From: Prochlorococcus sp. MIT 1223
Lineage (GTDB): Bacteria; Cyanobacteriota; Cyanobacteriia; PCC-6307; Cyanobiaceae
Length of the DNA stretch: 64,000 bases
Direction of reading: 5' to 3'
Assembly (NCBI RefSeq): GCF_034092465.1
Contig: NZ_CP139303.1
Span: forward strand, 896,865 to 960,864
Part shown: positions 1 through 64,000 of the stretch, in pieces
Position numbering within the stretch: the stretch's first letter is position 1
How the letters are laid out: each line of letters opens with the position of its first letter
Made by a program: the position numbers and the translations under genes
The notes under the pieces: model-generated
Seen by the model: only the letters and a program-made list of their open reading frames with translations
Databases searched by the model: none
What the model was told of the DNA's origin: nothing

Positions 1-396
1 GCAACACTTGGTTTTAAAAATGGTGTAATCGCAAGTCTCACTGCAAGTAAAATGACTCATAGAAAAATACGTAATTTAAGCGCCCATTGCAAAGAAAGCC
101 TTGTTGAAACAGATTTTTTAAATCACAATCTTCATATTCATAGACGCGCACATGAATGGTATTCAGCAGACCATGGTGAATTGTTATATCGAAATGATGG
201 ATTTGTTGAAGAAGTGAATACGACGTCAATAGAACCTCTTTACGCAGAATTAGAACATTTTCTTCAATGTGTTAGAGGGATAGAGACTCCTGCTGTTGAT
301 GGACTACAAGCATCTAGAGCGCTTCATCTGGCAGACTTAATAGAGCAAGCCGTAGAAAACCCCATAAATGAAATATCACTTGGACTTGGCCTCTAA
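1..396 (+). CDS. Gfo/Idh/MocA-family oxidoreductase, C-terminal part (5' end outside window)
   Basis: The frame is open from base 1 and gives 131 residues ending at a TAA. The content fits the C-terminal substrate domain of NAD(P)-dependent sugar or inositol dehydrogenases of the Gfo/Idh/MocA family: a beta-strand region (GVIASLTASK), then a closing helix pair with PLYAELEHFLQCVRG and GLQASRALHLADLIEQA, which is the family's usual ending. The NAD-binding Rossmann half lies upstream and is not visible, so substrate and pathway cannot be told; in marine picocyanobacteria such genes often sit with sugar-nucleotide or cell-surface genes, but nothing here confirms that. A strong hairpin follows 33 bases after the stop. 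Confidence 0.8.
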   Translation, partial: ATLGFKNGVIASLTASKMTHRKIRNLSAHCKESLVETDFLNHNLHIHRRAHEWYSADHGELLYRNDGFVEEVNTTSIEPLYAELEHFLQCVRGIETPAVDGLQASRALHLADLIEQAVENPINEISLGLGL

Positions 397-429
397 ATGC
401 TATTTAAAATAAAAATAATTCAAGACAAT

Positions 430-469
430 AAAAGCTGTCTTAATAGAAATCTCTATTAAGACAGCTTTT
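430..469. terminator. bidirectional rho-independent terminator
   Basis: There is a perfect 18-bp inverted repeat (430-447 against 452-469) with a 4-base loop AATC. It begins with AAAAGCTGTC and ends with GACAGCTTTT, so both strands carry a U-run after the stem. It lies between the rightward oxidoreductase and the leftward psbK and can end both transcripts. Confidence 0.9.
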
Positions 470-523
470 ATTCTTAGATTTTGCCGGCTTAATGGGTAAA
501 AGAATTAAACCTTGACAAAGGTT

Positions 524-667
524 TTAACGAAACCCTACTGCTGCCTGCCATACAAAAACTAGCAGGAAGAAGAAAATAGGTATCAGTGGAAGCACATCCA
601 CTGTTGGAGCAAAAGCGCGATACGCCTCTGGTAATTGAGCAAGCAAGTCGAGGGAAATTGAATTCAT
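524..667 (-). CDS. psbK: photosystem II reaction centre protein K
   Basis: A 47-residue ORF on the minus strand starts with ATG at 667 and stops with TAA at 524. The protein has a short leader ([19 protein letters not shown]), the PsbK signature [17 protein letters not shown], and a single membrane helix ending in VWQAAVGFR, which is the family C-terminus. PsbK is a low-mass thylakoid subunit of the PSII core near CP43. It lies 21 bp after tgt on the same strand and is probably cotranscribed with it. A weaker 7-bp hairpin (507-513 with 518-524) overlaps the stop and may add to termination. A longer ORF in another frame across this stretch is a shadow. Confidence 0.95.
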
Positions 668-688
668 CCCTAATAATCAATGGACGTT

Positions 689-1816
689 TCAAGGACAATA
701 CCATGTGTTACGTGCTTTAGAGTCACTATCCCAAGGAGCGAAATCCTCTGAAAAAGAACCTTCTTCAATAGCTAACCTCATAGCCTTAGTAAAACGGATC
801 AAATGAGTCAAATTATGCAAACTCAAAAGAGTAAGGCCTAGTAATTCATTACTCCTTATCAAGTGATGCAAATATGCCCTGGTGTGCTTCTGACATGCTT
901 CGCATGAACAAGTTTTGTCCAACGGCTGAAAATCATTTTTAAAACATGAATTTTTAAGATTCCATCTCTCACCATTAATCAATACACTTCCATGCCTTCC
1001 TAAGCGCGTAGGCAAAACACAATCAAATAAATCAACACCGTTTGCAACAGCAATCGCCATTTCCTTTAGAGTTCCTATACCCATCAAATATCTAGGACGA
1101 TTCTCAGGAAGCAGAGGAGTTATATAACGAACAATTTTATTAATTTCATTGCTATCTTCACCAACACTTACACCTCCAATTGCTATCCCAGGTAATTCAA
1201 ATCCAGAAACAATTCTTGCACTCATCTCACGAAGATGAGGGAAACAACCTCCTTGAACTATGCCAAAGAGTGCTTGATCATTCTTGTTATGCTTTGAAAC
1301 ACATCTTTCTAACCATTTATGAGTACGGAGACATGCAAGTTCTATATCATTTTCACTAGCTGAAAAAGGTGGGCATTCATCAAATGCCATGGCCACGTCA
1401 GCCCCTAAAGCCATCTGAATTTCTATTGCAATTTCAGGCGTAAATTCAATGTGACGTCCATCTCTAGGACTTTGAAAAGAAACACCTTGATCATCAATTT
1501 TGTTTAAATTTGCAAGACTAAAAACTTGGAATCCGCCTGAATCAGTAAGTATTGGCCTATCCCAGCCCATAAATTTATGTATTCCTCCTGCTTCAGAAAT
1601 AATTTGCTCTCCAGGTTGAAGATGAAGATGAAAAGTATTAGCTAAAATCATTTCTGCATCTGTACCTAAAAGCTGTTCAGAAGAAATACCCTTAACCGTG
1701 CCAGAAGTACCAACAGGCATAAACCTAGGGGTCAAGACTTGTCCATGAGGAGTAAAGAATGAGCCAGTTCTTGCTCTTGTGTTCGGACAACAATTTTTAA
1801 TCTGAAAATTAAACAC
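689..1816 (-). CDS. tgt: queuine/preQ1 tRNA-guanine transglycosylase
   Basis: This 375-residue protein matches bacterial Tgt, which swaps guanine at the wobble position 34 of GUN-anticodon tRNAs for preQ1. The catalytic-site motif [11 protein letters not shown] is at residues 91-101 with the nucleophile Asp92 region, and a second catalytic segment [15 protein letters not shown] lies near residue 265. The structural zinc site [17 protein letters not shown] is near the C-terminus. The start is GTG at 1816; no ATG fits better and the start leaves the usual short N-terminus before [10 protein letters not shown]. psbK follows 21 bp downstream on the same strand. Confidence 0.95.
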
Positions 1817-1897
1817 AGTCTTTTTACAAAAATATTTTGAGTTTTTTTGGACAAATAGTTAGGGACTTCATTATTTTGGGAATCATGATTGGTGATA

Positions 1898-2686
1898 ATG
1901 CAAAAAAATCTACATAAATCACGTTGGCATCATGACTTAGCAGGGGCTTGGGTCTTTTATACCATTCTTCCAAAATGGTCTTTATCTAAAACCTCTTTTA
2001 TTCGAATTGCAAGATTTGCTCCCATAATTGGAATATTAATTGGAATCTTCCAATCTGTAATTTGGATAGGACTCAACAAATTCATTTGGCCTAAAGAATC
2101 AATTACCTTAATTGTTCTATCTTTTGGTTACCTGATAACCGGAGGACTTCATTTAGACGGCCTAATTGACACTACTGATGGAATAGCTGCTGGAAAAGAA
2201 AGACGTTTCGAAGCAATGAGAGATAGTCGGATCGGCGCAATAGGTGTTCAAAGTCTAATGATTATTTTAATGCTTCAAATAGCAGCATTATTAAGGCTTA
2301 ATAACTATATTCCATACGCAATGCCAGTTGCAGCTTTTTGGGGAAGATTTTCTACTCTTTGGGCAATAGAAAAGTTTGCATATATAAAAAACCCAGGAAT
2401 AAAGAGTAGTGGTTCTTTACATCATAAAAACTGGGAAGGCTTAATTAGAGAAGCCATCCCATCCGCAATAGTTCTTATAGTAATATGTTCATTATTTTTG
2501 TTTAAAATACTTGAAGTTAATAATCATTTTAAAATAGTATTGTCAATTCTCTTATGTTTTTTGCCCTCAATTGTGATTCCACACTTAGTAGGTAAAACGC
2601 TTAAAGGGCATACTGGTGACTCTTATGGGGCAAGTGTTGTCTTAGTAGAAACTTTCATACTTCTTTTTCTATCTGTAGTTTGGTAG
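1898..2686 (+). CDS. cobS: adenosylcobinamide-GDP ribazoletransferase (cobalamin synthase)
   Basis: A polytopic inner-membrane protein of 262 residues. CobS joins adenosylcobinamide-GDP and alpha-ribazole in the last step of the nucleotide-loop assembly of (pseudo)cobalamin. The family signature is clear: GGLHLDGLIDTTDG with the acidic residues that bind metal and substrate, then RDSRIGAIGVQSLM, and GHTGDSYGA close to the C-terminus. I chose the ATG at 1898; a TTG nine bases upstream is also open. The 3' end overlaps the convergent kinase gene by 32 bp. Confidence 0.93.
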   Translation: MQKNLHKSRWHHDLAGAWVFYTILPKWSLSKTSFIRIARFAPIIGILIGIFQSVIWIGLNKFIWPKESITLIVLSFGYLITGGLHLDGLIDTTDGIAAGKERRFEAMRDSRIGAIGVQSLMIILMLQIAALLRLNNYIPYAMPVAAFWGRFSTLWAIEKFAYIKNPGIKSSGSLHHKNWEGLIREAIPSAIVLIVICSLFLFKILEVNNHFKIVLSILLCFLPSIVIPHLVGKTLKGHTGDSYGASVVLVETFILLFLSVVW

Positions 2687-3791
2687 GGAAAGTAATTACA
2701 AAAGCATTTCCTTCTAAAGGAAGATTGGAATCAAAATCAAATGGTCTATTAATTAATTTTAATTCACCTTCTAATTGCTCAGTCAGTTCTTTAGCGAAAG
2801 CCAATCCCAAGCCACTGCCTGAAATTTCAGAACTATCATTTGCTCTAAAACCTTTATTAAAAATCTTTTCTCTTAAATCTTCTTTTATGGGAATACCACC
2901 ATCCCACACACAAATAGCATTTTGATTTAAATGAATACCTATTGGAGAAGAATCAGGGCTATATTTAAATGCATTTTCTAAAAGATTGGCAACGATTTCT
3001 GCAATAACCCCTTCGTCTTTAGAAATAGGTTGAATCATCCACTTTGGCCATTGAGAAGGACCATACCAGTCCCTTCCCTGTAAATTTGCCGTTACAGAGG
3101 CTCTGTCAATTAATGGTTCTAGCAAGTTCTTAAGATTTACAGAACCCTTTGCAGCGAAAACAGGAGGAAGTAATAAATGAGCTGGTGCAACTTTTCCAGC
3201 AGGTAACTTCACTTGACTTAAATCATCCAGAACTGATACATAGTTATTTAATTGCTCTTGCTCATTTAATAGTCCTTCTAATAGAGATCTGTAATCACTT
3301 TCTGGACCTAGTTTTCTTAAAAGAAGTTTTGCATACGTCCTAAGGGCAGCCAAAGGATTCCTTAATTGGTGAACCATCATTCCAATTTGTTCACGCTGTT
3401 GATTTAGTTCATTTAGAAGTCTTTCTTTTTCAAATTCCAATCCAAGACATTGAGCAAGAGCCATTGCAGATGACTGGAGTCTCCTATCTAAGTAGCCAGG
3501 CCATTCCTCAGAGTTATCAGAAATTTCCACTCTAAGAACACCTAACAAAATCGATTCTTCCTGCAAGGGATACCATCGGCGACTTGGCGAGGGGGTTCTC
3601 AATTCTCTATCAGACTCAAGTGGCTTCAAAACTTTTTTTGATTCTGGCCATTGACCTGCAACTTCTAAGCTAGGTGAATTACCATCACTAGATTTTGCTA
3701 CATAAACAATCAATTGATCAACAGCAGCTTCAGTCTCAAAACTGTTCAACTGCTGTCTCACTAAATTCTTAAATCTTTGAGATATCTTCAT
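2655..3791 (-). CDS. soluble sensor histidine kinase (GAF-like input, HisKA, HATPase)
   Basis: 378 residues without membrane segments. The N-terminal ~120 residues look like a GAF-type input domain. The H-box MMVHQLRNPLAAL places the phosphorylated histidine at about residue 141. The ATP-binding half shows an N box (EIVANLLENAFKYSP), a G1-like VWDGGIPI and a G2 box GSGLGLAFAKEL. This layout resembles the cyanobacterial Hik2 / chloroplast sensor kinase group, a soluble kinase that responds to redox or osmotic state; that assignment is from memory of the architecture and is tentative. No response regulator is adjacent. It ends inside the 3' end of cobS. Confidence 0.85.
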   Translation of the reverse strand: MKISQRFKNLVRQQLNSFETEAAVDQLIVYVAKSSDGNSPSLEVAGQWPESKKVLKPLESDRELRTPSPSRRWYPLQEESILLGVLRVEISDNSEEWPGYLDRRLQSSAMALAQCLGLEFEKERLLNELNQQREQIGMMVHQLRNPLAALRTYAKLLLRKLGPESDYRSLLEGLLNEQEQLNNYVSVLDDLSQVKLPAGKVAPAHLLLPPVFAAKGSVNLKNLLEPLIDRASVTANLQGRDWYGPSQWPKWMIQPISKDEGVIAEIVANLLENAFKYSPDSSPIGIHLNQNAICVWDGGIPIKEDLREKIFNKGFRANDSSEISGSGLGLAFAKELTEQLEGELKLINRPFDFDSNLPLEGNAFVITFPTKLQIEKEV

Positions 3792-4137
3792 TGCATTCTA
3801 TTCTCGACTGTCTTCAACTTGATAATCAAGCCTAAAAAACTTGAAAATCCAGAAAAAAGTATTAAGATATTCATATAGGCCAAAGGTGAGCCTTTCACAT
3901 TTCTCTCAAGATTAATTCAATAGAGTTGCACAAAAAGTGCACGCAAGCCATCGCAGATGTTATTGGGGCTGCAAAAAAGGCTTATTGAGTGGATCTGAGG
4001 TTCAATTTGTCGCAGTTATTTACGCGATTATTCAAAAATTAATCCTTTCAATGATTGAGATTGATTTTGAATTTTAAAAACAAACCACCTCAACTCCACT
4101 TTATTCACTTCTACTGCTCAAAACAGGATTTCTATTT
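3792..4137. other. 346-bp spacer between divergent genes
   Basis: The stretch separates the leftward kinase gene from the rightward DUF3155 gene and should hold both promoters. I see a small inverted repeat GTGCAC/GTGCAC-like motif near 3935 and AT-rich tracts, but no ORF I would call and no RNA gene I recognise. A 20-codon frame beginning at a TTG near 3927 is too short and has no support. Confidence 0.4.
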
Positions 4138-4506
4138 ATGTCTAAGAAGCGCAAAAGGATTAGCCGTAGACGCCTTGCAGGGCAAAGAGTTATGGCCCAT
4201 GTTCCAACTTTTCACCTTGAAACTGGCAAGCACAAACCTGTTACAGCAGCTAGACATTACATTGCAGAATCTGGATTAAACTCTCCTTCAGTTCTTAACG
4301 TTAGAAGAAATGAACATACCACTGATAGATATTTCTGGGGAGAAAAAGGACTTTTCAGTGCACAATATGCAGAAGAAAATCATTTTTTATTTCCATCTCT
4401 TAGATCAATAGTTGAATGTATTGGAGAAGAAAAAATATTTGAAGGTCTTGAACTAACTGCAGATGATTGGGAAGAGATAGAAGAATATGAATATGCTTTT
4501 GTTTAA
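4138..4506 (+). CDS. DUF3155 domain protein (cyanobacterial)
   Basis: 122 residues with a highly basic start (MSKKRKRISRRRLAGQRV) followed by the motif AHVPTFHLETGKHKPVTAARHYI, which I recognise as the cyanobacteria-specific DUF3155 family. The C-terminal third is strongly acidic (LTADDWEEIEEYEYAFV), so the protein is charge-polarised. The function is unknown; the basic tail suggests nucleic-acid contact but that is only inference. ATG start at 4138; the upstream spacer is long, so it is probably a single-gene transcript. It converges on the esterase gene with a 14-bp gap. Confidence 0.85.
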   Translation: MSKKRKRISRRRLAGQRVMAHVPTFHLETGKHKPVTAARHYIAESGLNSPSVLNVRRNEHTTDRYFWGEKGLFSAQYAEENHFLFPSLRSIVECIGEEKIFEGLELTADDWEEIEEYEYAFV

Positions 4507-4520
4507 TAAATAAATTTGAT

Positions 4521-5135
4521 TTACAAAGCAAACCATTCTGACAAGGTTTGAACAATTTTCAGAATGATTTGATTTGGTATTTCATGACCTCCCACAAAGA
4601 GCTCAGTTTCAGCGTTAAAGCCATTATCTTTTATCAAATCCGCTATGTTTTGCATTGCAAGACATGGAACAATTTCATCATTTGTCCCATGACTCAGGAA
4701 AACTGGTGGGATTTTATCTGGAATACTCAAATTTGGATGTGGATAAGCACTGCAAGCTATTACTCCTGCAAAAGGCAACTGCAATCCTGAAGCTAATGCC
4801 ATAGCTCCTCCTTGTGAAAAGCCCATAATCGCCGATTGTTCAATCGAAATATTGTCATTAGACAAACTTTCTAATCTCAATTGCAGATCATCTACTGCCT
4901 TATTTGCTTCAGTCCAATCTGGAGGGAAAAGGCTATACCACTGCTTACCAAGTCCACCTGGATGAGATAAAGGTGCTCTTAATGAAACAATTTCAACTAT
5001 TTCCTGTCCTTTAAGGCCTTCATGTATTATTTCGCCAAAAGGTATTAAATCCTCAGCATCAGCTCCCCATCCATGCAGCAAGATTAATCGCCGCGATGCT
5101 GATGTTGTGTGCAAGCAAACAAGATCTTCTTTCAT
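4521..5135 (-). CDS. alpha/beta hydrolase, phospholipase/carboxylesterase family
   Basis: A 204-residue cytosolic serine hydrolase. The oxyanion-hole region LILLHGWGAD is at residues 17-26, the nucleophile elbow GFSQGG gives Ser107, HGTNDEIV gives Asp153, and GGHEIP gives His184, so the full Ser-Asp-His triad is present in family order. Length and motifs fit the small carboxylesterase / acyl-protein thioesterase group (Abhydrolase_2). The substrate cannot be inferred. ATG start at 5135; the start sits 57 bp from the divergent purH ATG. Confidence 0.88.
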   Translation of the reverse strand: MKEDLVCLHTTSASRRLILLHGWGADAEDLIPFGEIIHEGLKGQEIVEIVSLRAPLSHPGGLGKQWYSLFPPDWTEANKAVDDLQLRLESLSNDNISIEQSAIMGFSQGGAMALASGLQLPFAGVIACSAYPHPNLSIPDKIPPVFLSHGTNDEIVPCLAMQNIADLIKDNGFNAETELFVGGHEIPNQIILKIVQTLSEWFAL

Positions 5136-5192
5136 TTAAGCAATTCTGAGCGTGGCTAATTAAGTTAAATCTTGAATTTGATTTTTACTAAG

Positions 5193-6740
5193 ATGAAACC
5201 GATAGCCTTGTTAAGTGTTTCAAATAAACAAGGCTTAATACCTTTAGCAAAATCATTAACAGAAGATTTTGGTTTTCAAATCATATCTAGTGGTGGAACA
5301 GCAAAAGCGCTTGAAGCAGAGTTAATAGAAGTTACACGCATATCTGATTACACTGGTGCCCCTGAGATACTTGGAGGCAGAGTCAAAACTCTTCATCCGA
5401 TAATACATGGAGGGATTCTTGCAAAAAGAAATGACTCAAATCATGAGAAAGATTTGGAAAAACATAAAATTTCTCATATTAATTTAGTCATAGTAAATTT
5501 ATATCCATTCGTTGAAACCATTGCAAACCCTTTAGTCAGATGGGAAGAAGCTATTGAAAATATTGATATTGGAGGACCAACTCTCATTAGAGCCGCTGCA
5601 AAAAATCACAGTGATGTAACTGTTCTTTCTAATCCAAATCAATACCAACCTTTTCTAGAAGCATTAAAACAGAACAAGGTAACTGAAGAGTTTCGAAGAG
5701 AACTAGCTATTGAAGCTTTTGAACATACAGCAACTTATGACCTAGCAATAAATAAATGGATGAATTCAAAAACAGGAAACGAATCTTCTCAATGGATTGA
5801 GGCAATCCCTCTAAAACAAAAACTTAGATATGGAGAAAATCCGCATCAAAGAGCTTCATGGTTTGCCTATCCAAGAGAAGGATGGGGAGGAGCAAAGCAA
5901 TTACAAGGGAAAGAACTTAGTACAAATAATCTTTTGGATCTTGAAGCTGCGCTTTCAACTATTCTTGAATTCGGTTATGGCAATCAAAATTGTATTGATA
6001 AGGCTGCTGTTGTGGTCAAGCATACTAACCCTTGTGGAGTAGCGATATCAGATTCAATTAGTTCTGCATTAGAACGTGCTCTTGAAGCAGATCCCATTAG
6101 TGCTTTTGGCGGGATAGTTGCTTTAAATAGATCAGTAGATTCAAAAACAGCTGAACAACTAACTAACATTTTTTTAGAATGTGTGGTTGCACCATCTTTT
6201 GAAACAGAAGCCAAGGAAATTCTTTCTAAAAAGAAAAACTTAAGGCTACTTGAACTAAAACCATCTTGCCTTGAAGTTTCGGAGTCAAAGCAAATCAGAA
6301 GCATTCTTGGTGGTTTATTAATTCAAGACAAAGATGATAAAGCAATAGAATCTGACACTTGGGAAGTAGCAACAAATAGAGAGCCCAGTTCTCAAGAAAA
6401 AAAAGATCTGGTTTTTGCCTGGAAGCTAGTAAGACATATCAGGTCTAATGCAATTACAATTGCATCTTCAGGTCAAAGCTTAGGGATTGGTGCAGGGCAA
6501 ATGAATAGGGTAGGATCTGCAAAATTAGCCCTTGAAGCTGCAGGTAGAAAAGCAAAAGGAGCAGTTCTCGCTAGTGATGGATTCTTCCCATTTGAAGATA
6601 CTGTGAGATTAGCTTCCGAATATGGAATAAAAGCTATTATTCAGCCTGGTGGAAGTATTAAAGATCAAAACTCAATAGATGCTTGTAATGAATTAGATAT
6701 TTCTATGCTATTCACTAGAAAAAGACACTTTTTACATTAA
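5193..6740 (+). CDS. purH: bifunctional AICAR transformylase / IMP cyclohydrolase
   Basis: 515 residues catalysing the last two steps of IMP synthesis. The N-terminal MGS-like cyclohydrolase domain shows [27 protein letters not shown] and [17 protein letters not shown]; the C-terminal transformylase domain has [11 protein letters not shown], the catalytic KHTNPCG and [11 protein letters not shown], and ends near [10 protein letters not shown] took the ATG at 5193 because [12 protein letters not shown] is where family members begin; an upstream in-frame TTG at 5172 would only add seven residues. Confidence 0.96.
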
Positions 6741-6748
6741 ATAAAAAA

Positions 6749-7300
6749 TTAATTTCCTTTAGGGTAATAAGTGATTGTATTTGTCTTTCTGAATAAAGAT
6801 AATCTTCCAGGGCCAGCACATACAAAGTAAAGAGATATAGCTGCATAAATAGCGGATAATTCAAAAGCATAATTGTGGGCCTCAACAACAGCCAATGGAA
6901 ATCCTTCCAAACCGGTATCTATAAAGTGAAAGTAACAAGCAAATACCATTGTTCCAAAAATTCCCAATGAGGAAATTCTTGCTAAAACACCTGTTGCTAA
7001 ACCCAAAGGACAAATTACTTGTGTCACCCCTGCTGCATAAGTCCAAAAAATTGGGTCGCCAGGTAGAAAACTAAAATACTTACCAACGACAAACTCTGAA
7101 AACCCTTCTGGGTCATTCAATTTTTCTAATCCATGATGAACCATGAACAAACTGAATAAAACTCTCAACACAAATATGGATAATTCTCCAAGGATATTTA
7201 CTTCACCTTGAGGAGAAGGACTCTGTACTACAACTTCTACCTTCTGAGAAGATGAACCTGACTTGGCGTCTCGAGATTTTGAATTAGTTGATTCAGGCAT
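6749..7300 (-). CDS. DoxX family membrane protein
   Basis: 183 residues with a charged, Ser-rich N-terminus of about 35 residues followed by four hydrophobic segments. The segment LRVLFSLFMVHHGLEKL and the following PGDPIFWTYAAGVTQVICPLGLATGVLARI fit the DoxX/SURF4-like four-helix family. Function in cyanobacteria is not established; other family members are terminal-oxidase or redox-associated membrane proteins. I prefer the ATG at 7300; a GTG two codons upstream is also open. It ends 8 bp from the convergent purH stop and lies 52 bp after ispH on the same strand. Confidence 0.8.
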   Translation of the reverse strand: MPESTNSKSRDAKSGSSSQKVEVVVQSPSPQGEVNILGELSIFVLRVLFSLFMVHHGLEKLNDPEGFSEFVVGKYFSFLPGDPIFWTYAAGVTQVICPLGLATGVLARISSLGIFGTMVFACYFHFIDTGLEGFPLAVVEAHNYAFELSAIYAAISLYFVCAGPGRLSLFRKTNTITYYPKGN

Positions 7301-7352
7301 ATTCACAAAGGTTTAGGAAACGATACTAATAGAAGAGGTTCAAAAAAGTGGC

Positions 7353-8567
7353 TTAGGAAGGGCAAACACTTTTCTCACTAAGCTTCATAAGCTTTTGAAT
7401 AACATGCTCAACAACTCTATCTGGAGTAGAAGCTCCTGAAGTTATTCCTACCTTTACACTACCTTCTGGTAAAAAGTTTTTTTCGCTTATCAAATCTTCC
7501 CCTAATGGCATATGAGTAATTGTATTTGTACTTTCATTAATGCGATCTGGAGTATCAATATGAAATGATCGTATCCCCCTACTAACAGCTATTTCTTGAA
7601 GGTGAGTTGTATTAGAAGAATTATATCCACCTATAACTACCATCACATCTAGAGCTTCATCAACCAAAGAAAACATTGCACCTTGTCTTTCATCAGTTGC
7701 ATCACAAATAGTATTAAAAGCTAAAAAGTGTTCATTAATTTCTGCAGGACCAAATTTACTTAACATTGTTTTTTCAAACAGTCTTCCTATTTCTTCGGTC
7801 TCACTTTTTAACATAGTTGTTTGATTAGCAACACCTAGACGCTCTAAATCTTTATCAGGGTCAAAACCATTAGAGGAGGCTTTCGAGAATCTCTTTAAGA
7901 ACTCCTCCCTATTCCCTTTTCCAAGAATGTAATCAGAAACATATTGAGCCTCCGCAAGATCAAGTACAACTAAATATGTTCCTGCAAATGAACTAGTAGC
8001 AAGGGTTTCTTCATGTTTATATTTGCCATGAATAATAGAAGTAAAAGTATGTTTCTTATGCTTTTCTACTGTATGCCAAACTTTTGACACCCAAGGGCAA
8101 GTGGTATCAATAATATGGCAACCCCGTTCATGCAGGAGCTGCATATCTTGAACAGTTGCTCCAAACGCCGGAAGAATAACTACATCACCATTTTTTACAC
8201 CTGAGAAATCCTTAACACCCTTTTCTTCAGAAATAAAAAGTACATTCATCTTACGGAGATGATCATTAACCGAAGGATTGTGAATAATCTCATTGGTTAT
8301 CCAAATCCTTTGAGTTGGATAATGCTTTCTTGTTTCATATGCCATAGCAACAGATCTTTCTACGCCCCAACAAAATCCAAACGCTTCTGCAAGCCTTACT
8401 TGTAAACGTCCATGCTGTAATAAATTCCCATTATCTCTAATTGTGCCAATTAGTTTACTCTGATAAGCATCCGCAAGTGCCTGTGCTCTTTGCGCAGCAG
8501 AACCAAAACCTCTACGGTTATAACGATCAGATTTATGAAGAGACTGTTTAAAAGCTTGAGTATCCAT
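7353..8567 (-). CDS. ispH: 4-hydroxy-3-methylbut-2-enyl diphosphate reductase
   Basis: 404 residues, the long cyanobacterial/plastid form of IspH, last enzyme of the MEP pathway that makes IPP and DMAPP for carotenoids, phytol and quinones. Three conserved cysteines that hold the 4Fe-4S cluster are visible in [24 protein letters not shown] and [12 protein letters not shown]; the [13 protein letters not shown] segment lies near the end. I chose the ATG at 8567 ([10 protein letters not shown]) over a GTG at 8579 because family members of this group begin in this way. Downstream DoxX is on the same strand. Confidence 0.95.
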
Positions 8568-8623
8568 TTCAAAACTCACAGCACTTGCGAGTATACATAA
8601 TTATTAGTCCAATAAATAGAAAT

Positions 8624-8656
8624 AAAAAAAGCCTGGAACAAGTCCAGGCTTTTTTT
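8624..8656. terminator. rho-independent terminator after amt
   Basis: GCCTGGA (8631-8637) pairs with TCCAGGC (8643-8649) around the loop ACAAG, flanked by seven A and seven T. It lies 17 bp past the amt stop on the minus strand and isolates amt from ispH. Confidence 0.9.
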
Positions 8657-8673
8657 GAAATTAATTAAGTTAA

Positions 8674-10134
8674 TTAATTTGAAGCAAAGTCAGGATAAGC
8701 TTCCATTCCATGCTCACCAATATCTAACCCTTTAATTTCTTCTTCTTCTGAAACTCTAATCCCACCAAATAGTGACCCAATAAAAGACCAAAGAATCCAG
8801 CAAGAAATAATGATAAAAGCGGCATAGGCAATTGCACCAATTAACTGAACACCTATTTGAGAAAAACCATGTCCAGTAAATAAGCCGTAGTCAGCATTAA
8901 AAAAACCAACAGCTAGTGTTCCCCAAATACCGCAAGATCCATGAACAGAAACTGCACCTACGGGATCATCTATGCCAAGGCCATCTACAAATGAAACGGA
9001 GAAAACAACAATGAGACCACCAATAAATCCAATAACCCAAGCAGCCCACATTGAGACTCCGTCACAACCAGCGGTAATACTTACTAATCCAGCAAGTATG
9101 CCATTAATTATCATTGTTAAATCTGGCTTCCCGCTTGTTAGCTGACTAAGGATTGTTGCAGCAATACCACCTCCAGCAGCAGCAAGTGTTGTAGTCACAG
9201 CCACATAAGGAACTGTTTGATCTAGAGCCAAAACCGACCCAGGATTAAATCCATACCAGCCAATCCAAAGAATCAAAGCACCCAGAGTGGCAATCGCCAT
9301 ATTATGGCCAGGTAGGGCCTGGGGTTTTCCATCTACAAACTTACCTATACGTGGTCCCAAAAGGGCTGCTCCTACTAAGCCAGCCCATGCTCCTACAGAA
9401 TGAACAATTGTTGATCCAGCAAAATCTATAAACCCTAATCGAGCCAACCAACCTCCACCTACACCAGCTTCATCAGGAAAATTCCATTGCCATGATCCAG
9501 CAATTGGATAAATAAAAGCAGTGAGAATAAGTGAGAAAATTACAAACTCTCCAAACTTAATTCTCTCTGCGACTACTCCAGAAACTATGGTTGCTGCAGT
9601 TCCTGCAAATGCTGCTTGAAATAAGAAGTCGATACTAGGAACTAAACCCTCTGGATCCGTAACTGTTGGATCAAAGAAAAAGCCTGGTGACTTCAAAATA
9701 CCAGGAATAATCCATTCACCGGTATACATCAAATGATATCCAATAAACCAATACGCTGATACTGCCAAAGTAAAAACCAGAAGGTTTTTGGCTAAAATAT
9801 TAACGGCATTCTTTTGCCTACACATACCAGCTTCGACCATTGCAAAGCCTGCATTCATGAAAATGACTAAAATTGTTGCTATCAATAACCAAAGGTTATT
9901 TGCTAAACCTTGAGCATTAAGTGTTATTCCAGTTGCATCAGCGGCATGAACAGCAAGATTAAAAAGACCTAACCCAGAAAGTGCAATTGGTACACAAGCT
10001 AACCAAAGTAAAGATCGATTTGTTCGCAATCCACGAATACTTCTGAAAAGAAGCATTGGTCCATTTAAAAGACTTGCGTCTTGAAGAGGGCGAGCATTAC
10101 TTCGCCTTGGGGACGATTGAAGGGCAGTGGTCAT
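8674..10134 (-). CDS. amt: ammonium transporter, Amt family
   Basis: 486 residues with about eleven membrane helices after an N-terminal extension and a leader-like helix ending in AVHAADA. Family markers include [44 protein letters not shown] (pore His), [13 protein letters not shown] and [17 protein letters not shown] (second pore His). It takes up ammonium across the inner membrane. I chose the ATG at 10134 ([11 protein letters not shown]) over an in-frame ATG at 10185 because the predicted NtcA-dependent promoter would start transcription near 10181, downstream of the longer start. It is probably monocistronic, with a terminator 17 bp after it. Confidence 0.95.
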
Positions 10135-10187
10135 AAAACAATGTAAAACTGCAGAATTTTCGAGGAAAAATTTCCAAGATTGCATTA

Positions 10188-10229
10188 ACTATGAATACTA
10201 TCTGTGCGCAAACAAGTATTAAGAGATAC
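10188..10229 (-). promoter_or_regulatory. NtcA-activated promoter of amt
   Basis: A perfect GTA-N8-TAC palindrome occupies 10216-10229. Reading leftward, 22 bases separate it from CATAGT (10193-10188), a TATAAT-like -10 box. That spacing is the standard class II NtcA layout known from cyanobacterial nitrogen-control promoters. The implied transcript start is near 10181, about 47 bases before the chosen amt ATG. The palindrome and spacing are seen directly; NtcA activation is inference from the family's known binding site. Confidence 0.8.
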
Positions 10230-10264
10230 ACAATCTGCCATTCGTCTTCTAAAAAGTATTGAAT

Positions 10265-11035
10265 TTAACTAAAAAATTGACTTTTCTGAAAAGTTTTGGT
10301 CCCCTGCCATTTAATACAATCATTATGAAAACTAAAACAACAAGGGAATACTTCCATACCCTTTTCGATTGCCTTCCTAAATAAATTTCCGTATACCTTG
10401 TCAGCACTGTCGCCTGGAGCAAAAGAATCTACATCATTTCGACTAATGCAAGGGATCAAGACTGATCTATATTCAGGGAGAATATGCATTAACTCATTTA
10501 AATGCTTTTGTCCTCTTGTAGTAATAGTGTCAGGGAAAAGCGCTAAAGAGCCTTGAGTCCAAGTAGTATTTTTAACTTCAACATATATATTTCGTTGATC
10601 TGAATTATTCTCTGAGGGAGTCAGAAGTAAATCAATTCGACTTCGGCGATCAACTCCATAAACAACTTCTTGTCGAATGCGTTCAATAGACCCAAGTTCT
10701 TTTTCTAAAAAACCTGCCTCAATAAGAAGTTTGACAAGCTTATTTGCTAAGGATGTATTAACTCCCACCCAACATGAAGATCCATCGGAAAGGCTAACTT
10801 CTGACTGCTCCCATGACCAATCTAATTTGCGAGTAGGTGATGGCGCATATCTAATTCTCACTCGACCACCTTCAAAAATAACTCCTTTCATTGGTCCAGT
10901 ATTAGGACAATGTGCTGTAACTATTTCACCTGAATCAATTTTAATATCTGCCAAAAAACGCTTATATCTTTTGAGCAAAAGCCCTTCTTGCAAAGGAGGA
11001 AATTTAAGGAGCGTGTGATCTAGCATTACCATCAT
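10265..11035 (-). CDS. sfsA: SfsA family protein (sugar fermentation stimulation homolog)
   Basis: About 256 residues matching SfsA: LLKRYKRFLADIKI, AHCPNTGPMKG, and the nuclease-like core YVEVKNTTW followed by FPDTITTRGQKHLNEL. The family has an N-terminal OB-like part and a PD-(D/E)XK-type C-terminal fold; its true role in cyanobacteria is unknown and the name comes from an E. coli maltose phenotype. ATGs at 11035, 11032 and 11026 are all possible starts, with no strong ribosome-binding site to decide. Confidence 0.9.
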   Translation of the reverse strand: MMVMLDHTLLKFPPLQEGLLLKRYKRFLADIKIDSGEIVTAHCPNTGPMKGVIFEGGRVRIRYAPSPTRKLDWSWEQSEVSLSDGSSCWVGVNTSLANKLVKLLIEAGFLEKELGSIERIRQEVVYGVDRRSRIDLLLTPSENNSDQRNIYVEVKNTTWTQGSLALFPDTITTRGQKHLNELMHILPEYRSVLIPCISRNDVDSFAPGDSADKVYGNLFRKAIEKGMEVFPCCFSFHNDCIKWQGTKTFQKSQFFS

Positions 11036-11100
11036 CAAATGATTGCGTTAAGTATTAGGAGAATCATCAAGAAAGTTCAATAAATTCATTTAAATAACCT

Positions 11101-12708
11101 ATGACAAAATCCATTAAAAAAATTGCAGCAATTGTCACTTTAGGGACTTTACTAAGTAAATCGGGAGGAATGCTTAGACAACTTGTTATTGCAGGAGCAT
11201 TTGGTATAGGTACCGCCTATGACGCTTATAATTATGCATATATAATTCCAGGCTTTTTCTTAGTTCTGCTTGGAGGACTTAATGGTCCATTACATAATGC
11301 AATAGTTAGTGTTTTAAGTCGAAAGAAACAAAAAGAGGCCCAATATATAACTGCTTCAGTAAATACAATAGTTGCTTTTACCCTCATTATCATTAGTGGA
11401 ATCATATTCATTGCAGCAGACCAATTAATAAGAATTATTGCCCCAGGACTAACTACTGAAGTTCACCAGATTGCTGTAGTTCAGTTGCAAATAATGTCAC
11501 CTATAGCTTTTATTTCTGCTTTTATTGGAATTGGGTTCGGGGCTTTAAATTCAAAAGATGAATTTTTTATACCTTCTATCTCTCCTGTTATATCAAGTAT
11601 TGTTCTAATAGTATTTATAGGAATTTTCTGGCTTACAAAAAGTCAATCAATCCAATCTATTGATATTGGCCTAAAGGGAGGGATTATCTTAGCTGCAGCA
11701 ACATTAATAGGAGCCATATTGCAATGGGGAATTCAACTTCCATCTTTAATAAGGAAAGGGTTCACTCCAATGAAGTTTGCTTGGAATATCAATCACTCTG
11801 GCGTTAAAGAAGTTTTACAAATAGTTGGCCCAGCATCTCTTTCTTCAGGCATGCTGCAATTCAATGTGTTCACAGATCTGTTTTTTGCTTCCAGAATTAT
11901 TGGAGCCGCTGCAGGCCTGAGTTATGCAAATTTTCTAATTCAAGCACCTCTTGGCTTGGTTTCAAATGCTCTATTAATTCCTCTTTTACCAACATATTCA
12001 AAACTTAAGAATAAGGAAGATAGATCTGAACTTATCAAAAAGATTGATCAGGGATTAACTTTTTCAACAGCAAGCATGATAGTTTTTGGAGCAATACTTA
12101 TATCTCTTAGTCACCAAATAATTGAACTAATTTATGCACGAGGAGCTTTCGATACAAAAGCAATTATTTTAGTGAGTCAATTATTAATTGCATATGCTAT
12201 AGGGATGCCGTTCTATTTAGGTAGAGATCTATTAGTAAGAATATTTTATGCCCTTGGAGATGCAAAAATACCTTTCAAGATTTCAATAATAGGTATTATT
12301 CTTAATATTATTTTTGACTGGCTTCTAATCGGAGGCCCTACTCCATGGGGCAACCAAGTACCATTTAACTTTGGAGCACCTGGTCTTATTTACGCAACAG
12401 TTATTGTTAACTTATCAAGCTGCATAGCTCTTTTATTATATTTGAAAAATAAAATAAAAGGTCTTCCTTTTAAAAAATGGTTCTTCAACTTAATTAAAAT
12501 GATTTTCTCGGGGTGCATTACAGCCTTAATTATTTACAGTATGAGTTCTATTATTTTATGGAATAAAGATTTTTTAAGCCTATTAATAGAAGTAACCTTT
12601 TCTGCATCTTTAGGTGTTTTCACTTTTACTTTAATGAATTATTTCTTAAAAGTAAGTGAAATCAACGAGCTAGTACAGGTAATAAAAAAAAATATTATTC
12701 GTTTTTAA
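11101..12708 (+). CDS. murJ: lipid II flippase MurJ (MviN family)
   Basis: 535 residues, about 14 membrane helices, MATE-like MOP superfamily. The opening SIKKIAAIVTLGTLLSKSGGMLRQLVIAGAFG is typical, as are AYDAYNYAYIIPGF and IELIYARGAFD near residue 345, followed by GMPFYLGRDLLVRIFYALGDAKIPF. MurJ moves the peptidoglycan precursor lipid II to the periplasmic side of the inner membrane. ATG start at 11101. Its last 14 bp overlap the convergent small gene downstream. Confidence 0.93.
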   Translation: MTKSIKKIAAIVTLGTLLSKSGGMLRQLVIAGAFGIGTAYDAYNYAYIIPGFFLVLLGGLNGPLHNAIVSVLSRKKQKEAQYITASVNTIVAFTLIIISGIIFIAADQLIRIIAPGLTTEVHQIAVVQLQIMSPIAFISAFIGIGFGALNSKDEFFIPSISPVISSIVLIVFIGIFWLTKSQSIQSIDIGLKGGIILAAATLIGAILQWGIQLPSLIRKGFTPMKFAWNINHSGVKEVLQIVGPASLSSGMLQFNVFTDLFFASRIIGAAAGLSYANFLIQAPLGLVSNALLIPLLPTYSKLKNKEDRSELIKKIDQGLTFSTASMIVFGAILISLSHQIIELIYARGAFDTKAIILVSQLLIAYAIGMPFYLGRDLLVRIFYALGDAKIPFKISIIGIILNIIFDWLLIGGPTPWGNQVPFNFGAPGLIYATVIVNLSSCIALLLYLKNKIKGLPFKKWFFNLIKMIFSGCITALIIYSMSSIILWNKDFLSLLIEVTFSASLGVFTFTLMNYFLKVSEINELVQVIKKNIIRF

Positions 12709-12958
12709 GATAAACATCTCTTTCTTCTCTCACATGAAGTTGAACATCTAAAGACTTAGATCCATCTAATTTCAGACCATCTACTGAAAGAATTTTTGCT
12801 TCAATTCCAAATTCCTGAAATGCTGCCTCCATCTCCTGAATCAAAGCTTTCTCTACTTGAGCTTCAGCATCAAAAACTTTGCCTATAAATCTCTCGCCTA
12901 ATCGGCCAACACGTTGGCGGACAACCTCACGAGCATTTGTAACTTCAATAATTAGCAA
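12695..12958 (-). CDS. conserved small protein of unknown function
   Basis: 87 residues, soluble, with an amphipathic helix-rich start (VVRQRVGRLGERFIGKVFDAEAQVEKALIQEMEAAFQEFG) and a strand-rich end (AKILSVDGLKLDGSKSLDVQLHVREERDV). I do not recognise a named family, but position and composition look like a real cyanobacterial gene. It starts at TTG 12958, lies 24 bp after the DUF3181 gene on the same strand, and overlaps the murJ 3' end by 14 bp; the pair probably forms one transcript. Confidence 0.7.
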   Translation of the reverse strand: MLIIEVTNAREVVRQRVGRLGERFIGKVFDAEAQVEKALIQEMEAAFQEFGIEAKILSVDGLKLDGSKSLDVQLHVREERDVYLKNE

Positions 12959-12982
12959 TTGAATAATTCAACCTCAACAACC

Positions 12983-13273
12983 TTATCCGCAATAAGGTCC
13001 CAAAATCTCTTCTAAATCAAAAATTTGTCCTGGTGGAATCAATCGACCTAAAGGCAATTTAGTATTTCCACTCCCCAAATTAACTTGAACACCCTCAAGG
13101 GCCTTTCTTGCTGCAATCTCAGGCCCCTCTCCTAAATTGACGCTACACTCAATTGCTAAAGCCTTAGCCAAGCCTGCATCTCCTAGATACAAATTCCAAT
13201 TAGCAACTCGAATATAAATCCGATCAGCAATCAAAACTTCAATTTCCCTGAGATGGTTTTCATCAAGAGTCAT
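12983..13273 (-). CDS. DUF3181 family protein
   Basis: 96 residues with the pattern EIEVLIADRIYIRVANWNLYLGDAGLAKALAIEC, which I associate with the cyanobacterial DUF3181 family. The C-terminus ends in LIPPGQIFDLEEILGPYCG. It has no membrane segments or signal peptide, and the function is unknown. ATG at 13273. It is the first gene of a two-gene leftward unit. Confidence 0.8.
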   Translation of the reverse strand: MTLDENHLREIEVLIADRIYIRVANWNLYLGDAGLAKALAIECSVNLGEGPEIAARKALEGVQVNLGSGNTKLPLGRLIPPGQIFDLEEILGPYCG

Positions 13274-13422
13274 ATTAAAATTAGGATTTCAGTATGTTTT
13301 TTTTACTTTAAAATATTTTGAAAATTTCCTTGTTTATTAAGCCAAAGGCCACTCTCAAAAGAAATCTTTTTACGAAAATTAAAACTTCTAATCTTCTTTT
13401 GTAGTTTTTTTCTTCTGAATAG

Positions 13423-13450
13423 TTGACGAAGACCCCCAAGTGGATAGATA
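13423..13450 (+). promoter_or_regulatory. sigma-70-type promoter of tRNA-Arg
   Basis: TTGACG at 13423-13428 and TAGATA at 13445-13450 are separated by 16 bases. The implied start is about 13457, six bases before the mature tRNA 5' end, a plausible short leader for RNase P. It is the clearest -35/-10 pair in this part of the window. Confidence 0.6.
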
Positions 13451-13462
13451 TTTGTTTTTCAT

Positions 13463-13536
13463 GCGCCTGTAGCTCAGCGGATTAGAGCATCTGACTACGG
13501 ATCAGAGGGTCGGGAGTTCGAATCTCTCCAGGCGCG
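13463..13536 (+). tRNA. tRNA-Arg (anticodon ACG)
   Basis: A 74-base cloverleaf. Acceptor GCGCCTG (13463-13469) pairs with CAGGCGC (13529-13535), with G as discriminator base. The anticodon stem TCTGA/TCAGA encloses CTACGGA, giving anticodon ACG for the CGN arginine box (A34 is normally deaminated to inosine). The T arm shows GGGAGTTCGAATCTCTC. CCA is not encoded. Confidence 0.97.
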
Positions 13537-13668
13537 TTTTTGTGGTAATCAAAACTAAATTTTGAGGTAATCCTTAAATAGAGAAAATAAGAGAAAATTT
13601 TTCGTCAATTTTTGCAAGGTTTGATTACGATCCAAGCGGTTTCTTTTATCAATTAGGAGGGGAGTTTC

Positions 13669-14928
13669 TTGTTGGCCATTAATACTGCTTTAAAGGATTT
13701 AGACCCCTCCTTGAATGATTTAATAAAGCATGAGCTGGAAAGGCAAGAAACACATATAGAGCTTATTGCAAGTGAGAATTTCGCTTCCTCTGCCGTTATG
13801 GAAGCCCAAGGAAGTGTTTTAACAAATAAATATGCAGAAGGCTTACCTAACAAGCGGTATTACGGCGGATGTGAACATATAGACAAAATAGAAGCATTGG
13901 CCATTTCAAGAGCTCAGAGTCTTTTCAAATCAAAATGGGCAAACGTTCAACCTCATAGTGGGGCTCAGGCAAATTTCTCAGTTTTTCTAAGCCTCTTAAA
14001 ACCAGGCGACACAATTATGGGTATGGACTTATCCCATGGAGGGCATCTCACACATGGATCACCAGTCAACGTAAGTGGCAAATGGTTTAAAGCAATTCAT
14101 TACGGAGTTGATAAAGATTCAGGAATACTCGATATGGAAGAAATAAGAAAGCAAGCGTTAATTCATAAACCAAAATTAATTATTTGTGGATATTCTGCCT
14201 ATTCAAGAATAATTAATTTCCAAGCATTTAGATCTATCGCTGATGAAATTGGCGCTTACTTAATGGCAGACATAGCTCATATTGCCGGACTTGTTGCCTC
14301 TGGACTTCACCCTAATCCAATAAATCATTGTCATGTTGTAACGACCACCACCCACAAAACACTCAGAGGTCCTAGAGGAGGATTAATACTTACAAACAAT
14401 GAAGACCTAAGTGCAAGGTTAGACAAAGCAGTTTTCCCAGGCACTCAAGGAGGTCCTTTAGAGCATGTAATTGCAGCTAAAGCAGTTGCGTTTGGTGAAG
14501 CATTAAATCCTAATTTTCATGACTATATAAAGAATGTAATTCTTAATGCAAAATCATTGGCCGCTCGAATGCAAGAAAGAGGTATTCCTGTTGTAAGCGG
14601 CGGTACAGACAATCATCTTGTACTTTTAGATTTAAGAGGTATTGGGATGACAGGAAAGGTTGCAGACAAATTAGTAAGTGATATCAATATCACAGCAAAT
14701 AAAAATACCGTTCCTTTTGATCCTGAATCACCCTTTGTAACAAGTGGCCTTCGATTAGGGACCGCAGCAATGACAACAAGAGGTTTTAATAAAGAAGCCT
14801 TTGAAAAAGTTGCTGATTTAATTGCAGATCGTCTGTTGAGTCCAAATGATCAATCCATAAAAAACCAATGCAAAGAAGAAGTGGAAAAACTTTGTAAAAC
14901 TTTCCCACTTTATAAAACATCTAAATAA
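13669..14928 (+). CDS. glyA: serine hydroxymethyltransferase
   Basis: 419 residues, PLP enzyme that interconverts serine and glycine while charging tetrahydrofolate. Visible motifs include [35 protein letters not shown] and the PLP-lysine motif [16 protein letters not shown]. The start is TTG at 13669 with AGGAGG at 13655-13660, one of the best ribosome-binding sites in the window; a second TTG directly follows. cinA begins 18 bp downstream, so the two are likely cotranscribed. It also feeds methylene-THF to the thyX reaction further along, though the genes are not linked. Confidence 0.97.
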
Positions 14929-14946
14929 CAATTAGCTAGAAAAATA

Positions 14947-16206
14947 ATGTCCTCACAAGGAATCGAAATACTATGCATTGGTTCAGAATTATTACTTGGA
15001 AATATTCTTAACAGCAATGCTAAATGGCTTGCAGAAGAACTTGCTGTACTTGGCCTACCTCACTTTCGACAAACAGTCATAGGTGATAATTTCATCCGTC
15101 TAAAGAATCTAGTAATAGAAACTTCTCAACGAAGCAGAATACTTATAACAACTGGAGGACTTGGTCCAACACCTGATGACCTAACGACAGAAACCATTGC
15201 AGCAGCTTTTAATACTCAATTAGTTAAGAATGATGAGATCTGGTTAGATATTAAAAAAAAATTTATAGTTAAGGATTTTTTACCCACACCAAATAATGAG
15301 AAACAAGCTTTCATTCCAATAGGGGCTCAAGTTATTCCAAACCCTTCTGGAACGGCACCTGGAATAATTTGGAGCCCTACAAAAAATTTCACAATAATCA
15401 CTTTACCTGGTGTTCCATTAGAAATGAAAAAAATGTGGATTCAAACCGTGGTTCCATGGCTTCAAGAAAATATTGAAATAAATTCAACATTTATAAGCAA
15501 AACACTTCATTTTGCAGGTATTACAGAATCCAAACTTGCAGAAGATTTAAAAGACCTTCTAAACAATGAAAACCCTACAGTTGCACCTTATGCCTCAATC
15601 GGAGAGGTGAAGTTAAGAATAACGGCAAAAGCGAAAAATTTTTCCGAAGCGCAAAAACTTATAACTCCTATAGAGAATAAAATCAGACAAGTAACTGGTT
15701 TTAAATATTTTGGATCTGATGAAGAAAGTTTAGCTTCAGTTGTGATAGAACTTTTACGACAAAGAGGAGAAAAACTAACACTTGCTGAATCTTGCACAGG
15801 TGGAGGGATATCAGCTGCACTTACATCCATTCCAGGTTCTTCTGATGTATTCCTTGGGGGGGTTATTGCATACAACAATTCGATCAAAATAAAATTATTA
15901 AATGTTTCTGAAAGTCTTATCAAAAAGTATGGAGCAGTTTCTGTCGAAGTAGTTGAGGCTATGGCTAAAGGTGTTTTAAAAAAATTTGATGCTGACTGGA
16001 GTATTGCTGTAAGTGGTCTTGCCGGGCCAGGTGGGGAAACTGTTTCCAAACCAATTGGCCTAGTTCATATGTGTATTTCAGGTCCATTTGGCGAGGAATT
16101 ATGTACCGAATCATTTAATCCCAAAAGAGGAAGAACCTGTATTCAAAAATTGAGTGTTTTAAAAAGCCTTGATCAACTTCGCTTATTTCTACTCAATAAG
16201 AGTTAA
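14947..16206 (+). CDS. cinA: CinA family protein (competence/damage-inducible homolog)
   Basis: 419 residues with two domains: N-terminal MoCF/COG1058 type (GSELLLGNILNSNAKWLAEEL, TTGGLGPTPDDLTTE, LPGVPLEMKKMW) and a C-terminal CinA deamidase-like domain (LAESCTGGGISAALTSIPGSSDVFLGGVIAYNNSIK, AVSGLAGPGG). Family members show NMN deamidase and/or ADP-ribose pyrophosphatase activity in NAD recycling; the competence link is for other bacteria. ATG at 14947, 18 bp after glyA. Confidence 0.93.
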   Translation: MSSQGIEILCIGSELLLGNILNSNAKWLAEELAVLGLPHFRQTVIGDNFIRLKNLVIETSQRSRILITTGGLGPTPDDLTTETIAAAFNTQLVKNDEIWLDIKKKFIVKDFLPTPNNEKQAFIPIGAQVIPNPSGTAPGIIWSPTKNFTIITLPGVPLEMKKMWIQTVVPWLQENIEINSTFISKTLHFAGITESKLAEDLKDLLNNENPTVAPYASIGEVKLRITAKAKNFSEAQKLITPIENKIRQVTGFKYFGSDEESLASVVIELLRQRGEKLTLAESCTGGGISAALTSIPGSSDVFLGGVIAYNNSIKIKLLNVSESLIKKYGAVSVEVVEAMAKGVLKKFDADWSIAVSGLAGPGGETVSKPIGLVHMCISGPFGEELCTESFNPKRGRTCIQKLSVLKSLDQLRLFLLNKS

Positions 16207-16232
16207 TGTCAGGTATTAAATAGGAATAGCAA

Positions 16233-17636
16233 TTGAGCTCAGGAACGCTCTACGACAAGGTTTGGGATCTTCACCGGGTAAATGAATTACCCGGTGGTTC
16301 TACTCAATTGTTTGTAGGGCTTCATTTAATACATGAAGTTACAAGTCCTCAAGCTTTTGCTGCTTTAGAAGAAAAAAACTTGAACGTTAGATGTCCCAAT
16401 CTCACAGTGGCCACAGTTGATCATATTGTTCCAACAATTAGTCAGCAACGTCCCTTTGAAGATCCTTTGGCTGAAGAAATGTTGACTACTTTAGAGAAAA
16501 ATTGCAAGAATCATAAAATCAAACTTTATGGACTGGGTAGTGGTAGCCAAGGCGTTGTTCATGTAATGGCTCCTGAATTAGGACTTACTCAACCTGGAAT
16601 GACAGTAGCTTGTGGAGACTCACACACATCCACTCATGGCGCGTTTGGAGCAATTGCATTTGGGATAGGCACAAGCCAAGTAAGAGATGTACTTGCCAGT
16701 CAAAGTCTTGCAATGAACAAACTCAAAGTCAGAAGAATTTGGTTTGATGGCGTACTGAAAAAAGGTGTATATGCAAAAGATCTAATTCTTCATGTTATTA
16801 GTCATCTAGGAGTCAAAGGTGGCGTTGGCTATGCCTATGAATTTGCAGGACCAGCAATTGAAGCTCTAACTATGGAAGAGAGAATGACTATATGCAATAT
16901 GGCAATAGAGGGTGGAGCAAGATGTGGTTATGTAAATCCTGATTCAACTACCTTTAATTATTTAGAAGGTAAAATAAATGCTCCCAAAGGCGAAGCTTGG
17001 ACTCTTGCTTTAAAGTGGTGGAAAAGTCTTTGCAGTGACAAAAAGGCAATATTTGATGATGAAATTGCATTTAATGCAAATGAGATAGCTCCAACAGTTA
17101 CATGGGGTATTACTCCTGGACAAGGAATAGCTATTAACGAATGCATTCCCACTCCAGAGTCACTTGAGGAAAAAGATCGATCTATAGCAGAAGAAGCCTA
17201 TAAATATATGGAGTTAACTCCTGGAACTCCAATTATTGGAGTTCCAGTTGATGTTTGCTTCATAGGAAGTTGTACTAATGGTCGACTTAGCGATTTAAGA
17301 GCTGCCGCTGTAATTGCTAAAGGTAAGCAAGTAGCAGACGGAATTAAAGCATTTGTTGTTCCTGGCTCAGAGCAAGTAGCAAAAGCAGCTATAAAAGAAG
17401 GCCTAGATCATATTTTTACTAAAGCTGGCTTTGAATGGAGAGAACCTGGATGTTCAATGTGTTTAGCAATGAACCCAGACAAACTCCAAGGCAAGCAAAT
17501 TAGTGCAAGTTCAAGCAATAGAAATTTCAAAGGCAGGCAAGGCTCATCAAGTGGAAGAACTCTACTTATGAGTCCGGCAATGGTTGCTGCAGCAGCTATT
17601 CACGGAAAAATCACTGATGTAAGAGAAATGCTTTAA
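16233..17636 (+). CDS. leuC: 3-isopropylmalate dehydratase large subunit
   Basis: 467 residues, aconitase family, isomerising 2- to 3-isopropylmalate in leucine synthesis. The 4Fe-4S cluster cysteines appear in [17 protein letters not shown] and in [14 protein letters not shown]. Other markers are [24 protein letters not shown] and [12 protein letters not shown]. The start is TTG at 16233, 27 bp after cinA. The small subunit leuD follows after 39 bp, so both halves of the heterodimer are made together. Confidence 0.97.
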
Positions 17637-17675
17637 AAATACAATCGAGATCTAACTCAAATCATTTATAAATTA

Positions 17676-18293
17676 ATGGAAGCAAATTTCCCGTCAGGAA
17701 AAATCAAAGAAGTTTCAGGCAAATGTCTTGCCTTAAAGGGAGATGATATAGATACAGATCGCATAATTCCCGCAAGATTTCTAAAATGCGTAAGCTTTCA
17801 AGCTTTAGGCGAACAAGTATTTGCAGATGACCGAAGTGAAGTAAAAGGCTCTCATCCTTTTGATCAAAAAGAGAATCAAGGCAGTTCAATTTTGATAGTT
17901 AATAATAATTTTGGATGTGGATCAAGTCGAGAACATGCACCACAAGCACTTATGAGATGGGGCATTAGAGGAATTGTAGGAGAAAGTTTTGCTGAGATCT
18001 TCTATGGGAATTGTTTGGCTCTAGGTATTCCATGTTTCACTTCGAGCTCAAAGCAAATCAATGAATTACAAGCAAGTATTACAACACAGGAACCAAATCA
18101 ATGGGTATTACAAATCAATGAAGAAGTAATAAAGCATAAAAATATTGCATTTAAAATCAAAATTGAAAGTGGTTCAAAAGAGATGCTTACAACAGGTAAA
18201 TGGGATGCAACTTCCCAACTCATTTCCGAAAAAGAAAAATTAACTCATCTTATGAAGAAATTACCTTACTTAAATAATTTTTCTAAAACCTGA
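17676..18293 (+). CDS. leuD: 3-isopropylmalate dehydratase small subunit
   Basis: 205 residues forming the swivel domain partner of LeuC. Recognised by KGDDIDTDRIIPARFLK, the invariant NNFGCGSSREHAPQALMRWG and SFAEIFYGNCLALGIPC. ATG at 17676. It is the last gene of the rightward glyA-cinA-leuC-leuD run and converges on the LptD-like gene with a 44-bp gap. Confidence 0.96.
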   Translation: MEANFPSGKIKEVSGKCLALKGDDIDTDRIIPARFLKCVSFQALGEQVFADDRSEVKGSHPFDQKENQGSSILIVNNNFGCGSSREHAPQALMRWGIRGIVGESFAEIFYGNCLALGIPCFTSSSKQINELQASITTQEPNQWVLQINEEVIKHKNIAFKIKIESGSKEMLTTGKWDATSQLISEKEKLTHLMKKLPYLNNFSKT

Positions 18294-18337
18294 ATTTCAA
18301 TAATGAGTATAAATAAATTACATTTAAAGAACATCTA

Positions 18338-20335
18338 CTAATTGGTTAACAAAGGTTCACCCGTCTCACTAAAATCAAATCCATTTAATCTAAACATAAT
18401 GCCACCAGCCTTTTGATAGGGCTGATAAAAAAGGCCAAATCCATATGCTCTTCTTTGTATTATGGTCGCGACCTGAGATTTAATAGATTTACCATAATGA
18501 TTAGATCTTTTATCTATATTATATTCTAGTTTAGAGGCGAAAAGTAAAGGCCCATAAATTTGCTGATCAAGTTCTAAACTTATAGTTCTTAGGTCAACAT
18601 TATTATCAAATCTAAAAGGACTTGATCCGTCTTTTATCGTAATTCCTGGCATAACTGAAAATCTTGTATAGTCCAAAAAAGATTTGGTATATGTTCCAAA
18701 AGTAATTTCTGGTCCCAAATCAAAATTTATCAATGCCTGATTAGTACTATTACCATAAAAAGAATATGAAGTACTTATTTTAGTATTAAAATCTAATCCA
18801 GGTTGAATAACATTAGGAGAATAGCGATATTTTAAAATTCCTGAAATTTCATCTTTTTTATTTCGGTAAATAGGAAAGCTTGAATCTAGTGAAGCAAAAA
18901 TATTTGTTTTCCATAACTCTATTAATTTATTATTTTCGTAGTAATCTTCTCCCTCATAATGCCCTGAACCAAGACTCATATTATATCTATGAGAAATTTG
19001 ATTAAATTTAAATTCTCCATGTTTATTTAGTTGAACTCCTGATGCAAAATAAATATCACTATCTCCTAATGAACCATTCCAAACCTTGTCCCTGTAAGAA
19101 GTAAAAAATGAGGTATTAACTTTATCTATATTATAAATTTTTAAATCTCTGCTTAAAGTTCCATTATACCTATAACCATTAGAAAATCTTTGGCTATCAA
19201 ATGTAGTTATTTCAGATGAAAGATTTATATCCCAATTAGATTTTTTACCTTCCAAAGCAACATTCAGACCAAACAGATCTGCAAAATTTGTCTCTGTTGA
19301 TATTTTATCGCTCAAAGGTCCAGCACCATTCTCAATATAATTATTTGTTTTTCCTTTCAAAGCTCTTTGAAGTAAAAATTGTGGTTGAAAATATAATTTA
19401 AAATCTTTCCCTATATCCAAAGGTGAGATTTTCCTTCCAAGGAACAAACCATCTTTCTCTTTATAGTCTAGGCCTATAAACCATTTAACTGCTTCACTTT
19501 TACCTAGTTTTCTATTTTTTAATAAAGGAATAGAAAATTTTTCTTCAATTATTAAACGACTTTTAGAGCATGAGATTAACGTAGAGTTATTGTCTTCCTT
19601 GGCTTCAACATCTTGAGCTTCGATTCTTGCTTGAGTAGGATTTAAGGGGTCATTCGTAAAGCTAATTTTATCAGCAGACCATCCATTCTTTCTTATTATT
19701 ATCCTTGGAGATTGTATCCTCCAATTATTAATAACTCCATCTTTATCTGTAGAGTTAGCTGATAAGCCTAATTCAGAATCAATACTTCCGCCTTTAATAA
19801 TATAACCATCTTTTAGTATTATATTTTTGATAGGTGATACCCTAATTTGATCTTCAGCTAAAACTAATGCTTTTTCCGATTTAATTAAATTTATATCATT
19901 TGAAATTGATTCAATAGAAAGGAGTCCATATACATCATTTACTTCACCAACCTCGCGGATGAAATCATAATTTAGTGAAGACGCTTGAAAGTATTGGGAG
20001 CCCTTTTTAAAAACAACATTTCCTGTAGCAACTAGAATTTTTTTCTGTCTATCATACTCGATTCTATCTGATGCAAGTATAGCTCCATTGAGAATTGCTT
20101 TTACATTTCCTTCAGCAACAAAAACTTTCTCATTTAAATCATATTGACGATCGGCATATAAATTAAGTTCTAGTGGAATTTTCTCTTTTCCAATTTGAAA
20201 ACTTAATTCTTCTATATTATTGGAATTGTCAGAATTATTTTTAAAGGCCCCCAAAGCTTCTATAGGTGTGACACATAAGACTCCTAAGGCAAATATTCCA
20301 AAGACTTTTTTGCAATCTAAAGTTTCCGAAAACAT
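18338..20335 (-). CDS. LptD/OstA-like outer-membrane protein (DUF3769)
   Basis: 665 residues with an N-terminal hydrophobic signal segment (VFGIFALGVLCVTPIEALGA). Residues about 55-150 form an OstA/LptA-like beta-jellyroll (YDLNEKVFVAEGNVKAILNGAILASDRIEYDRQKKILVATGNVVFKKG). The remaining two thirds alternate polar and aromatic residues as in a beta-barrel and end in RAYGFGLFYQPYQKAGGIMFRLNGF. This fits the cyanobacterial DUF3769 proteins proposed to insert LPS at the outer membrane. The transport role is inferred from the fold. ATG at 20335; psbI lies 101 bp upstream on the same strand. Confidence 0.85.
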   Translation of the reverse strand: MFSETLDCKKVFGIFALGVLCVTPIEALGAFKNNSDNSNNIEELSFQIGKEKIPLELNLYADRQYDLNEKVFVAEGNVKAILNGAILASDRIEYDRQKKILVATGNVVFKKGSQYFQASSLNYDFIREVGEVNDVYGLLSIESISNDINLIKSEKALVLAEDQIRVSPIKNIILKDGYIIKGGSIDSELGLSANSTDKDGVINNWRIQSPRIIIRKNGWSADKISFTNDPLNPTQARIEAQDVEAKEDNNSTLISCSKSRLIIEEKFSIPLLKNRKLGKSEAVKWFIGLDYKEKDGLFLGRKISPLDIGKDFKLYFQPQFLLQRALKGKTNNYIENGAGPLSDKISTETNFADLFGLNVALEGKKSNWDINLSSEITTFDSQRFSNGYRYNGTLSRDLKIYNIDKVNTSFFTSYRDKVWNGSLGDSDIYFASGVQLNKHGEFKFNQISHRYNMSLGSGHYEGEDYYENNKLIELWKTNIFASLDSSFPIYRNKKDEISGILKYRYSPNVIQPGLDFNTKISTSYSFYGNSTNQALINFDLGPEITFGTYTKSFLDYTRFSVMPGITIKDGSSPFRFDNNVDLRTISLELDQQIYGPLLFASKLEYNIDKRSNHYGKSIKSQVATIIQRRAYGFGLFYQPYQKAGGIMFRLNGFDFSETGEPLLTN

Positions 20336-20436
20336 ACTATTTAATCAACAACAAAATATTGCACGATATAGCCATCTATCAGCCATATCCAGTCCAGTAT
20401 TTTTCCTGTCTAATTCAGATCCTTTTGGAGGTGAAT

Positions 20437-20565
20437 TTAGTCCTGAGGGCTTTCAAGGTCCTTTCTAGCAGGAACTCTTGACGGATCACTAGCTAAGAAT
20501 CCAAACAAGAAGACTCCTACAAAAAAGAAGACGATGGTATATACGGAAATCTTTAGAGCAAGCAT
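20437..20565 (-). CDS. psbI: photosystem II reaction centre protein I
   Basis: A 42-residue ORF, ATG at 20565 and TAA at 20437. The sequence [30 protein letters not shown] is the PsbI signature: one N-terminal thylakoid membrane helix followed by the charged tail RKDLE. PsbI sits beside D1 and CP43 in the PSII core and aids early assembly. The tail runs a few residues longer than the chloroplast protein. It is separated from psbH by a 323-bp divergent spacer. Confidence 0.95.
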
Positions 20566-20888
20566 AAATAATAACTACTTTATAAAAACCAAAGATATCC
20601 TAATTGATCCCTCTTTTGACGCAGAGTAAAAAAGGTGTTACACATCCTTGAATTGGAATGGATTGAAATGTTTCCTTTGAAAAAGTTTAAGCATCTAAAT
20701 GCACTCCAAAATTCTTGATAAAAACCAGTCTATGGTTTGATTTCCAGTAATTCTTATAGTTGAAAAGGAATCATTTCATAGAAGCAAACCAAAACAATTG
20801 AATAAGTGTTTATAAAATGGTCGTCGGTTGTACGAAAGGTCCCATACAATAATAAAATTCAAACTCTAAAAGAGGACAAAGCTTCGAC
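20566..20888. other. 323-bp divergent psbI/psbH spacer
   Basis: The spacer carries the promoters of two PSII genes facing apart. A TACAAT (near 20844) lies about 40 bp before psbH and is a candidate -10 box. I translated both strands looking for psbN, which often sits next to psbH in cyanobacteria, and found no frame with its conserved DPFEEHED ending. No RNA gene is recognised. Confidence 0.5.
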
Positions 20889-21092
20889 ATGGGACAGAAA
20901 ACTGCTATAGGAAGCCTTCTCAAATCAATAGGCAATTCTGGACAAGGCAAGGTTGTGCCAGGATTTGGCGCGGCACCAGTTATGGCCCTTATTGGTGTTC
21001 TTCTACTTGTTTTCTTAGTAATAATGCTACAGATTTACAATCAATCACTGGTTCTGCAAGGATTTACAGTTGATTGGAATGGAGTGAACTAA
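20889..21092 (+). CDS. psbH: photosystem II protein H
   Basis: 67 residues: a stromal N-terminal part ([26 protein letters not shown]), one membrane helix ([24 protein letters not shown]) and the short lumenal end [13 protein letters not shown], all typical of cyanobacterial PsbH. It stabilises the QB-side of PSII and bicarbonate binding. ATG at 20889 preceded by the AGAGGA ribosome-binding site at 20871-20876. It leads a compact rightward set psbH-tatA-pth-DUF3146. Confidence 0.97.
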
Positions 21093-21123
21093 CTAAATTT
21101 AAATTTCAGATGAGGTTGCTTTA

Positions 21124-21342
21124 ATGAATGTCTTTGGCATTGGCCTGCCTGAGATAGCAGTTGTTGCTGCTATAGCATTGATCGTTTTTGGTCCAAAGCG
21201 ATTGCCTGAGCTTGGAAAAACTTTAGGAAAAACTCTTAAAGGCCTACAAGCAGCCTCATCAGAATTTGAAAGTGAGATTCAAAAAGCAATGAATGAAACA
21301 GATGATTTAAACAATGAAACAGAAGAAGAAAGTAAACAATAA
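21124..21342 (+). CDS. tatA: Sec-independent translocase subunit TatA/E
   Basis: 72 residues: the N-terminal helix MNVFGIGLPEIAVVAAIALIVFGPKRLPELGKTLGKTLKG contains the FGPKRLPELG hinge that defines TatA/TatE, followed by an acidic amphipathic tail (EFESEIQKAMNETDDLNNETEEE). It forms the protein-conducting pore of the twin-arginine pathway in thylakoid and plasma membranes. It sits 31 bp after psbH and 60 bp before pth. Confidence 0.93.
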   Translation: MNVFGIGLPEIAVVAAIALIVFGPKRLPELGKTLGKTLKGLQAASSEFESEIQKAMNETDDLNNETEEESKQ

Positions 21343-21402
21343 ACAGAATCTGCTAATGCAAAATAAAATTAATCACAAGCAAAAGCAAGTGAAGATATTT
21401 TA

Positions 21403-22017
21403 ATGAGCGAAATTGGCTTCAAACTATTAGTAGGCTTAGGTAACCCAGGCTCAAAATATAAACAAACTCGCCATAATATAGGTTTCATGGCATTAGAAAG
21501 ACTTGCAGCACAACAATCAGTTGAATTCAAAGAATCTAAAAAAGTTTTTGGAAGAATTGCAGAAATAGGAATCGGAGATACTAAGCAACGGTTATTGCTA
21601 CCTAGTACTTATATGAATGAAAGCGGGAGATCAATAAATGCAGCCATTTGTTGGTTTGATATAGAGATTAATCAAGTCATAATAATTGTTGATGATATGG
21701 ATCTACCCTTAGGGAAACTAAGGATTAGAAATAAAGGTGGTTCAGGTGGCCATAAAGGTTTAAAGAGTACTATCTCGCATTTAAAGACTGAAGATTTTTG
21801 TAGATTAAGAATTGGTATTGGCGCTCCATCATTAAATCCCATAGAACGAAAAGTAAAAACATGTGAACATGTTTTAGGTTCATTTAGTTCAACTGAATTA
21901 CTGGTGGTTGAAGAAGTAATTAAAAAAATATTGGCCAGTTTAGATTTAATAAAAGAAGTGGGTTTAGAAAGAGCTAGCAATGAAATTAATTCATATAAAA
22001 ACGAATTAATAATATAA
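21403..22017 (+). CDS. pth: peptidyl-tRNA hydrolase
   Basis: 204 residues that release peptides from stalled peptidyl-tRNA. The catalytic histidine lies in LVGLGNPGSKYKQTRHNIGFMAL; other markers are STYMNESGRSI and VDDMDLPLGKLRIRNKGGSGGHKGLKS. Length is normal. ATG at 21403. The DUF3146 gene starts 6 bp after its stop and is probably translated from the same mRNA. Confidence 0.96.
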   Translation: MSEIGFKLLVGLGNPGSKYKQTRHNIGFMALERLAAQQSVEFKESKKVFGRIAEIGIGDTKQRLLLPSTYMNESGRSINAAICWFDIEINQVIIIVDDMDLPLGKLRIRNKGGSGGHKGLKSTISHLKTEDFCRLRIGIGAPSLNPIERKVKTCEHVLGSFSSTELLVVEEVIKKILASLDLIKEVGLERASNEINSYKNELII

Positions 22018-22023
22018 AGTCAT

Positions 22024-22284
22024 ATGTCAAAAAAAAAGCCTTTAACTACTGCTTATGTATGTGTAGAGTGTCAAAATTTCTCTAAGAAATCTATAAAAGG
22101 TAAAGTTTCAGCAAGTAATTTCGAATGGAGCTTTATTTGGAAATTTGGGACTGGAGAGCTAATTATCAAGCCTCCTCTAGGAAGGGCTTTAATTAAAGAC
22201 TCTCTTGAGCGATTTTTAGTGAAAGACGATTACAAATTGGAACCGGGAGGAAGTTATATGTTTACTATTCGGGCCAAATTTTAA
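22024..22284 (+). CDS. DUF3146 family protein
   Basis: 86 residues; the run GKVSASNFEWSFIWKFGTGEL and the end LEPGGSYMFTIRAKF match the small cyanobacterial family DUF3146. It is soluble, probably all-beta, and of unknown function. ATG at 22024, six bases after pth. Its last 20 bp overlap the convergent RuvC-like gene. Confidence 0.85.
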   Translation: MSKKKPLTTAYVCVECQNFSKKSIKGKVSASNFEWSFIWKFGTGELIIKPPLGRALIKDSLERFLVKDDYKLEPGGSYMFTIRAKF

Positions 22285-22705
22285 AACTAGTTTGCACTGA
22301 CCAGGTTAACTTTACATTCAAAAAGTCTTCAGCCAAAATCAATGCTGCTAAAGCATCTAAATTCTCAGATGGTAGTACCATACCATCTGGTAATAGACGA
22401 AGAAAAAAATTTTTAGGCCAAATGTCCCAGTATCTATCTCTCGCCCTTAAGGTAGTATTTTTTTCTTCTTGGAAAATAGTTGGAATATTCAATTCTGAAT
22501 TAATTTCTAAGTTTAAAGAATTACTACTTGTCCCATTCCCAATAATTATTAAATCAACTGAAGCTTCACTTTCCCAGGAATTAATTAAATGGATAGTTGA
22601 TGCTGTCCTTGCAACTTTTGCATCAATAACACTTTGCAGAGATTGATTTACTAAGACTAATCCACATTTGTGCTTACCTGGGTCTATTGCTATCAATCTC
22701 GACAT
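22265..22705 (-). CDS. RuvC/YqgF-like RNase H-fold protein
   Basis: 146 residues. The opening SRLIAIDPGKHKCGLVLVN has the first catalytic Asp of the RuvC/YqgF resolvase fold (DPG motif), IIIGNGTSS matches the second core strand, and ENLDALAALILAED supplies the late acidic pair expected on the last helix. This fits a cyanobacterial Holliday-junction-resolvase-like protein distinct from canonical RuvC and YqgF. Substrate unknown. It follows the DUF3084 gene by 14 bp, so both belong to the ntcA-led leftward unit. Confidence 0.75.
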   Translation of the reverse strand: MSRLIAIDPGKHKCGLVLVNQSLQSVIDAKVARTASTIHLINSWESEASVDLIIIGNGTSSNSLNLEINSELNIPTIFQEEKNTTLRARDRYWDIWPKNFFLRLLPDGMVLPSENLDALAALILAEDFLNVKLTWSVQTSFKIWPE

Positions 22706-22719
22706 CTTAGAAGTTGAAG

Positions 22720-23700
22720 CTAATTTTCATTTAATTTATCATTAACCATCAATTTTATTGATATTGGATCAGCAGTAAAACTATTATTTACAGATACAGC
22801 ATTCAATTTGAGTTTTACCTTTTCTCTTAGAAGTATGCTTTTAGAAATTTTGTTTATCTGAGTTGGATTGATTTTAATTTCAGAACTAAGAGACCCCCTT
22901 CTCTTTACCTCCGCCAAGGTTGAAGAAAGAAGGATCTTAAGATTTGAAGTAAAGTCATCTTCAGTATTTATCTCTTTCAAATCCAAGTTTATACTTGCTA
23001 TGATTTCATCCTTAAGAACAATTTTGGAGTTCTGGATAACCTCAGGGAAAGCATATATATAATCCTCACCCTTTAAGACATTGTCAGCTGAACGAATATG
23101 AACCAACCAACTTCCTCTTTTTCTTATTATTTGCTCTAATTTTTTTATATGATCTTTCCTAATTAATAATATTCTTTTATCAGGCTTTTCTCCTGGCTTT
23201 ATTTTTAAATAAGAGTAATAATTGGCGATTTGAAGAAGATTCTCTATTTTTTTCTGAATTTGATCTGTATCTTTTATAGAAATAACAGAACTTGCCAAAG
23301 ACTGACCACTGCTTATCACTACATCACCTCTTCTAAGTGCAATGAAATTATTCTCAACTTGCTTTAATACTTTTTCACCATTAACAATTCTATCTTCTAA
23401 GGTTTGTCTTTCATTTTGTAAGGCTAATAGATCTTCTCTATTATTCTGTAATTTAGATTGGAGATCTTTTAATTCAAATAATCCTACTCTCAGTTCCCTA
23501 CTAACCAATAACATAAGACTTAGTGAGATAGCACTAATCAAACTGCCTGTAATAACAGTTATAAATACAGCTGTTCTTCTAGGCCTTAACTTAAAGAGAC
23601 TTAGTCTTGCCTTACCAATACGACTTCCAAGTAAGTCCCCTAGAGTCGACAGGAGTCCACCAAGAATTAACAAAGAAATAATTAGGAGCCAACCTGTCAC
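22720..23700 (-). CDS. DUF3084 membrane-anchored coiled-coil protein
   Basis: 326 residues. Two N-terminal membrane helices (GWLLIISLLILGGLLSTLGDLLG and TAVFITVITGSLISAISLSLMLLV) enclose the motif GSRIGKARLSLFKLRPRRTA. A coiled coil follows at about residues 75-125 (LFELKDLQSKLQNNREDLLALQNERQTLEDRI), then a globular C-terminal part. This is the DUF3084 architecture found in cyanobacteria and some other bacteria; no function is assigned. The start is GTG at 23700. It lies 63 bp after ntcA and 14 bp before the RuvC-like gene. Confidence 0.85.
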   Translation of the reverse strand: MTGWLLIISLLILGGLLSTLGDLLGSRIGKARLSLFKLRPRRTAVFITVITGSLISAISLSLMLLVSRELRVGLFELKDLQSKLQNNREDLLALQNERQTLEDRIVNGEKVLKQVENNFIALRRGDVVISSGQSLASSVISIKDTDQIQKKIENLLQIANYYSYLKIKPGEKPDKRILLIRKDHIKKLEQIIRKRGSWLVHIRSADNVLKGEDYIYAFPEVIQNSKIVLKDEIIASINLDLKEINTEDDFTSNLKILLSSTLAEVKRRGSLSSEIKINPTQINKISKSILLREKVKLKLNAVSVNNSFTADPISIKLMVNDKLNEN

Positions 23701-23763
23701 GGAAAAATCAAAATTGGTTTATCAGAAAGACAAACTAGAACTATATTTTGACACTAATGGGTT

Positions 23764-24504
23764 TCAGTTGAAACGTTTTGCAAGGGCAATGGGATCAAAT
23801 ACCGTAATTTTCTTACGATCAATTTGTAAAAGTCCTGAATTTCGTAAATCTCCTAACAATCTTGTAATTGTTACTCGAGTCGAGCCAATTGCTTCCGCAA
23901 TTGCCTGATGAGAAAGTCTTAAGTCAATGGTGATGCCTTTCTCTCCAGGCATTCCAAAATCTCTGCAAAGGACTAAAAGGAAACTTACCAATCGTGAAGA
24001 CATGTCTCTATGAGTCAAAGTTTCTATCATCGTCTCTGTTTGCAAGATTCTGCTTGATAAACCTTGCAACAAAAGTAGTCCTACAGCAGTATCTTCTTCA
24101 ATAGCTTTCCTAACAGATGTAGCTGGAGCTGTAATCATCTCCACTCTTGTAAAAGCAACAGCATGGTAAAAACGGTCTGAGCGATGACCTGTAATAAGGG
24201 ATAAAACTCCGAATAAACTATTTTCCCTAAGCAAAGCTACGGTTATTTCCTCACCTGATTCATAAACTCTAGATAATCTAACCGCACCGCGTTTGATTAA
24301 GTACACCCTTTCGGCAGGATCTCCTGGGAAAAAAATTGTTTTAGATCTATCAACAATCTCTGTACAAGCTCCTTCAAGAGATTTAATTACTTCAAAAAGT
24401 GTGGCTTTAGTTAATGAGCCATCTACATTAGAAGAATTAACCGAGTAGTGATTTCTCAATTTCGTCTGATTTGAGCGACTAAAGCCTCTTAGGGGGGTAA
24501 CCAT
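23764..24504 (-). CDS. ntcA: global nitrogen regulator NtcA (CRP family)
   Basis: 246 residues. The cyclic-nucleotide-like beta-barrel occupies about residues 40-150 ([47 protein letters not shown]), where NtcA binds 2-oxoglutarate instead of cAMP. The DNA-binding helix-turn-helix [25 protein letters not shown] lies at about residues 200-224 and carries the residues that read GTA-N8-TAC. The N-terminal ~25 residues are an extension relative to freshwater NtcA. ATG at 24504. An NtcA box sits just upstream, so it is likely autoregulated. Confidence 0.97.
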
Positions 24505-24525
24505 AGCGACAAAGCCAATGCATGG

Positions 24526-24567
24526 AGATTAATTTGACACTCCAAAAGCATATGTAGCTATGAGTAC
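24526..24567 (-). promoter_or_regulatory. NtcA autoregulatory promoter of ntcA
   Basis: A perfect GTA-N8-TAC palindrome is at 24554-24567. Going leftward, exactly 22 bases separate it from TAATCT (24531-24526), which fits TAN3T. The implied start is near 24519, giving a leader of about 15 bases before the ntcA ATG. Positive autoregulation of ntcA through such a site is established in several cyanobacteria; here it is inferred from the site and spacing. Confidence 0.8.
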
Positions 24568-24781
24568 TTTTTTAAGTCTTAGTGAAAAGGAATCAAGTTA
24601 AACAAATTCAGCAAAAAGATTTGCAGAAAAAGTAATCCACGCCTTTCAGACACAGGTTTCATTTGATTCATAGTAATTTTCTGCACTCACTTCTCAAGAG
24701 CACTACCTATAGTGTTAAAAAAGTTGTTATACAGAGCAACAACGCTAGATTGAAAATCATGACTGACTTTTCAGTGAATAA

Positions 24782-25369
24782 ATGACTTCAAGCCTTTGGG
24801 ACATAAAGGATTACTCAGATAGCAGGGCTGTTGGATTGCAACCAGTACATCAAGTATCTAGTAAATTCCCTTTACATTTAGTTGTCCCGCAAGGACAATT
24901 ACAAATTCATACCGCTTCTTTTAGAGGAAGTTTCTCAATAGTATTAAGCGAGGCCATAAGAGCAGCTGGATTAGGAAGCAATGTACTAATAGCTCAATTT
25001 CTAAAAGGAGGAGTAAATCAAGGGCCTAATCAAGGAATTAATCTTTGTGGCGGACTAACGTGGATAAGACCAGATTTACCTTTCTGCTTGAACAATAAAA
25101 AGGAGAATACATCAACCCAAAAGGAAACCGATATTCGCAAAGCAATAGGAAATGTATGGGAGAGATGTAAGGAGAGTTTATCTTCAAAAGCAATCAATCG
25201 ATTAGTACTAGATGAAATAGGTATGGCAACTTCATTAGGTTATATAGAAAAAAGTGATTTAATTTCTACTCTGAAAGGACGGCCAGCCGAAACAGATTTA
25301 ATTCTGACAGGACCTTCAATACCAGAAGAAGTCCTGGCAATGGCCGACCAAGTAACTGAACTTCGTTGA
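24782..25369 (+). CDS. CobO/BtuR-like P-loop protein with degenerate Walker A
   Basis: 195 residues resembling ATP:corrinoid adenosyltransferases of the CobO/BtuR type: LRAAG-like helix (SEAIRAAGLGSNVLIAQFLKGG), GLTWIRPDLPFC, and a Walker-B-like RLVLDEIGMA, ending in LILTGPSIPEEVLAMADQVTELR. The segment that should be the P-loop reads HTASFRGSFS at residues 43-52, with no GKT or GKS lysine. It may therefore be a non-adenosylating paralogue or use a changed site. ATG at 24782; dcd follows 10 bp downstream, so they share a transcript with thyX. Confidence 0.75.
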   Translation: MTSSLWDIKDYSDSRAVGLQPVHQVSSKFPLHLVVPQGQLQIHTASFRGSFSIVLSEAIRAAGLGSNVLIAQFLKGGVNQGPNQGINLCGGLTWIRPDLPFCLNNKKENTSTQKETDIRKAIGNVWERCKESLSSKAINRLVLDEIGMATSLGYIEKSDLISTLKGRPAETDLILTGPSIPEEVLAMADQVTELR

Positions 25370-25379
25370 ACTTCAAATA

Positions 25380-25973
25380 ATGCTCAAAAACGATCTCTGG
25401 ATAAAGCAACAAGCAGATGCAGGAATGCTGATTCCCTTTCAAGAAAAGTTAATTCGGCATCTAAACCCAGAAGAAAATAAAAATCCTGTTCTAAGTTTTG
25501 GATGTTCTTCTTATGGATATGACCTTCGGCTTTCAGCCAAAGAGTTTCTAATTTTTCGTCATATTCCTGGAACAGTAATGAATCCGAAAAAATTTAATCC
25601 AGACAATTTAGAAACTACAACTCTTCATAAAGATAAAGATGGTGAATATTTTATTCTTCCTGCCCATTCATATGGACTAGGTGTAGCTCTAGAAAAAATG
25701 AAAGTTCCGGAAAATATAACAGTCATTTGTCTTGGTAAAAGTACATATGCTCGCCTAGGAATTATTGTCAATACGACTCCAGCAGAAGCAAGTTGGGAAG
25801 GACATTTAACACTTGAATTTAGTAATAGTTCAGGTGCTGATTGTAGGGTTTATGCAAATGAAGGTATTTGCCAACTACTTTTTTTTGAAGGAGACCCATG
25901 CCAAACAACTTATAGTGACCGCAAAGGAAAATATCAGCATCAACCTGAAAAAGTAACACTTGCTAAAGTTTAA
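25380..25973 (+). CDS. dcd: dCTP deaminase
   Basis: 197 residues. Dcd converts dCTP to dUTP. The opening segment PFQEKLIRHLNPEENKNPVLSFGCSSYGYDLRLS is typical of Dcd of this length class; LGKSTYARLGIIVNTTPAEASWEGHLTLEFSNSS holds the active-site Glu and the substrate-binding Arg and Ser. ATG at 25380. It lies two bases before thyX, which uses dUMP made downstream of this reaction, so the pair forms a dTMP-supply operon. Confidence 0.96.
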   Translation: MLKNDLWIKQQADAGMLIPFQEKLIRHLNPEENKNPVLSFGCSSYGYDLRLSAKEFLIFRHIPGTVMNPKKFNPDNLETTTLHKDKDGEYFILPAHSYGLGVALEKMKVPENITVICLGKSTYARLGIIVNTTPAEASWEGHLTLEFSNSSGADCRVYANEGICQLLFFEGDPCQTTYSDRKGKYQHQPEKVTLAKV

Positions 25974-25975
25974 TT

Positions 25976-26608
25976 ATGAAAATAGTTGAATTTATAACAG
26001 CAACGCCAGATGCAGAAAAAACTATGGCTTATATAGCAAGAGTAAGCAATCCAAGTAATCAAAGTAATGATAATTTTGAGAAGTTAATTAAATATTGTAT
26101 TACCCATGAACATTGGAGTGTTTTTGAGCAATCTTATATGACTTTGCAAATAGAAACTAATCGTGGAATAGCTGCTCAGATTCTCAGACATCGTTCATTC
26201 ACATTTCAGGAATTCTCTCAGAGATATTCAGATAGTACGCAGTTAGGAGAAATACCAATACCAGAATTAAGGCGACAAGATGTAAAAAATAGGCAAAACT
26301 CAACCTCTGACTTATCTGTAGATGTTATCCGAAAATTCGAAAATAAAATCAAAGAGCAATTTGAATTAAATAAAAGTCTTTACGAGGAAATGCTTAATTC
26401 AGGAATTGCCAAAGAGTGTGCACGATTTGTTCTGCCACTTGCTACCCCAACAAGAATATACATGACAGGTTCCTGTCGATCATGGATACACTATATTTCA
26501 TTAAGAACTGCGCATGGAACACAGAAAGAACATATGAAGATAGCTGAAGAATGTAAAAATATTTTCATCAAACAATTCCCTACAGTTTCTTCAGCTATGA
26601 ATTGGTAA
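25976..26608 (+). CDS. thyX: FAD-dependent thymidylate synthase
   Basis: 210 residues. The ThyX signature RHR-X7-S is at residues 71-81 (RHRSFTFQEFS) followed by QRYSD, which binds FAD and dUMP. ECARFVLPLATPTRIYMTGSCRSWIHYISLRT is the second conserved block. ThyX makes dTMP from dUMP with methylene-THF as carbon donor and NADPH as reductant. I saw no thyA in the window. ATG at 25976, two bases after dcd. Confidence 0.97.
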   Translation: MKIVEFITATPDAEKTMAYIARVSNPSNQSNDNFEKLIKYCITHEHWSVFEQSYMTLQIETNRGIAAQILRHRSFTFQEFSQRYSDSTQLGEIPIPELRRQDVKNRQNSTSDLSVDVIRKFENKIKEQFELNKSLYEEMLNSGIAKECARFVLPLATPTRIYMTGSCRSWIHYISLRTAHGTQKEHMKIAEECKNIFIKQFPTVSSAMNW

Positions 26609-26611
26609 TAA

Positions 26612-27175
26612 TCAACCATGACTTCTTGGTTTTATTGAGTCTTGATTGTTTTTTATAGCTAATTTTATATTTGATTGAATTGAATTTTGATTGTTATTTG
26701 TAATGTTTTTACTAGGTATTCTTTCATTTAACAAATAATTAATTGATTTATTAATTTGCTCTTCTGACTGCAAACCTTTTGATACATATATAACTTTAGC
26801 ATCCTTATCTAGGAAAGTTAACTGTGGAACTCCATTGACCTCATATTTATCTATAAGTTCTCCCCACCTTGGATTATCCACATTCAATAAGACAAAGTTA
26901 ACCCTATCAGAGTAATTCTTTTCTATATTGAACATAGAGGGTGCCATTTTCTTACAAACTTCACACCAATCTGCATAAAACTCAAAAACTGTTGGCTTTT
27001 CATTATTAATTGCTTGCATAGGTTCCATAGATTTTTCTGCTAACTGATTTAAAGGGGCTTGAGAATTTAAATTCCCTCTAAGAAATAATAAAATTATTAT
27101 CAAAGACAGGGTCGATATAGTTAAGATTATTTTTTGGAGATTAGTTATAGATTCTGAGCTAATACTTTTCGGCAT
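26612..27175 (-). CDS. txlA: membrane-anchored thioredoxin-like protein TxlA/HCF164
   Basis: 187 residues from the ATG at 27175 (a TTG eight codons upstream is also open). One N-terminal membrane helix (IILTISTLSLIIILLFL) anchors a thioredoxin domain with FYADWCEVCKKMAPSM, whose Cys71 and Cys74 form the redox pair, and the cis-proline segment GVPQLTFLD. TxlA homologs carry reducing equivalents across the thylakoid membrane for cytochrome c/b6f maturation. The tail is Asn- and Ser-rich and looks unstructured. It is 58 bp after trmB on the same strand and ends 3 bp past the thyX stop. Confidence 0.85.
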   Translation of the reverse strand: MPKSISSESITNLQKIILTISTLSLIIILLFLRGNLNSQAPLNQLAEKSMEPMQAINNEKPTVFEFYADWCEVCKKMAPSMFNIEKNYSDRVNFVLLNVDNPRWGELIDKYEVNGVPQLTFLDKDAKVIYVSKGLQSEEQINKSINYLLNERIPSKNITNNNQNSIQSNIKLAIKNNQDSIKPRSHG

Positions 27176-27232
27176 AAGAAGAAAATATAATATTTCCAAA
27201 TTATATCTTAAATAATCGATTTAATAATTAAA

Positions 27233-27895
27233 TTACCTTTTGAATATTCCGCTTAAATTTATGTCATTAGCATTCCTTCTATACAAAACCCTGTAAATCT
27301 TGAGTTGATTAGCCATTGCATAATGCTCACGTTCAGTAACAACAGAAAAAGGGTTTTCATCCAGCCATTCAAAATCATTCAATGGTTCGCGAGTAAAGCA
27401 TTGACTGGAATCAACTAAATCTATCATTGGTTTAATAACAGAAAACACATCACTTTGAAGAAAGAGTTCGGCCCCAGGCTTAAAGGATTTAATTAGTGAT
27501 AAAAGTAAACTAGGCTGCAGGACTCTTCTCTTATAATGCCTTCTTTTAAACCAAGGATCTGGGAATTGAATCGAGACTCTTCTCAGGTTCCCATGGTTAA
27601 GTGTATTAAGCCATTTTTCTAAGCTTACATTTGCATTACAATATGAGAAGTTTAAGTTAGCCAACTTCAATCTATCCTTATCTTTTTTCGCGGATAAGAC
27701 TAGTTTATTGCGAATCTCTATACCTAAGTAATTCCAAGTGGTATCTAGAGAAGCAAGGTCTAGAAGAAAGCGACCTTTTGCACAACCAATGTCTAGATGA
27801 ATTGGCAAATCAATATTCGCAAAGAGATCCTTTACTTGAGGTATCTCTATCGGTAATTGAAAAAATCTACTAAGAGGGTTTACATGCTGCCGCAT
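27233..27895 (-). CDS. trmB: tRNA (guanine-N7-)-methyltransferase
   Basis: 220 residues. SAM-binding motif I LDIGCAKGRFLLDLA is at about residues 35-49, and the TrmB-specific block SIQFPDPWFKRRHYKRRVLQPSLL follows near residue 118, with FLQSDV after it. It methylates G46 of tRNA variable loops. ATG at 27895. The gene leads a leftward pair with txlA. Confidence 0.95.
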   Translation of the reverse strand: MRQHVNPLSRFFQLPIEIPQVKDLFANIDLPIHLDIGCAKGRFLLDLASLDTTWNYLGIEIRNKLVLSAKKDKDRLKLANLNFSYCNANVSLEKWLNTLNHGNLRRVSIQFPDPWFKRRHYKRRVLQPSLLLSLIKSFKPGAELFLQSDVFSVIKPMIDLVDSSQCFTREPLNDFEWLDENPFSVVTEREHYAMANQLKIYRVLYRRNANDINLSGIFKR

Positions 27896-27984
27896 TATGG
27901 AAAAAAATTTTTAACATTCCTTTTAAAAGAAGAATAAACAAATAATGACCAAAAAGCGGTATAACAATTAATGATGAACTATTT

Positions 27985-28611
27985 TTGAGTAAAGCCACCT
28001 TGACTGAGATCCAATACAGAACTTTAGTTTGGCTAGCCTATAGGCTTGCAGCCACCTTTGCATTCGGACTACCTTTAGTCCTTTTAATATGGTCATCTAT
28101 TAAAAAAGAACAAGCGATTTCAAGATTGCTCTCAATATATTGGAAGGTTTCAAGTTTAATTTTCATAAGTATTCTTTTATTAACTAGTAATCAACCAATT
28201 GGATATATAGCTTCTTTTTTCTCTCTAATCTTAAGCATAGTCTCAATATGGTTTTGGGTCGACCTTAATGAAGAGATTGGAGAAATGCCTCTCTGGAAAC
28301 CTTTACCTCTTGCTACAAAGGTTTGGAGATGGGGATTAAGCTTCTTGGGAATATTATATGTTGCCTTAAATTCATTAAGTTTAAAATGTTTTCAAGTTAT
28401 AGACCAATCATTTTGTAATGCTTGGATTATAGGACCTCAAAGTTTACATGAAACAAATAAAATCATCCTAAGATTTCTTTTTGGAGGTAGCTGGAGTCAA
28501 TCTTTAGCTGGTGTTATAGGTTATTTAGCTTTAATTATTTATATAATTGGCTTAATACAATGGCTCCTAATTAGACTACCTAAACATGGAAGAATAGCTG
28601 GTGAATTTTAA
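27985..28611 (+). CDS. DUF3177 family membrane protein
   Basis: 208 residues with about five membrane helices (for example LAATFAFGLPLVLLIWSSI, VSSLIFISILLLTS, YIASFFSLILSIVSIWFWVDL, LAGVIGYLALIIYIIGLIQWLLI). The start RTLVWLAYRLAATFAFG and the Cys pair in LKCFQVIDQSFCNAWIIGPQ match the cyanobacterial DUF3177 family. The function is unknown. The start is TTG at 27985; no ATG is in frame nearby. Confidence 0.8.
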   Translation: MSKATLTEIQYRTLVWLAYRLAATFAFGLPLVLLIWSSIKKEQAISRLLSIYWKVSSLIFISILLLTSNQPIGYIASFFSLILSIVSIWFWVDLNEEIGEMPLWKPLPLATKVWRWGLSFLGILYVALNSLSLKCFQVIDQSFCNAWIIGPQSLHETNKIILRFLFGGSWSQSLAGVIGYLALIIYIIGLIQWLLIRLPKHGRIAGEF

Positions 28612-28675
28612 TCAAATAAAAGATCATATGAGAATTAAGTTTGTTATTAAGATAGTTTTATTTATCTTATATTAA

Positions 28676-31573
28676 TTACAATCTATTTATTATTTCCAAG
28701 CACCTAGAACATAGTTTTGGATGTTTAAGATCCTTACCAATATCATTCTCAAAATGCCAACATCTGTCACATTTCGAACCTCTGGCTTTTGATATCTCCA
28801 AAAGGCAAGTATCATTTTCTATAATTACAAATGTTTCTGCCCAAGGTTCTCCATCTATCTGCAAAGAAGAGACAAGCAACCAGTCACGCAAATTATCTAC
28901 TTCTTTAAAAGATGATTTATCTAGCCAATTCATAGCCTCAGCAAGATAACTATCTCTAATTTCAATACGTAATGACGCCTCAAGTGAGGATCCAATGTTA
29001 TTACTAACTCTACATTCTTCTAACCCTCTATTGACTTCACTTCTTAAATTCCTTAAATAAGAAATTGGTTGAGTTAGGGAATCGTTTACCCATATATTTG
29101 GTACTTTAGGCCATCCATTTTTAAAGACAGATTCTACTTTTGTGTCATAAGGGATATTTTGCCATATATCTTCAGCCATATGGGGTAAAACAGGAGCGAT
29201 CATTCCAGCAAGCCTTTCAATAATTAAGGACAAAACTGTCTGACAAGTCCTTCTAGTCCTATCATTTGGTGCACTAATATAAAGTCGATCCTTCGCAATA
29301 TCTAAGTAAAAGTTAGACAAATCAACGACACAAAAACTTTGAATTGTCTGGAAAAATTTTGAAAATTCATAATTTTCAAATGCACTTGTTACTTCATCTA
29401 TAACTTCACCAGTTCTATGAAGCATCCATTGGTCTATAAGAGGTAATTCATTAATATTAATTTCATTTTTATGAGGATCAAAATCATGCAAGTTTCCCAA
29501 TAAGTACCTAGAAGTATTTCTAATTTTTCTATATACATCAGATAATTGCTTCAAAATATTTGATCCTATCGGCACATCAACCGAATAATCTACAGAGCTA
29601 ACCCAAAGTCTTAAAACATCAGCTCCGAATGGTGGTTCTTTTTTTTGATTAGAACCACCGTTAATTATAATTAATGGATCAACAATATTGCCTAAAGATT
29701 TGCTCATTTTTCTCCCATTTTCATCTAAAGCAAAGCCATGAGTTAAAACTCTTTTATAAGGAGCTTGATTATTCACTGCAACCGAAGTAAGTAGGGAAGA
29801 TTGAAACCATCCTCTATGCTGGTCTGAACCTTCTAGATATAAATCAGCAGGGTAATTCAATCCATTGTTCTGACAACATATAGCTTTCCAACTTGATCCT
29901 GAGTCGAACCATACATCCATAGTATCTGTGCCCTTAATCCATCTAGATGCCTCATTCTTATATGAAGGTGGTAAAAGATCTGATTCATTTTTTTCCCACC
30001 AAATATCAGCACCATGGTCAGCAAATAATGTCTCTATATGATTCAATGTTTCTTCATTTAAAAGAACATTACTTCCATTTCTCTCATAGAAAACTGGTAT
30101 TGGAACTCCCCAAGTTCTTTGTCTAGATATACACCAATCACCTCTATCTTTAACCATTGAAGTAATCCTATTTCTCCCTGAATTTGGTAGCCAATCAACT
30201 GAATCTATAGACTCTAAAGCATTTTCACGAAATCCTTCCACTGAGGCAAACCATTGTTCAGTTGCCCTAAAAATTGTAGGTTTCTTTGTTCTCCAATCAT
30301 ATGGGTACTTATGTTCATAAGGGACCTGTTTTAATAAAGCGCCAGTTTCTTCAAGGGACTTGATAATTACTGAATTAGCATCTTTCAAAACATTTAAGCC
30401 TGCAAATTCACCAGCTTCTTCAGTGAAAATGCCACTTTCATTTACAGGGCAAAGTATTGGCAAGTTATATTTAAGCCCTGTATTAAAGTCATCAACACCA
30501 TGGCCAGGAGCAGTATGAACAAGTCCAGTGCCTGAGTCTATATTTATATAGTCGCCTGCAATGACTACGGGACTATTCCTATCAAACAAAGGATGTTTAT
30601 ATAAAATTCCTTCTAATAGAGAACCTTTTACTTTCGCTTCTTCAAGAAATTTTATTTGAGTAATTTCAGAAACTTTTGAAAGCAATGATGAAGCTAATAT
30701 AATTATTTGACTCTTTCCATATGAAGCAAATGTGTAATCTAGTTTTTCATTAACTCCAATTGCTAAATTTGCAGGAAGAGTCCATGGTGTAGTTGTCCAA
30801 ACAGCAACTTTTATAGATTTGTTATTTAATAACGCAGAGTCTAAACCCTGTTTAATTAATTCCTTGATTAGTTGCTCAGGAAGTTTGACTACTTCAAAAG
30901 TTAAATACACACTTGGGCTAATATGACCTTCTGGATATTCCAGTTCCGCTTCAGCTAAAGCAGTTCTAGAACTAGGACTCCAATGAACAGGCTTAAGTCC
31001 TCTATAGATATATCCCTTAAGCGCCATCTCACCAAATAATTTTATTTGAGCCGCCTCATATTTTTTATCCAGAGTTAGATAAGGGTTTTGCCAATCTGCC
31101 CAAATACCCCATCTCCTAAATCCTGACATTTGACTGGCGACCTGTTTTCTTGCATAGCTGGCTGCCTTTTTTCTAAGTTTTAGAGGAGTTAAATTTTTTC
31201 TTTGTTCTTGATCAAGCGTCTGAAGTACCTTTAATTCAATTGGAAGACCATGACAATCCCAACCAGGAACAAAGTTAACTCTTTTCCCTTGCAGAATTTG
31301 AAATTTATTGATTATGTCCTTAAGTACTTTGTTAAGAGCATGCCCCATATGAAGCTTCCCATTTGCATATGGAGGTCCATCATGCAATGTAAATACAGCA
31401 CCTTTATTATTCCTGCCAAGCTCTAGATCAATTCCGTGATCACTCCAAAAAGCCTGGAGCTCAGGCTCTCGAATAGTGGAATTAGCCCTCATCCCAAAAT
31501 TTGTCTTCAACAGATTTAGGGTTTCCTTGTAGGACGTAATTATAGTTTCGTCCTTTTTTTTATCCTTAGTCAC
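28676..31573 (-). CDS. ileS: isoleucyl-tRNA synthetase
   Basis: 965 residues, class I synthetase. HIGH motif [16 protein letters not shown] lies at about residue 77, the CP1 editing domain has [15 protein letters not shown] and [21 protein letters not shown] appears in [10 protein letters not shown], and the C-terminal zinc site is CDRCWHFEN...CSRC. The start is GTG at 31573. All catalytic and editing motifs look intact. It is encoded alone on the minus strand with a 310-bp upstream spacer. Confidence 0.97.
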
Positions 31574-31883
31574 GTTGATAATTAATTAAAATGATTATGA
31601 GTCCTAGGAGGGACTATTTTCAAAATTAAACTGATTTGCAAAAATCTTCAAAGCCTATATTGCATCTCGCCAAGATTAAAATAAATAAATGTTCTCAACT
31701 AATAAAATTTGAGGAAACTTCGTCTTTAAGTCCAAACGTAACAAATTAGAAATTTGTAAATAATTGCCTTAGGGACACTGAGTCTAGCTAAAAGTCAAAA
31801 CCAAGAAATCTCACAACCAAAAAAAATCGGAAAATAATGGCCAATAAGGGTAAGTCTTCAATTACAATTCCTTGAAATCCATT
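31574..31883. other. 310-bp spacer between ileS and tRNA-Leu
   Basis: It should contain the leftward ileS promoter and leader and the rightward tRNA-Leu promoter. A short 5-bp hairpin (31600-31604 with 31611-31615) lies 27 bp before the ileS start; it is too weak to call an attenuator. I looked for a T-box specifier and antiterminator and saw none. No ORF of note. Confidence 0.4.
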
Positions 31884-31965
31884 GCCCACCTGGCGGAATT
31901 GGTAGACGCGCTGGTTTTAGGTACCAGTGACTTAGGTCGTGGGAGTTCAAGTCTCCCGGTGGGCA
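31884..31965 (+). tRNA. tRNA-Leu (anticodon TAG)
   Basis: An 82-base class II tRNA with long variable arm. Acceptor GCCCACC (31884-31890) pairs with GGTGGGC (31958-31964), discriminator A. The anticodon stem CTGGT/ACCAG encloses TTTAGGT, anticodon TAG. The variable arm and T arm GGGAGTTCAAGTCTCCC are present. CCA is not encoded. Confidence 0.97.
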
Positions 31966-32066
31966 TAAATTTCTTACACTGGTAAGGTCTTTATCTTTAT
32001 TGCTCTAATGTTGAATGGCAATAAATCAAGACTTAGCGAAAACTAGTCCAGCATAGTATAAAAAAA

Positions 32067-33056
32067 TTGAAGTCCTCCATTGACTGGCAAAAAGAACTAC
32101 AGGAGTTCCTGGACCCTCCCAGCGAATGGAACATCACTGTCTTTTTGTTTATTGGAGGTTATTTACTAGCAGGATTAAGCATATGGGAATGGTATAGAGG
32201 TGAATGGCCATTACCGCTGTTGGTCGGCTTAGCTTTTCTTGCTCTTCATATGGAAGGCACAGTAATTCATGACGCCTGCCATAACGCTGCTCACCCAAAT
32301 CGTTGGATCAATCAAGCTATGGGGCATGGAGCTGCAATTCTTCTTGGATTTAGCTTTCCTGTCTTTACCAGAGTTCATTTAGAGCATCACAAATACGTAA
32401 ATGACCCCAAAAACGATCCAGATCATATTGTCAGTACTTTTGGCCCTGTTTGGTTAATTGCACCAAGATTCTTTTATCACGAATACTTCTTTTTCGAAAG
32501 AAAGCTCTGGCGACGTTATGAATTAATGCAATGGGGAATAGAGAGAGGTTTATTTATATCAATTGTTTTGGCTGGACTTAAATTTAATTTTATGAATATT
32601 ATATATAATTTATGGTTTGGACCAGCCTTAATGGTTGGAGTAACATTAGGGATTTTCTTTGATTATCTACCACATAGACCTTTCTTGTCTCGCAATCGCT
32701 GGAAAAATGCGAGAGTTTATCCTAGTAAAACGATGAATTGGTTAATTATGGGCCAAAACTATCATTTAGTTCATCATTTGTGGCCTTCAATTCCTTGGTT
32801 TGAGTACAAACCAGCTTATGAAGTGACCAAACCATTATTAGATTCAAAAGGTTCTCCACAAAGAATGGGAATTTTTGAATCAAGTAAAGATGGATTTAAT
32901 TTCTTGTATGACATAGTTCTCGGTATTAGAAGCCACAAAAGAAATAGAAGTAAGATGAGAAATATTGCTAAGATAATTCCTAATAAAAATTTGAGGAAAA
33001 AATTTATTAGCCTTATTCATTCAACAGCCATTATTCCTATAGCTAAAGGCAAGTAA
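32067..33056 (+). CDS. crtR: beta-carotene hydroxylase CrtR
   Basis: 329 residues, a di-iron membrane hydroxylase of the fatty-acid-desaturase type. Histidine boxes are visible as HDACHNAAH, HLEHHKYVN and HLVHHLWPS, with HR in DYLPHRPF. CrtR adds 3-hydroxyl groups to the beta rings, making zeaxanthin, and in Prochlorococcus its activity also bears on alpha-carotene derivatives. Hydrophobic segments flank the boxes. The start is TTG at 32067. It ends directly at the convergent gatC stop, with no spacer. Confidence 0.95.
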   Translation: MKSSIDWQKELQEFLDPPSEWNITVFLFIGGYLLAGLSIWEWYRGEWPLPLLVGLAFLALHMEGTVIHDACHNAAHPNRWINQAMGHGAAILLGFSFPVFTRVHLEHHKYVNDPKNDPDHIVSTFGPVWLIAPRFFYHEYFFFERKLWRRYELMQWGIERGLFISIVLAGLKFNFMNIIYNLWFGPALMVGVTLGIFFDYLPHRPFLSRNRWKNARVYPSKTMNWLIMGQNYHLVHHLWPSIPWFEYKPAYEVTKPLLDSKGSPQRMGIFESSKDGFNFLYDIVLGIRSHKRNRSKMRNIAKIIPNKNLRKKFISLIHSTAIIPIAKGK

Positions 33057-33350
33057 CTAATCAGATAATATTTGAGGAACACGAAAGTAATCTGCCTCTC
33101 TGCATGGAGCCAAATCGATCAATTCTTCCCTAACTTGAGTAGGCTCAACAATATCTTTTCTCAAGACATTTACAACTTCAACTGCACGGGTAGTTGGCTG
33201 AACATCATTGGTATCAATTCTTTCAAGTTGCTCTATATATCCAAGAATGCTCTCTAATTGCTGAGAATAAATATCTATCTCTTCATCTTTCAAATCAATA
33301 CGAGCTAATTGAGCGACTTTACGTACATCATCAGAAGAAATGTTTGTCAT
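33057..33350 (-). CDS. gatC: Asp/Glu-tRNA amidotransferase subunit C
   Basis: 97 residues with the GatC pattern [50 protein letters not shown]. GatC wraps around GatA and stabilises the GatCAB complex that converts Glu-tRNA(Gln) (and Asp-tRNA(Asn)) to the amide form. ATG at 33350. gatA and gatB are not in the window. Confidence 0.94.
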
Positions 33351-33375
33351 TAACTAGATAAAATAATTTTTTTAA

Positions 33376-33409
33376 TTTCCAAGACTACTCTTTAGATTAG
33401 CCTTGGAAA
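33376..33409. repeat. inverted repeat upstream of gatC
   Basis: TTTCCAAG (33376-33383) is the reverse complement of CTTGGAAA (33402-33409). CTA and TAG next to the arms add three more pairs after one mismatch. It lies between two divergent genes, so it is not an obvious terminator; an operator or an mRNA leader hairpin is possible. Confidence 0.4.
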
Positions 33410-33500
33410 AATTTTGTATATATAAATTATACTAAATTCAGCTTAAGATTTTATTATTACTTCTAGAAATACAAATTAACTTTGAAGATAGTAATTTATT

Positions 33501-34148
33501 ATTAAGGTAAATCTTCGTTCTTTTATCAAAATAGATCAGAAATTATTATCTGAAGATTTTTTTAAGCGCCCAGCAAATTTAGTTGCGCCTGATTTAATTG
33601 GATGCAGATTAATCAAAAAAGCATCTAATGGATCACTTCTATGGGGTGTGATAGTAGAAACAGAAGCATATTCTCAAGAGGAGCCTGCATGTCACGGTTT
33701 TAAAAAAAGGACCTCCGCTAATGAAACCTTGTTTGGACTCCCAGGGAGATTATATGTATATCTAACTTATGGGTCACATTATTGCGTAAATATAGTGACC
33801 GAAAAAGCAAATTGGGCTAATGGGGTTTTATTGCGAGCTATCTCCATACCAGGAGAGAATGAGCGAATAGCATCTGGGCCAGGATTGTTAGCAAAAAAAT
33901 TCGGCTTAAACAAAACCCATGACAATTTACCTATATCAGTAGAGAATAATATATGGCTTGCAGAGAAAACAGCTTCCATAAGCATGCAAAAAATAATAGA
34001 AACAACAAGGGTGGGCATATCAAAAGCTAAGCAATTAAAATGGAGATGGTATTTGCAATCCAGTAGAAGCGTAAGCAAACGAGAAAAAGGAGACAGAGTG
34101 CCTCCTAAGGAATTGTCTTGGTACCCGACACATCTTGATGGGCTATGA
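33501..34148 (+). CDS. 3-methyladenine DNA glycosylase (AAG/MPG family)
   Basis: The frame matches the alkyladenine glycosylase family: [24 protein letters not shown], then [22 protein letters not shown] with the catalytic Glu, [23 protein letters not shown] and [13 protein letters not shown]. It excises alkylated purines. The first usual start codon is GTG at 33648, but that would remove the conserved N-terminal strand. The frame is open back to 33495 with no ATG, GTG or TTG, so either an ATT (33498 or 33501) is used or the start has decayed. The 3' end overlaps pyrB by 4 bp (ATGA). The 5' boundary is uncertain. Confidence 0.75.
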
Positions 34149-35167
34149 ATAATTGGGCACATAAACATGTTTTAGATCTTGCAAGTTTCTCTCTGGAAGA
34201 TTATTCAACAGTTATTGCACTTGCTGATCGATTCAGATCTCTTCCTGAAACAGGAACAAGAAAGCTGCCTGCATTGCAAGGTAAATTAATAACCACTTTA
34301 TTTTTCGAACCCAGTACCCGCACAAGAAGTAGCTTTGAATTAGCAGCTAAAAAACTGTCAGCAGACGTTCAAAACTTTGCTCCCCAGAGCAGTGCTTTAA
34401 CCAAAGGAGAAAGTCCTCTTGACACAGCAATTACATATATGTCTATGGGAGCAGATGTTTTAGTTATTCGCCACAATTTATCTAACATCTCAGCAGAAAT
34501 TGCTAGTTATATAGATCAAGAAGGACTAAATACTTCGATACTTAATGCAGGGGATGGTCTTCACAGCCACCCAAGCCAAGGTTTACTTGATTTATTTACC
34601 CTTGCAAGTTTTTTTAATCCAAATGAACCCAGCACCAAATCACTTTCAGGCAAAAATATAGCAATCGTAGGGGACATCCTTCATTCGCGAGTGGCCCGTT
34701 CAAACTTGTGGGCACTAACTGCATGTGAAGCAAATGTCATTTTATGTGGTCCTCAAAATCTATTACCAGATGATTTCGTACAATTTATAGATTCTCCACC
34801 ACCCGGAATAAAAAAAGACCCAATTAATAAACGAGGCAATATTTCTATTGAAAGATCTTTAAAAGATTGTTTAAAAGATGTGGATGCAGTAATGACATTA
34901 AGGCTCCAGAAGGAGAGGATGAAAAAAAGTCTTATTACAGATATAAATAGATATTATTTTGACTATGGGATAACTCATGAGAATCTTAAATATTGCCGAA
35001 GAAAAATACCTGTAATGCATCCTGGTCCAGTAAATCGAGGGATCGAGATTAGTAGTGAAGTTATTCAAGATAATTCAATAAGTTTGATTAACCAGCAAGT
35101 TAGAAATGGAATTCCCATAAGGATGGCGCTGCTTTACTTACTTACAAACAGAAAGTTAACGGAGTAG
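34145..35167 (+). CDS. pyrB: aspartate carbamoyltransferase catalytic subunit
   Basis: 340 residues, second step of pyrimidine synthesis. Carbamoyl-phosphate motif [19 protein letters not shown] is at about residues 57-75, the loop [17 protein letters not shown] follows, then [20 protein letters not shown], and the aspartate-binding block [11 protein letters not shown] and [16 protein letters not shown] at 34145 overlaps the glycosylase stop (ATGA), indicating translational coupling. No pyrI regulatory chain is next to it. Confidence 0.96.
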
Positions 35168-35192
35168 TAAAAAAGTATTTTAGTCCTGCTTT

Positions 35193-35534
35193 CTATAAAA
35201 GCTTAAACCCTTCCATAAATAGTCCATATATCAATCCCATTCTCAACATATCCATCATATTTAAAATAATTAAAGACTTTCTTTTAGAGTCAAACTGTCT
35301 TCTTAGCCTAACCATTATCTCAATAATTATAACTACTATAAAAGCACCTACCGGATCCATTAATGCCAAGGTTCCATTAATCATTCCCAATGAAGATCCT
35401 AGAAAGAATCCTGAAAGAAAAATAATCAAGTATAATGAATATCGTCTCCATGGATTTCGCCCCCAATCACTTAGTCTTTCGAGGGCCATCCAAAAGGTCT
35501 TATGTAAATTTGTAGGTTGAAGTTTCTTTGTCAT
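35193..35534 (-). CDS. DUF565 / Ycf20-like membrane protein
   Basis: 113 residues with two or three hydrophobic segments (YLIIFLSGFFLGSSLGMINGTLALMDPVGAFIVVIIIEIMVRL). The GFFLGSSLG motif and the RRQ...LNMMDMLRMGLIYGLFMEGFKLL ending match the DUF565 family, which includes chloroplast Ycf20, linked in algae to non-photochemical quenching. The role in this organism is unknown. ATG at 35534. A 291-bp spacer without a credible gene separates it from coaBC. Confidence 0.8.
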   Translation of the reverse strand: MTKKLQPTNLHKTFWMALERLSDWGRNPWRRYSLYLIIFLSGFFLGSSLGMINGTLALMDPVGAFIVVIIIEIMVRLRRQFDSKRKSLIILNMMDMLRMGLIYGLFMEGFKLL

Positions 35535-35825
35535 ATCAATAAAGATAAAGAATTAAATAAAGAAAAAGATTGGTCAAGGATGCTTTAAAATTATTTTTGG
35601 TTAATTTCCATAAATTTTTGGAGAACATAACTCAATTATCTAAACAGATGTTCTGTTTTTGATTCATTAATTGATCTCTTTTCTTTTTTATTCAAAGACC
35701 TTTAGCCTCAAGTAATTATGATTAAGATTATTTTAGCGTCGAAGGGATAAAATAAATATGAAACTAATAATGACTTCAAGCTATTAACTTTTTATCCATT
35801 TGAATTAAAAAGCAGCAATCCATCA

Positions 35826-37103
35826 ATGAATAATGAAGAACTACAATCTCTACAAGGAGTAAAAGTACTGGTAGGAGTCGCTGGAAGTATTGCCGCGACG
35901 AAAACTCCAATGCTTGTTAGCAATTTAATTAAAGCTGGAGCAGAAGTTCGTTGTGTTGTAACTAAAAGCGCTTCTATGCTTGTTAGCCCAATAGCCTTAT
36001 CAACACTAAGTAGAAATAGATGTTTTCAAGATGAAGATCAATGGGATCCAAAAGAATCAAAGCCTCTACATATATCTCTCTCCGAATGGGCAGAAATAAT
36101 TGTTATAGCTCCGCTCAGTGCTACCTCTTTAAGCAAATGGGTAAATGGCTCTGCCGAGGGGCTGCTGGCAAGCATTCTTTTAGCATCTGAGAAACCTATC
36201 ATTGCAGCAGCTGCAATGAACACAGGCATGTGGCAAAACAGCTCTGTTATAAAGAATTGGAAATCTTTAGATGATTATCCGAAGGTACTTAAATTAAACC
36301 CTTCTTCTGGAATCCTGGCATGCGATCGAATAGGAGAAGGGCGAATGGCAAGTGTAGAAATTATTCAATTAGCTATAAAGAGTGCATTAATTACAAAAAA
36401 TGCAAATCTTCTAATTAAGAAAGACTTATTAGGAAAAAATGTCTTAATTACCGCAGGAGCAACAATTGAATATTTAGATCCTGCAAGACAAATCTCTAAT
36501 AGAAGTAGCGGAAGGATGGGAATTTCAATCGCTCAAGCAGCCAGATTTAGAGGAGCCAAGGTTGATTTAATTCATGGAGCTCTAAATATTCAAGAACCTT
36601 TACTAGAAGGATTAAATACATTTAACGTTAGCAATGCGGATCAAATGCAGGTTTCTTTAAGAGAACGACAAGTTTCTGCAGATTTAATAGTAATGACAGC
36701 AGCTGTTTCGGATTTACGGAAGAAAAGAGGAGCTAGCAAAAACAAACTGAGTAAAGCTGAATTAATTGCATCATTACCAGAGGAACTCGAAATTGTCCCG
36801 GATTTGCTCAAGGAAGTGACCAGCAGAAAAGAAACAAACCAATTAATTCTTGGCTTCGCCGCATTAACTGGTCAAGATGAGCATATAAAGGCGCTTGGAG
36901 AAGAAAAAAGAGTTAATAAAGGTTGTGATCTGCTAATGGCAAACCCAATAGATCGACCAAATGAAGGATTTGGTGAAAATAATAACGGTGGTTACTTATT
37001 AGGACCAAACAACATGTCAATAAAACTTGAAGTTCAATCAAAATTTGAACTGGCGCACAAATTAATTGACCATTTATTAGCGTTTAAATCAAAAAATTCG
37101 TAG
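35826..37103 (+). CDS. coaBC: bifunctional phosphopantothenoylcysteine decarboxylase / phosphopantothenate-cysteine ligase
   Basis: 425 residues. The FMN-dependent decarboxylase half (CoaC) has VLVGVAGSIAATKTPMLVSNL, the HISLSEWAEIIVIAPLSA segment with catalytic His, and AAAMNTGMW. The synthetase half (CoaB) begins near residue 200 with NVLITAGATIEYLDPARQISNRSSGRMG and includes the VMTAAVSDL loop and the family's LLMANPID motif. It makes 4'-phosphopantetheine for coenzyme A. ATG at 35826. Confidence 0.95.
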   Translation: MNNEELQSLQGVKVLVGVAGSIAATKTPMLVSNLIKAGAEVRCVVTKSASMLVSPIALSTLSRNRCFQDEDQWDPKESKPLHISLSEWAEIIVIAPLSATSLSKWVNGSAEGLLASILLASEKPIIAAAAMNTGMWQNSSVIKNWKSLDDYPKVLKLNPSSGILACDRIGEGRMASVEIIQLAIKSALITKNANLLIKKDLLGKNVLITAGATIEYLDPARQISNRSSGRMGISIAQAARFRGAKVDLIHGALNIQEPLLEGLNTFNVSNADQMQVSLRERQVSADLIVMTAAVSDLRKKRGASKNKLSKAELIASLPEELEIVPDLLKEVTSRKETNQLILGFAALTGQDEHIKALGEEKRVNKGCDLLMANPIDRPNEGFGENNNGGYLLGPNNMSIKLEVQSKFELAHKLIDHLLAFKSKNS

Positions 37104-37330
37104 CAAAGCAAAAATTACTACATCTTTCCATTTCTTAACAGAATTGCTCAAAAAGCCTGCCCTGCAAGACATCTCAAAAAAAAATATGCGATTTTTCTGG
37201 CTTCAATAAGCTACGGGTTGTTGAGAGCTATAAAAGGCTGGCCATAAGGACCATTTACCCTTGTAAGCTCCCAACTGATTCATTGGGCGGTTTATACCGC
37301 AGTCATTTGGCCTTTAACGGCTTCCCTCCC

Positions 37331-38131
37331 ATGCGATTTCGTCCTCTATTAGCCTTGGTTCTGGCTTTCTGCCTGGCCTTCATATCTGCCCCAAGTGATG
37401 TTTCTGCAGCCTTTGTCAAAGGTCCTGAAAGGGGTAATGCCCGATTTGGGAACGTTGTAAATACAGGCCAAGCAGGAGAATGTACGACCCTTCCAGAGGG
37501 TTCTTCAGGATCCATCAATGCTGATGGAAACTTCAAAAGCCTTTGCTTACAGCCAACCCAAATTTTTGTAAAAGCTGCAGCAAGCAAGCGTAAACAAGCT
37601 GAGTTTCAACCTGCAAAAATCATCAGTCCTCGTTTTAATACCAGTATTGACGAGGTTTATGGAGATCTTTCAGGTGGCAAATTCACTGAAAAAGGTGGTA
37701 TTGATTTTTCTCTAATTACAGTTCTTGCTCCAGATGGAGAAGAATTTCCATTAGCTTTCTCTGTTAAAGATATGGTTGCTGATGGTGGCAAATCAATAGC
37801 CCCAGGAGCTGAATTTAAAGGCACAACTTTCACTCCTAGTTATAGGACTGGTGCTTTTCTTGATCCTAAAAGTCGCGCCAAAGATACTGGTGTTGAATAT
37901 GCTCAGGGTCTAGTTGCTCTTGGTGGAGATGATGAAGATCTTGCCAGAGAAAATGTGAAGAAAGATATTTCTGGCAAGGGTGAAATAACCCTTTCTATCG
38001 AAGCTGTCGATTCTGACACTAACGAGTTTGCCGGAACCTTCGTCGCAGTTCAACCATCTGATAATGATCTTGGTTCTAAGGATCCAACTGATATAAAAAT
38101 CACTGGTAACTTCTATGGCAAAAAAGCTTAA
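37331..38131 (+). CDS. psbO: photosystem II manganese-stabilising protein PsbO
   Basis: 266 residues, a lumenal protein that protects the Mn4CaO5 cluster. A Sec-type signal (RFRPLLALVLAFCLAFISAPSDVSA) precedes the mature part. Family marks are the two conserved cysteines (AGECTTL and SLCLQP), the segment EVYGDLSGGKFTEKGGIDF and the end ITGNFYGKKA. I chose the ATG at 37331, because the open frame before it starts only from a TTG. A long AT-rich 5' spacer and a strong terminator after it suggest its own transcript. Confidence 0.97.
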   Translation: MRFRPLLALVLAFCLAFISAPSDVSAAFVKGPERGNARFGNVVNTGQAGECTTLPEGSSGSINADGNFKSLCLQPTQIFVKAAASKRKQAEFQPAKIISPRFNTSIDEVYGDLSGGKFTEKGGIDFSLITVLAPDGEEFPLAFSVKDMVADGGKSIAPGAEFKGTTFTPSYRTGAFLDPKSRAKDTGVEYAQGLVALGGDDEDLARENVKKDISGKGEITLSIEAVDSDTNEFAGTFVAVQPSDNDLGSKDPTDIKITGNFYGKKA

Positions 38132-38167
38132 GGAATAGCTTTCTTTCGCTTTAAAACCAATACCAAC

Positions 38168-38206
38168 AAAAAAAGGTGAGAGTCATAAAGACTCCACCTT
38201 TTTTTT
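38168..38206. terminator. terminator of psbO
   Basis: GGTG (38175-38178) plus GAGTC (38180-38184), with one bulged A, pair with GACTC (38190-38194) and CACC (38195-38198) around the loop ATAAA, followed by eight T. The A-run before the stem makes it bidirectional in form. It lies 36 bp after the psbO stop and 71 bp before sat. Confidence 0.88.
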
Positions 38207-38276
38207 AACTGAATCAGCTTCTTTTCATTTTTTGTACCATCATCTGGGAGAATTTGCGAGATACAAAAAACCTTTA

Positions 38277-39452
38277 ATGAGCCCTAATAAATATTCTTAT
38301 GCAAATCAATTAGATTTGATCCCTCCATATGGAGACGAGCTAATTAATTTAATGGCACCAATCAACGAGCTCAAGAATCTCAAACAAAGTGCCAACAAAA
38401 CCCTTGAATGCTCAGACCGCAATGCTTGTGACATCGAATTACTAGTGATTGGAGGTTTCTCTCCTGCTAGAGGTTTTATGAATAAAGCAGATTATGAGTC
38501 AGTTGTAAGAAAGCACCGAACGACATCAGGTCATTTGTTTGGATTACCAATAGTGCTTGATACAGATCAAGAAGATCTGCAAAAGGGAGATCGAGTATTA
38601 CTCAAGTACAAAGGGCAAGATCTTGCTGTAATTGATATAGAAGAAAAATGGATTCCGGACAAAGTAACTGAAGCAAAATTCTGTTATGGAACAACTTCCC
38701 TAGAGCATCCAGCAGTCAAAATGATTGCAACAGAAAGAAAAAAATACTACTTAGGAGGCAAAATTCAAGGAATCGAACTACCCGAGAGAGTTTTCCCTTG
38801 TAAAACTCCTTCTGAAGTGAGATCAACACTTCCATCAGGAAGTGATGTTGTTGCTTTCCAATGTCGCAATCCTATACACAGAGCACATTATGAGCTTTTT
38901 ACAAGAGCTCTAAAAGCAGACAATGTAAAAGAGAATGCTGTTGTATTAGTTCATCCAACTTGCGGGCCCACTCAACAAGATGACATACCAGGTCCTGTCA
39001 GATTTCAAACTTATGAACGATTAGCGAAAGAAGTTAATAATCCAAGTATTCGTTGGGCATATCTTCCATATTCAATGCACATGGCAGGCCCGCGAGAAGC
39101 TCTTCAGCATATGATTATCAGAAGAAACTATGGATGCACTCACTTCATCATTGGAAGGGATATGGCTGGTTGCAAATCGAGCCTTACAGGTGAAGATTTC
39201 TACGGAGCTTATGACGCACAGGAATTTGCAAAAGAATGTGCAAAAGAACTTGAGATGAAAACCGTACCTTCATTAAATTTAGTTTTTACAGAAGAAGAAG
39301 GTTATGTAACAGCAGAGAAAGCAAAGCAACTGGGGCTTCACATCAAGAAACTCAGTGGAACTCAATTCAGACAAATGCTACGTTCTGGCGAAGAGATACC
39401 AGAGTGGTTTGCATTCAAAAGCGTAGTGGATGTTCTAAGGGACTCCAAATAA
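38277..39452 (+). CDS. sat: sulfate adenylyltransferase (ATP sulfurylase)
   Basis: 391 residues, homo-oligomeric Sat type. It activates sulfate to APS, the first step of assimilation. Motifs are GGFSPARGFMNKADYESVV, FQCRNPIHRAHYELF (the QXRNP-HXXH pair), GPTQQDDIPGPVR, and IIGRDMAGCKS. The chosen ATG at 38277 is 15 codons after an in-frame TTG; the family start MSPNKYSY supports the ATG. ftsH follows 44 bp downstream. Confidence 0.95.
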   Translation: MSPNKYSYANQLDLIPPYGDELINLMAPINELKNLKQSANKTLECSDRNACDIELLVIGGFSPARGFMNKADYESVVRKHRTTSGHLFGLPIVLDTDQEDLQKGDRVLLKYKGQDLAVIDIEEKWIPDKVTEAKFCYGTTSLEHPAVKMIATERKKYYLGGKIQGIELPERVFPCKTPSEVRSTLPSGSDVVAFQCRNPIHRAHYELFTRALKADNVKENAVVLVHPTCGPTQQDDIPGPVRFQTYERLAKEVNNPSIRWAYLPYSMHMAGPREALQHMIIRRNYGCTHFIIGRDMAGCKSSLTGEDFYGAYDAQEFAKECAKELEMKTVPSLNLVFTEEEGYVTAEKAKQLGLHIKKLSGTQFRQMLRSGEEIPEWFAFKSVVDVLRDSK

Positions 39453-39496
39453 GCACTAAATCCTATTAACATTACTTTCATAACAGAAAAAGAACC

Positions 39497-41344
39497 TTGA
39501 ACAAACGCTGGCGAAACATTAGTCTCTATGTACTAATGGTTATTATTGTAATTTTTGTTGGTAGTGCTTTCTTCGACCAATCTGATACTGCTAAGACTGC
39601 CAAAACCCTTCGATATAGTGACTTTTTACAAGCTGTCGAAGGGAATCAAGTTAGTAGAGTCTTAATATCTCCAGACAATGGAACTGCTCAAGTTGTCGAA
39701 AATGATGGAAGTCGAGCAAAAGTAAATCTTGCACCAGATAAAGATCTGATAGGACTGCTTGAAGAACACAAAGTAGATATAGCTGTTCAACCGACAACTG
39801 AACCAAAACCCTTACAGCAAGCCGCAACTAGCTTGCTTTTTCCCATAATTTTACTAGGGGGTATATTCTTTCTTTTTCGAAGATCTCAATCAGGCGGTGG
39901 TGGCAACCCAGCCATGAGTTTTGGAAAAAGTAAAGCCAGATTGCAAATGGAACCATCCACCCAAGTCACATTTGGGGATGTTGCTGGTATTGAAGGAGCC
40001 AAGCTTGAATTAGCAGAAGTTGTGGACTTTCTAAAAAATCCTGATCGATTTACGGCAGTTGGAGCGAAAATACCAAAGGGCGTTTTGTTAGTTGGCCCTC
40101 CTGGAACTGGAAAAACACTTCTTGCTAAGGCAGTTGCAGGAGAAGCGGCAGTTCCTTTCTTTTCAATATCAGGATCAGAATTTGTAGAAATGTTTGTTGG
40201 AGTTGGAGCGAGCAGAGTAAGAGACCTCTTTGAACAAGCTAAAAAAAATGCGCCATGCATTGTATTTATAGACGAAATAGATGCCGTTGGTAGGCAAAGA
40301 GGAGCAGGACTTGGAGGAGGTAATGATGAGAGAGAGCAAACTCTAAATCAACTATTAACAGAGATGGATGGATTTGAAGGTAATACTGGAATTATCATTA
40401 TTGCGGCTACTAATAGACCTGATGTACTTGATGCAGCTCTAATGCGGCCAGGTAGATTTGATCGTCAAGTAACTGTAGATAGACCAGACTACCAAGGCAG
40501 ATTACAAATATTAAACGTACATGCCAGAGGCAAAACTCTTGCTAAAAATGTTGATCTAGATCAAATCGCAAGAAGAACACCAGGCTTTACTGGAGCAGAC
40601 CTAGCAAATCTTTTAAACGAATCTGCAATTCTTGCTGCAAGAAAAAATCTAACGGAAGTTAGCAATGAGGAAGTAGGAAATGCTATCGAAAGGATTATGG
40701 CTGGACCAGAGAAAAAAGATCGTGTTATGAGTGAAAGGCGCAAAAAACTAGTTGCTTACCATGAAGCTGGCCATGCGGTTGTGGGCGCATTAATGCCCGA
40801 TTACGATCCAGTGCAAAAGGTATCTATTATTCCAAGAGGACAAGCTGGCGGGCTAACCTTTTTCACACCTAGTGAAGAAAGAATGGAATCAGGACTTTAT
40901 TCAAGATCATATTTGCAAAATCAAATGGCTGTAGCTTTAGGAGGGCGTGTAGCAGAAGAAATTATTTTTGGAGAAGATGAAGTAACGACTGGCGCATCTA
41001 ATGACCTCAAACAAGTGGCTCAGGTCGCAAGGCAAATGATCATGAAATTTGGGATGAGCGACAAACTAGGCCCTATTGCATTAGGGAGATCTCAAGGAGG
41101 AATGTTTCTTGGCAGAGATATTGCTGCAGAGAGGGATTTCTCAGAAGACACTGCTGCAACAATAGATTCAGAGGTATCTGAACTTGTTGAAATTGCATAT
41201 AAACGAGCAAATAAAGTTCTCAAAGAAAACCGAGTAGTTCTTGATGAGTTAGCTGAGATGCTGATTGAACAAGAAACAGTTAATTCAGAAGAGTTACACG
41301 AACTATTAATAAGAAACCAAGTTAAGATTGCAGAATACGTTTAA
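39497..41344 (+). CDS. ftsH: ATP-dependent membrane zinc protease FtsH
   Basis: 615 residues. One N-terminal helix ([19 protein letters not shown]) and a second ([15 protein letters not shown]) flank a small lumenal/periplasmic domain. The AAA+ module has Walker A GPPGTGKT, Walker [10 protein letters not shown] and the [23 protein letters not shown]. The protease site is HEAGH at about residues 418-422 with a later conserved Asp. FtsH complexes clear photodamaged D1, so presence near psbA and psbO fits but is not proof of pairing. The start is TTG at 39497. The 3' end overlaps the next gene by 17 bp. Confidence 0.97.
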
Positions 41345-41987
41345 CAACAATAATCAATCCATATGGATTAAAAAGCAAAAGGTGTTTATTAATGCCTTAA
41401 AAGAGCAAAAAATAATAGTAGTTTTAAGAATAAATGAAAGTATTTTAATAGATAAAGAATCAAAGCATAAATTTTTGCAGAAAATAAGAAAGATTAATGA
41501 TGCAGGTATAAAGAATATAGAAATAGGCTGGTTTCCTCATGAGGGATGGCCTTTACTAATAACAGAAATACTTGCAAATTTCCCAAATATTTATTTAGGT
41601 GCGGCCTCTATAACAAATAGAGAGGCCTTAAAAGCAGTTATTGAAGTTGGCTTAGCATATTCAATGAGTCCAATTTGGGATGAAGATCTACAAGAAGAAG
41701 CTCGTCAAAAGAATCAACTCTTGATTCCAGGAGTTTTCTCCCCCACAGAAATTCAACGGGCTAAATCATTTGGATGGAGAATAGTAAAACTTTTTCCTGC
41801 TTCTACTTTGGGAATTGACTATATACAAAAATTACATATCTCACTGAAACCTCTTCCATTTATCATTGCTGCAGGAGGAATTAATCCTAAAGAATGCTCT
41901 AAATGGCTCATTGCTGGTCATGGTGCAATTGCAATTGGCAGAGAGATAAAAACAGATAAAGAGCTTGACTTACTAGTCAATATATAA
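41328..41987 (+). CDS. KDPG/KHG aldolase-like protein
   Basis: 219 residues with the (beta/alpha)8 class I aldolase pattern of Eda: PGVFSPTEIQRA, the Schiff-base lysine in RIVKLFPAST (Lys154) and the phosphate-binding AAGGI. The base Glu is present in NIEIGWFP (Glu65), but the usual TLRT stretch after it is replaced by GWFP, so substrate choice may differ. The start is either TTG at 41328, overlapping ftsH by 17 bp, or GTG at 41382 just after it. No edd gene is near. Role in an Entner-Doudoroff branch is inference. Confidence 0.75.
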   Translation: MQNTFNNNNQSIWIKKQKVFINALKEQKIIVVLRINESILIDKESKHKFLQKIRKINDAGIKNIEIGWFPHEGWPLLITEILANFPNIYLGAASITNREALKAVIEVGLAYSMSPIWDEDLQEEARQKNQLLIPGVFSPTEIQRAKSFGWRIVKLFPASTLGIDYIQKLHISLKPLPFIIAAGGINPKECSKWLIAGHGAIAIGREIKTDKELDLLVNI

Positions 41988-42117
41988 CTTAAGACGAATA
42001 TATAAATACTAATAAATATAAATTATTTACCCCTTTAATTCCATAAAAGTTCTATTTAGTTCATGTATTTAATATTAAATAGATAATGTCAATTCTCAAT
42101 AGTTTAAAGATTTACTT

Positions 42118-43200
42118 TTAACCACACTGTCCTCTTTGTCTTAAGAAATGATCCGCAAGGACAAGAGAGACCATAGCTTCAACCATTGGTACCGCCCTTG
42201 GAACCACACAAGGATCATGCCTACCTTTGGACTCTAAATCCACTTGATTTCCTTCTGAGTCAATCGTTTTCTGATTTTTCCGAATAGTAGCTGTTGGTTT
42301 AAAACCAACTCTTATGACAATTGTCTCTCCATTACTGATGCCACCTTGAATACCGCCAGAGTTATTTGTTCTTGTTTTTAGTCGACCATCTTGGGAAGGA
42401 ATAAACTCATCATTATGTTCACTACCTTTTTGCAAAGTACCTTGGAAACCTGAACCAATCTCAAAACCTTTTGTAGCAGGCAAAGACATTAAACCTTTCG
42501 CAAGATCTGCCTCTAACTTGTCAAAAACTGGCATACCCAGACCGACTGGAGGGTTCCTGACAACACACTCAATAACTCCTCCACAAGAGTCTCCTTCCCT
42601 ACTTATTTCCTGAATTCTATTAATCATTAATGCAGCAATATTCGAATCTGGACATCGCACTATATTTGATTCAACATCTTCTATTTTCACACTGCTTTGA
42701 TTAATATCAGCTTCTATATCATGTATGCGTTTAACCCATGCTAAAACTTCTGTATTAGATTCTTTAAAAAGTAATTGCTTTGCAATAGCTCCTGCTGCGA
42801 CTCTCCCAATCGTCTCTCTAGCAGAAGCCCTTCCACCCCCACTTGAAGCCTGAATTCCATATTTTACTTGATAAGTTCCATCAGCATGTGAAGGTCTAAA
42901 AACCTTTCTCATCTCAGCATAATCGCCAGGCCTCTGATCTTTATTTCTTACAACCATAGCTATAGGCGTACCAAGAGTTTTATTTCCATCAAGACCACTA
43001 AGGATTTCTATCTGATCAGTCTCTTTTCTTGGGGTAGTAATTTGACTTTGCCCAGGTCTTCTTCTTGCCAATTCAAATTGGATATTTTCTATATCTACTT
43101 CCAAACAAGGAGGACAACCTTCTAATATGACTCCAACTGCACCTCCATGAGATTCTCCAAAGGTACATATTCGAAATAAAATCCCAAAACAACTTCCCAT
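42118..43200 (-). CDS. aroC: chorismate synthase
   Basis: 360 residues, last step of the shikimate pathway, FMN-dependent. Visible signatures: [18 protein letters not shown] (residues 14-31), [16 protein letters not shown], the [19 protein letters not shown] block, and the C-terminal [27 protein letters not shown] at 43200. The N-terminal residues [10 protein letters not shown] vary slightly from the usual SFGKLFTIST but keep the fold. Encoded alone on the minus strand, 66 bp beyond the psbA terminator. Confidence 0.96.
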
Positions 43201-43266
43201 AATTAAAGTTATCTAAAAAAAAATGCAGAGAGAAAATATTTTCTACAAATAATTAAATAAAAAAAT

Positions 43267-43296
43267 AAAAAGCCCCCTAATAATAGGAGGCTTTTT
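43267..43296. terminator. terminator of psbA
   Basis: AAAAAGCC (43267-43274) pairs with GGCTTTTT (43289-43296), and after one mismatch CCT (43276-43278) with AGG (43285-43287), around the loop AATAAT. It lies 23 bp past the psbA stop and separates psbA from aroC. Confidence 0.88.
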
Positions 43297-43319
43297 AAAA
43301 AAACAACTAAACCTTAAGC

Positions 43320-44402
43320 TCAACCAATGGAAGGAGCTACAAGTGCAACTGAAGTTGTTTCAGCAGAAGCAAGGTCTAGTGGGAAGTTATGAGCATTACG
43401 CTCATGCATTACTTCCATACCTAGGTTTGCACGGTTAAGTACATCACCCCAAGTAGGAACAACCACGCCATTTGCATCTACAACTGACTGGTTGAAGTTA
43501 AATCCATTCAAGTTGAAAGCCATGGTGCAAATGCCCATTGAAGTCAACCAAACGCAAATAACAGGCCATGAAGCCAAGAAGAAGTGAAGGCTACGGCTAT
43601 TGTTGAAGCTGGCATATTGGAAAATCAAACGACCAAAGTAACCATGAGCGGCAACAATGTTGTAAGTCTCTTCCTCTTGTCCAAACTTATAACCATAATT
43701 TAAAGACTCAGTCTCAGTTGTTTCACGGATTAGTGAAGAAGTCACCAAAGAACCGTGCATTGCAGAGAAAAGAGCTCCTCCAAACATTCCAGCAACACCA
43801 GCCATATGGAATGGGTGCATAAGAATGTTGTGCTCAGCCTGGAAAACAAACATGAAGTTGAATGTTCCAGAAATTCCTAATGGCATTCCATCAGAGAATG
43901 AACCCTGACCAAATGGATATACAAGGAAAACAGCAAAAGCAGCTGAAACTGGTGCAGAGTAAGCAACACAGATCCAAGGACGCATACCTAAACGGTATGA
44001 AAGCTCCCACTGACGACCCATCCAGCCGCAGATACCAATGAGGAAGTGGAAAATAACTAGCTGGTAAGGACCGCCGTTATATAGCCACTCATCAACGTTT
44101 GCTGCTTCCCAGATTGGGTAGAAGTGAAGACCAATAGCGTTACTTGAAGGAACTACAGCTCCAGAAATGATGTTGTTGCCATAGAGGAAAGATCCTGCAA
44201 CTGGCTCACGGATACCGTCAATATCAACTGGTGGCGCTGCAATAAAAGCAACAGTAAAACAAATAGCTGCGGCAGCTAAGCAAGGAATCATCAATACACC
44301 GAACCAACCGATATAAATACGGTTGTCAGTTGAAGTGACCCACTCGCAAAACTGTGGCCAGCCTTTGAGCAGCGAAGAACGCTGCTGCCTAATGGTGGTC
44401 AT
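43320..44402 (-). CDS. psbA: photosystem II D1 protein
   Basis: 360 residues, the D1 core subunit that binds P680, pheophytin, QB and most Mn-cluster ligands. The open frame extends 32 codons upstream, but [10 protein letters not shown] is the known start, so the ATG at 44402 is used. The helix C segment reads GRQWELSYR, with Gln at the position that sets pheophytin potential (Q130 in standard numbering). Asp170 region, the His190 and His332/Glu333/His337 blocks ([19 protein letters not shown]) are intact. The Ala344 processing site is followed by [13 protein letters not shown]. It is preceded by a strong promoter and ended by a strong terminator. Confidence 0.98.
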
Positions 44403-44536
44403 GAGGACGAAATGAGTATCCCTAATTAAGGGAGTAAATAAGAGCAGGCATACACCTGCCAGGGAGACTTTAAATGATAAAAATCCTTTTTGTGGCAAGA
44501 ATGAAGGACAATGTATGAAGAAAATACAAAATTGGC

Positions 44537-44566
44537 ATTATAAAGTCTTAAGATTTTGCCCTGTAA
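44537..44566 (-). promoter_or_regulatory. psbA promoter
   Basis: On the minus strand TTACAG (44566-44561) and a perfect TATAAT (44542-44537) are separated by 18 bases. The implied start is near 44530, giving a 5' leader of about 128 bases before the ATG. A long leader is common for psbA and could carry translational control. Confidence 0.65.
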
Positions 44567-44583
44567 TCGGTTAGAGCAAGAAA

Positions 44584-44724
44584 TTGGTATTAATCAAGTG
44601 GTTAAAAAACGGCTGTCATCTTGAAGAAAAGGTTCCTCTAGCCTTAGCTAGGCATCGGAGAATAGAACTAGAGGAGGAAGGGGCTACTGTTTATTGGAGT
44701 GAAAGGTTGCTAATTTATAATTAA
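44584..44724 (+). CDS. small ORF of 46 residues beside psbA
   Basis: From TTG 44584 to TAA 44722-44724 the frame encodes a compact, charged peptide with segments KWLKNGCHLEEKVPLALARH and ELEEEGATVYWSERLLIY. An in-frame stop at 44572 limits the 5' end, and TTG is the only standard start. Composition, the lack of low-complexity sequence and the tight 19-bp gap to the following lipoprotein gene argue for a real gene. I cannot name a family. The start region overlaps no other CDS; it faces away from psbA and both promoters share the spacer. Confidence 0.55.
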   Translation: MVLIKWLKNGCHLEEKVPLALARHRRIELEEEGATVYWSERLLIYN

Positions 44725-44743
44725 AAAACTTATTTAAATTGAT

Positions 44744-45115
44744 TTGAGCAAATTTTCAGCTAAAAATCTAAATAATTTTTTTTTAAAACCTTTTATACTG
44801 CTTATTAGTTGTTTTTTAATATCTAGCTGTCAAAAAAATAGGCCTCCCGCAGGGGATGAATTAACTGTAGAGACTTATCCATATTTAGAATCTGAACTAA
44901 ATCAAATTAAAGTTCAATTGTCTCAACTTGAAGAGCATGTTCAAATTAAAAAAAATATTAATGACATACAGAAAATAAAGTCTCTTTCAAAGTCTATAAA
45001 GTCAATAACTTTTAGATTTGACTCCAAAGACGACAGAATTAGAATTTATTGGTCAGATGGTAGTAAAACTGACCTTCCTTGTACAAAAGAACAGAGCATT
45101 TGGGCCTGTGGTTAA
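44744..45115 (+). CDS. putative lipoprotein of unknown function
   Basis: 123 residues from TTG 44744. A positively charged start and hydrophobic core (FFLKPFILLISCFLISSC) end in a lipobox LISSC, so Cys at about residue 29 should be lipidated. The mature part has a coiled-coil-like helix (YLESELNQIKVQLSQLEEHVQIKKN) and a C-terminal beta segment (RFDSKDDRIRIYWSDGSKTDLPC...WACG) with two cysteines that could pair. No family recognised. The stop overlaps the convergent aspartoacylase stop by 4 bp. Confidence 0.7.
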   Translation: MSKFSAKNLNNFFLKPFILLISCFLISSCQKNRPPAGDELTVETYPYLESELNQIKVQLSQLEEHVQIKKNINDIQKIKSLSKSIKSITFRFDSKDDRIRIYWSDGSKTDLPCTKEQSIWACG

Positions 45116-46026
45116 TTAATAATTAAATCTCGCAAGGCAAATTTCCACTGTTCTTCTAATCTCCAAGTTTCTTTACTGGTTAATCCCATAGCTATATTTT
45201 TTTCTAAATAAGCTGCCTCGTTAATAAATACTGGCGTATAAGAATTTTCCTTAGAAGCCCGAACTATTTGATTATCTAGACTCTGAAACAAAGGATCTCC
45301 AAATTGAATAGGTTGCCAATCTTTATCTTGAATCTGATTATGAATAAAATAATTTGGAGATCCTTGTAAATCTCTAGGAAAATCAAGATTTCTCAAATGC
45401 CTGTGAATAATAATTTCTTCTGGGAAACTATTTTCATCACTTCTAATTTTGGAAATCTCTTCAAGGAAAACTTCCAAAATTAATTTTATTTGTAAAACAA
45501 TTCTTGTATGTAATAGAGCTTGGGCTACTGGGCCAATTTCTATTACCAATCCACAAGGCCATCTCTCAACAAGAAATCCATTTTGACATTTATCTCCTTC
45601 ATGTAAATATATTGGTAATCCCAATCGGAACTGGATCAAAGAAGCTAGTGCAAGATCTTCTGGACGACGTCCATAAATAACCAAGCAAGATCCCATTGAA
45701 GAAGTAGTGCTATGAAAGTCAAGCGCTATTTGACATGGATTTTCTCCAAGAGTCCCATATAAGTTAAGTAATTCCTTCGCTCTTTGACTCTCTCGATCAC
45801 CTGCATAATCTGATTCGATTAATTCACTGGAAAAACTTCGATTTAAATCTCTATCTAAATAACGTGTACATTTCTCTCTAGAAGCTGGATTTCCTATTAC
45901 TCTTAAGACATTTACTCCGCTCGTTTGTATTAAATCATCATTTTGATCCCACTGATCAAATAGCCATGGCGCATTAATCTCATTCCCATGAGTTCCTGCA
46001 ACCAAAAGCACTTGAACTCCTGACAT
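45112..46026 (-). CDS. probable aspartoacylase (AstE/AspA family zinc carboxypeptidase-like)
   Basis: 304 residues. The zinc site is split as expected: HGNE in VAGTHGNEINAPWL and the later His in ALDFHSTTSSMGS; DLNRSF gives the substrate-binding Asn-Arg pair, and VIEIGPV supplies the catalytic Glu. The family deacylates N-acyl amino acids such as N-acetylaspartate; the natural substrate in cyanobacteria is not settled. I chose the ATG at 46026 over a TTG four codons upstream. The gene diverges from the GST gene with a 44-bp spacer. Confidence 0.88.
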   Translation of the reverse strand: MSGVQVLLVAGTHGNEINAPWLFDQWDQNDDLIQTSGVNVLRVIGNPASREKCTRYLDRDLNRSFSSELIESDYAGDRESQRAKELLNLYGTLGENPCQIALDFHSTTSSMGSCLVIYGRRPEDLALASLIQFRLGLPIYLHEGDKCQNGFLVERWPCGLVIEIGPVAQALLHTRIVLQIKLILEVFLEEISKIRSDENSFPEEIIIHRHLRNLDFPRDLQGSPNYFIHNQIQDKDWQPIQFGDPLFQSLDNQIVRASKENSYTPVFINEAAYLEKNIAMGLTSKETWRLEEQWKFALRDLIIN

Positions 46027-46070
46027 TTTATCTCTCAATAAATTATTAGTTTTGAAAATAGCCTGAATTC

Positions 46071-47054
46071 ATGCCAATACCCCCACTTATTGTTGCTACT
46101 GCAAAAAAAGGTTGGCACTGGCAATGGAATCAATTGATGAATGGATTAGCACCTAGTGATATAGATGGAAATTATTTAAGACCAATCAGTCAAAAATTAA
46201 ATGCCATTGCTCCTTCTGCGAAAGATCTTCTTCATAGGCCAAATGAAAGTTCTCTAAAACTTATAATTGGAAGAAGCTGTCCTTGGGCTCATAGAACATG
46301 GTTAGTTTATAAAATTAGGAAAATAGATAATAAGCTTGATATTTTTTTAGCCAGGCCAAATCTTGAAAAAGGGTTATGGGATCTTGAACCATCATTATTA
46401 GGCTGCAAATCTCTTATAGATCTTTATAGACTCTGTCAAACGCCTCCTTCCCATAGAGCAACTGTTCCTGCTCTAATCGATCCAGGAATAGAAGCAAATC
46501 AAAAGCCAAGATTACTTGGTAATGAAAGCGCACAATTAGTAGAAGTTCTTAATAGCTGGCCAACTCAAGAAGAATCACAAAATCTTGCTCCAGTTCATCT
46601 TCAAAATGAAATACATGAATGGTCAAAGATATTTCAGTTATTTGTAAATGATGGTGTATACCGCTGTGGGTTTGCACGTAATCAAAAAGCTTATGAAAAA
46701 GCATCTAATAATCTTTTTAATGTCCTCGAAAAACTAGAAAAACATTTATCTCAATATGGTCCTTGGATATGCGGAGAGACTCTTACTCTTGCTGACATAA
46801 GATTATTTCCAACTTTGATAAGATGGGAAATAGTTTATGAGCCTCTATTTATATGCAGTGGAAAGGCTTTATGGATTTTCCCTAATATTTGCAAATGGAG
46901 AAAACGATTTTTCGAAATGTCTAATATTGCCGAAACTTGTGATTCCAGAGGTTGGAGACAAGACTATTTCGGCGCATTATTCCCTCTAAGGCCGAGTAAT
47001 ATAATTCCTAAAGGATTAGATATAAAAGAAATTGTGAAAGGACCACAAAATTAA
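46071..47054 (+). CDS. Xi-class glutathione S-transferase / glutathionyl-hydroquinone reductase-like
   Basis: 327 residues. The N-terminal active site is SCPWAHRTWLV, the CPWAHR motif of the Xi-class (YqjG/ECM4) enzymes, with catalytic Cys at about residue 71. The C-terminal helical GST domain has WICGETLTLADIRLFPTLIRW. The family reduces glutathionyl-hydroquinones, so a role in quinone detoxification is reasonable. Sequence between the two domains is longer than in E. coli YqjG. ATG at 46071; DUF2301 follows 4 bp later. Confidence 0.85.
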   Translation: MPIPPLIVATAKKGWHWQWNQLMNGLAPSDIDGNYLRPISQKLNAIAPSAKDLLHRPNESSLKLIIGRSCPWAHRTWLVYKIRKIDNKLDIFLARPNLEKGLWDLEPSLLGCKSLIDLYRLCQTPPSHRATVPALIDPGIEANQKPRLLGNESAQLVEVLNSWPTQEESQNLAPVHLQNEIHEWSKIFQLFVNDGVYRCGFARNQKAYEKASNNLFNVLEKLEKHLSQYGPWICGETLTLADIRLFPTLIRWEIVYEPLFICSGKALWIFPNICKWRKRFFEMSNIAETCDSRGWRQDYFGALFPLRPSNIIPKGLDIKEIVKGPQN

Positions 47055-47058
47055 TTCT

Positions 47059-47709
47059 ATGAAAGACCAGTTAAAAGATGAATTCCTTGGATTTTATGGT
47101 CCTTATACCATTAATGCTCAAGATAAAAATGAAGTCAAGCTCTATAGAGTCTCATTGTTAATTTGCGGTTTAGGGTATTTTTTAGGAATATCTCAATGGA
47201 TTTTACTTGGTCCTTCTTATGCATGGTTATGGTTAATCCCTATGACATTAGGACTAGGATCATGTCTTAAGTGGATTCATATATATATAAAGATTCTGCA
47301 TCAATTACTTCAACTCTCATGGATTATTGGTTGCATTGGAATACTTGCCTTGTTATTCAATTATGGAGGAAATAATCTTCTTTCAGAGTTATCTTTAAAT
47401 CCACTACTAACAATTGCAATTGGTCCATTTTTTATATCATTAACTGGTTTAGGCTTTAAAGAATTTTTTTGTTTTAGAAAGCCAGAGGCAATTGGTTTAA
47501 CTTTTCTATTACCTATCACTTTAATTTCTCATATAGCTCACATTCTGAGTGGGAGAATCATAATGGGTATGCTTCTAACATCTTCAATACTTTTACTGTT
47601 ATTAGCAATACGTAAACTTGGCTCGGACCCTTCTGTTGACATTGGAGACAAAAGTGTTTTTGAATACTTAAAGAAACAAAAAGCCTCTAATTCCAAAATA
47701 AATAAATAA
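47059..47709 (+). CDS. DUF2301 family membrane protein
   Basis: 216 residues with about six or seven hydrophobic helices (ICGLGYFLGISQWILLG, WLWLIPMTLGLGSCLKWIHIYIK, LLTIAIGPFFISLTGLGFKEFFCFRKPEA, IIMGMLLTSSILLLLLAIR). The motif FKEFFCFRKPEA is what I associate with DUF2301. Function unknown; a membrane protein immediately downstream of a GST suggests cotranscription (4-bp gap) but not a shared pathway. ATG at 47059. Confidence 0.8.
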   Translation: MKDQLKDEFLGFYGPYTINAQDKNEVKLYRVSLLICGLGYFLGISQWILLGPSYAWLWLIPMTLGLGSCLKWIHIYIKILHQLLQLSWIIGCIGILALLFNYGGNNLLSELSLNPLLTIAIGPFFISLTGLGFKEFFCFRKPEAIGLTFLLPITLISHIAHILSGRIIMGMLLTSSILLLLLAIRKLGSDPSVDIGDKSVFEYLKKQKASNSKINK

Positions 47710-47749
47710 GAATTAACTACGACTATCTAATTATTATCTATATCGACTG

Positions 47750-47763
47750 GTAACTAGGGATAC
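47750..47763 (+). promoter_or_regulatory. candidate NtcA box upstream of CP12
   Basis: A GTA-N8-TAC match lies 112 bases before the CP12 ATG. Unlike the amt and ntcA sites, I see no convincing TAN3T at 22 bases downstream (TAAACC starts 20 bases after it). In AT-rich spacers one or two chance matches are expected per window, so this is only a candidate. Confidence 0.35.
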
Positions 47764-47875
47764 ATTCTCTATCCAAAGTGTTGTAAACCCAACCAAAAAA
47801 CCTTTACACAAATCACATATCTGCTCAAGCTAATTATTATAAGAGAGATTAAGCTCTGGCTAAACCCAAGACTCC

Positions 47876-48109
47876 ATGAAATCTATCGAGGAACACATTC
47901 TTAAGGATCAATCTGAGATCCAATCCGCTAAAGAAGCAGGGGATACCCCAAAAGTAAGACATCTAACTGAAGAGCTTCACTCTCTTGAAGAGTATAAGGA
48001 GCACCATAAAGAAGAGATCGAGGCTGGTGATCATCATGATCCAAATGCCCTAGAACTGTTTTGTGATGCAAATCCAGATGAGCCGGAATGCTTGGTATAT
48101 GACGACTGA
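47876..48109 (+). CDS. CP12 domain protein, Calvin-cycle regulator
   Basis: 77 residues, highly charged and probably disordered when reduced. The C-terminal half LFCDANPDEPECLVYDD is the CP12 hallmark: Cys63 and Cys72 form a disulfide that locks GAPDH and PRK in an inactive complex in the dark. The N-terminal cysteine pair that normally binds PRK is missing; only two cysteines exist in the whole protein. ATG at 47876. A very strong terminator follows 5 bases after the stop. Confidence 0.93.
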   Translation: MKSIEEHILKDQSEIQSAKEAGDTPKVRHLTEELHSLEEYKEHHKEEIEAGDHHDPNALELFCDANPDEPECLVYDD

Positions 48110-48114
48110 ATAAC

Positions 48115-48150
48115 AATAAAAAAAGCGGTTAACCAACCGCTTTTTTTATT
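48115..48150. terminator. bidirectional terminator after CP12
   Basis: A perfect 16-bp inverted repeat (48115-48130 and 48135-48150) with loop AACC, built from AATAAAAAAAGCGGTT and its complement. It serves the rightward CP12 gene and the leftward small gene that ends at 48172. Confidence 0.93.
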
Positions 48151-48171
48151 GTTTTAATTTCAATATAACTT

Positions 48172-48357
48172 TTATCCATAATCCATGTTGAAATCTGAAG
48201 GACTGCTAGTCAAAGAGCAGACAACTGCTTCTTCGTTTTTCATTTGACGAACTTCCGCGATAGGTCTTCCCATCCTTTTTAGAACCTCAATTTCTTGATC
48301 TGTTTGACATCTTGCTATCACTTGGCCATTCCCATCAAAACAAGAATAGAAATTCAT
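48172..48357 (-). CDS. conserved small protein, picocyanobacterial
   Basis: 61 residues beginning MNFYSCFDGNGQVIARCQTDQEIEVLKRMGRPIAEVRQM, a compact strand-helix-strand pattern with two cysteines, then a weakly ordered tail. I recall similar short proteins in marine Synechococcus and Prochlorococcus but know no function. ATG at 48357. It lies 89 bp after obgE on the same strand and before a strong terminator, so it may be the last gene of the dnaJ-to-obgE unit. Confidence 0.7.
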   Translation of the reverse strand: MNFYSCFDGNGQVIARCQTDQEIEVLKRMGRPIAEVRQMKNEEAVVCSLTSSPSDFNMDYG

Positions 48358-48446
48358 AATCTAAATAATGCCTTTCTATTTATGACCAATAATTAAGAAT
48401 TAGACAAGTCAATTTTCAAACCTTTAAACATAATCGGCACAAAATC

Positions 48447-49436
48447 TTATTTATCTAGTTCATGCCAAACAAGATTCAATAAATCATCTAGTCCATCTTT
48501 CAATAGAGCAGAAATGTAAATAGCTTGATGTTGAGTTGCTAAGAAAACTTTATCCAGCAATTCTTTTTGGGAAATTGGATCTATTAATTCCTTTTTACTC
48601 AATACCAATATTCTTGGACGCTTCATTAATTCGTGACCATAATCTGCCAGCTCTTTTTCAATGACACGAATATCTTCAAGCGGGTCGAGAGAAGCTGCAT
48701 CAACTAAATGAATCAACAACTTCGTTCTTTGTATATGTCTCAAAAAATCGTGTCCCAATCCAGCACCAGTAGCAGCTCCTGAAATCAAGCCAGGAATATC
48801 TGCAAATAATGTTCCATCACCACTTGGTCTTCTTACTACGCCAAGATTAGGAATCAATGTAGTAAAGGGATAGTCTGCAACCTTAGGTCGGGCCGCAGAA
48901 ATTGAGGAGATTAATGTACTTTTTCCTGAATTAGGTACTCCAATAATTCCCACTTCCGCGAGTAATTTTAATTCAAGTTGTAATAACCATTCTTCTCCAT
49001 CCTTGCCTTCAGTGCATTTTTCCGGAGCACGGTTACGGTTACTTAAATATCGTGCATTCCCAGCACCTCCACTTCCTCCATAAGCAACTACTAAATTCTC
49101 CCCATCTTTAGTTAAGTCTCCAAAAATTATTCCTGAGGTGAAATCTCTTACTTCTGTTCCTGGAGGGACACGAAGAACTACATCTTTCCCGGCAGCTCCA
49201 GAACGCTTATTAGGGCCTCCTCGTTTTCCATCTTCAGCCAAAAAAAGTTGCTTATATTTAAAATCCAATAAGGTCTGAAGATTAGAATCAGCCTGAAAGA
49301 TAATTTTCCCCCCATTACCACCATCACCTCCAGACGGGCCTCCAGCTGGGACATATTTCTCTCTACGGAAGGCGACAATTCCATCTCCGCCTCGACCTGC
49401 TTTAACTGTTATTCTCGCCTGATCTATGAACTGCAT
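48447..49436 (-). CDS. obgE: GTPase ObgE/CgtA
   Basis: 329 residues. The glycine-rich Obg fold at residues 1-160 ([46 protein letters not shown]) precedes the GTPase domain: G1 [12 protein letters not shown]2 [13 protein letters not shown]3 [10 protein letters not shown]4 LSKKELID. It binds the 50S subunit and aids late ribosome assembly. The short C-terminal domain seen in some bacteria is absent. ATG at 49436; mutS2 lies 75 bp upstream. Confidence 0.96.
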
Positions 49437-49511
49437 TTGATTCTAATCAAAGAAATAAGTAGATTATAAAAAATATATCTCCTCGCAAGAGACAATTAAG
49501 CAATAATTTTT

Positions 49512-51980
49512 TCAACGCAACCAAATAACACTACATCCTGCTCCTCCTTCAGATTGAGAGGCATCTTCCACTCTCTCTACGTAAGAAAGTGTTTCCAACC
49601 AAACTCTTAATCCTCTTTTCAATTTACCGGTACCTATTCCATGAATGATCCAAATAGGGCCATCCACATTACGTATTTTCTCATCAATAACAGCCTCAGC
49701 TTCATGAACACGTAAACCTCGAACATCCAAAGTATTCTGCTTATTTCGTAATACTGCCCCCTTCCTAGCTGAAGATTTTATTTTTAAGTGAACCTCTGGT
49801 TTAGGAATTGTCGGTTTTAATCCATCAATACTTTCAACATCAGAAAGATCTACGGTACTCCGAAAGACACCACAAATAACTGTTAATTGCAATCCATCAT
49901 CAGATATATGAATAATTTCACCTGCCTTACCCAAGGCGATTAATCTAACTCGATCACCTTTTTTAGGAAACCATATCTGAACATTTTTTTTCATATGCTT
50001 CGGATGGTTTTTGCTTTGCAACTCGCGTAATCGCTTACCAGTTGTCCTTGCAATCTCACCATTAGCACCAGCATCTCTCAATCGATGAATTAGTTGCCGT
50101 ACTTCCTTCTGTCCCTCACGAATAGACATCTCTAATTTATGTCGGCCACGCTCTTGAAAGTCATCAGATTTTTTCTGCTGTTTTTTCCAATTACCTAGCA
50201 ACTCCTCATGTAACAATTCTGTGCGAGCTAATAATCTAGCTGCATCCTCGGCTGCAACTTGTTGACGTTCTCGCTCTTTTTCAAGTCCTTTGATTACTTC
50301 ATTTACGTCATTTATACCTTTACTACCAATAAGTTTTTGCGCATTATCAATTACCAATTGGTCTAAGCCTAGTCGTGAGGCAATAGCCAACGCATTGCTT
50401 CTACCCGGTATACCCCACTGCAAGTTATAGGTTGGTTGAGTCGTTTCACTATCAAATGCAACAGATGCATTTTCAAAGCGAGGATCATTATATTTTAGTG
50501 CCTTAAGCTCTCCAAAATGAGTAGTGGCAATTGTGAGTCGTGCTCTGTCTGCTAAAACCTTTAATAGAGCTATAGCTATAGACGTTCCCTCAGTTGGATC
50601 AGTACCAGCTCCAATCTCGTCGAGTAAAACAATTGCCGGTCCAGGTAGGGTAGCTATGTCATCTAGAATTTTTGATATTCTTACTAAATGTCCACTAAAA
50701 GTTGAAAGATTTTGCTGAAGAGATTGTTCGTCTCCGATATCAGCTAAAACTTGATTGCACCATGGAATAGAAGGAGTTCCGATGCATGGCAATAACAATC
50801 CAAACCTTGTCATGAGTATTGCTAATCCAAAGCTTTTTAAGGCTGCTGTCTTCCCACCAGTATTGGGACCGGTAATAGCAACAACTCGTAAGGTTGAATC
50901 TATTTCGAAACTTATGGGAACAACTTTATCTCCTCCTTCATATACCTGCTGCCAAAGCAATAGAGGGTGACGAAAATTTTGAATAGAAAAAGAATTATCT
51001 TGATCATCCTTGATAGAGGGGGGAACCCCTCCTAACCAACTTCCATAACGAGCTCTTGATAAAGCAAGATCCAACTTCAATATCACACCAGACAAATAAT
51101 CCAATTTTAAAAAATTCTTACCAACTTCTTTACTCCATAAAGCTAATAAACGTTGTTCTTCTTGAAAAGCAACTGACTCAACTTGCGAGATTCGATTACC
51201 TAATGAGATAACACTTTGAGGTTCAACAAAAATAGTATTACCTGAAGAAGATGTGTCATGAATGATGCCAGCAATTTGATCAGTGGCTCCTAGTTTCAAA
51301 GCCAATACGGGGCGGCCAAATCTTTCAGAAATAATAGTGTCTTGAATAATAGAATTATTCTTTCTTAAAAGATCCAGCAATTTTTCTTTTCGTTCTTTAC
51401 GAAGGTCTTCTAATTGACGACGGGTCATCGTCAATTTCTGACTAGCTCTATCAGCGACTCTTCCACCTTCTTCTAATCCAAATTGAAGAAGTTTTTCTAA
51501 TTCAGGTAATGTTGACAAATTTTCTAGTAATAATGAAAGTGATGGTCTTACTTCTGGATCATCTATTTGTCGTCTCAACTGTCGAGTAGCTCTTAAAGTT
51601 GAAGCAACTTTAAGTAAGTCTTCACCTGAGACAACACCTCCCTTTTCACATATCCTAAGAATGTTATTTAAGTCATAAATTCCATAAAAGCTAATGCCAC
51701 CCTCAATTAATTCATCTAAAGCACCTATTTCTAAAGTCTCATCTAAATAACGACGAGTTATAGAGACATGCTGAGGTATCAATAAATTTTTACATTGAAT
51801 TTCACCTTGAGGAGTACTTGCAAAAGTAGCCAAATGAGCACATAGCCTTGGCCATTCCAATAACTCCAAGCTTTCATGAAACGCCTCTCCGATCGAGTTA
51901 TGCGAAATATTTTTTAATTGCTCATTCAAAAAACTATTAAACCTCTTTTTGATTAGTTGGTATCCCCTCAGGAGGCTCAT
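49512..51980 (-). CDS. mutS2: MutS2 family endonuclease/ATPase
   Basis: 822 residues. ABC-type ATPase: Walker A ITGPNTGGKTAALKSFG at about residue 370, the ABC-type signature STFSGHLV, Walker B VLLDEIGAGTDPTEG, then the TTHFGELK switch. A coiled-coil region follows, and the C-terminal Smr nuclease domain begins with LDVRGLRVHEAEAVID and ends in IIHGIGTGKLKRGL. MutS2 acts in recombination control and in rescue of collided ribosomes, not in mismatch repair. The ATG at 51980 overlaps the VOC gene by 44 bp; a TTG at 51926 just past that gene's stop is an equally likely start. Confidence 0.94.
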   Translation of the reverse strand: MSLLRGYQLIKKRFNSFLNEQLKNISHNSIGEAFHESLELLEWPRLCAHLATFASTPQGEIQCKNLLIPQHVSITRRYLDETLEIGALDELIEGGISFYGIYDLNNILRICEKGGVVSGEDLLKVASTLRATRQLRRQIDDPEVRPSLSLLLENLSTLPELEKLLQFGLEEGGRVADRASQKLTMTRRQLEDLRKERKEKLLDLLRKNNSIIQDTIISERFGRPVLALKLGATDQIAGIIHDTSSSGNTIFVEPQSVISLGNRISQVESVAFQEEQRLLALWSKEVGKNFLKLDYLSGVILKLDLALSRARYGSWLGGVPPSIKDDQDNSFSIQNFRHPLLLWQQVYEGGDKVVPISFEIDSTLRVVAITGPNTGGKTAALKSFGLAILMTRFGLLLPCIGTPSIPWCNQVLADIGDEQSLQQNLSTFSGHLVRISKILDDIATLPGPAIVLLDEIGAGTDPTEGTSIAIALLKVLADRARLTIATTHFGELKALKYNDPRFENASVAFDSETTQPTYNLQWGIPGRSNALAIASRLGLDQLVIDNAQKLIGSKGINDVNEVIKGLEKERERQQVAAEDAARLLARTELLHEELLGNWKKQQKKSDDFQERGRHKLEMSIREGQKEVRQLIHRLRDAGANGEIARTTGKRLRELQSKNHPKHMKKNVQIWFPKKGDRVRLIALGKAGEIIHISDDGLQLTVICGVFRSTVDLSDVESIDGLKPTIPKPEVHLKIKSSARKGAVLRNKQNTLDVRGLRVHEAEAVIDEKIRNVDGPIWIIHGIGTGKLKRGLRVWLETLSYVERVEDASQSEGGAGCSVIWLR

Positions 51981-52350
51981 AAAGCATTTCCAACCAATTA
52001 CCCTCTGGATCTTTTAAATAAAATGAGGCTGTTCCATCTCGGTGATCATGTAAAGAACCTACTGAGACACCGGATTCACTTAATTCAGAATGCAAGAGCT
52101 CAACCTCTTTTCGGTCTGTAAAATGAAAGGCAAAATGAGGTCCAGCAGCTTTATAGCCAGGACCTAACAATGCAAGGCCATCATTAGTAGGTCCAGCTTC
52201 CAAATAGCACCAATCTTGATCATCCCAAATTAATCGCATACCTAATTTTATATAAAAAGATTTCGCACGATCGACGTCCTTAACCCGTATGGCTATATGC
52301 CCAAGCCTTTTAACAAAAGTAGATCTTTTTTTTAAAGATGTTGGAACCAT
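51937..52350 (-). CDS. VOC/glyoxalase family protein
   Basis: 137 residues with two beta-alpha-beta-beta-beta modules: LGHIAIRVKDVDRAKSFYIKLGMRLI and the second ending DGTASFYLKDPEGNWLEMLYEPP, the usual glyoxalase/bleomycin-resistance metal-site pattern (His in LGHIAI, Glu in WLEML). Whether it is glyoxalase I or another VOC enzyme cannot be told. ATG at 52350, 60 bp after hemB on the same strand, overlapping the mutS2 start. Confidence 0.85.
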   Translation of the reverse strand: MVPTSLKKRSTFVKRLGHIAIRVKDVDRAKSFYIKLGMRLIWDDQDWCYLEAGPTNDGLALLGPGYKAAGPHFAFHFTDRKEVELLHSELSESGVSVGSLHDHRDGTASFYLKDPEGNWLEMLYEPPEGIPTNQKEV

Positions 52351-52409
52351 TCGCGAAAATGATAGAAGCTTGAGAGAAAAGGTTATTTATCAATTTTAAA
52401 ACAAATACT

Positions 52410-53411
52410 TCATTCTTGTTTTAACCATTCCGCTGCATCACACGCGTGATAGGTCAAAATTAAATCCGAACCGGCCCTTTTAAAACTCAATAATGTTTCT
52501 AATACTACCGATTTTTCATCTATCCAACCCTTCTCTGCAGCTGCTTTAACCATGGAATATTCACCACTAACGTTATATGCGGCAATAGGTAATTCAGACT
52601 CTTCTCTGAGCCGATGGATAATATCTAAATAAGCCAAGCCAGGTTTGACCATAAGTATATCGGCACCTTCTTGCTCATCAAGCTGGGCCTCTATGATTGC
52701 TTCTCTAGCATTAGCAGAATCCATTTGATAAGTACTTTTATCTTTGGGAATTGGCTTCTCGCTAATAGATCTAGGAGCGGAATCAAGAGCTTCGCGAAAA
52801 GGTCCATAATACGCAGAAGCATATTTAGCGGTATAACTAATTATTCCTACCTGTTCAAATCCTTCATCATCAAGAGCTTCGCGAATTGCACCTACACGTC
52901 CATCCATCATGTCACTGGGACCAATTAAATCAGCTCCAGCTTGAGCTTGAACAATAGCCTGTCTACACAAAAACTCAATAGTCTCATCATTTAGGACAAT
53001 ACCTTCAGGACTAACAATCCCATCATGGCCATCGATGGAATACGGGTCCAAAGCAACATCAGTCATTATTGTCATCTCAGGCAATTCTTTTTTTAATAGT
53101 TCAATAGCCCTTGGAATAAGTCCTTTTTCGTTAAAGCACTCTGCTCCATCTTCAGTTTTTAAAGATTCATCAACTTTTGGAAATAAGACTACGCATCTAA
53201 TGCCTAGGCTCCATGCTCTTTCCACTTCTTTTATTAAAGCTTCCAAAGGCCATCTATACGAACCAGGCATAGCCCCGATTTGTTGAACATCATTTGCTTC
53301 ATGAACAAACAACGGATAAATGAAATCAGCAGGACTCAAACTGTTCTCTCTTACCATGCTTCTTAAAGCATGAGAGCGACGAAGACGACGTGGACGATAA
53401 GTAAGATCCAT
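52410..53411 (-). CDS. hemB: delta-aminolevulinic acid dehydratase (porphobilinogen synthase)
   Basis: 333 residues. HemB condenses two ALA into porphobilinogen for chlorophyll, haem and cobalamin. The Schiff-base lysines are in SYTAKYASAYYGPFREA and DILMVKPGLAYLD; the metal-site region is TDVALDPYSIDGHDG, which carries Asp/Ser where zinc enzymes have cysteines, so this is the Mg-dependent type. I chose the ATG at 53411 (MDLTYRPRRLRR); a TTG at 53420 is in frame. Confidence 0.96.
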   Translation of the reverse strand: MDLTYRPRRLRRSHALRSMVRENSLSPADFIYPLFVHEANDVQQIGAMPGSYRWPLEALIKEVERAWSLGIRCVVLFPKVDESLKTEDGAECFNEKGLIPRAIELLKKELPEMTIMTDVALDPYSIDGHDGIVSPEGIVLNDETIEFLCRQAIVQAQAGADLIGPSDMMDGRVGAIREALDDEGFEQVGIISYTAKYASAYYGPFREALDSAPRSISEKPIPKDKSTYQMDSANAREAIIEAQLDEQEGADILMVKPGLAYLDIIHRLREESELPIAAYNVSGEYSMVKAAAEKGWIDEKSVVLETLLSFKRAGSDLILTYHACDAAEWLKQE

Positions 53412-53451
53412 AAGGACCAATTAAAAAAATAATGATGATCGTATAGTCAAG

Positions 53452-54399
53452 CTAAGACTGTGAGGATTCATTCCACTCTTTTCTAGGATCAAAGCTTCTA
53501 AATTTTTGCAATTTGTGAATAAGTTCAAGCTCATTAGATGACCAATTAGGAGGAAATTTTACTTTAAGAGTAAGAATTAAGTCTCCTCGACTTCCCTTAG
53601 AAGGCCATCCTTTGCCTTTTAAACGCAAATTTTGACCAGGTAAAATTCCAGATGGAATATTTATTTCAGTCTCTCCATCAGGTATTTGTATTTTAACTGT
53701 TGTACCTAAAGCAATTTCGTCAAATGTTACTGGTAATTCCCCACGAAGATTATCTCCATCTAATTTCCATATAAAATGAGGCTGGATATCTACTTTTAAA
53801 AACAAGTCTCCTCTTCTTCCTATGCCAGGCTGAATATTACCTTTTCCCTTAACTCTAAGACGCAACCCTGTTTTTACTCCCTTTGGAATTTGAATTTGAA
53901 AACGCTCATTATTTACTGAGAGCGTTCTTTGAGTACCATGAAATGCCTCCAAAAAACTAATTGATAAATTCACCTCAGCGTCTAAGTTTATAGGCTTTTT
54001 AGAAGTGTTAGCCCCAGCAAAGCCATTAGAACTTGAATAAGTATTAGTACTTACCCCTCCGAAACGCCCTAAAAGCTCATTAATAAAATCATCGAAGTTA
54101 CCGTAATTTCCAAAGTCTCTATTAAAACCAGAAGTAAAATTAGAATCCTGGCCAATTCCTCCTACTTGATTCCAATATTTTCCATATTGTTCATATTTAG
54201 CCCTTTTCTCTGGATCAGATAAGACCTCATATGCCTCATTAATCTCCTTAAACTTTACTTCTGCAGTGGAATCACTTGGATTTACATCTGGATGCAAAGT
54301 ACGTGCAAGTGCTCTATATGCTCGCTTAATATCCGCTTCTCCAGCATCACGCTCCACTCCAAGGATTTTGTAGTAATCTTTAAATCCATCAGAAGCCAT
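53452..54399 (-). CDS. DnaJ/CbpA-type co-chaperone
   Basis: 315 residues. The J-domain spans residues 8-72 with ALARTLHPDVNPSDS containing the HPD tripeptide needed to stimulate DnaK. A Gly/Asn/Phe-rich linker follows (residues 80-130), then the C-terminal substrate-binding beta domains (QIQIPKGVKTGLRLRVKGKGN, INIPSGILPGQNLRLKGKG). No CXXCXGXG zinc repeats exist, so it is a class B (CbpA-like) protein. It heads the leftward run to hemB (40-bp gap). ATG at 54399. Confidence 0.92.
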   Translation of the reverse strand: MASDGFKDYYKILGVERDAGEADIKRAYRALARTLHPDVNPSDSTAEVKFKEINEAYEVLSDPEKRAKYEQYGKYWNQVGGIGQDSNFTSGFNRDFGNYGNFDDFINELLGRFGGVSTNTYSSSNGFAGANTSKKPINLDAEVNLSISFLEAFHGTQRTLSVNNERFQIQIPKGVKTGLRLRVKGKGNIQPGIGRRGDLFLKVDIQPHFIWKLDGDNLRGELPVTFDEIALGTTVKIQIPDGETEINIPSGILPGQNLRLKGKGWPSKGSRGDLILTLKVKFPPNWSSNELELIHKLQKFRSFDPRKEWNESSQS

Positions 54400-54545
54400 T
54401 TAAGACCTTACTTCTACTGCTTCATAACATCACATCCTCCCAATTAAAATTGCAACTTGGGGCAAATTTAATGGAGGGAAGCCCGAACGAATTACACCTT
54501 TAAGATATAGGCTATTAAGAGTTATTAGGCATTCGGAGAGCTTCA

Positions 54546-56207
54546 GTGTCGATTATTCATGGCTTTCATCTAAAAAACATAAGAGGTGACATTTTAGGCG
54601 GTCTTACCGCTGCAGTAGTTGCATTGCCTCTTGCACTGGCTTTTGGTAATGCAGCGCTAGGACCTGGAGGAGCAATATATGGGCTATATGGGGCAGTTGT
54701 TGTTGGATTCCTTGCTGCCTTGTTTGGCGGCACTCCAGCTCAAGTCAGTGGTCCTACTGGCCCTATGAGCGTCACAGTCGCTGGCGTAGTAGCCAGCCTT
54801 GCAGCAGTTGGAGTCCCTAGAGATCTTTCAGCCGAACAGATTTTACCTTTAGTTATGGCCGCAGTTGTTATTGGCGGCTTATTTCAGATTTTATTTGGAA
54901 TATTGCGTCTAGGTAAATACATAACGCTAGTTCCTTATTCAGTTGTCTCAGGATTTATGTCTGGGATTGGCGTAATCATTATTGCCCTTCAAATTGGACC
55001 ATTACTTGGAATTAGTACTAGAGGCGGCGTAATTGAATCTCTCAAAACAGTATTTACTAACTTTGAACCCAATGGAGCAGCTATAGGTGTTGCAGTAATG
55101 ACTCTTGGAATAGTTTTTCTAACACCAAGGAAAATCAGTCAATGGGTTCCTTCTCCACTACTAGCTTTATTAATAGTTACTCCTATTTCAATTTTTCTAT
55201 TTGGAGAAACAGCACTGGATCGAATAGGTACAATCCCAAGAGGAGTACCTTCATTAAGTATTCCAAGCTTTACTCAATATTTGCCAATAATTTTCAAAGC
55301 AGGATTAGTGCTTGCAGTGTTAGGAGCCATTGATTCTTTATTAACTTCTTTAGTTGCAGATAATATTTCTCAAACTCGTCATAACTCAGACAGAGAATTA
55401 ATAGGTCAAGGTATAGGTAATGCTGTGGCTGGACTTTTTTCAGGTCTTCCTGGTGCAGGCGCAACAATGAGGACAGTAATAAATGTGAAATCCGGTGGAG
55501 CAACTCCTTTATCAGGAATGGTTCACTCAATAGTTCTATTAATTGTCTTAGTAGGAGCAGGGCCTCTTGCAGAGCAAATCCCTACAGCTCTTCTTGCAGG
55601 AATTCTTATAAAAGTAGGCTTAGACATTATTGACTGGGGCTTTCTTTTAAGAGCACATCGTCTTTCACTAAAAACAGCAGCTGTAATGTATGGGGTTTTA
55701 TTAATGACTGTTTTTTGGGATTTAATTTGGGCAGTTCTAGTGGGAGTTTTCATCGCAAATATGCTGACTATTGATTCAATTACTCAAACCCAATTAGAAG
55801 GAATGGATGCAGATAATCCAATAGATATTGCAGACAATAGTTCTGTAGATGAGCCACCATTACCTTCGGATGAACAAGCTCTCTTGGATCGCTGTTCTGG
55901 TGAAGTAATGCTATTTAGACTTCGCGGACCATTAAGTTTTGGTGCTGCTAAAGGTATAACAGAACGAATGGTACTTGTAAGAAACTACAAAGTGTTAATT
56001 TTGGATATTACTGATGTACCAAGACTAGGCGTTACAGCAACTCTCGCAATAGAAGACATGGTGCAAGAAGCGAAAATAAATTCAAGAAAAGCTTTTGTTG
56101 CAGGGGCGAGTGGAAGAGTTAAAGAAAGACTTTCTAAATTTGGTGTTCAAGTAATAGGCACAAGAAAAGATGCGTTAGAAGCAGCCATTAATGAATTAAA
56201 AACTTAA
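54546..56207 (+). CDS. bicA: SulP-family bicarbonate transporter BicA
   Basis: 553 residues. The SulP membrane domain occupies about residues 10-420 with the signature GLTAAVVALPLALAFG, the GPTGPMSVTVAGVVASL binding segment and GLFSGLPGAGATMRTVINVKSG. A C-terminal STAS domain follows (VMLFRLRGPLSFGAAKGI, LILDITDVPRLGVTATLAIEDM). Close linkage to sbtA and sbtB supports bicarbonate over sulfate, with Na+ dependence known for BicA. The start is GTG at 54546. The sequence does not show whether expression is induced by low CO2. Confidence 0.87.
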   Translation: MSIIHGFHLKNIRGDILGGLTAAVVALPLALAFGNAALGPGGAIYGLYGAVVVGFLAALFGGTPAQVSGPTGPMSVTVAGVVASLAAVGVPRDLSAEQILPLVMAAVVIGGLFQILFGILRLGKYITLVPYSVVSGFMSGIGVIIIALQIGPLLGISTRGGVIESLKTVFTNFEPNGAAIGVAVMTLGIVFLTPRKISQWVPSPLLALLIVTPISIFLFGETALDRIGTIPRGVPSLSIPSFTQYLPIIFKAGLVLAVLGAIDSLLTSLVADNISQTRHNSDRELIGQGIGNAVAGLFSGLPGAGATMRTVINVKSGGATPLSGMVHSIVLLIVLVGAGPLAEQIPTALLAGILIKVGLDIIDWGFLLRAHRLSLKTAAVMYGVLLMTVFWDLIWAVLVGVFIANMLTIDSITQTQLEGMDADNPIDIADNSSVDEPPLPSDEQALLDRCSGEVMLFRLRGPLSFGAAKGITERMVLVRNYKVLILDITDVPRLGVTATLAIEDMVQEAKINSRKAFVAGASGRVKERLSKFGVQVIGTRKDALEAAINELKT

Positions 56208-56251
56208 GTGAAAATTAGATTATTTAACTACATATAAAAACTATTCAATCC

Positions 56252-57247
56252 ATGGAAGCAAACTTAATACTGCAAAATGTATTATCACCGCCAATTTTAT
56301 TTTTCTTTCTTGGCACAATCGCAGTAGCGCTTCGCTCTGACTTAGAAATACCTGCTCCTTTACCAAAACTATTTTCTCTTTATCTTCTATTAGCAATAGG
56401 GTTCAAAGGAGGAGTAGAGCTTCAAAAGAGTGGTTTAGGAGGACAAGTCCTGCCTACGGTCAGCGCTGCAATATTGATGTCTCTTCTAATACCTATTATT
56501 TGCTTTTTAATATTAAGAGTCAAATTCGATGTATTTAATTCAGCTGCAATAGCAGCTGCTTACGGTTCCATTAGTGCAGTTACATTTATTACTGCAGAGA
56601 GTTTTCTCGAAAGTCAAAATATTCATTTTGATGGGTTTATGGTTGCAGCATTAGCTCTGATGGAATCGCCTGCAATTGTTGTTGGTCTTCTTTTAGTAAA
56701 GATTGGAGCTACAACAAAAAGGCCTAATGCAAAATCAATGAAGATAGGTTCTATCTTGCATGAATCGATGCTGAACGGATCAGTTTATTTGCTCCTAGGC
56801 AGTCTTTTAATCGGATTCCTAACAGCTGGAAACAATCCAGCCGGAGTGGAGAAGATGCAACCTTTTACTGGAAAATTATTTTACGGAGCTGAATGTTTCT
56901 TTTTACTAGATATGGGAATAGTCGCGGCTCAAAGACTTCCAAGGCTTAAAAAAGCAGGATCCTTTTTAATTGCCTTTGCGGTTCTAATGCCAATTTTTAA
57001 TGCAATTATTGGTGTATTTATTGCCAAATCTTTATCTCTAGGTCCTGGTAATGCTCTTCTTTTTGTAGTTCTATGCGCAAGTGCTTCTTATCTAGCTGTT
57101 CCAACTGCAATGCGTATGACAGTTCCTGAAGCAAAATCAAGTTACTACATCTCAACTACGCTTGGCTTAACTTTTCCTTTTAATATTGTTATTGGAATAC
57201 CAATGTATATGACTTTAGTTAACAAGCTAATCCCAGCAGGTATTTAA
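56252..57247 (+). CDS. sbtA: SbtA-type sodium-dependent bicarbonate permease
   Basis: 331 residues, about ten membrane helices in two inverted repeats. Family segments are LLAIGFKGGVELQ, AAYGSISAVTFITA, ALMESPAIVVGLLLV and CASASYLAVPTAMRM. Bicarbonate is coordinated by the two Ser-rich half-helices (GSISAVT and SASYLAV), both present. It is shorter than Synechocystis SbtA because the central cytosolic loop is reduced. It resembles the marine SbtA2 form. ATG at 56252; sbtB follows after 4 bp. Confidence 0.9.
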   Translation: MEANLILQNVLSPPILFFFLGTIAVALRSDLEIPAPLPKLFSLYLLLAIGFKGGVELQKSGLGGQVLPTVSAAILMSLLIPIICFLILRVKFDVFNSAAIAAAYGSISAVTFITAESFLESQNIHFDGFMVAALALMESPAIVVGLLLVKIGATTKRPNAKSMKIGSILHESMLNGSVYLLLGSLLIGFLTAGNNPAGVEKMQPFTGKLFYGAECFFLLDMGIVAAQRLPRLKKAGSFLIAFAVLMPIFNAIIGVFIAKSLSLGPGNALLFVVLCASASYLAVPTAMRMTVPEAKSSYYISTTLGLTFPFNIVIGIPMYMTLVNKLIPAGI

Positions 57248-57251
57248 GTAA

Positions 57252-57533
57252 ATGAAAAGACTAGACCTAATCTTCAGTGAAAGAGAATTAGAAGAGGTGC
57301 TAGCTGCTCTTGAAAAAGCAAATGCGCCTGGATATACAGTCATGAAACATGCAACTGGGCGAGGCCCAGAAAGAGTAGTAACAGAGGACATGGAATTTAC
57401 TGGATTTGGATCAAATGCTCATGTAATTGTTTTTTGTGACCAAGAAGTAATTGATAAAATCAGAGAGAATATAAGGTCTATTCTTAATTATTATGGTGGT
57501 GTAGCTTACTTATCTGAAGCAACACCTCTGTAA
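57252..57533 (+). CDS. sbtB: PII-like regulator SbtB
   Basis: 93 residues with a PII-like ferredoxin fold: RLDLIFSERELEEVLAALEKANAPGYTVMKHATGRGP, then FGSNAHVIVFCDQEVIDKIRENIRSIL. It should bind adenyl nucleotides, including cAMP in known SbtBs, and gate SbtA. The C-terminus stops at YGGVAYLSEATPL, so the CGPEGC redox tail of Synechocystis SbtB is missing. ATG at 57252, four bases past the sbtA stop. Confidence 0.9.
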   Translation: MKRLDLIFSERELEEVLAALEKANAPGYTVMKHATGRGPERVVTEDMEFTGFGSNAHVIVFCDQEVIDKIRENIRSILNYYGGVAYLSEATPL

Positions 57534-57607
57534 GATCTGGTTAAATCTTAAGCGTCTAACTAGATAATTAAAATTTATATTTCAACTAAAAGTAAAACCT
57601 TTTCTAA

Positions 57608-58564
57608 TTAAGAGTGAACCCAATCAACTCTTATAGATTTTCTACTATTTAAAAATCTATCGATAGCCATAGCAGCAATACAACCATCTGATGCTGCAAC
57701 AACAGCTTGCTTAAAAGGTGTATTTCTAATATCACCTATCGCCCAAACCCCCTCAGAAGTTGTTGCCATAAAATCATCTACTACAACACCTCCATCATCA
57801 TTTAATGCAACTTGCTCACCAAGAAAATCAGTGATGGGCTTAGAACCACTCATATAAACAAAAACACCTTCTAATTTTAAAGTTTGATGTTCTTCAGAAG
57901 CTCTATTTTTAACTTGAATTCCAGTCACTCCAGCTTCATTTCCCTCTATTAACATCAAGCGTGTCTTACTCCAATGCTTAACATTTTTCCTAGACAAGAG
58001 TGCTTGAGCCTGCAAATCTTCTTCTTTAGGGTCATTCGATGTAATCCAATGAACAGTAGATGCAAACTTAGTTAAAACTTGGGCTTCTTCTATAGCTTCT
58101 TTATTTACTCCTATGACTGCCACCTCTCTATCTCTATAAAAAGCGCCATCACAGGTTGCACAATAACTAACTCCTCTTCCTAAAAAGTCAGCTTCACCCT
58201 TAAAAGATGCAGGCCTTCCCATGGCTCCACTTGCAAGAACCAGTGATTTACCTTTAAAAGTCCCTTCTGGCGTATAAACCGTCTTCCAATCACCGCTAAC
58301 GTCAACACCAAAAACCTGGGCTCTCCTGTAATCCGTTCCATATTGAATTGCCTGCTCACGCATTAAATCCAAAAGAGCCTCTCCACTCATTTCTGATGAA
58401 ACCCCAGGATAATTGGCTATCTGATGAGTAATTGCCAAAGCACCAACTGCAGGATTCTTGTCAAGAATGACTGTCTTTAAATCAGCTCTAGATGTATAAA
58501 GAGCACAGGTACAGCCTGCAGGCCCTCCTCCAACTATGACAACATCGGTTTCTATTGTTTCCAA
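57608..58564 (-). CDS. thioredoxin-reductase-like flavoprotein lacking a standard NADPH site
   Basis: 318 residues. FAD-binding VVIVGGGPAGCTCALYTSRA is at residues 8-27, the redox pair CATC is Cys135 and Cys138, and the second FAD motif is GVWAIGDIR. Where NADPH-dependent TrxB has GGGDSA, this protein reads IGVNKEA (residues 151-157), and the HRRxxxR 2'-phosphate motif is replaced by HWITSND. This resembles the pyridine-nucleotide-independent TrxR-like enzymes known in cyanobacteria (DTR/DDOR types). The physiological donor is unknown. The start is TTG at 58564. Confidence 0.8.
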   Translation of the reverse strand: METIETDVVIVGGGPAGCTCALYTSRADLKTVILDKNPAVGALAITHQIANYPGVSSEMSGEALLDLMREQAIQYGTDYRRAQVFGVDVSGDWKTVYTPEGTFKGKSLVLASGAMGRPASFKGEADFLGRGVSYCATCDGAFYRDREVAVIGVNKEAIEEAQVLTKFASTVHWITSNDPKEEDLQAQALLSRKNVKHWSKTRLMLIEGNEAGVTGIQVKNRASEEHQTLKLEGVFVYMSGSKPITDFLGEQVALNDDGGVVVDDFMATTSEGVWAIGDIRNTPFKQAVVAASDGCIAAMAIDRFLNSRKSIRVDWVHS

Positions 58565-58729
58565 GGCTGGGTCTTCTCCTGTAAGAGTCTGATTATGCTT
58601 TAAAGCGATAGAAGCTCAGGCTGAAGTGAGCCAATGCAATAAGATCACCTTAGCCATCAAATAGCTTCTATTAAAGGATCTTAGGAATTGACTTACTATA
58701 AATTAAAAAAAATTTTATAACTGTAGTTT

Positions 58730-59299
58730 ATGAAATCAAATAAAAATACTCATTATCGAAACTACATTCAAGGGAATCTAAGCAAAAAATCATATCGAGG
58801 AATAAAAAAAAACAAACAACTCCAAAAAATCTCTGAATTTTGGATTACACCATTGCTAATAGGTTGTCTGGTAAGTCTTGGTTACAATTTTACTAAGCGA
58901 TCTCTGTTAATCACAAAAAATACAGAGGTCATTCTGCCTTCAAACAAAAATAAGCCAAGGATTAAAAAGGAATATACAAAAGTGAATAAGGGTATTAATA
59001 AATCAGAAAACTCAATACCTAATCAAAGTATTGAGAAAAAAGAGAAGGAGCTATCAATAGAAAAGGAAATTGAACACAAGCTAAAACAAAGTCCTGAGGA
59101 AGACAATATGCTGAAAACGGAAAAAGTCAAATTAACTATTGAAACAAGATCCAAAAAGCAACCACTAAAAAAGGCAGCTAAAGAACCTGAAAAAGAAGAA
59201 AATAAAAATCAGCTAAATGATTTTTTTTCTTTAGAAGCTAACGAGTATTTCGAGAAATTCAATGCAGAAGAACTCTTGAAAACTCTTCCTTCAGAATAA
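58730..59299 (+). CDS. charged single-pass membrane protein, unknown function
   Basis: 189 residues. A very basic N-terminus of about 34 residues precedes one hydrophobic segment (FWITPLLIGCLVSLGYNF), after which come about 130 residues rich in Lys and Glu, probably disordered or coiled, ending in DFFSLEANEYFEKFNAEELLKTLPSE. The N-terminus-in orientation follows from the positive-inside rule. I do not recognise a family. ATG at 58730. It lies 53 bp before another charged small protein. Confidence 0.65.
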   Translation: MKSNKNTHYRNYIQGNLSKKSYRGIKKNKQLQKISEFWITPLLIGCLVSLGYNFTKRSLLITKNTEVILPSNKNKPRIKKEYTKVNKGINKSENSIPNQSIEKKEKELSIEKEIEHKLKQSPEEDNMLKTEKVKLTIETRSKKQPLKKAAKEPEKEENKNQLNDFFSLEANEYFEKFNAEELLKTLPSE

Positions 59300-59352
59300 A
59301 GTCGCGCCAAACTCACTAAAATATTTTATTCTAGATTTTTCATTAAGGCGTC

Positions 59353-59679
59353 ATGAATTCTTCTGACACCTTGCTAAGAGCAGCTTTAAATCGGTTGTCA
59401 GCAAGACTAGGAAAAAAAATAGTTAATACAGCAGCAGAGATTGCAGTTTTAGCTAAAGACGCCCCAGACCAACTGAAAAAAGAATGGGAAATTCTCAAAG
59501 AAGAAATATATGAAGAAGCTGAAAAACTAAAATCCGATTCAAATAACGAAAAAAGATCTGACTCGGATTTTTCTGAGGAGTTTGATTCGAGCTTCTCAGA
59601 AGAATTTAATTCAGATCAAATCAGAGATAAGATTGATCGAATCAGAGGAAAAGTAGCAGCATTAAATAAAAAAATTTAA
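59353..59679 (+). CDS. small acidic/helical protein, unknown function
   Basis: 108 residues. The N-terminal half is a basic-then-acidic amphipathic helix (LLRAALNRLSARLGKKIVNTAAEIAVLAKDAPDQLKKEWEILKEEIYEEAEKL). An internal repeat follows (DFSEEFDSSFSEEFNSD, residues 72-88), then a helix DKIDRIRGKVAALNKKI. No signal or membrane segment. It lies 37 bp before the UbiB-like gene, suggesting shared expression. No family recognised. ATG at 59353. Confidence 0.65.
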   Translation: MNSSDTLLRAALNRLSARLGKKIVNTAAEIAVLAKDAPDQLKKEWEILKEEIYEEAEKLKSDSNNEKRSDSDFSEEFDSSFSEEFNSDQIRDKIDRIRGKVAALNKKI

Positions 59680-59716
59680 GCCAAAAATTGACCATAATAA
59701 AGAGATTCTAATTTTC

Positions 59717-61369
59717 ATGCGCAAAGTTCTTCGTTCAATCCAAATATGGCTAGTAGTCATAAAACTTGTATTTTTTCTTTGGTGGGATGCTCGAAGATGG
59801 TCTTATATCGGCGGGCATACTCAGATCAAGCAAGAATTTAGGCAATCTCTGAGAGCGCGATGGTTAACTAGAAAACTTCTTCAGCTGGGGTCAGCATTTA
59901 TAAAGTTAGGTCAATTGTTATCTGCAAGACCTGATGTATTACCTACAGGCTGGATAAAAGAATTATCGGATTTACAAGATAAGGTACCTCAATTCCCTTT
60001 TGAGATAGCAGAAGAAATCCTTCAAAAAGAACTTTTAGAAAAATTTGAAGAAATTAAAACACTTAATAAAACTCCTTTAGGAGCAGCATCAATAGCGCAA
60101 GTCCATTTAGCTGAATTATCAAATGGACAAAAGGTTGTATTCAAAATTCAACGTCCAGGGTTAGAAGATTTATTCATACTTGATCTTGAAGTGATGCAAC
60201 AAGTAGCTGGATTGCTACAAAAAAACAAATCATGGAGCTATGGAAGAGATTGGATAGGAATTGCGAAAGAATGTAAGAGAGTTTTGATAAGAGAATTAGA
60301 TTTTGGAATTGAAGCTCAATACGCAGCAAGATTTAGACAACAATTTTTAGATAATCCAAAAGTATGTATCCCAGCAGTGGTTTGGAATCTAAGTACAAGT
60401 AAGATTTTATGTCTTGAGTATATAGAAGGTATAAAAATCAATGATCGCAAGTCTCTAGAGAAAAAAGGAATTGATCCCTCTTCAATAATTGATATTGGAG
60501 CACAAAGCTATCTGAAACAACTTATTGAATTTGGTTTTTTTCATGCAGACCCACATCCAGGAAATCTTGCTATTGGGAGTGATGGATCTCTTATTTACTA
60601 TGACTTTGGAATGATGGGTTTAATATCTGAGCGACTAAGAGAACGAATAGGTTCTATGGTACGAGCGGCAGCCTTACAAGATGCAAAAGGACTAGTTCAA
60701 GAATTACAAATTGCAGGAGTAATTGCATCTGACATAGATACTGGACCTGTAAGACGTTTTGTAAGATTAATGCTCAAAGAAGCTCTTACGCCACCTTTTA
60801 ATCCAAATATATTCGAAAAACTTTCTGGTGATCTATATAATTTGGTTTATGAAAAGCCATTCAAGCTCCCAGTTGAATTAATATTTGTTTTCAGAGCACT
60901 TTCCACTTTTGAAGGAGTTGGAAGAAGCCTTGATCCAAATTTTAATCTAATTTCAATCGCTAAGCCATATCTCCTCCCTCTTATGACATCAAACAATTCA
61001 AATCCCAATGACCTAATTAATGAAATTGGACGTCAGGTTGGAGAAATTAGTAGCAGAGCTGTTGGTATTCCAAGAAGGTTAGATGAAAGTTTAGAAAGGC
61101 TAGAGCAAGGCGACCTTCAACTTCAAATAAGAATGGGAGAATCAGATAGACAATTAAGGAGGATGATCAGTGCTCAACAATCATTAGGGCAATCAATCTT
61201 ATTAGGATGTCTTGGGATTACTGCAGCACTTTTAAGCTCTAATAACAAGCCAATATTTTCAGCTTTTCCATTATTTTTTGCCTTTCCTATATTATTAAAT
61301 TGGATGAAATTACAATTGAAAATGAATCGTGATAGTCGAATTGATAGATTGCAAGGTAAATCTAGATAA
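59717..61369 (+). CDS. AarF/ABC1/UbiB-family atypical kinase
   Basis: 550 residues. The KxGQ motif is in FIKLGQLLSARPDVLPTGW, the Ala-rich nucleotide loop is TPLGAASIAQVHLAEL, catalytic lysine VFKIQRPG, and metal-binding segments HADPHPGNL and YYDFGMMG. A C-terminal hydrophobic pair (ILLGCLGITAALLSS and AFPLFFAFPILLNW) anchors it to membrane. In plants and cyanobacteria such ABC1K proteins affect plastoquinone and tocopherol metabolism; which one this is cannot be told. ATG at 59717. Confidence 0.92.
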   Translation: MRKVLRSIQIWLVVIKLVFFLWWDARRWSYIGGHTQIKQEFRQSLRARWLTRKLLQLGSAFIKLGQLLSARPDVLPTGWIKELSDLQDKVPQFPFEIAEEILQKELLEKFEEIKTLNKTPLGAASIAQVHLAELSNGQKVVFKIQRPGLEDLFILDLEVMQQVAGLLQKNKSWSYGRDWIGIAKECKRVLIRELDFGIEAQYAARFRQQFLDNPKVCIPAVVWNLSTSKILCLEYIEGIKINDRKSLEKKGIDPSSIIDIGAQSYLKQLIEFGFFHADPHPGNLAIGSDGSLIYYDFGMMGLISERLRERIGSMVRAAALQDAKGLVQELQIAGVIASDIDTGPVRRFVRLMLKEALTPPFNPNIFEKLSGDLYNLVYEKPFKLPVELIFVFRALSTFEGVGRSLDPNFNLISIAKPYLLPLMTSNNSNPNDLINEIGRQVGEISSRAVGIPRRLDESLERLEQGDLQLQIRMGESDRQLRRMISAQQSLGQSILLGCLGITAALLSSNNKPIFSAFPLFFAFPILLNWMKLQLKMNRDSRIDRLQGKSR

Positions 61370-61399
61370 GGAGTATAATTACTTCAATATATTTATGAA

Positions 61400-62701
<1,302 letters not shown>

Positions 62702-62838
62702 TCAACTTTTGAAGATCCTATGTTTTTGAGGTTGCATTGTCTCTGTGATGTTTAGCACTCCTGGTATTTCAAAATCACTATTTTGCACATTTAGAAGGAG
62801 AATGAAGAATAATTCTTGATCGAGAAAATTTACTGAAC

Positions 62839-64000
62839 ATGAGCATAAGCCTCACTCAAGAACCAGATCGATTTAGTGACGAAGCTTGGAACCTATTGCT
62901 GGAAGGGGAAGAAGCTGCCAAAAGGTGGAGGCATGAGAACCTTGACGTAGAACACTTGCTACAAGTTCTTTTTACAAATGAGGACTACAAAAAATTTATT
63001 GAAGTTTTACCTTTAAACCATTTTGATTTACTTGAAAATTTAGAAGACTTTCTTGCTGAGCTACCAATTTCAAAAAGCCAAAACCTTTTTATTGGAGAAG
63101 ATCTTGAAGATTTACTTGAAAACGCAAATAATTTTCGAAAAAGCTGGGGTTCTAGATTAATTGAGATTTCTCATATCCTCAATGCTCTTGGAAGAGATGC
63201 AAGAATTGGTGAACTTTTGTTAGAAGAAGCAGGCCTTCCCAGAGAAAAACTGGAAGCAGAATTACGGAATTTGCCAGTCCCTTCTTCATTCAACAAACAA
63301 GTAAAAAAGGAACCTAATAATAATGTCCGTTCTATTAGAGAAACTAAAAATGAATCAAATAAAACTCTTATAAAAAATAATAATATCTCTTCCTCCAGCA
63401 CAAAAAACAATCCTCAAGCCAATAGCTTAGTTAATACAAATATAGAAAAGGAACAACAACAAAACTCAATAGAAGCTTTTGGGAAAGATCTAACAGAGGC
63501 AGCAAAATCCGGAAAACTAGATCCTGTTATTGGAAGAAGCGAAGAAATACGCAGAGTTATAAAAGTTTTATCACGAAGAGGAAAGAATAATCCTGTATTA
63601 ATTGGTGAGCCAGGAGTTGGTAAAACTGCAATAGCTGAATTATTAGCACAAAGAATAATCTCTAATGAAGTTCCAGAATCTTTAAAAGGTTTAAAACTCA
63701 TTTCTCTTGATATTGGAGCATTAATTGCAGGAACAAAATTTCGAGGACAATTTGAAGAGAGACTAAGATCTGTGCTGTCAGAAGTTAGCAATTCAGATAC
63801 TGGAGTAATCTTGTTTATTGATGAATTGCATAATATTTTAAATAACGATCGTTCAATTGCAGATGCAGGAAGTTTAATGAAACCTGTATTAGCTAGTGGT
63901 GAGTTGAGATGTATTGGAGCCACTACTCCTGAAAACTATAGAAGGACAATAGAAAAAGACCAAGCACTAAATAGAAGATTTCAACAAGTTCTTATAAAAG
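62839..64000 (+). CDS. ClpB-type AAA+ disaggregase, N-terminal part (runs off window)
   Basis: The ATG at 62839 opens a frame that stays open to base 64000, about 387 residues. The N-terminal Clp-N-like domain (residues 1-145: [52 protein letters not shown]) is followed by a long Asn/Lys/Ser-rich linker and AAA1: Walker A GEPGVGKT at about residue 256, [16 protein letters not shown], Walker [11 protein letters not shown] and the sensor [10 protein letters not shown]. This is the Hsp100 layout; divergence of the N-domain suggests the second ClpB (ClpB2) found in many cyanobacteria. AAA2 lies beyond the window. Confidence 0.88.

Follow-up and report, generated by a model that had tools for sequence, protein, structure and literature searches.

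A CobO-fold protein without a Walker A lysine co-occurs with class II ribonucleotide reductase in oxygenic cyanobacteria

What does a CobO-like protein do once its phosphate-binding loop has been replaced, and what ties it to the genes of dUMP and dTMP supply beside it? The question is raised by one gene in the window (the whole stretch of DNA analysed here, 64,000 nucleotides) and by its immediate neighbours:

24782..25369, plus strand: CobO-fold protein without Walker A, PRK07414 ortholog (ORF, 195 aa)
25380..25973, plus strand: dcd, dCTP deaminase, co-directional neighbour, 10 bp after the CobO-like gene
25976..26608, plus strand: thyX, FAD-dependent thymidylate synthase, 2 bp after dcd
23764..24504, minus strand: ntcA, global nitrogen regulator, divergent upstream neighbour (context only)

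An earlier note had described a CobO/BtuR-like protein that lacks the Walker A lysine, keeps a Walker-B-like DEI and is fused into a dTMP operon. The reading frame, a match to PF02572 and the loop HTASFRGSFS bear out the first part and the gaps of 10 and 2 bp are exact; the genes are adjacent, with no gene fusion.

A CobO fold with a replaced phosphate-binding loop

PF02572 (CobA/CobO/BtuR) matches residues 37–195 of the product with 90.5 bits against a cut-off of 25.7, and Salmonella CobA from the PDB is matched by sequence over the same residues (E 5e-12). An AF2 model built from an alignment to which three distant canonical CobO-like rows had been added (pLDDT 82.6, pTM 0.82) finds its best fold match in Salmonella CobA (4hut; VIA Z 19.6, rmsd 2.8, 150 residues), a match that is not wholly independent of sequence given those three rows. 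The next fold is RecA (Z 12.5); type II thymidine kinases, among them structures with dTTP, match at Z 11.9. An earlier model from 18 near relatives had reached a pLDDT of 54.8, with residues 1–108 below 50 and the P-loop half poor. The TIGR00708 equivalog model scores 78.2 bits, below its cut-off of 167.75.

Three further CobO domains are encoded in the genome, a single contig of 1.796 Mb. A second, canonical cobO, for which the earlier note had proposed a search, is present at C1:1758052-1758570 and encodes 230 aa counted from the first ATG. The tandem two-domain CobO protein PRK07413 lies at C1:1357254-1358393 (L139:6192-7397), with 401 aa and both P-loops intact; its model (NF005647) gives the window protein only 38.6 bits.

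Among NCBIfam models the best is NF005648/PRK07414, which covers residues 26–195 with 148.8 bits, below the curated cut-off of 248 that 52 of the 292 genomes of a phylum-wide sample reach. With members over that cut-off the window protein shares the replaced loop and its conserved arginine, W94/R96, the missing tail and the linkage to dcd. We infer from the best model, the shared motifs and the shared synteny that it is orthologous to PRK07414. Matches to PRK07414 in family f31, which we take to be Vampirovibrionia-like and part of the non-photosynthetic sister group, were rejected; because they reach no more than 109 bits and the single one inspected, L228, retains the canonical TGNGKGKTT sequence in its loop, we treat PRK07414 as limited to oxygenic cyanobacteria.

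Three segments separate the window protein from, or join it to, canonical CobO:

24911..24937, plus strand: replaced Walker A segment TASFRGSFS, residues 44–52, with Arg48, Ser50 and Phe51 at the CobO K, K and T positions
25061..25087, plus strand: segment W94–C102, which in the alignment replaces the GFTW corrinoid segment of CobO
25211..25216, plus strand: retained Walker B-like Asp144-Glu145, from the alignment

Residues 43–52 read HTASFRGSFS where the canonical cobO of the same genome encodes FTGNGKGKTT, and the Walker B-like LDEI is kept. We aligned 117 cyanobacterial ortholog rows, which reduce to 105 distinct cores, 61 of them in the window's family and 44 outside it; L004 and L023, which duplicate the window gene, were left out, as was L022, a distant Heimdallarchaeal sequence with a GRGKT loop. 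The missing lysine holds throughout: not one of the 105 cores carries it, and none has a normal GKT loop. Its position is occupied by serine in 61/61 cores of the window's family and elsewhere by phenylalanine (42), methionine (1) or leucine (1). An arginine replaces the preceding lysine of CobO, two residues before the Walker lysine, in 104/105 cores. The Walker B aspartate is found in 104/105 and the glutamate in 105/105, W94 and R96 are invariant, C102 is present in 93/105, and a QFLKGG segment is conserved. Since the lysine is missing from every core, the arginine is nearly invariant and the DE pair is retained, the replacement is not due to chance; it is ancient and fixed across oxygenic cyanobacteria. 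The name "P-loop NTPase family protein" carried by PRK07414 is accordingly misleading, as judged from the sequences, for no ortholog examined keeps the Walker A lysine.

Two further elements of CobO are absent from the aligned PRK07414 orthologs, namely the GFTW segment and the C-terminal GxKAQxGIEY tail; the window protein ends at TELR. Both have roles in corrinoid handling in CobO and CobA.

The gene is under strong purifying selection, with a median dN/dS of 0.086 over 121 unsaturated pairs of Prochlorococcus orthologs. This value and the fixed loop in 105 cores rule out a sequencing error or pseudogene. A phage or mobile origin was also rejected, as the protein has no cyanophage relative and none in viral contigs, the only hit being a remote one of 26% in a phage of the human gut.

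A neighbourhood of dUMP and dTMP genes

The dcd gene lies immediately downstream on the same strand in all 37 loci of the window's family (17 from one search and 20 picked from another), and thyX lies within 3.5 kb in 33 of them. Conservation of the neighbourhood, on which the earlier reading depended, extends beyond the family: among 20 loci of other cyanobacterial families, our own pick from genomes with an ortholog and mostly one per family, dcd is within 1 kb in nine; 12 have one or more of dcd, dut, comEB and thyX inside 3.5 kb, and eight have none of them. Chance adjacency is rejected on the conserved neighbourhood of these loci. In many relatives the stop codon of the CobO-like gene runs into, or directly up to, the start of dcd (TAATG, TGATG, TAAATG), an arrangement that suggests translational coupling.

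Neither nrdJ nor PRK07413 adjoins the CobO-like gene in the loci viewed, the exception being G235, where PRK07413 is about 5 kb away, and the nrdJ and PRK07413 neighbourhoods viewed show no shared operon. The divergent neighbour is rph, which from its sequence we take to encode RNase PH, in 10 of the 20 loci of other families (e.g. L110, L112, L113, L117 and L118) and in 11 of the 37 family loci. Within window positions 20000–30000 no B12 riboswitch or other known RNA was found at E up to 1. An NtcA-type GTAN8TAC site at 24554–24567, in the gap between ntcA and the CobO-like gene, is not above chance expectation in the window and recurs in 10 of 34 relatives.

Co-occurrence with class II ribonucleotide reductase

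We profiled 80 genomes for PRK07414, class II ribonucleotide reductase (RNR; TIGR02505), PRK07413, the class I RNR small subunit, dcd and thyX. PRK07414 was called present at about 120 bits or more, as orthologs of the family score below the curated cut-off and paralog matches reach about 110 bits or less. It occurs in 48 of the 52 genomes with class II RNR and in none of the 28 without, and PRK07413 in 50/52 and 1/28 (G201). The operon neighbours are distributed otherwise, dcd in 40/52 and 15/28 and thyX in 39/52 and 17/28; these calls required judgement where inteins split the genes, dcd being counted present in G264 and G269 and absent in G348 and G362.

The two RNR classes are nearly exclusive in these first 80 genomes, which the class I search covered: 51 have class II only, 27 class I only, G340 both and G201 neither, the class I small subunit being found in 27/28 genomes without class II and 1/52 with it. 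G201, in which no RNR class was matched, is counted among the 28. It is a single contig of 3.8 Mb (genus g73, family f7) in which neither class II RNR nor either class I subunit was found and which lacks PRK07414 and keeps PRK07413; G364, of the same genus, has class II RNR, PRK07414 and PRK07413. Given this mutual exclusion, PRK07414 and PRK07413 go when a lineage switches to the B12-independent enzyme.

A held-out set of 59 genomes, with PRK07414 status fixed beforehand, gave class II RNR in exactly 49/49 genomes with PRK07414 and 0/10 without; the corresponding PRK07413 figures are 49/49 (48 over the cut-off, and G222 in two pieces) and 0/10. Over all 139 genomes together, PRK07414 is present in 97 of the 101 that have class II RNR and in none of the 38 that lack it. 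PRK07413 tracks the enzyme even more closely (99/101 and 1/38). On an rpoB-fragment tree, a quick one with many weak forks that holds 79 of the 80 genomes (G279 has no rpoB match), Pagel's test associates class II RNR with PRK07414 at p = 6e-8 and with PRK07413 at p = 2e-8; the controls on the same tree give p = 0.39 for dcd and p = 0.18 for thyX.

Because PRK07414 is missing from four of the 101 class II genomes (G204, G269, G407 and G340), it is not absolutely required and the enzyme, NrdJ, can work without it. G340, which has both RNR classes, carries PRK07413 only as a fragment close to the start of a contig. PF02867, tried for the exception genomes, fails to pick up class II RNR in cyanobacteria.

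Most class I genomes still have canonical cobO, which means that corrinoid biosynthesis does not depend on the lost paralogs. G206, G208, G243 and G346 (class I) and G233 (presumed class I) gave no match to CobO of any kind; total loss may have become possible in these five once adenosylcobalamin was no longer needed. Neither PRK07413 nor PRK07414 scores over its cut-off in non-cyanobacterial controls with a sub-cut-off match to the model for the class II enzyme, and class II RNR in general therefore needs no such helper.

One cyanophage, PSS2 (three records), carries PRK07413, with 50.1% identity over 94% of the query and both P-loops intact; its class II RNR has 54.9% identity. The 2009 PSS2 genome paper names the two genes cobO and nrd (PMC2784084). 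The "cobO" of GQ334450.1, at L233:17998-19032, is a two-domain PRK07413 ortholog rather than canonical CobO, and the phage thioredoxin and class II RNR genes lie about 14 kb from it. PRK07414 was not found in PSS2, and a scan of viral contigs gave no match to PRK07413. Since other cyanophages with class II RNR have no PRK07413, PSS2 counts as one supporting case. In several cellular genomes the gene directly upstream of PRK07413, divergent from it, is presumably LarE-like, a sacrificial sulfur transferase (L139:5278-6117, L140, L141 and L145).

Proposed function and known systems

A functional link between PRK07414 and class II RNR or dNTP supply is, in our judgement, very probable. The earlier note had entertained a repurposed corrinoid- or nucleotide-binding protein tied to deoxynucleotide supply and the B12-dependent reductase. 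The tie is supported by the co-occurrence in 139 genomes; the proposed ligand finds no support, and the GFTW segment and tail are gone as well.

For the nature of the link we put forward a non-catalytic CobO-fold accessory of NrdJ that acts with PRK07413 in the maintenance, by supply or repair, of adenosyl-cobamide, a reading with about an even chance of being right. NrdJ and MetH are the cyanobacterial users of B12 (PMC6370689). Because cobO stays in most genomes without NrdJ, the loss of the paralogs with that enzyme would concern the upkeep of adenosyl-cobamide and not corrinoid synthesis. To our knowledge only NrdJ, of these two enzymes, uses the adenosyl form. Upkeep would make PRK07413 a second ATP-using adenosyltransferase and PRK07414 its non-catalytic partner or a carrier for NrdJ.

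In this scheme canonical CobO would adenosylate corrinoids in biosynthesis, and PRK07413 would re-adenosylate, at the expense of ATP, finished cobamide stripped of its adenosyl group, such as spent or light-cleaved coenzyme. The window gene product would be an ancient cyanobacterial pseudo-adenosyltransferase that no longer holds the ATP phosphates in the usual way; as a non-catalytic partner it may receive or protect adenosyl-cobamide, or hand it to or from NrdJ. Being expressed together with dcd, and often with thyX, would couple its dose to dNTP production. The scheme starts from what is observed, namely the fold, the loss of Walker A, the conservation, the co-occurrence of three genes, the dUMP/dTMP neighbourhood and a phage with NrdJ and PRK07413; to this it would add co-expression, physical partnership, cobamide binding and re-adenosylation or hand-over. 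Loss of the corrinoid-contact segment and tail of CobO weakens a corrinoid role for PRK07414, and its absence from PSS2 and its distance from nrdJ and PRK07413 count against the accessory reading.

The main alternative, because the steady neighbours are dUMP/dTMP genes, is a role on the nucleotide side: a binder in the dNTP/dUMP pathway, for instance a sensor of dCTP, dUTP or dTTP that adjusts class II RNR or Dcd and has no corrinoid role. The recurrent partners dcd, dut, comEB and thyX fit such a role, as do the missing corrinoid segment and tail and the resemblance to thymidine kinases, some with dTTP bound. That resemblance, however, is far weaker than the one to CobA (Z 11.9 against 19.6), the phosphate-binding loop is destroyed, and neither dcd nor thyX itself follows class II RNR, so that we hold this role to be rather unlikely.

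We are also doubtful that PRK07414 is a dead regulatory or structural subunit of PRK07413 (or CobO), tuning adenosylation in a mixed dimer and leaving NrdJ untouched. CobA is a dimer, PRK07413 is a tandem of two CobA-like domains, the CobO fold is retained with Walker A lost, and the two families co-vary (both in 47 of the 80 genomes, neither in 28, one in 5; Pagel p = 3e-7). Against a subunit stand the genomes with PRK07413 and no PRK07414 (G204, G269, G407 and G201), a phage that carries PRK07413 alone, and conserved neighbours that are dUMP/dTMP genes and not PRK07413.

A still active adenosyltransferase, with a rebuilt nucleotide site in which the conserved Arg48 stands in for the Walker lysine, could draw on the near-invariant arginine, aspartate and glutamate (104, 104 and 105 of 105) and on QFLKGG, but the Walker lysine and threonine have become Ser/Phe and mostly Phe, GFTW and the tail are lost and a canonical cobO sits in the same genome, which makes it most improbable. 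Just as hard to credit is a passenger gene, linked to dcd by history and tracking class II RNR only through shared loss in a few lineages: on a tree with weak support parsimony counts only seven class II RNR changes, and an independent-pairs test finds four pairs on well-supported branches, too few to reach significance, but the Pagel test with its dcd and thyX controls, the perfect held-out set, the strong purifying selection and PSS2, with PRK07413 beside its class II RNR, speak against it.

Returning to the accessory of NrdJ, its fullest form would make PRK07413 and PRK07414 a dedicated cofactor-renewal system, a reactivase or chaperone, in oxygenic cyanobacteria reliant on class II RNR, renewing adenosyl-cobamide destroyed by light or by side reactions on NrdJ, discarded on the switch to class I and partly borrowed by a phage that has a class II RNR of its own; we offer this only tentatively. 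Adenosyl-cobamide is light-sensitive, and Prochlorococcus and marine Synechococcus make their DNA precursors through a B12-dependent reductase in full light. A dedicated CobO-derived pair that tracks NrdJ across the phylum would explain how the cofactor stays active, and would offer a function open to testing for two conserved families of cyanobacteria whose present annotation goes no further than adenosyltransferase or P-loop NTPase. By its sequence PRK07414 has no P-loop, and the annotation can be corrected; B12-pathway surveys that score PRK07414 or PRK07413 as the cobO step would miscount cobO copies.

No mention was found, in the literature searched, of PRK07414 or of PMM0247, which we take, perhaps wrongly, to be its locus name in MED4, nor does that literature describe a reactivase or chaperone for class II RNR. 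The association of PRK07414 and PRK07413 with class II RNR is new here: no description of it was found, including in the accessible parts of PMC6370689, PMC2784084, PMC5816740 and PMC10452541, and, the search lying mostly outside subscription papers, a prior mention is possible.

Among known systems, CobA/CobO/BtuR (PF02572; Salmonella CobA 1g64 and 4hut) shares with the window protein the homology of the core, the fold, QFxKG and DE, whereas the latter is without the Walker A GxGKGK(T/S), GFTW and the HPFxxGxKAQxGIEY tail. PRK07414 members typically carry the loop R(N/S)FFT, the window protein instead RGSFS. PRK07413 (NF005647) is likewise homologous to CobO, with PF02572 matched twice, and shows the same co-occurrence with class II RNR, but its two domains have intact P-loops and it is unlinked to dcd in the loci viewed. 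PRK07414 would resemble MeaB/MMAA, a G-protein chaperone that delivers adenosylcobalamin to methylmalonyl-CoA mutase (PMC10481361), in loading adenosyl-cobamide onto its client or repairing it there. MeaB is a GTPase, whereas PRK07414 has no P-loop; the likeness between them would be functional and is hypothetical.
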